This document shows, piece after piece, positions 1 to 21,913 of a stretch of DNA of 21,913 nt (position 1 is its first letter; every line of letters begins with the position of its first letter). The notes below the pieces were generated by a model. That model saw nothing but the letters and a program-made list of their open reading frames with translations. It did no database searches and was not told where the DNA came from. The stretch lies in IMG/VR virus record IMGVR_UViG_3300030328_005092, positions 1 through 21,913 of that record; one strand, 5' to 3'. Position numbers and translations under genes: made by a program. This stretch comes from a virus.

Positions 1-2
1 CA

Positions 3-290
3 GAGTGGATGAGACGCAAACAGAGTATGACTTATATTTTCAAGGAGCAGTCCAAGAAATTACTCTTGGAGAGCGACTTAGAAAAGCTGTTCAGATGCTC
101 GAAGGGACATCCAATTATTCTAAAAAAATATCTGGGTGGAGAGATCGATTTAGAAACGCTTATCATACTGGAAAAAGTCTTTTCTTTCGTAAAGGACTTT
201 GATAAAAAACTTACAGATCCTGTATGGGAAACCGTAAGTCTTAAAATTAAAAAATATATTCCCTTCATAAATATAAATGTATACAACTAA
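3..290 (+). CDS. 59: gp59 DNA helicase loader, C-terminal part (5' end outside window)
   Basis: The reading frame is open at the left edge, so this is the last ~95 codons of a longer gene (T4 gp59 is 217 aa). The visible part resembles the C-terminal domain of T4 gp59. The segment ILKKYLGGEIDLETLIILEK parallels T4 YIFKLLQSNIISFETFILLD, and the later LTDPVW...SLKIKKY parallels T4 TDNLVW...SIKLKAY. Gp59 loads the gp41 replicative helicase onto gp32-coated forked DNA. Its position just upstream of gp33-like and gp32 genes matches the T4 33/59/32 neighbourhood. The ATG at 9 is probably internal, not the true start. The overlapping frame at 5-202 is a shadow. The stop TAA is immediately followed by the Shine-Dalgarno of the next gene. 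Confidence 0.85.
   Translation, partial: EWMRRKQSMTYIFKEQSKKLLLESDLEKLFRCSKGHPIILKKYLGGEIDLETLIILEKVFSFVKDFDKKLTDPVWETVSLKIKKYIPFININVYN
266..279 (+). promoter_or_regulatory. Candidate overlapping late-promoter boxes (CATAAATA / TATAAATG)
   Basis: CATAAATA (266-273) overlaps TATAAATG (272-279) inside the end of gp59. Each differs from the T4 late-promoter box TATAAATA at one base. The first box ends 33 nt before the next start codon (306), within the 25-33 nt spacing seen at the other late boxes in this window. The sequence is AT-rich coding DNA, so a chance match is possible. Confidence 0.35.
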
Positions 291-305
291 AGGAGGTTAT
301 TAGTA

Positions 306-518
306 ATGGCTCTTGAAAATGCCGAAGTTCTTAAGAACTTGCAGGAACAATTGACTCAAGTTCAACAACAACTTGAAGTAGGTCGTAATACGATTCTAAG
401 ACTTCAAGGTGCAATTGATGTTCTTTCACAAATTGAAGATAGTAAAGTTGGTGCTGGAACCACTGAAGCTGAAGAATCAGTTGATGGTGGTGAAGAAGAA
501 TCAACGGAGGGTGAATGA
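306..518 (+). CDS. Small acidic coiled-coil protein of unknown function
   Basis: This is a 70-aa protein with no recognised family. Residues ~3-45 are strongly helical and Gln/Leu-rich (LKNLQEQLTQVQQQLEVGRN), which suggests a short coiled coil. The last ~25 residues are almost entirely acidic (Glu, Asp, Gly, Ser), so the tail is likely disordered and highly negative. Translation should be strong: a perfect AGGAGG (291-296) lies 9 nt before the ATG. The stop overlaps the start of the next gene (ATGA, 515-518), so the two are probably translationally coupled. It sits between gp59 and a gp33-like gene, which suggests a role around replication or late transcription. That is inference from context. 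I recall similar small ORFs at this locus in other cyanophages but cannot verify this here. Confidence 0.75.
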   Translation: MALENAEVLKNLQEQLTQVQQQLEVGRNTILRLQGAIDVLSQIEDSKVGAGTTEAEESVDGGEEESTEGE

Positions 519-847
519 GCAAGTTTTTCGAATCTGAAGTAGTTCAGGAAGAACTTAAAATAATTAATCGGATGCAAGAAGAGATCTATGGCACCATGCT
601 GTCTTTTGGTAGTATGGAACGTGAAGATCAAATCGAACATATTGAGAAATTAACTATCCTATTAGATAAACAAAGAGTTATGTACACTCGATTGTCTCTT
701 TCAGATGATCCTCAAGCTCTTGAAATGAAAAAACATTTAGAAAAATCAGTTCAATTAATGGGTTTCCCTGCAGGAACTGATATTAATGTTTTATTTTCTG
801 GTATGACAAAAACTATTGAAAAACTCAAACAGTCAGTTGACGGTTAA
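515..847 (+). CDS. 33: gp33-like late-transcription accessory protein (DUF1825-like)
   Basis: This 110-aa, mostly helical protein has the pattern of the cyanobacterial/cyanophage DUF1825 family: an N-terminal SKFFESEVVQEELK-type start, a central segment QRVMYTRLSLSDDPQALEMK, and a C-terminal MTKTIEKLK helix. Cyanophage members between gp59 and gp32 are usually annotated gp33. T4 gp33 links the gp45 sliding clamp to RNA polymerase with gp55 at late promoters. The gp33 function here rests on synteny and family annotation. I see no convincing residue-level match to T4 gp33 (112 aa, similar length). The start is supported by GGAGGG (506-511), and its ATG overlaps the preceding stop. The -35 box of the gp32 promoter lies in its last codons. 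Confidence 0.7.
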   Translation: MSKFFESEVVQEELKIINRMQEEIYGTMLSFGSMEREDQIEHIEKLTILLDKQRVMYTRLSLSDDPQALEMKKHLEKSVQLMGFPAGTDINVLFSGMTKTIEKLKQSVDG

Positions 848-865
848 GAGTATTTTTGTTATAAT
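837..865 (+). promoter_or_regulatory. sigma70-type promoter for gp32
   Basis: TTGACG (837-842) and TATAAT (860-865) are separated by exactly 17 bp. This is a near-consensus bacterial sigma70 promoter, with one mismatch in the -35 box. It overlaps the 3' end of the gp33-like gene (stop 845-847) and should start transcription near 872, giving gp32 a leader of about 36 nt. It would let the host polymerase transcribe gp32 independently of the upstream genes. Confidence 0.7.
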
Positions 866-871
866 AAAATC

Positions 872-902
872 AAATCCAATTAAATCCAAATTAATCCGAG
901 GT
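872..902 (+). promoter_or_regulatory. gp32 mRNA leader with AAATCC direct repeats and Shine-Dalgarno
   Basis: The leader holds two near-identical tandem units, AAATCCAATT (872-881) and AAATCCAAATT (882-892), then a partial AATCCG, followed by the Shine-Dalgarno GAGGT (898-902) 5 nt before the ATG. It is G-poor and looks unstructured. T4 gp32 represses its own translation by cooperative binding to an unstructured AU-rich leader, so this repeat is a candidate autoregulatory site. That function is inferred. Confidence 0.4.
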
Positions 903-907
903 AATCA

Positions 908-1798
908 ATGTCGTTTGCTAATCTTAAAAAGCAATCTAAATTAGGTTCTCTTACCGCTAAACTGGTAAAAGAAGTTGAAAAATTAAATAATAATGGCGGT
1001 TCAGGTGATGACCGTCTATGGAAACTAGAATGTGATAAATCAGGTAATGGTTATGCCGTTATCCGTTTCCTTCCTGCTCCAGATGGTGAAGATCTACCAT
1101 TTGTAAAACTATACTCCCATGCCTTCCAAGGTCCTGGTGGTTGGTACATCGAAAACTCTCTAACCACTCTTGGTCAGAAAGATCCAGTTTCTGAGTACAA
1201 TACTACTCTATGGAACAATGGAACAGATGCAGGTAAAGAGACTGCACGTAAGCAGAAGCGTAAACTCACTTATGTTTCTAACATCTATGTTGTAAAGGAT
1301 CCTGCTAATCCTGAGAACGAAGGTAAAGTATTCTTATACAAGTATGGGAAGAAAATCTTTGACAAACTTACTGCAGCAATGCAACCTGAGTTTGAGGATG
1401 AGGAAGCAATTGATCCATTTGATTTCTGGCAAGGTGCTAACTTCAAGTTGAAGGCAAAGAACGTTGCTGGTTATCGTAACTATGACTCTTCTGAGTTCAC
1501 TCCTGTTACTCCATTATTGGATGACGATGATGCACTAGAAGCACTCTGGAAGAAAGAGAACTCTCTTGCAGAACTTGTTGCTAATGATCAGTTCAAGTCC
1601 TATGACGAACTTAAGACTCGTCTAAGTTATGTTCTTGGTAACAAGAAAGTCACTCAAGATGTAGAGACTATTGATGAAGATAATGATAGAGGTGAAGCAG
1701 AACAGTTAGTAACTGCTGCTGTTACATCAACACCTACTCCGTCTAGCACGGATGACGATGATGCATTATCATACTTCGCTAAATTAGCGGAACAATAA
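908..1798 (+). CDS. 32: gp32 single-stranded DNA-binding protein
   Basis: This 296-aa protein has the three-part layout of T4 gp32 (301 aa). A basic N-terminal segment (LKKQSKLGSLTAKLVK) would support cooperative self-binding. The OB-fold core (~36-190) contains GNGYAVIRFLPAP, YVSNIYVVKDPANPENEGKV and FWQGANFKLKAKNVAGYRNY, all close to T4. The acidic C-terminal tail ends in DDDDALSYFAKLAEQ and would recruit gp59, polymerase and other partners. The protein coats ssDNA in replication, recombination and repair. The T4 zinc-site cysteines are missing: His71 is kept, but residues 81-97, where T4 has Cys77/87/90, contain none. The only Cys is C42. The codons look richer in G/C-ending forms than in the structural genes downstream, consistent with high expression. 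It is monocistronic, with its own promoter and terminator. Confidence 0.97.
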   Translation: MSFANLKKQSKLGSLTAKLVKEVEKLNNNGGSGDDRLWKLECDKSGNGYAVIRFLPAPDGEDLPFVKLYSHAFQGPGGWYIENSLTTLGQKDPVSEYNTTLWNNGTDAGKETARKQKRKLTYVSNIYVVKDPANPENEGKVFLYKYGKKIFDKLTAAMQPEFEDEEAIDPFDFWQGANFKLKAKNVAGYRNYDSSEFTPVTPLLDDDDALEALWKKENSLAELVANDQFKSYDELKTRLSYVLGNKKVTQDVETIDEDNDRGEAEQLVTAAVTSTPTPSSTDDDDALSYFAKLAEQ

Positions 1799-1804
1799 GT
1801 AAGC

Positions 1805-1832
1805 AAAAAGGGAGGCATCGCCTCCCTTTTTT
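1805..1832. terminator. Strong intrinsic terminator after gp32, possibly bidirectional
   Basis: GGGAGGC (1810-1816) pairs perfectly with GCCTCCC (1820-1826) around a 3-nt loop. It is flanked by five A (1805-1809) and six T (1827-1832). On the + strand this is a textbook Rho-independent terminator for gp32. On the - strand the A-run gives a five-U tract, so it may also end the convergent gp53 transcript. The gp53 stop codon overlaps its right edge (1831-1833). Confidence 0.93.
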
Positions 1833-2508
1833 AATATGGTATCGTAATTTTAGTATTTTCTGTTTTTATCAAATTATCATTTATAAATTGAGATGATCTA
1901 CCATATACCATTATATCTCTAAAGTCATTTAGGAACTGTTGTAAATATTCCCGTTTAAGTAAGTATATACTTCTTTTTTTATCATTTAAGTTAAGTTCAT
2001 AGGCATAATTTGATATTCCTGTTCTTACATCAGTTCCTGTTTTAGTTACATAAGAACCTACTCCTTCGTTGGTTACATTCCAATAGGTAATTTGAAAATC
2101 AGAATCAACAACTTTACCTTTTGGTAAAATTAAATTACCCTGACTATTTTTTATTTCTAGTGTTTCGTAGAGTCGAGTAGAATTTAATTCATTTCCATAT
2201 TTGTTGAGTGCATAATTATAAACATCTCTATTATCGAGTGGCCACTCATTTCTAATATTTACTATATTAGCAGTGATTAGAACAACCCAATCTAATTCTG
2301 CACTACCATAATAATTTTCTGCTACCATTTCAGGACGATGTTCATCTGGTATTTCAAACTTGTCAAAGATTGTAAAGACGTTTTGAAGGTCATCTCTTAA
2401 TTTAACACGACGAAATATATTTTTTACCTCAATGTAATCCATTGAGGAATTTTTATTTGGAGCAAATGATTGATATAATAAATTTGGTAATTCTCTGAAA
2501 TATCCCAT
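1831..2508 (-). CDS. 53: gp53 baseplate wedge subunit
   Basis: This 225-aa protein fits the gp53 baseplate family (T4 gp53 is 196 aa). The diagnostic stretch near residues 59-80, PEMVAENYYGSAELDWVVLI, matches T4 PEELANAIYGNPQLYWVLLM. The C-terminal helix REYLQQFLNDFRDIM parallels T4 KSDINSFMNDLIRIM. In T4, gp53 joins baseplate wedges around the hub at the end of wedge assembly. It is the last gene of a leftward cluster, 2 nt after gp48. An AGGGT about 7 nt before its ATG can serve as ribosome binding site. Its stop codon abuts the shared terminator. Wedge genes gp25 and gp6 are not in this window. Confidence 0.9.
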   Translation of the reverse strand: MGYFRELPNLLYQSFAPNKNSSMDYIEVKNIFRRVKLRDDLQNVFTIFDKFEIPDEHRPEMVAENYYGSAELDWVVLITANIVNIRNEWPLDNRDVYNYALNKYGNELNSTRLYETLEIKNSQGNLILPKGKVVDSDFQITYWNVTNEGVGSYVTKTGTDVRTGISNYAYELNLNDKKRSIYLLKREYLQQFLNDFRDIMVYGRSSQFINDNLIKTENTKITIPY

Positions 2509-2510
2509 GT

Positions 2511-3815
2511 TTAGTACCCTACTGTGTTATCATCATCAAAACCATTTTCATCAAAGTAATCAATATCATAAATTGGTTCAAGTTCTTTGAATGTTAGATC
2601 CATAATCATAGAAATCGGTTCTCTATTTTCATAGGTTGCATAAACACCCTCACCTGTATAATTAACTGATACATCAGTTAAGAAACACTGTTTAAATTTA
2701 TGCAAGAATGGATGATTTTTATATCCAGTTTTATACCTTAGTTCAAATACATTTGGTGTTTTTAAGAAAAGATTAGGACCTGAGACTACTTTAGGAGCCA
2801 TATTCATTTTAAATGTTCTTATAATCAATTTACATTGTTCTGCTTCGTTCTGACTTCTTGGAGTCATTTTAAAGGAGAACCTAAAGTTCCTTAAGGTAGG
2901 ACCATTGAATAATAACTCCATATTGGGGTTAAATATTTGCCCAGTTTCTCTTGCTAATATTTGATTTACTGTCACATTACCACCTAGAGCACTCACTGCA
3001 GCAGATGCTAATTTTGTAGTAACTAAATTTTTTGCATGTGGTCCAATATTAGAATCTTTTACTGTTGCACTAGCAATTTGTTTTGCTATCTCACCTGCTT
3101 GAGAAAAATCACCTTTCCCAAGTGCCTCACCTACTCCTTCCATTATATTTTTTGCACCACCAACAGCAGCACCAACAATACTGTTCATTTTAGAATCACC
3201 ATAACTAACAGAATTACCATCTTGTAGATTTGCTGGTATCTGTAATAGTATGGTTCCTTTATTTACTAATGATTGTGTGGTTAATCCACCAGGTACACCA
3301 GATTTCTTTTTAGTTTGTCTATTACCAGGAATGGAGATAAGAGTACCACCAGCAAGTGCTTCTGTTCTTTGTCCTATGGATGTATATTCTGCAATATCAA
3401 TTTGAAGATAATCAGTAGAATCCGTCATTGCTTCTAGTGGATATCTTAATATTCCTCCTCTGGATTTTATTTTAATATTTTTATTATTCTCAAAATTACC
3501 TGAGAAATCATATTTTTTAGCTGTTGGATTATTTGAATTATTATATTTGCTATGTGCACCATCTTTACCGTAGTTTGGATTAGTATATTCTACAGATGCA
3601 TTTTGTTTTTCAAATCGCTCATCAAATTCTTTATTTTTAAGATCTTCAACAAATTTATCATCTATTACTTTAGTCTCGTCACTCCTAAGTCTAACTTCTA
3701 TAGTAGAATCCCAGTATGAATAGTATTTTCCATCTTTTATAATAATATTTCCTGTTGCTAGTCCAGCATCAATCTCTGCTTGTGACTTAACTAAAATTCT
3801 AGTTTCATCCGACAT
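2511..3815 (-). CDS. 48: gp48 baseplate tail-tube cap protein
   Basis: This 434-aa protein (T4 gp48 is 364 aa) is recognised mainly from its C-terminal half, ~290-420. That half has LLFNGPTLRNFRFSFKMTPR, a QCKLIIRTFKMNMAPK segment, LKTPNVFELRY and the end CFLTDVSVNYTGEGVYATY, the pattern of cyanophage gp48. In T4 gp48 sits on the gp27 hub and, with gp54, forms the platform for tail-tube polymerisation. The N-terminal ~200 residues are polar and carry no motif I know. The middle (~225-285) is Gly/Ala-rich. It is preceded by a TCTAAATA late box and lies 2 nt upstream of gp53, so the two are probably cotranscribed. The assignment rests on family pattern and on neighbours gp53 and gp54. Confidence 0.85.
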   Translation of the reverse strand: MSDETRILVKSQAEIDAGLATGNIIIKDGKYYSYWDSTIEVRLRSDETKVIDDKFVEDLKNKEFDERFEKQNASVEYTNPNYGKDGAHSKYNNSNNPTAKKYDFSGNFENNKNIKIKSRGGILRYPLEAMTDSTDYLQIDIAEYTSIGQRTEALAGGTLISIPGNRQTKKKSGVPGGLTTQSLVNKGTILLQIPANLQDGNSVSYGDSKMNSIVGAAVGGAKNIMEGVGEALGKGDFSQAGEIAKQIASATVKDSNIGPHAKNLVTTKLASAAVSALGGNVTVNQILARETGQIFNPNMELLFNGPTLRNFRFSFKMTPRSQNEAEQCKLIIRTFKMNMAPKVVSGPNLFLKTPNVFELRYKTGYKNHPFLHKFKQCFLTDVSVNYTGEGVYATYENREPISMIMDLTFKELEPIYDIDYFDENGFDDDNTVGY

Positions 3816-3836
3816 TATCGACCTATTTAAGTATTA

Positions 3837-4184
3837 TTAGTTATTTAGACGCATTTTCTGATAAGGTATGCCACGTAACGATTGTATCTCTTCATTAGTC
3901 ACTATATGTAACTGTCCTATCACTTCTTCCCATGTATATTGTCTAATTTGACCCCAGTGAAAATTTAATCCTCTAAATCCCCATTGGAATATATTAGTAA
4001 CTGCTACTAGGGGAAATTCATCATATTCTATATTAGGAGTTTTGGGTTGATAGACAAACGTATAATATTTACCTGGTTCAGGAACTAATTCTGTTTCGGT
4101 GAGTACTTCGAGGATTTCTAACATCATATCATCAGGAGATTCACCACCTATTAAATTATCTTTTATTTCTGTAATTCTATTCAT
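3837..4184 (-). CDS. Conserved hypothetical protein in the baseplate/head cluster
   Basis: This 115-aa protein has no assigned function. Its core (~40-85) reads YYTFVYQPKT...YDEFPLVAV...GFRGLNFHWGQIRQYTW. I associate this style of FPLV...GFxGLNFHW motif with structural proteins of marine T4-like phages, but I cannot name a fold. It has no signal peptide or membrane segment. It lies between gp4 and gp48 on the minus strand. Its ATG shares one base with the gp4 stop (TAATG arrangement), so translation is probably coupled to gp4. A virion or assembly role is inferred from position only. The gp48 late-promoter box is embedded in its final codons. Confidence 0.75.
   Translation of the reverse strand: MNRITEIKDNLIGGESPDDMMLEILEVLTETELVPEPGKYYTFVYQPKTPNIEYDEFPLVAVTNIFQWGFRGLNFHWGQIRQYTWEEVIGQLHIVTNEEIQSLRGIPYQKMRLNN
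3842..3849 (-). promoter_or_regulatory. Late-promoter box TCTAAATA before gp48
   Basis: On the minus strand this reads TCTAAATA, 7 of 8 bases of the T4 late box TATAAATA. It ends 26 nt before the gp48 ATG, within the last codons of the 115-aa gene. The identical octamer occurs twice more at 4621-4661 in promoter position, which strengthens the call. Confidence 0.55.
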
Positions 4185-4621
4185 TATTTAATTCCTAGTT
4201 CGTTCTCTGTTAAGACTTTAAATTCTACCATTCTATCTTTACAATATTCTGATGCTGCTTTCCATTTTGCTTGGTTCTTTGCATATTCACATACTTCGTA
4301 GATATATCCTTTTGTTTTCTTTTTTTGAGGTTTAGGTTCTATACACTGTTTTTTAGGTTTTATCTCAATCACATATTTTTTAACTTGTCCTGTACTTTCT
4401 TTTACTTTTATATAAAAATCTGGATAATATCTATGACGTTTACCATCAATAGGAGATGTATAAGGTATAAAGAATTCTTCACTTCCCCATTCTAAAATAT
4501 TTTGATTACTATCACAATATTTCATGAATTTTAGTTCCCATAAAGAACGGTAAATTATATTCCTATAATCACCCACATACTTCTTAGGAATGCTTGGTCT
4601 AAATTTTCCTTTATAAGCCAT
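4184..4621 (-). CDS. 4: gp4 head completion protein, PD-(D/E)xK nuclease-like
   Basis: This 145-aa protein (T4 gp4 is 150 aa) matches the head-completion family from end to end. The N-terminus has IIYRSLWELKFMKYCDSN followed by LEWGSEEFFIPY, closely matching T4 (IIYRSLWERKFM...LEWGSEE). Next come YPDFYIKV (~66-73) and YVIEIKPKKQ (~83-92), which give the PD...ExK catalytic signature of restriction-like nucleases. T4 gp4 is needed to finish filled heads before tail joining and has been reported to act as a nuclease. It is the first gene of the leftward cluster. No clear Shine-Dalgarno precedes its ATG. A late-promoter box lies 33 nt upstream. A head gene inside a baseplate cluster differs from the T4 map. 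Confidence 0.93.
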   Translation of the reverse strand: MAYKGKFRPSIPKKYVGDYRNIIYRSLWELKFMKYCDSNQNILEWGSEEFFIPYTSPIDGKRHRYYPDFYIKVKESTGQVKKYVIEIKPKKQCIEPKPQKKKTKGYIYEVCEYAKNQAKWKAASEYCKDRMVEFKVLTENELGIK

Positions 4622-4628
4622 CTAAATA
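4621..4628 (+). promoter_or_regulatory. Late-promoter box TCTAAATA for gp54 (right half of divergent pair)
   Basis: This TCTAAATA matches the T4 late box TATAAATA at 7 of 8 positions. It ends 33 nt before the gp54 GTG. Its first base is also the first base of the gp4 start codon on the other strand. Confidence 0.55.
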
Positions 4629-4653
4629 GAAATAATATAAGACTCGTATAAGG

Positions 4654-4661
4654 TATTTAGA
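4654..4661 (-). promoter_or_regulatory. Late-promoter box TCTAAATA for gp4 (left half of divergent pair)
   Basis: Read on the minus strand this is TCTAAATA, forming an 8-bp inverted repeat with the box at 4621-4628 around a 25-bp spacer. It ends 32 nt before the gp4 ATG and directly abuts the gp54 start codon, mirroring the opposite box. Confidence 0.55.
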
Positions 4662-5285
4662 GTGGCAGGAATAGTTCAAAGAATTACAATGGATACTGTC
4701 AAGGAAAAACTTGGCAAACTTTCATTAACCAATCAATATCAGGTTAATTTTTCAACCTTTAACCAAACAATATTAGATTATTTTCAGAGAATAGGTTTAA
4801 ATGATTCTCAGAATTTTATATCTAGAAATATGGGACTTATGTGTTCTGATGCATCATTACCTGCTAGTGCATTTGCAACTGGTGAAGTAAAGGATAATTT
4901 TATGGGTATTCCTCAAGAGTTTGCTCATACTCGTTTATATACTGATATTGATTTTACTTTTTATGTGGATGAGAATTATGATTCATTAAATATTTTTGAA
5001 AGATGGATGGATTATATTTCTAGTGGTTCTCAGGCAACGGATGGTGTTAGTGTACAGGATAAAGGATTCTATAGAAGATTTAGATACCCTGATGATTATA
5101 AAGTCAATTCAATGACAATTACTAAATTTGAAAAAAATCTTACTGGAAAAAATTTAATGTATGAATTTAAGAATGCATTTCCTAAGGCTATTACATCTTT
5201 ACCTGTTACTTATGGTCCTGCAGATCTTTTAAGAGTAACTGTTAGCTTTAACTATGATAGATATGTTGTTTCTAGGCATGGTTAG
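4662..5285 (+). CDS. 54: gp54-like baseplate tail-tube initiator
   Basis: This 207-aa protein has the layout of the gp54/gp19 tail-tube superfamily as seen in cyanophages: NQYQVNFSTF near the start, then GLMCSDASLPASAFATGEVK, FAHTRLYTDIDFTFYVDENY, FERWMDYISSG, YRRFRYPDDYK and a closing strand VTVSFNYDRYVV. In T4, gp54 binds gp48 and nucleates tail-tube (gp19) polymerisation. The neighbouring gp48 favours gp54 over a true gp19, but the families are homologous and the protein is shorter than T4 gp54 (320 aa), so a tube-like protein cannot be excluded. The GTG start keeps the conserved N-terminus and has AAGGT (4650-4654) upstream. An internal ATG at 4689 would cut nine residues. Confidence 0.8.
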   Translation: MAGIVQRITMDTVKEKLGKLSLTNQYQVNFSTFNQTILDYFQRIGLNDSQNFISRNMGLMCSDASLPASAFATGEVKDNFMGIPQEFAHTRLYTDIDFTFYVDENYDSLNIFERWMDYISSGSQATDGVSVQDKGFYRRFRYPDDYKVNSMTITKFEKNLTGKNLMYEFKNAFPKAITSLPVTYGPADLLRVTVSFNYDRYVVSRHG

Positions 5286-5294
5286 AATTGCCCC

Positions 5295-5302
5295 TATAAA
5301 TA
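5295..5302 (+). promoter_or_regulatory. Perfect T4-type late promoter TATAAATA before gp26
   Basis: An exact TATAAATA lies in the 41-bp gap between gp54 and gp26, 24 nt before the gp26 ATG. This is one of the few non-coding gaps in the cluster, and the position fits a late promoter recognised by gp55-type sigma with gp33 and gp45. Confidence 0.7.
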
Positions 5303-5326
5303 AATTTACTGAAGTGTGAAAACATT

Positions 5327-6046
5327 ATGCCATTACCAAAAATTAATACTCCAACTTATGAGTTGATTTTACCATCTAATAATAAGAAAATTAAATACCG
5401 TCCTTTTTTAGTAAGAGAAGAAAAAATACTTATTCTTGCATTGGAGAGTGAAGATACTGAACAGATAACAAATGCTGTAGTTGAGATATTATCAGATTGT
5501 ATCCTTACAAAAGGAGTAGATGTTACTAAACTTGCTACTTTTGATATTGAATACTTATTCTTGAATGTTCGTTCAAAATCAGTTGGTGAGACTGTTGAAG
5601 TTAATATAGTTTGTCCTGATGATGAAAAAACATCTGTTGAGGTAAGTATTGATCTTGATAGTATTAAGGTTCAAAAAACTAGAGGACATAAGACTACAGT
5701 TAAATTAGATGATCAATATTCTATGAAACTTAAATATCCTGCTCTTAATGAATTTATTGGTAATAATTTTGATACTGCGGATGTGAATGTTGTTGACAAA
5801 TCTTTAGACATGATTACATCATGTATTGAGATGATTTATGATGAAGAGGAGAGTTGGGCTGCATCTGATTCAACTAAACAGGAATTAGAGGAATTTATAG
5901 AGCAATTGAACAGTAAACAGTTCAAATCAATTGAAAAATTCTTTGATACAATGCCTAAACTTTCTCATACAGTTAAGGTAATAAATCCAACTACTGAGGT
6001 TGAATCTGAAGTTGTATTGGAGGGACTAGCAAGTTTTTTCACCTGA
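5327..6046 (+). CDS. 26: gp26 baseplate hub assembly protein
   Basis: This 239-aa protein matches the T4 gp26 baseplate family (T4 gp26 is 208 aa). The N-terminus has YELILPSNNKKIKYRPFLVREEK, then FDIEYLFLNVRSKSVGETVE (T4: FEIEYIFIKLRSKSVGEEVD), and later SMKLKYPALNEF. T4 gp26 is needed to assemble the central hub together with gp51. The protein ends LASFFT at a TGA. The codons for the two Phe sit on a T TTT TTC heptamer with frameshift-stimulating features around it. A -1 shift there would extend the chain into the next small ORF. The gene has a perfect late promoter 24 nt upstream and only a weak Shine-Dalgarno. Confidence 0.9.
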   Translation: MPLPKINTPTYELILPSNNKKIKYRPFLVREEKILILALESEDTEQITNAVVEILSDCILTKGVDVTKLATFDIEYLFLNVRSKSVGETVEVNIVCPDDEKTSVEVSIDLDSIKVQKTRGHKTTVKLDDQYSMKLKYPALNEFIGNNFDTADVNVVDKSLDMITSCIEMIYDEEESWAASDSTKQELEEFIEQLNSKQFKSIEKFFDTMPKLSHTVKVINPTTEVESEVVLEGLASFFT

Positions 6047-6060
6047 GTATGGCTCATACT
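6019..6060 (+). promoter_or_regulatory. Candidate programmed -1 ribosomal frameshift element (gp26/57-codon ORF)
   Basis: Four elements occur in order. A Shine-Dalgarno-like GGAGGG (6019-6024) lies 9 nt upstream of the slip site. A canonical heptamer T TTT TTC (6034-6040) is in gp26 phase. A 5-nt spacer follows (6041-6045). Then comes a hairpin AGTATG-GCT-CATACT (6046-6060) with a perfect 6-bp stem. The gp26 stop is at 6044-6046. After a -1 slip, reading continues His-Leu-Ser and then the whole 57-codon ORF, giving a 298-aa fusion. The spacing resembles the E. coli dnaX signal. Confidence 0.65.
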
Positions 6061-6222
6061 AATCTTGAGTCATACTATAAGATAAATTTTGCCTTGGTTC
6101 AGCATCATAAATACTCTTTAACAGAGATTGAAAATATGATTCCTTGGGAAAAGGAAGTCTATGTAACTTTATTGAAACAGTACATTGAGGAAGAAAATTT
6201 AAAGAAAGAACAAAGTGGCTAA
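6049..6222 (+). CDS. 57-aa protein in gp51 position; probably also made as gp26 -1 frameshift extension
   Basis: The ORF from ATG 6049 encodes MAHTNLESYYKINFALVQHH followed by KYSLTEIENMIPWEKEVYVT and a Glu/Lys-rich helix. It is helical, with IPWEKEVYVTLLKQYI as the best motif. That style (xPWExxxYxxLL) is familiar from tail-assembly chaperone second frames, where a small Pro-Trp-Glu segment precedes a helix. In T4 the gene next to gp26 is gp51, a 249-aa hub assembly catalyst. This is far shorter, so orthology is unproven. It starts 2 nt after the gp26 stop, in the -1 frame, with no proper Shine-Dalgarno, and its ATG is inside a hairpin. Both facts favour frameshift expression or reinitiation. 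The end overlaps the next GTG by 8 nt. Confidence 0.75.
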   Translation: MAHTNLESYYKINFALVQHHKYSLTEIENMIPWEKEVYVTLLKQYIEEENLKKEQSG

Positions 6223-7375
6223 CGTAACAATTTCAGGTACACCAAATACAAATAAAGTAAATACCTCTAAATTTATGGGTTCTGCTTTTGCAGCAGGAAG
6301 TGCTTTGTCAAAAAGAGTTTCTAGCCAAGAAAAGAAACTTACTACACTTAAAAATATAGTAAAACTCCAAAAACTGAATATTGAGGACTTAAAACATAAA
6401 GAATCTGGAGAGGAAGGTTTAAAAGAAGAATTACAAGAAACAAATAGTGTTATACAAGATATTGGTAATGCATTAGCATTAGATTTTTCTAATAGAATTA
6501 CAGAACAGAAAGCTGCTAATAAAAATTTAAAATTACAGGTAGATCAAGATAAAAAAGCAGATGCAGAAGAAAAATTAGAATCTAGGAAAATAAAAGGATT
6601 AGGTGGTCTTTTTGGTAAAGGAAAGGGAGATGAAGAAAAAGGTGGTGGATTAAAACTAGGTGGTATATTTGAAGCAATTAAACTTATTGGTACTGGTATT
6701 GCAATTAATGCATTATGGCCTAAGTTAGAAAAAATATTCGAATGGTCAATAGAAAATTTTGATAAGATATTAATTGTTGCAGGTGGAATATTTGCAGGTG
6801 GAGCATTACTTTCTTTAGCTGGTGCATTAGGTTCGTTAATTACCATTGCTAAATTTTTAGCAAGTCCTCTTGCAATAGGTGCATTATTGTTCACCTTTGG
6901 TGCATGGGGTGGTATGTTTATGGGTACAAGCACCACAACTCAGAGAATTGATAAAAGTGTAGAAACACTGGGTAAAAAAGCTACCATTGCATTATTAAAA
7001 GGACAATTAGAACAGATAGAATCTGGTAAGGCTCCGTTTGATCCTATGGATCCCTTTAACTGGGAGAAGAAAAAGGAGATATTAGAACAAATTGAAAGAT
7101 TAGAAAAAGGTACAATTAAAGGGAAAAAAGTAAAAGGTCCAAAAATTGATGCAGATCTAATAATAGAGGAGTCATTGAATGATAAGGATTTATTTGAGCA
7201 ACTTACTTCAGATACTGGTATTGATGTTAGTGAAATTACTTTAGATCCAAAATATATTAGTAATGGAGAAAAAGATGTTAACCTTAATGATACAACTGAA
7301 GTAGCATATCATTCTTCTGTAAATGATACTAATTCTTATATGTTTGAGACACCAAAATTACATGGGATAGGTTAA
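6215..7375 (+). CDS. Tape-measure/gp29-position structural protein with membrane-like segments
   Basis: This 386-aa protein belongs to no family I can name. Residues ~32-125 are helical and highly charged (LSKRVSSQEKKLTTLKNIVK and onward), likely coiled coil. A Gly/Lys-rich linker (~127-147) follows. Three hydrophobic segments come next: ~149-168 (IFEAIKLIGTGIAINALW), ~184-212 (ILIVAGGIFAGGALLSLAGA and onward) and ~214-236. The remainder is polar. Coiled coil plus internal hydrophobic helices directly after a gp26/frameshift cassette and before gp27 is what a short tape-measure protein looks like. T4 has gp29 near here. No sequence match to gp29 is evident. The GTG start overlaps the previous ORF. 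The first ATG would remove 20 residues. Confidence 0.8.
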   Translation: MANVTISGTPNTNKVNTSKFMGSAFAAGSALSKRVSSQEKKLTTLKNIVKLQKLNIEDLKHKESGEEGLKEELQETNSVIQDIGNALALDFSNRITEQKAANKNLKLQVDQDKKADAEEKLESRKIKGLGGLFGKGKGDEEKGGGLKLGGIFEAIKLIGTGIAINALWPKLEKIFEWSIENFDKILIVAGGIFAGGALLSLAGALGSLITIAKFLASPLAIGALLFTFGAWGGMFMGTSTTTQRIDKSVETLGKKATIALLKGQLEQIESGKAPFDPMDPFNWEKKKEILEQIERLEKGTIKGKKVKGPKIDADLIIEESLNDKDLFEQLTSDTGIDVSEITLDPKYISNGEKDVNLNDTTEVAYHSSVNDTNSYMFETPKLHGIG

Positions 7376-7379
7376 AGAG

Positions 7380-8414
7380 ATGCCATTACCAGCAGTAGCA
7401 GTAGGAATAGCGAAAGTAGGAGCCATTATTGGTAAAGGAGCAATGGCAGCAGGAAAGGGAATTGCTGCTGGTGCAAAGGCTGGTGCAAAGATTGGTTCTT
7501 CTGTTGCAAGAAGTGGTGCAAAGATTGGTTCTTCTGCTCTAAAAACTGGATCTCGCACCGTAAAGGGTAGTGCAAAAAGTGCTAAGAATTTAAAAATATC
7601 TGTACGAAAGATTAGGAATGTTCTTAATAAAAAAAATAAGAGATTATCTAATTTAAAAAAGATAAATGTAAGAGATCAGTTTAAATTAATTTCACAACAG
7701 AAAAAACGACTTGCAGCAAAAAAATTAAAATCTCCCTTATCAGCACTACTTGCACCTCTTGGTGGAATAGCAAAAATTGGTTCTAAGATATTTGATGCTT
7801 TCAAATTTCTTTTACTTGGAATTGGATTTACTGCTTTATGGGAAAATGCTTCTAAAATAGCAGAAGTTTTGAGTAATTTTTATAAACGTTTAGTTTCTTG
7901 GTGGGATAATTCAGAAAATAGACAACTGCGTAAGAATATTGCTGATGAATTTGAGAAAATTGATATGGATAAGTTAGTGAAACAATTTAAACAATTGAAA
8001 GAATTGTCTGATGAATTACGAGTAAAACTTGCTCCTATCTTTGAAAAAGATAATGTGCTACTTAATAAAAAAGGAGAAATAGATCCTAAAACTTTTATAG
8101 AAGATGAAGATAATCCAGATGAGACGTTAAGATTTGGTGAGACATTTAGTAGTGAAGACGATCTTTCTGTTGGTCCTACTGATGATCAAGAGAGAATTGA
8201 TACTTATTATGTTGATCAGAATGGACATGTAAGATTGAAAGAAGATAATTCTAGACCTTGGGGATCTAGATTTATTAATAAAGAAGGTCTAGAGAGAAAA
8301 GATTATACTCCAATTAGTTCAATAAAAAAGGATGATAAAATTAGTCTATTAAATAGTAATGGTTCAAAGAAAAATAAAGTGATTATTGTAAAACAACCTA
8401 TAATTTATACTTAA
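7380..8414 (+). CDS. Second tape-measure/hub-like structural protein, possible paralogue of the preceding gene
   Basis: This 344-aa protein starts with ~60 Ala/Gly/Lys-rich residues (VGAIIGKGAMAAGKGIAAGA and onward) containing a repeated AKIGSS unit. A very basic segment follows (~65-118). Next is a hydrophobic stretch ~123-156, IFDAFKFLLLGIGFTALW, which resembles IFEAIKLIGTGIAINALW in the preceding protein. Then come a coiled-coil-like region (~160-225) and an acidic, polar C-terminal third. The shared basic or coiled N-terminus and hydrophobic ALW motif suggest the two genes are diverged duplicates working in the tail tube or hub. Function is inferred from position next to gp27. An AAAGAG lies just before the ATG, 4 nt after the previous stop. 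Confidence 0.78.
   Translation: MPLPAVAVGIAKVGAIIGKGAMAAGKGIAAGAKAGAKIGSSVARSGAKIGSSALKTGSRTVKGSAKSAKNLKISVRKIRNVLNKKNKRLSNLKKINVRDQFKLISQQKKRLAAKKLKSPLSALLAPLGGIAKIGSKIFDAFKFLLLGIGFTALWENASKIAEVLSNFYKRLVSWWDNSENRQLRKNIADEFEKIDMDKLVKQFKQLKELSDELRVKLAPIFEKDNVLLNKKGEIDPKTFIEDEDNPDETLRFGETFSSEDDLSVGPTDDQERIDTYYVDQNGHVRLKEDNSRPWGSRFINKEGLERKDYTPISSIKKDDKISLLNSNGSKKNKVIIVKQPIIYT
7481..7536 (+). repeat. 23-bp direct repeat, period 33 bp
   Basis: Positions 7481-7503 and 7514-7536 are identical and encode the repeated GAKIGSS unit of the Ala/Gly-rich N-terminus. Perfect identity at the DNA level indicates a recent local duplication. Confidence 0.8.
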
Positions 8415-8415
8415 A

Positions 8416-9669
8416 ATGGAAGGTAGTGCGGCACGTGCATCCATCTACGAAAAGATGGTAATTAATAAAGATGGTAAGACTGCTAATCTTATAGGTAAAA
8501 CTGTAAGTTTTGATTACTATGAGAGTTTATATTCTCCAGAAATAACTGGTTCTTTAATATTCTTTGATGCTGGTGCATCTATTGAAGCAGGAAAAGAACA
8601 GGATACGCAGGAAAGAAAGGGAAGTATTAAAAATTCATTACCTATTACTGGATCTGAAGAGGTACAAGTAAAAATTAGATCTAAGTCTGGGGTTTTAAGT
8701 ATTCCTTTTACAGTTAATGGTGCTCCAATTTTAAGTCAAGAATCACAACGTGAAGGTGTTTATCTATCACTTAAATCTAAATCAACTTATGAAAATTTAG
8801 ATATTAAAGATCCATCTAAGAAGTATACGGGAAGGATTAGTGATACTGTTAAAAAAATACTTCAAGATCTTAATATATCAAAAATGCAAGTAGACCCTAC
8901 ACAAAATAATTATGATTTTTATTCTTCAGGAAAAGGTGGATTAGATATAATAAATGATTTGTGTAGAAGATCTATTCCTGAAAATGGTGATCCTGCTTAT
9001 TTCTTTTATGAAACACAAGATGGATTTAACTTTAGAGGTATAGATAATCTTATTTCTGAAGATCCAGTAGAGACTTATACTTATGTTGCTGGTCTTAAGG
9101 CAAATCTTGATAATGATCAGAATGATTATAGGATTGTATTACCACCTAATATTTTAAAAGATCAGGATGTGGAAAAGGCATTAAAATATTATAGTAGTCG
9201 TAATGTATTCTTTAATCCTCAGAATCTTAAAGTTGAAGAACCTAAGATATATTCACTAAAAGAAGATAAGGTTAAAAAACTTTTAGGAAAGAAAGTTCCA
9301 TTTGAAGATAAGATAAAGAATTATAGTACAACTAATTATCAGGTTTTGGATATAGGTAGTACTGATCCTGATAGTTTAACACCTAATAATGATCCACGAG
9401 AATGGCAAGCAAAATCTCCTATGAGATATAACCTTCTTCATTCTCAACTGGTTGAGATTCAGGTTCCTTGTAATTTAAAATTACGAGCTGGTAATATAAT
9501 TAGAGTTGAAGTTCAAAGACAAGGTGAAGTAGCAATGGGTGGTGTTGATCAACAACAAAGTGGTAATTATTTAATTCTACATCTCTGCCATCATTTTGAT
9601 ACTGAACGATCTTTTACTTCAATGACTTTATGCCGTGATGCTTACGGACTCTACACTAATAACAAATAG
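8416..9669 (+). CDS. 27: gp27-like baseplate hub protein
   Basis: This 417-aa protein (T4 gp27 is 391 aa) has the profile of the gp27/VgrG hub family as found in cyanophages. An N-terminal beta domain contains LIGKTVSFDYYESLYSPEIT and GSLIFFDAG. A middle helical part has SDTVKKILQDLNISKMQVDP and GGLDIINDLCRR, followed by YFFYETQDGFNFRGID. The C-terminal barrel has MRYNLLHSQLVEIQVPCNLK, LRAGNIIRVEV and LCHHFDTERSFTSMTLCRD. The AYFFYET...F.FR and L.AG..I.V patterns recur across gp27, Mu gp44 and VgrG proteins. In T4 the gp27 trimer is the socket that holds gp5 and docks the tube. Here it directly precedes the gp5-like gene. No Shine-Dalgarno is visible, so coupling to upstream translation is likely. 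Confidence 0.85.
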   Translation: MEGSAARASIYEKMVINKDGKTANLIGKTVSFDYYESLYSPEITGSLIFFDAGASIEAGKEQDTQERKGSIKNSLPITGSEEVQVKIRSKSGVLSIPFTVNGAPILSQESQREGVYLSLKSKSTYENLDIKDPSKKYTGRISDTVKKILQDLNISKMQVDPTQNNYDFYSSGKGGLDIINDLCRRSIPENGDPAYFFYETQDGFNFRGIDNLISEDPVETYTYVAGLKANLDNDQNDYRIVLPPNILKDQDVEKALKYYSSRNVFFNPQNLKVEEPKIYSLKEDKVKKLLGKKVPFEDKIKNYSTTNYQVLDIGSTDPDSLTPNNDPREWQAKSPMRYNLLHSQLVEIQVPCNLKLRAGNIIRVEVQRQGEVAMGGVDQQQSGNYLILHLCHHFDTERSFTSMTLCRDAYGLYTNNK

Positions 9670-9671
9670 AT

Positions 9672-10979
9672 ATGAGTGATACTAATACTACTACATTTTT
9701 TGGAAAAGACGGACTCCATCCTTTTATAGGAAAGATCGTTAAGTTTGATGCACAGAAAAATTTGGTTCAAGGTCAGTCTTGGGGGTGGAGATATAAAGTC
9801 CGTATGATAGGAGATTTCTCAGAAAAGGATAGTGTGGATGATGCACAGGTTTATACTGCTTCTACATTGTTACCTCCAACTAGTGGAACAGGTGGAGGTG
9901 GTAGAACTTCGACTGTTAAATTAGTACAGGGTGATATGGTTTTTGGTCTATTTTTAGCACCTAATAAAGGATTCCCCGTTATCTTAGCAGCTTTTCCTAG
10001 AACAAAAGATACAAAAGATACTGGAGGTAAGTTTGGTATTAATAGTGGATTTTTTGGAAAATTACTAAAAGGATTAACTGAAGGTCAAGAATATTCTGGT
10101 CAAGATCAGATGGTTACACCTAAAGTAAGAGAGCAAGGAGAGAAAGGTGGTGGTAAAACAAAAGCTGTTCCTGAGGAAAAATTAGGTGATATTAAAGACG
10201 GACAAAATTCAGATGAGAATGCAGTGGATGCATTACCTGAACCAAAAACTCCATTACTGCGAAGTGCTTTTGAGTTTTTTACTGGTCAAGAGTTAGAAAA
10301 GGATGTTCCTATGAAGGATGCTATTGTGAATCAACTTGAAAAGAATTTTCCTAATATATCTAATATTCCAGGTACTTTAAAGGGTATAGCAAATGATGAG
10401 GAAATACAGAAAAAGATTGGATATCAAGCTGGAAAATTGAAAAAAATAGGAGATGAGTTTCTTAAATCTAATGAAGTAAAAAATATTCGTAATGATTTGG
10501 AAATTTTATTTTCAAATCCCAATGCTAAAGGAAATCCATTAGGACTAGGAAATCCGTTAATAGATCCAAAAGATGCAGCAAAAGATAAAGAGCAGAAAAG
10601 ATTGGATAAAATACTGGATAATGAAAATGCAAACTGGAGGAGTAATTATTCTAGTTATGAAGCTACAGGAAATGTTGTTGATGACAACGCAGAACCACAA
10701 GATATTCATAGTATAGCTAATGGTTCTGTTATCAGCTTTATTAGCTATGCTCATGGTCTATTGGATACGTATAGAACAAAATTTAATGCATTAAAATATT
10801 TCGAACAAAATCCAAATGATCCGACTATTGGTGGACGTTATAATGCAAATCAGGGACCAACTTTGGTTGTAAGGCATTTCAATACTGCAAAGAAAAAACT
10901 GATACGGATGAGGGATGAAAACCCTAAAGTTATTGCTGCTATGAGCTCATCTGCTAGAAATTTTATTAATTCACTATAA
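9672..10979 (+). CDS. 5: gp5-like baseplate hub OB-fold protein lacking lysozyme and beta-helix domains
   Basis: This 435-aa protein has an N-terminal OB-fold domain (~15-112) comparable to T4 gp5N: FIGKIVKFDA, WRYKVRMIGDFSEKD, then LVQGDMVFGLFLAPNKGFPV followed by ILAAFPR, paralleling T4 FVGVVEDRMDP and GTRVYGHFLD...NGIVLG. T4 gp5 continues with a lysozyme and a C-terminal triple-stranded beta-helix. Here neither is present. The rest is polar, Lys/Glu-rich and mostly helical, with no catalytic motif I can identify. It would sit on the gp27 trimer as the hub centre. A beta-helix protein is encoded separately at 12887. The start is 2 nt after the gp27 stop. The last codons contain the late promoter of the next gene. 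Confidence 0.8.
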   Translation: MSDTNTTTFFGKDGLHPFIGKIVKFDAQKNLVQGQSWGWRYKVRMIGDFSEKDSVDDAQVYTASTLLPPTSGTGGGGRTSTVKLVQGDMVFGLFLAPNKGFPVILAAFPRTKDTKDTGGKFGINSGFFGKLLKGLTEGQEYSGQDQMVTPKVREQGEKGGGKTKAVPEEKLGDIKDGQNSDENAVDALPEPKTPLLRSAFEFFTGQELEKDVPMKDAIVNQLEKNFPNISNIPGTLKGIANDEEIQKKIGYQAGKLKKIGDEFLKSNEVKNIRNDLEILFSNPNAKGNPLGLGNPLIDPKDAAKDKEQKRLDKILDNENANWRSNYSSYEATGNVVDDNAEPQDIHSIANGSVISFISYAHGLLDTYRTKFNALKYFEQNPNDPTIGGRYNANQGPTLVVRHFNTAKKKLIRMRDENPKVIAAMSSSARNFINSL

Positions 10980-10982
10980 ATA
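10975..10982 (+). promoter_or_regulatory. Perfect T4-type late promoter TATAAATA before the 624-aa gene
   Basis: An exact TATAAATA overlaps the TAA stop of the gp5-like gene and ends 27 nt before the next ATG. The 30-bp gap it opens into also carries AGGAG (10992-10996). Its position matches the box before gp26. Confidence 0.7.
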
Positions 10983-11009
10983 ATATATACCAGGAGACTA
11001 CAATACATA

Positions 11010-12884
11010 ATGGCGACTAAAGTTAACGAGAAGCAGGAAAAGATTTTTATTCCAGCTACACCACCATCTTCTACTAGTCTTAATAGAAGACAAATTAGAG
11101 CTTATAAATCTCTTATTCAAGATAATCCTCTTAGTGAACAATGGCAGGACAAAATTAAAGAAATTCAAAAAGCATATCCTGCTCGTCTTGGAGGTATAAA
11201 ACCATTAACTTCAGAGCAAATTAATGCATTGTCTGAGGAAGAATATGAGGCTCGTGTTAATAGAATATCACAATATAATGCAATAGAAAATCCTGATGTT
11301 AAACCAGTATCTATAACTAGTGGAATGAAAATTATTACTGCAAATCCTTGCAAGAGTAATTTCTTTGATGATGTAGAAACTGAATTGGATAATTTTCTTA
11401 AGTTAGCAACTAGGGTCGATAATTTTGCTCTTGATCTTCCTGGTGAAATAAAAAATGTAGCAAAATTAATTAACACTTCATCTAAGGAATTTGTTACTAA
11501 AATTGGGAATGCACTTTCAGATTCAATGATTGGTTGGGTTAAAGATGGATTGGATGGAGTAGCAACAAAAATATTCAGTTCATTTTCTAAGTTTAATATA
11601 GCACTTCCAAAAGTTATTAATGCACAATCAGCTTTAATCAATCCAATCACAAAGTTATTCGGATCATTAGATTGTTTATCTGCTAAAGTAAGTGGTTCAC
11701 TACAAGGTTCTATTGAGGATATGTTAACTGGAATGGTGAAAAATGTATTGAATGGTGCTGCTTGTGCTGCTCAACAATTTATGGGTGCTTTAACTCAAAA
11801 AATTACAGGAATGATTGATAAGTTTGTTAGTCCTTTTACGTCTCCTTTAAGCAAAATCTTTGGAGGTGGTGGACTATTTGGTAAAGTAAGTGGTGTAAAG
11901 AATTTTATTGGTAATGTTAAAAATGGATTTAGTTTATTGGGTAAACTTAGAGATCCTTTTGGTTGTAAACCTCCAAAACCAAAATGTAAACCTGATGCGA
12001 TAACAGTTGATAAAGGTACTGGAGAGACTAAGAGTGGTGCTGAACAACAAGGAATTTTAGATAAAGTATTTGAGGGTGCTAATAATGCAATGACTGGACT
12101 TGAAAATACAAAGAAAGGAATTGTAAGTGGTATTACAAGTTCAATAAGTAATTTTGAAGAAGAATATGGACAATGGGAAATATTTGGTACTAAGGTTGGT
12201 GAAGCAACAGATCATGGATTAGGTACTGATTGTTATACTGGAAATATATTCAAGTGCGGTTTCCCTAAAGTTAAATTCTTTGGTGGAGATGGTGTGGGTG
12301 CTGCAGGAAAAGTTCTTCTTGGGAATTTTATAGATCGAATTGATTATAATGATATTTTTGCTGATGTTAAAAGTACTGCTGGTATTCTTGGTGTTGAAGT
12401 AACTGATCCTGGTGAAGGATATAGTGAAGAACCACTTGTAGAATTTACTGATAGTTGTGATCAAGGATATGGTGCTTTTGGTAAGGTAATTATTGATAAA
12501 AATGTAAATTCTCCTACTTATGGGCAAGTAGTGGACGTTGTTATAACTAGTGAGGGTGAAAATTATCCTATTGGTGAGACAAATGATCAAAGTCAGTTAT
12601 ATATTAGTAAGATTTTAATAGAAAATCCTGGAAAGGGATATGAAAATGCTTCAATAGAAGATGAATGTTTAACACTTAATGTTGAGGACGGAAGATGTGT
12701 TAGTGTTACTATCACTTGCCAGAAACCTTACAGCACTACACCAAGAATAGTAATTAAAAATCCTGGTACTGGTGCAGTATTACGTCCTATTATGTCACTA
12801 ACTAAGAATGAAACTCAGGAATCTCCAGTTTTACAGACTGTGGTTGATTGTGTGGGTGACTTCCCCATTGCAGGAGAGGATTAA
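11010..12884 (+). CDS. 624-aa structural protein of unknown function between hub and spike genes
   Basis: I do not recognise a family. The N-terminal ~110 residues are polar and helical. Residues ~125-310 are amphipathic or hydrophobic helices rich in Ala, Gly, Phe and Ile (MIDKFVSPFTSPLSKIFGGG), resembling a hub or membrane-active region. A short Cys-flanked Pro/Lys linker follows (CKPPKPKC, ~320). From ~455 the protein becomes beta-rich, with repeated turns DPGEGYSEEPLVEFTD, NPGKGYENAS and NPGTGAVLRPIM. These GxGY-type beta repeats occur in cyanophage fibre and virion proteins. The protein is unusually Cys-rich for this window (about 14). It has its own perfect late promoter. The next start is 2 nt downstream, so it is probably produced with the beta-helix protein, perhaps as its adaptor (inference). 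Confidence 0.8.
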   Translation: MATKVNEKQEKIFIPATPPSSTSLNRRQIRAYKSLIQDNPLSEQWQDKIKEIQKAYPARLGGIKPLTSEQINALSEEEYEARVNRISQYNAIENPDVKPVSITSGMKIITANPCKSNFFDDVETELDNFLKLATRVDNFALDLPGEIKNVAKLINTSSKEFVTKIGNALSDSMIGWVKDGLDGVATKIFSSFSKFNIALPKVINAQSALINPITKLFGSLDCLSAKVSGSLQGSIEDMLTGMVKNVLNGAACAAQQFMGALTQKITGMIDKFVSPFTSPLSKIFGGGGLFGKVSGVKNFIGNVKNGFSLLGKLRDPFGCKPPKPKCKPDAITVDKGTGETKSGAEQQGILDKVFEGANNAMTGLENTKKGIVSGITSSISNFEEEYGQWEIFGTKVGEATDHGLGTDCYTGNIFKCGFPKVKFFGGDGVGAAGKVLLGNFIDRIDYNDIFADVKSTAGILGVEVTDPGEGYSEEPLVEFTDSCDQGYGAFGKVIIDKNVNSPTYGQVVDVVITSEGENYPIGETNDQSQLYISKILIENPGKGYENASIEDECLTLNVEDGRCVSVTITCQKPYSTTPRIVIKNPGTGAVLRPIMSLTKNETQESPVLQTVVDCVGDFPIAGED

Positions 12885-12886
12885 TT

Positions 12887-13525
12887 ATGACCCAAGAGAA
12901 TCGTACTTGCGAAATAATTAATCAAAAATTAATAATTGAATCTGGGTCTGAAGCAATTGGACTACCTGGAAAGACTGCATATATTATTGAATCTCAAACT
13001 GAGGATGAAGTTCATTATAATCAGAGTTTGCATGAGGGTAGTGGTTTATCACGAATTTATGCCGAAAAAACACTACAGATAGAGGCAGGAGTTAAAAATA
13101 AACGTGCTGAAAAGAGTCTTGAATTAATATCTCATAATGGTGATATTGATCTTGTTTCACGAAAAACTGGAAATATTGGTCTTAGAGCTGCAGGAGGTAC
13201 TATTTGTTTAGAAGCTGATAATATCATATTAAAAGCACAAACTGAGATTACTATTGGAAATAAAAATAGAACTACTGATCAAATTAATCTTAATGCAAAA
13301 AAGATTCAAGTCTCACGTAATAATGGAAATTTGGGGGATTGGATGAAAATTAGTGATAGGTACAAATCGTTTATGAGTTCTTTTGTTACTAATAAAATAG
13401 GTAATATAGGGGCATCTGCTATTCCAGGAGGTCTTGGATCCGTTGCTGGAGCTGTTGCTACTGCCTATGGTGGTCCTGTTGCAGGTGCTGTAGCAGAATC
13501 AGCAGTCGATTCACTTACAAGTTAG
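12887..13525 (+). CDS. Stand-alone gp5C-like beta-helix spike protein
   Basis: This 212-aa protein has residues ~10-130 forming short alternating beta strands with regular spacing, such as KTLQIEAG, KSLELISHNGDIDLVSRK, GNIGLRAAGG, TICLEADNIILKAQTEITIG and INLNAKKIQV. This is the pattern of the triple-stranded beta-helix at the T4 gp5 C-terminus and VgrG spikes (strings like GDIxLxAxGGxIxLxA). Residues ~132-170 are polar. The last ~40 residues are Gly/Ala-rich and hydrophobic (AIPGGLGSVAGAVATAYGGP), which is unusual for a spike. The gp5-like OB protein upstream lacks a beta-helix, so I infer this supplies the membrane-piercing spike as a separate chain. AGGAGAGGA about 6 nt upstream is a good ribosome binding site. 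Confidence 0.72.
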   Translation: MTQENRTCEIINQKLIIESGSEAIGLPGKTAYIIESQTEDEVHYNQSLHEGSGLSRIYAEKTLQIEAGVKNKRAEKSLELISHNGDIDLVSRKTGNIGLRAAGGTICLEADNIILKAQTEITIGNKNRTTDQINLNAKKIQVSRNNGNLGDWMKISDRYKSFMSSFVTNKIGNIGASAIPGGLGSVAGAVATAYGGPVAGAVAESAVDSLTS

Positions 13526-13538
13526 GGGGTATATTCTA

Positions 13539-16500
13539 GTGAGTTACGGAAATCAAAATACCTGGAGTGGAGATTCAATATTTGAAGATGTTTACATTTA
13601 TGGAACACTTCATTATGACCAGTTGGGAGATTTTGAGAATTTAGAAGTAGGAACCTTATATGTACGTGAGAATTCATATTTTGGTGGTATTGCCACCTTT
13701 ATGGATGATATTGATCTAAGAGGTGAATTAAATACAGAATATTTAACAGTTGTACAGAGATTAAATGTTGGTGTTGGTGGATCAATTCTTCATGCATCAG
13801 TAAGATATGATGATCCTGCTAGTGGTAGAGTTGGTGTAGGTAACTCTACTCCTTTAGAAGGAATGAGACTACAGGTTGGTGGTCCCAATACTATGGGTAC
13901 TGGTGAAGCTGAAAGTACAGCTTTTGTAGTAACAGGTTTAGGAACAGTTGGAATAGGAACTACTAGACCTGGTAGTTTTGCAGGATATGACCCTTCTGTT
14001 GCTGGTGATGGTATTGTAAAACTGGACGTAAACGGTAGTATAAAGATTGAAAGAAATATCTATGATTCTGCTGATTCAGCAGGTGCTAATGGATATTATT
14101 TGAATAGGGATGCACATGGTATTAGGTGGATAGAAGCATCTCCTATTGCAATGGAGGGAATATATGTTCAAGATGAGGGTGTTTATCTTCCAACTGTTGG
14201 TATTGCTCAAACATTCTCTACTATTAATTTCTGGGGTACAAATAGTCTTGGTGTAGGTACTGATAACGTAATTGCTATACCTGATCCAGATAATCCTACA
14301 GAAATTGCAAGAATACAAACTCAAGATTTATGGGGATATACAACAACAGGTGATGTTAATAGTCCAATCTATAGGATGACTAAGGTTGGTATTAAGAATA
14401 ACAATCCATCCAAGGAATTAGATGTAACTGGAGAAGTTCATGTTACTGGAAACGTTGATTTTGATTCTGTATTAAATGTAGATGGTGATACATTCTTAAA
14501 TGGTGCGTTAGATGTTGATGGTGCCACTACACTTAATAACTCATTAGATGTAGATGGTGGTACAACACTTAATAGTACACTAGATGTAGATGGTGTAGCG
14601 ACATTTAATGATTCAACAGATGCTACAAGTACAACATCAGGATCTGTTCAGATTGATGGTGGTGTTGGAATTCAATTGAAATTATATGTTGGTAGTGATA
14701 CTAAAATTGAGTCAGTAGTAGAATCTACTGGTATAAGTGATGGTGCTTTAGTAGTTAGTGGTGGTGTAGGTATTGCTAAGAGATTAAATGTGGGTGGGGA
14801 TACTAAGATTGATGGAACTACTCAATCTTCTACTAAGGACACTGGTGCATTAATAGTTGATGGTGGTGCTGGAATTGAAAAGAATCTTAATGTTGGTGAA
14901 GATGCCAAGATTCTTGGAGTTACTCAATCTACAAACTGTACTACAGGTGCTTTAGTAGTTAGTGGTGGTGTAGGTATTGCTAAGAACTTAAATGTTTGTG
15001 GTGATGCTGAGATTTTTGGAACTACTCAATCAACTACCAAGGATACTGGTGCATTAGTAGTTGATGGTGGTGTTGGTATTGAGAAGAGATTAAATGTAGG
15101 TGGTGATACAAAGATTGATGGAACTACCCAATCAACTGATAAAGATACTGGTGCTCTTATAGTTGATGGTGGTGCTGGAATTGAGAAGAATCTTAATATT
15201 GGTGGTGATTTAAAAGTAGATTCGACAACAGCATCTACTGATTGTACTACTGGTTCTGGTATCTTTGGTGGTGGTGTTGGTATTCAGGGAGATTTGAATG
15301 TATGTGGTGATGAACATATTTTTGGAACTACAGAATCAAATGATAAGGATACTGGTGCACTTGTAGTTGAAGGTGGAACTGGTATTGAAAAGAACTTGAA
15401 TGTTGGTGGTAATGCAAAAATTATTGGTACTTTAGAGTTAGAAAACTCTATTATTGATAAGTTAAACAGTGTTGGTTATGATGCTAGTCGTACAAAAAAT
15501 GATTATAGATTATCTGCTGTTGGTAGTGGTGTATCATGGAGACCTTCTGGTGTAGATACTGATAATGCGATTTGGGTTACTGTTGATGGTGATGATACTA
15601 ATACTGGATTATTAGAAGGTGATGCAAAGAGAACTGTTGGTGCTGCTGCATCCATAGCAAAAGAAGGAGATACTATTATTATTCGTTCTGGTACTTATAC
15701 TGAGAATAATCCAATTGGATTAAGAACTGATGTTTCAGTATCTGGTGAAGATTTAAGACTTGTAACTATTATTCCTCAGAACAGAACTAAGGATGTCTTC
15801 CATGTTAGAAGAGGATGTTTGATACAGAATCTTAACTTCTCTGGTCCTCCTGATGATGGTCAAGGTGGAGTTTCATATGCTCATACTGACTGTGGAGCAG
15901 CTGCTTTCCCACCATTAGATGTTCCTGCTGCTACTGGATATGCTCATACTGGTCCTGCTAATGAGGGTGCTACTGGTAGATGGAAATCTCCATATGTTAG
16001 AAACTGTACTAACTTTATGACTGGTAGTATTGGTATGAAGATAGATGGTAATCATGCCAATGCTGATTTTAGCGGTACTAATAATCTAGGACAAGACTTT
16101 AAATCATTTGTTTGTGATGCGTTTACACAATACAATCAGAATGGTATTGGTGTATCAATTACAAACAATGCATATGCTCAGTTAGTTTCTATCTTTACTA
16201 TTGGTTGTGATATTGCAATTTATTGTGATACTGGTGGACAGTGTGACTTAACTAACTCTAACTCATCATTTGGTAATTATGGTCTTTATGCTGATGGAGT
16301 TGGTGCTGTAGAATTTACAGGAACAACTATTGGAGATGTTGCTGCAGATAATGATGTCTTTGAGATCAATAATTTGAAGGATATTCAAGACAGATATAGA
16401 AAACCTTTTGATGGACAGGGATTATACTTTAAGATTAATTTGTCAGATTATACAGATATAACTGGTAGTGGTATTATAAATGCACCATTAAAATTAGTTA

Positions 16501-17147
16501 GATCTATTACGGTTGTAAATGGTGGTAATCCAGGAGATTATAATTCTGCAGCACCTCCAGTTATTACAGTCCCTGCTCCATTAGGTCCAGAAGGTATTCA
16601 GGCAGAGTTTTCTGCAAATGTTAGTGCTGCTGGAACAATTACATCTGTTGATGTTATATCTAGTGGTAGAAATTTCTTACCAAATCAATCATTTACTGTT
16701 GATATTACTGGTACAGGTGCTGCTCAACTTGAAGCAGATACCGATCCTATTTTATATACTGTAGAAGTTGCTACGGATCCAACTGATGATGTTGGTTTAA
16801 CAACTGTAACGTTTGATCAGTTTATTCCTTATGCTGTAAATAGTGGAACAGATGTTGAACTTGTAAGAATCAGTAGAATTATTACCAGTTCTCATTCATT
16901 TGAATATATCGGTGCTGGTACGGATATAAATAAAGCGAACCCCTTCCAAGGTGGCGAACCTATTCCTGCAAACGAAGTTGTTGCAATAAATGGAGGTCAA
17001 GTTCCATTTACTAGCACAGATCAAAAAGGTAACTTTAGAATTGGTGATGGTTTAACAGTTGATCAAACAACATCTACAATACGAGGAAGAGACTTTAACC
17101 GAGCAATTCAAGCACAATTAACACCTCTAATATTAGCGTTGAGATAA
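13539..17147 (+). CDS. Large repeat-containing tail fibre/adhesin-like structural protein
   Basis: This 1202-aa protein is likely a virion fibre. The N-terminal ~300 residues are beta-rich with phrases typical of cyanophage fibres (GRVGVGNSTPLEGMRLQVGG, VGIGTTRPGSF). Residues 312-359 are four 12-aa LDVDGxTTLNxx repeats. Residues 360-631 are eight 34-aa repeats. From ~670 (WVTVDGDDTNTG, EGDTIIIRSGTYTENNPIGL) it has the DUF1565-like right-handed beta-helix pattern. It ends with GNFRIGDGLTVDQTTSTIRG and a helical QLTPLILALR. It is trimeric by analogy with other fibres. The GTG start is preceded by AGGGGG (13524-13529) at 9-nt spacing. No receptor-binding site can be pointed to. It could instead be a baseplate-periphery protein of the gp10/gp12 type. 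Confidence 0.85.
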   Translation: MSYGNQNTWSGDSIFEDVYIYGTLHYDQLGDFENLEVGTLYVRENSYFGGIATFMDDIDLRGELNTEYLTVVQRLNVGVGGSILHASVRYDDPASGRVGVGNSTPLEGMRLQVGGPNTMGTGEAESTAFVVTGLGTVGIGTTRPGSFAGYDPSVAGDGIVKLDVNGSIKIERNIYDSADSAGANGYYLNRDAHGIRWIEASPIAMEGIYVQDEGVYLPTVGIAQTFSTINFWGTNSLGVGTDNVIAIPDPDNPTEIARIQTQDLWGYTTTGDVNSPIYRMTKVGIKNNNPSKELDVTGEVHVTGNVDFDSVLNVDGDTFLNGALDVDGATTLNNSLDVDGGTTLNSTLDVDGVATFNDSTDATSTTSGSVQIDGGVGIQLKLYVGSDTKIESVVESTGISDGALVVSGGVGIAKRLNVGGDTKIDGTTQSSTKDTGALIVDGGAGIEKNLNVGEDAKILGVTQSTNCTTGALVVSGGVGIAKNLNVCGDAEIFGTTQSTTKDTGALVVDGGVGIEKRLNVGGDTKIDGTTQSTDKDTGALIVDGGAGIEKNLNIGGDLKVDSTTASTDCTTGSGIFGGGVGIQGDLNVCGDEHIFGTTESNDKDTGALVVEGGTGIEKNLNVGGNAKIIGTLELENSIIDKLNSVGYDASRTKNDYRLSAVGSGVSWRPSGVDTDNAIWVTVDGDDTNTGLLEGDAKRTVGAAASIAKEGDTIIIRSGTYTENNPIGLRTDVSVSGEDLRLVTIIPQNRTKDVFHVRRGCLIQNLNFSGPPDDGQGGVSYAHTDCGAAAFPPLDVPAATGYAHTGPANEGATGRWKSPYVRNCTNFMTGSIGMKIDGNHANADFSGTNNLGQDFKSFVCDAFTQYNQNGIGVSITNNAYAQLVSIFTIGCDIAIYCDTGGQCDLTNSNSSFGNYGLYADGVGAVEFTGTTIGDVAADNDVFEINNLKDIQDRYRKPFDGQGLYFKINLSDYTDITGSGIINAPLKLVRSITVVNGGNPGDYNSAAPPVITVPAPLGPEGIQAEFSANVSAAGTITSVDVISSGRNFLPNQSFTVDITGTGAAQLEADTDPILYTVEVATDPTDDVGLTTVTFDQFIPYAVNSGTDVELVRISRIITSSHSFEYIGAGTDINKANPFQGGEPIPANEVVAINGGQVPFTSTDQKGNFRIGDGLTVDQTTSTIRGRDFNRAIQAQLTPLILALR
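14472..14615 (+). repeat. Four tandem 36-bp coding repeats (12-aa LDVDGxTTLNxx)
   Basis: The codons from 14472 encode LNVDGDTFLNGA, LDVDGATTLNNS, LDVDGGTTLNST and LDVDGVATFNDS. The units are exactly in frame and directly abut the 102-bp repeat array. They are likely single beta-helix or beta-spiral turns. Confidence 0.9.
14616..15431 (+). repeat. Eight tandem 102-bp coding repeats (34 aa) with 306-bp higher-order unit
   Basis: Eight copies of exactly 34 codons start at 14616, 14718, 14820, 14922, 15024, 15126, 15228 and 15330. The consensus begins TQSTxKDTGALxVDGGxGIE and continues KNLNVGGDxKIxGT. Copies 3-4-5 and 6-7-8 form two versions of one 306-bp triplet. The first members share GALIVDGGAGIEKNLN. 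The middle members carry Cys at repeat positions 6 and 26. Copy 2 joins a copy-4-like first half to a copy-5-like second half. Confidence 0.93.
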
Positions 17148-17148
17148 T

Positions 17149-18759
17149 ATGGCAATAGCACCAGTCAATAAATTTATATCCATAATGGTTCCTGTTGCAC
17201 CAGGAGAACAGCAAATATATGAGGTTCCAACAGGCACATCTTCTTTGGTATTGTATGCCCAAGTAGCAAATGTTGGTGTAGGTACATATCCAACAATTAC
17301 TCTTACACAAAGAAGAGAATCTAGAAGTACAACACTTACAAGAGATATAAGAGTTATAAAAGATATAGAAATTCCTCCCAATGATGCGGCAATTTTAGTT
17401 GATGGTAGGATGGTGTTAGAAAAAACACCACTTGTTGTAGATCGTTTATTAATTTCTGGAACTCAAAGTGGTGTAAATACGATTACTGATGTTGAATATT
17501 GTGAACCATTAGGAATTGTTACTGTAACAACAATAGATGGTCATGGATTTAGTGCAGGTGATCAAATCACTATGGGAGGAATTGCATTTACTTGTGCTAA
17601 TAATAATTCAGGTATTACAACAACAATATTCCCAGATCCACAAGCATCATATATTGTAGATAATGTTCTTGATACTAAACTATTCACAACAAATGTTGGT
17701 TCTGCTAATGGAATAACTCATTATTATAATGCAGCAATTCATAGTTATGTTAGATCAGATAATAAAGCAGTATTAGCAAACAATACAACTTATTATACTC
17801 CTTCAGGTGGAAGTTATGATCCAGGAACTGGAATCTTATCGTTGAAGATAGCATCTCATGGACTTTTTTCAGCTGCAACATCACATACTCCAAATGGTGC
17901 ATTTTATAATGCTGCTGTTGGTATATTAACAGTAACTACAGCAGGTGCTCATGGGTTCTCAACAGGTAATTTGGTTAAATTTAATGATGATGCATTGACA
18001 TTTACTTGTTCAATGGGATCTGGTAATAAGACATATCCAAGATCTACAGATCCTGCTAGTGGTAGATGGAAAGCTATTACTGTAGAAAGTACCACTAGAT
18101 TTAATTTAGATGTAGGGAAAAGTCCTATTACTACATTTGATGTTTCTGCTGCTGAATATAATCCTACTGCTGGTATTTTAACTTGTACTATTGGTACACA
18201 TGATTTAGCAGCAAGCACTAGTGTCAAGATAAAAGAAGAATCTATTAAATTTACTTGTGCACAAGATGGTAATTCTTCTATAAAAGCTTATCCAAGATCT
18301 AGTGGATGTACTGGTCCTGGATGTGTAGGTGGAGCTGATCCAGCATATAATACTGCTGTTAATATTACTGCGGTAACAGACACAACAATTAGTTTAAATG
18401 TTGGTGCATCTTCTAATGTAACTGCTCATACATTTTCATCGGCAGTTGCAGGTGCAATAATAAGTGGTGGTGATTATGCACATACTTATGTAAGTGCAGT
18501 AACTAATGGTATGAAGAGATCTACTAGTTATGTTGGTATTGCTACAGAATCAGTTATCTTTACATGTACACAGGATGGAAACGCAACAGAACATGGATAT
18601 CCTAGAACTGGTGATCCTGCATATAATACAAATTTAAATATTATTGAGGGAGATGTAGATAATATCAAAGTTAATGTTGGTATATCTACTGCTGGTGGAC
18701 TTGTTGCTCCACTTCAAATGGAATTCCTTGCAAGTATTCTAGAGAATAGTAATGCCTAA
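17149..18759 (+). CDS. Repeat-containing virion/fibre-associated protein
   Basis: This 536-aa protein is of unrecognised family. The N-terminal ~105 residues form a beta-rich domain (NKFISIMVPVAPGEQQIYEV, then VLYAQVANVG, RDIRVIKDIEIPPNDAAILV). The remainder is a series of diverged ~85-100-aa beta repeats built around the string FTC..DGN....YPR..DPA, introduced by YNxxxGILTVTxxxHGF and closed by a LNVG strand. I recall such repeats in cyanophage structural proteins but know no function. The ATG is 1 nt after the preceding stop, and the stop overlaps the next ATG by 8 nt, so it lies in a tight cluster with the two fibre genes. It may be a fibre connector or head/tail decoration. Confidence is high that it is a gene and low on role. 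Confidence 0.82.
   Translation: MAIAPVNKFISIMVPVAPGEQQIYEVPTGTSSLVLYAQVANVGVGTYPTITLTQRRESRSTTLTRDIRVIKDIEIPPNDAAILVDGRMVLEKTPLVVDRLLISGTQSGVNTITDVEYCEPLGIVTVTTIDGHGFSAGDQITMGGIAFTCANNNSGITTTIFPDPQASYIVDNVLDTKLFTTNVGSANGITHYYNAAIHSYVRSDNKAVLANNTTYYTPSGGSYDPGTGILSLKIASHGLFSAATSHTPNGAFYNAAVGILTVTTAGAHGFSTGNLVKFNDDALTFTCSMGSGNKTYPRSTDPASGRWKAITVESTTRFNLDVGKSPITTFDVSAAEYNPTAGILTCTIGTHDLAASTSVKIKEESIKFTCAQDGNSSIKAYPRSSGCTGPGCVGGADPAYNTAVNITAVTDTTISLNVGASSNVTAHTFSSAVAGAIISGGDYAHTYVSAVTNGMKRSTSYVGIATESVIFTCTQDGNATEHGYPRTGDPAYNTNLNIIEGDVDNIKVNVGISTAGGLVAPLQMEFLASILENSNA
17485..18711 (+). repeat. Diverged ~85-100-aa protein repeats (FTC...YPR...DPA type)
   Basis: At least four units can be seen by eye, beginning near 17490, 17899, 18151 and ~18460. 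Three of them share the FTC, YPR and DPA strings in the same order and spacing. The first has FTC and a PDPQA variant. DNA identity is low, so these are old duplications kept at the protein level. Confidence 0.7.
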
Positions 18760-21700
18760 GTATTTAAGTGGAAGAGTTAAAAGAACGGCTCAAAGTGAGT
18801 TAAGTGATGATAGGTATCAATATCTCGGTTTAGAGCAAACAGAGCCAAATCTTGGTGATCCTCCTACTGGTGCAGGAACTCCAGGAATTCCAGTAGGTGT
18901 TCAATATCAAGTAGTATCAGTATTATCAAATCCAGGAGAAAGATATTGGACTCCTATACAAGGTGGACTTATACCTGGAGCGATTAGTATCTATGATGAA
19001 GGAACTCTTGTAGGATCTCCTAGTAGTATTACCCAACTTAATTTTGTTGGGGCAGGTGTAACTGCAGATGGAGTTGCTTTAGGAATTGCTGCTACAGTTA
19101 CAGTTAGACCACCAGGTCCTGATAATAGTGTTTTATTTAAGGATAATAATGATTTTGCTACATCATCTAATTTAGTATTTGACACTAATGTTGGTGTTCT
19201 TACTGCAAGTAGATTAAATATTGGAATAGGTGGTACTCTACTTACTAGCAACGTTACTGGATATATTGGAATATCATCTACAATTCCTACACAATCTTTA
19301 ACAGTAGGTGGGAATATTAAATTAGATGGAACAATATATGATTTTAATAATGATCCTGGTTCGCAGAGCAATATTTTAACTAAAGGTGCAAATGGTATTG
19401 AATGGACTGCCGCAGGTGCAGTTACAGCAGGTGCTGGTGGAACAATATATGATGTTCAATTTCATAATACAGCTGGACTTGTAGATGGTGCTAGTAATTT
19501 TGTTTTTAGGGATGATACTGATCGAGTAGGTATTGGTAGTACACAACCAACCACTCTATTAGATGTTTTAGGTATATCTTCATTCAATGGTGGAGTTACT
19601 GCTGATAGAGTGTATATCACTGGAGTTAGTACTGCTCTTAATCTTATTAATGCAGATGGTGGTATAAAGGCAAATACAGCACAAGTTACTGATCTTACAA
19701 CTGGACGTGTTGTAACTGTAGGAACTAGTGGAGAATTACAAGATAATAGTAGTCTTACTTTTAATAATACTACAAGTACGTTAGGTACTCTTAGTTTAGC
19801 AGTTACTGAAAATACTACTACTGCTCAATTAAAAGTTACTGGAATCACTACAATTGGTAATGTAAAGATAAGTGCAAATACAGTTACTACGAGTTCAGGA
19901 GCTTTAAATTTAAATGCTGCTGGAGGAACTGTAGAATCTGTTGGTGCATTTTATATTTCTAATACTACTCCTTCTACTAGTAAAGATACTGGTGCTCTTG
20001 TAGTTGAAGGTGGTGTTGGTATTGAAGAAAATTTCTATGTTGGTGGTGCAGTTTCATTTACAGGTCCATCAGGATATGCTTCAACTGCAGTTACTTTAGC
20101 TTATGCTGGTGGTATTACAACTACTGGTGGTGATTTATATGTTGGTCGTGATCTTTATATAAATCGAGATCTTATTCTTGATGATTTAACTCTCAATACA
20201 CTTACCGTCAATTCAACTTCTACATTCAAAGGTGATGTACAGTTTCATGGTGCTAATGGTATAACATCAGCTTTCTGGGATAAGTCTGATAATCGACTTA
20301 AGTTTAATGATGAATCATATGCTAGTTTCGGAACAGGAAATGATTTAAAAATATATCATACTAATACACTTAGGGATCAAAATGATTCTAATGGAGATTC
20401 AATTGTTGATGGTAGAACTTCAGTAATTGAAGAGCAAGGACCAGGTGGATTAATATTTAAGTCAAATGGTGGTGATGGACCAGGAGCATATCAATTCTTT
20501 GATCAAGGTTGGCGTAACCTATTAAAATTACATGGTGGTACTAATGCAAGAGCAATTCTCTATGCTCAGGGTACATCACGTTTTGAAACAACTGGCGTTG
20601 GTGCTACTGTTATAGGTAATTTTGCATCTGATTCATTTAATGTCGCAGGTATTGCTACTTTTTATGGACCACTTCATGATAAAAATATGGATCCTGGATC
20701 TTCAGGATTTGTTTTAAGTTCTACGGTAACAGGAACTGATTGGATAGATCCAAATGGTTTAGCAGTAGATACTGCAGAGAAGGTTAAAATTACTGCTAAG
20801 AGTGACAATAATACTTATCACCTAACATTTGTTGATGATACATCAACTGCTTATCAAGGAATTTGTGTTGATAATGATACTTTAACTTGGAATGCATCAA
20901 CCAATTTACTTACTGCTCAAAAGTTAAAAGTAGAATCAATAGAAGAATGGGGTAGTGTTGATACTGGTGGAAATGAGCAGGTTATAACAGCAGATGGTTC
21001 TGGTGGATGGACATGGAAAGATAATGTAAGTGGTGGTATTGGTACGGTATTTGTAAAACAATATCAAGATTCTTCTGGTTCATCCAGAGCACCTTTCAAA
21101 CCTGATATGGTTGATAGGACTTGTTTAAGTTTTATCACTGTAGATCAAACTACAACAGGAATTGCTACTATTGGTATTGCAGAAACTAGTAATGCTTATG
21201 GAAATAAGTTTACTCAGGATGATGATCCTACTTCTGTTGCTGGAGGAAGTTGGACTGTTTGTGATGGAGATATTTGGTATGATGATAGTGCTGGTGGTGG
21301 TTCTGCTGCTGGTGGTATAGTTATTCAAGATGAAGGTAGTTCATTATCAACTATTGCTACAACTTTAGATTTTGTAGGTAGTGGTGTTGTAGCAAGTGGA
21401 ACAGGAGCAACAAAAACAATTACAATTTCTGGTGGAAGTGGTTCATCTACATTATCTGGACTTACAGATACAACAATTGCTTCTCCTGTTAAGAATCAGA
21501 CATTAATATATGATGGTTCAACAAGTAAGTGGAGAAATATATCTCAGAGTGTTGCTAATGTTAAAGATTATGGTGCAGCAGGTGATAATGCCACTGATGA
21601 TACAGCAGCAATTCAAGCAGCAATAGATTCTTTATCTGGTGCAACTTATGATGGTGGTACTGTATATTTCCCTGCTGGTATATACAGAATTAGTAGTGCT

Positions 21701-21913
21701 CTTTCAATAGATAGTGCAGATAATTCTATTACTTTAAAAGGTTGTTCTACTCATTTCCCACTTGGTGGAGATGGATCTCTTATTAGATCAACAAGTACAA
21801 CTGCTAATGGTATTGAGATAACCAATTCATTATCAATAGCTATTCAAAATTTACGTATTGATACGAGTGTTACTAAAACAGATGGAATTGCTATTAAATG
21901 TACATCAAGTAGT
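18752..21913 (+). CDS. Tailspike/tail fibre with pectate-lyase-type beta-helix (3' end outside window)
   Basis: From ATG 18752 the frame stays open to the right edge (1054 codons visible). The start overlaps the previous stop by 8 nt. The first ~930 residues are Gly/Ser/Thr-rich beta structure with cyanophage fibre phrases: DNSVLFKDNNDF, NIKLDGTIYDF, DRVGIGSTQPTTLLDV, and one copy of the 34-aa repeat of the 1202-aa protein (19967-20068). From residue ~936 it has NVKDYGAAGDNATDDTAAIQ followed by AAIDSL and GGTVYFPAGIYRI. That is the hallmark start of Pectate_lyase_3-type right-handed beta-helix domains in tailspikes, which bind or cleave surface polysaccharide. Catalytic residues would lie beyond the window. 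The host lipopolysaccharide as target is inferred. Confidence 0.88.
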   Translation, partial: MPKYLSGRVKRTAQSELSDDRYQYLGLEQTEPNLGDPPTGAGTPGIPVGVQYQVVSVLSNPGERYWTPIQGGLIPGAISIYDEGTLVGSPSSITQLNFVGAGVTADGVALGIAATVTVRPPGPDNSVLFKDNNDFATSSNLVFDTNVGVLTASRLNIGIGGTLLTSNVTGYIGISSTIPTQSLTVGGNIKLDGTIYDFNNDPGSQSNILTKGANGIEWTAAGAVTAGAGGTIYDVQFHNTAGLVDGASNFVFRDDTDRVGIGSTQPTTLLDVLGISSFNGGVTADRVYITGVSTALNLINADGGIKANTAQVTDLTTGRVVTVGTSGELQDNSSLTFNNTTSTLGTLSLAVTENTTTAQLKVTGITTIGNVKISANTVTTSSGALNLNAAGGTVESVGAFYISNTTPSTSKDTGALVVEGGVGIEENFYVGGAVSFTGPSGYASTAVTLAYAGGITTTGGDLYVGRDLYINRDLILDDLTLNTLTVNSTSTFKGDVQFHGANGITSAFWDKSDNRLKFNDESYASFGTGNDLKIYHTNTLRDQNDSNGDSIVDGRTSVIEEQGPGGLIFKSNGGDGPGAYQFFDQGWRNLLKLHGGTNARAILYAQGTSRFETTGVGATVIGNFASDSFNVAGIATFYGPLHDKNMDPGSSGFVLSSTVTGTDWIDPNGLAVDTAEKVKITAKSDNNTYHLTFVDDTSTAYQGICVDNDTLTWNASTNLLTAQKLKVESIEEWGSVDTGGNEQVITADGSGGWTWKDNVSGGIGTVFVKQYQDSSGSSRAPFKPDMVDRTCLSFITVDQTTTGIATIGIAETSNAYGNKFTQDDDPTSVAGGSWTVCDGDIWYDDSAGGGSAAGGIVIQDEGSSLSTIATTLDFVGSGVVASGTGATKTITISGGSGSSTLSGLTDTTIASPVKNQTLIYDGSTSKWRNISQSVANVKDYGAAGDNATDDTAAIQAAIDSLSGATYDGGTVYFPAGIYRISSALSIDSADNSITLKGCSTHFPLGGDGSLIRSTSTTANGIEITNSLSIAIQNLRIDTSVTKTDGIAIKCTSSS
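19967..20068 (+). repeat. Ninth copy of the 34-aa repeat, in a different gene
   Basis: This single unit reads TPSTSKDTGALVVEGGVGIE and continues ENFYVGGAVSFTGP. It matches the 102-bp repeat consensus of the gene at 13539 in length, phase and the core KDTGALVVEGG.GIE. It shows that the module is shared between the two fibre genes. Confidence 0.85.

Follow-up and report, generated by a model that had tools for sequence, protein, structure and literature searches.

A putative three-protein central spike in T4-superfamily cyanophages, with gp5 divided between the OB domain and the body

In bacteriophage T4, gp5 (1k28) is produced as one precursor that is cleaved between the lysozyme and the beta-helix; its OB domain sits on gp27. 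In the mature particle, the OB-lysozyme part and the beta-helix are separate chains (PMC3004832, PMC7650644), and the spike is still bound after cleavage, in the form of the complex (gp27-gp5*-gp5C)3 (PMC3004832), which indicates that a non-covalent complex of this kind is workable. In the P-SSM2-type Kyanoviridae, the OB domain and the body form one chain (family PHROG 1922) that is encoded after gp27, has no lysozyme domain and is accompanied by a separate spike gene (family PHROG 3363). In Syn9, P-SSM4 and Mendera, gp5 consists of an OB domain and helices, with no lysozyme domain, and the C-terminal beta structure belongs to the same chain; Gp5_C and trimer-domain matches were obtained for Mendera gp5 and, weakly, for Syn9 gp5, and there is no spike-sized gene directly 3' of gp5 in Syn9 and P-SSM4. 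Splitting of a T4-type gp5 has been stated for the rhizobial phages Atu_ph04, phiM9 and vB_RleM_P10VF (PMC6630229).

Here we describe a virus locus from IMG/VR record IMGVR_UViG_3300030328_005092, available as a 21.9-kb fragment of 21,913 nt (hereinafter the window, meaning the whole stretch of DNA that was analyzed). The window resembles mature T4 in that the beta-helix spike is predicted to be a separate chain, but, in contrast to T4, the single cleaved precursor is replaced by three open reading frames with their own starts, without a lysozyme domain. We consider it probable, at roughly 0.8, that the products of these genes, here denoted a, b and c, make up the central spike complex of a T4-superfamily cyanophage in which gp5 is split in the linker between the OB domain and the body and the joint is non-covalent. 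The locus includes the following features:

6215..8414, + strand: two short genes (6215-7375 and 7380-8414) 5' of the gp27-like gene, at the position of the hydrolase in some relatives
8416..9669, + strand: gp27-like hub protein, 417 aa, directly 5' of a (PHROG 350 tail protein, E = 1e-74)
9672..10979, + strand: protein a, predicted gp5 OB domain and clade-specific C-terminal tail, 435 aa (PHROG 1922; PDB OB profile)
9672..10004, + strand: OB domain of a, residues 1-111 (24-protein gp5 alignment)
10980..11009, + strand: a/b spacer of 30 nt with an AGGAG ribosome-binding-like sequence (sequence; 21 junctions compared)
11010..12884, + strand: protein b, predicted gp5 body, 624 aa (PHROG 1922; BFVD structure matches)
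11043..11324, + strand: N-terminal helical domain of b, residues 12-105, specific to the split clade (profile; pLDDT 77-91 at residues 21-90)
12267..12809, + strand: C-terminal beta domain of b, residues 420-600 (AlphaFold2, pLDDT mostly 75-89)
12887..13525, + strand: protein c, predicted spike beta-helix, 212 aa (PHROG 3363; profile and model spike matches)

The three open reading frames were recovered with the same boundaries as in the original prediction. The gene at 8416..9669 is presumably gp27, judging from its position and general knowledge; its placement relative to gp5 matches that in named cyanophages.

The original prediction held that the functions of gp5 are carried by separate genes and that the product of 9672-10979 adopts an OB fold. 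Both claims were borne out, although the break that it placed between hub and spike lies instead between the OB domain and the body, with PHROG 1922 split over a and b and the spike on c. Family-level similarity to PHROG 1922 (gp5) was detected for both the OB domain, in a (residues 2-180, profile positions 4-185, E = 1.2e-21), and the body, in b (profile positions 210-658, E = 1.6e-45); in the window, the two are not joined in one chain as they are in Kyanoviridae gp5. Together, a and b align along the single gp5, 670-752 aa in length, of S-SRM01, S-SKS1, P-SSM2, S-8S56 and S-CAM7. When an OB profile of 24 sequences was compared with PDB, the only matches were chains of T4-type gp5, 5 of 5 on the OB domain, with a best E-value of 9e-4 and T4 gp5 itself at about 0.09. 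In a Foldseek comparison of the b model with predicted viral structures (BFVD), the top four matches were cyanophage 'Baseplate hub + tail lysozyme' proteins, which lends structural support to b being gp5 material. Against PDB, the same model yielded nothing below E = 1e-3, and the b profile produced coiled-coil-type noise only; a T4 counterpart of b was not detected. By sequence similarity, a is the N-terminal OB part and b the remainder of the same Kyanoviridae gp5, so that the 624-aa protein, previously regarded as an unrelated gene, is the body that is fused to the OB domain in other cyanophages.

The AlphaFold2 model of b has pLDDT 77-91 at residues 21-90. Past these residues, it consists of long helices modeled with middling confidence, then a stretch of low confidence (285-415) and, at 420-600, a beta domain. 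The long predicted helices, along with weak matches to tape-measure PHROGs (E about 3e-4), could be taken to mean that b originated independently, as an adaptor or a protein of tape-measure type that was recruited to a place between hub and spike. Such a scenario is extremely improbable given the PHROG 1922 match, the alignment of b along the fused gp5 of named phages, and the structural matches to cyanophage baseplate hub proteins; the PHROG 1922 match and the alignment refute an independent origin of b. A connector role is compatible with b being the gp5 body, and b may connect hub and spike.

Seven cysteines of b (C222, C252, C319, C408, C416, C483 and C614) are invariant in 34 fused and split gp5 bodies and could possibly be involved in metal binding or disulfides. 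The length of a varies from 199 to 445 aa among the relatives, and its tail past the OB domain, which is clade-specific and variable, between about 90 and more than 330 residues.

We surveyed related loci with profiles of gp27, the OB domain, the body and the spike, and inspected the gene arrangement at each locus. The OB/body split was found in 26 loci that represent 23 distinct contigs, the window and AG-345-L05 included, and the OB-body fusion in 51 loci; the loci were selected for resembling the window or P-SSM2, and these counts are not frequencies. The nearest named record, AG-345-L05 (Marine virus), has the same split, with a of 217 aa and b of 623 aa, and carries a psbA-type gene (PF00124), which fits a cyanophage; PMC6122165 lists the AG-345 plate with the extracellular sort gate. 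No second full gp5 was found in the 149 kb of AG-345-L05 that were searched, the window itself being a 21.9-kb fragment. On the gp27 tree, which is rooted at the midpoint only, the 23 split rows cluster together (support 100/100), and quick trees recover the split group as well, with SH-aLRT 97 for the OB domain and 92 for the body.

The junctions between a and b are 18-43 nt long. In the window, L008 and L025, and only in these among the 21 junctions compared, a and b share a frame and are separated by a single in-frame TAA, as would be the case if a and b were joined by stop-codon readthrough, or if the stop were a sequencing error, the mature gp5 still being fused. However, b is shifted in frame relative to a in 15 of the 21 junctions, two in-frame stops are present in 3 of the 21, b has its own start and a ribosome-binding-like sequence in most clade members, and the extra N-terminal domain of b is missing from fused gp5. 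Because the frames are shifted in most relatives, we reject both readthrough and sequencing error as very unlikely. When the window is compared with L008, every part of a, b and c has a dN/dS in the range of 0.36-0.54, which is compatible with functional genes, though not strikingly low.

With regard to the direction of change, the split could be ancestral, with the fused cyanophage gp5 having arisen by gene fusion; gp5 is split in T4-superfamily phages of rhizobia as well (PMC6630229), and midpoint rooting of the gp27 tree leaves room for this order of events. Nevertheless, the midpoint root has fused forms on either side (S-8S56 versus the rest, with long branches), and Syn9, P-SSM4, RN05-S, MED4-213 and Mendera all possess an OB domain and a helical body in one chain, making ancestral splitting rather unlikely. 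The reading that we favor is the opposite one, under which an OB-body fusion would have been broken in the interdomain linker.

A second, separate type of gp5 split was observed in the IMG/VR loci L087-L090, which make up a group of their own on the gp27 tree. In these loci, the OB domain and the first half of the body are encoded in one gene and the second half in a gene for a protein of 870-1207 aa; in L088, for example, the two genes are located at 3998-5500 and 5535-9104, and the second-half gene holds a PA14 domain.

A helical domain of about 90 residues at the N-terminus of b is present in every complete split-clade b examined and, as judged by profile, in no fused gp5. PHROG and Pfam searches with this domain and with the tail of a gave weak, inconsistent matches only. 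From its position and conservation, we would guess that the domain docks on a, replacing the lost peptide linker. In the assembly that we propose, the OB trimer formed by a would sit on the gp27 hub, the body, b, would be docked non-covalently to a, and c would be the membrane-piercing beta-helix at the tip, with three copies of each protein presumably assembling as gp27-a-b-c. The N-terminal domain of b, perhaps together with the variable tail of a, would form the joint that takes the place of the peptide linker of other cyanophages. The adjacent a, b and c genes are probably cotranscribed, and the spike complex would require no proteolytic maturation. More broadly, we see about even odds that, across a clade of marine cyanophages, the middle of the spike has exchanged a covalent joint for a dedicated protein-protein joint, through fission of the linker and gain of a helical docking domain, resulting in a three-protein, cleavage-free spike.

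Protein c matches the family PHROG 3363, whose function is unknown. In a comparison of a 28-protein profile of c-type sequences with PDB, spikes of contractile systems accounted for 4 of the 5 best matches (7aef, VgrG 8gra, All3320 7b5h and VgrG 6u9e; E = 0.004-0.09). The AlphaFold2 monomer of c has pLDDT 83-92 over residues 31-140, and its structural neighbors are enriched in VgrG, T4 gp5, P2 gpV and eCIS/R-pyocin spikes; the single scores are weak, as expected from modeling a single chain of a triple beta-helix on its own. The claim that the 212-aa protein is a beta-helix agrees with these results: c is predicted to be the spike beta-helix and is the only one of the three proteins in which the beta-helix of gp5 was detected, by individually weak scores and a monomer model.

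With a separate spike gene, no T4-type cleavage would be needed to free the spike. The stand-alone spike is not the peculiarity that it had been taken for. A gene for a protein of 174-212 aa is located directly 3' of the fused gp5 gene in S-SRM01, S-SKS1, P-SSM2, S-8S56 and S-CAM7; the products of all five align with c, three of them were scanned and fall into PHROG 3363, and a c-type gene is also found 3' of gp5 in most of the IMG/VR relatives. A search for PAAR proteins found none in AG-345-L05 and the other split-clade records covered; in Syn9, it gave one sub-threshold match. In MED4-213 (L102:6001-9686), a 938-aa OB-body gp5 is followed by a separate 289-aa protein that, unlike the PHROG 3363 spike, resembles the C-terminal trimerization domain of T4 gp5 (E = 0.0013).

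The absence of a lysozyme, another component of the original prediction, was confirmed, in that none of the three proteins has a Pfam or PHROG match to a lysozyme domain (PF00959 included); 'tail lysozyme', the name given to the PHROG, is a label of the gp5 family only. PF00959 is also absent from the 149-kb AG-345-L05 record and from all gp5 proteins scanned, including those of Syn9, P-SSM4, RN05-S, MED4-213 and Mendera. The gp5 of Mendera, a Stenotrophomonas phage, combines the OB domain, helices and a Gp5_C beta-helix in one chain without a lysozyme, so the absence of this domain is not tied to cyanobacterial hosts, contrary to the suggested link with the cyanobacterial wall. Given the separate spike gene and the lysozyme-free gp5 of the named cyanophages, both features are ordinary for the group. 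What distinguishes the split clade is the OB/body split together with the new helical domain at the split.

In several relatives, the gene just 5' of gp27 encodes a wall-hydrolase domain, namely M23 in S-SRM01 and RN05-S, Amidase_5/CHAP in S-CAM7 and VanY in MED4-213; in the L088 contig, a gene 5' of gp27 contains a lysozyme domain. The pre-gp27 genes of S-SRM01 and S-CAM7 are similar at the N-terminus (PHROG 37890) and differ in their catalytic domains, which suggests domain swapping. The coordinates of pre-gp27 genes with such domains are L001:2729-4636 (M23), L007:1948-3843 (Amidase_5/CHAP), L096:121-2271 (lysozyme), L101:869-3685 (M23) and L102:1140-3020 (VanY). The genes at 6215-7375 and 7380-8414 of the window gave no Pfam or PHROG match, and no hydrolase domain was found in them or in the two short genes at the same place in AG-345-L05. 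A search of the split clade with PF00959, PF01551, PF01464 and PF05257 retrieved no hydrolase, which is compatible with one of an unrecognized type. This raises the question of the protein by which these phages breach cyanobacterial peptidoglycan. These results also correct an annotation habit, inasmuch as cyanophage gp5 is often named 'tail lysozyme' and no lysozyme domain was detectable in any of those scanned.

Compared with the described systems, the window is closest to the P-SSM2-type Kyanoviridae in its domains, their order, the place after gp27, the separate PHROG 3363 spike gene and the lack of lysozyme; it differs in that the OB domain and the body are not in one chain and in the N-terminal domain of b. 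The rhizobial T4-superfamily phages are similar in having gp5 on separate genes, a likeness seen in annotation and gene positions. In IC12, a 304-aa OB-containing protein follows the tail protein, and in phiM9 the gene annotated as the gp5 C-terminal domain, and as LysM-like, adjoins the terminase gene, whereas the window has three adjacent genes. In the literature searched, with partial journal coverage, a split gp5 is stated for rhizobial phages only; a search on cyanophage gp5 and lysozyme, with the same partial coverage, turned up neither the three-gene layout nor its fixation in a clade nor the accompanying domain. A split gp5 as such is already known, and the three-gene cyanophage layout with the added domain of b is a new variant. 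It shows that there is more than one point at which the central spike of the T4 superfamily can be divided and yet be maintained by selection, and the split clade provides a natural test of whether the linkage between the OB domain and the spike must be covalent.

Downstream of c, the window encodes, at 13539-17147, a tail-fibre-like protein of 1202 aa with several near-repeats of the type TGALVVDGGVGIEKNLNVGGDTKI.
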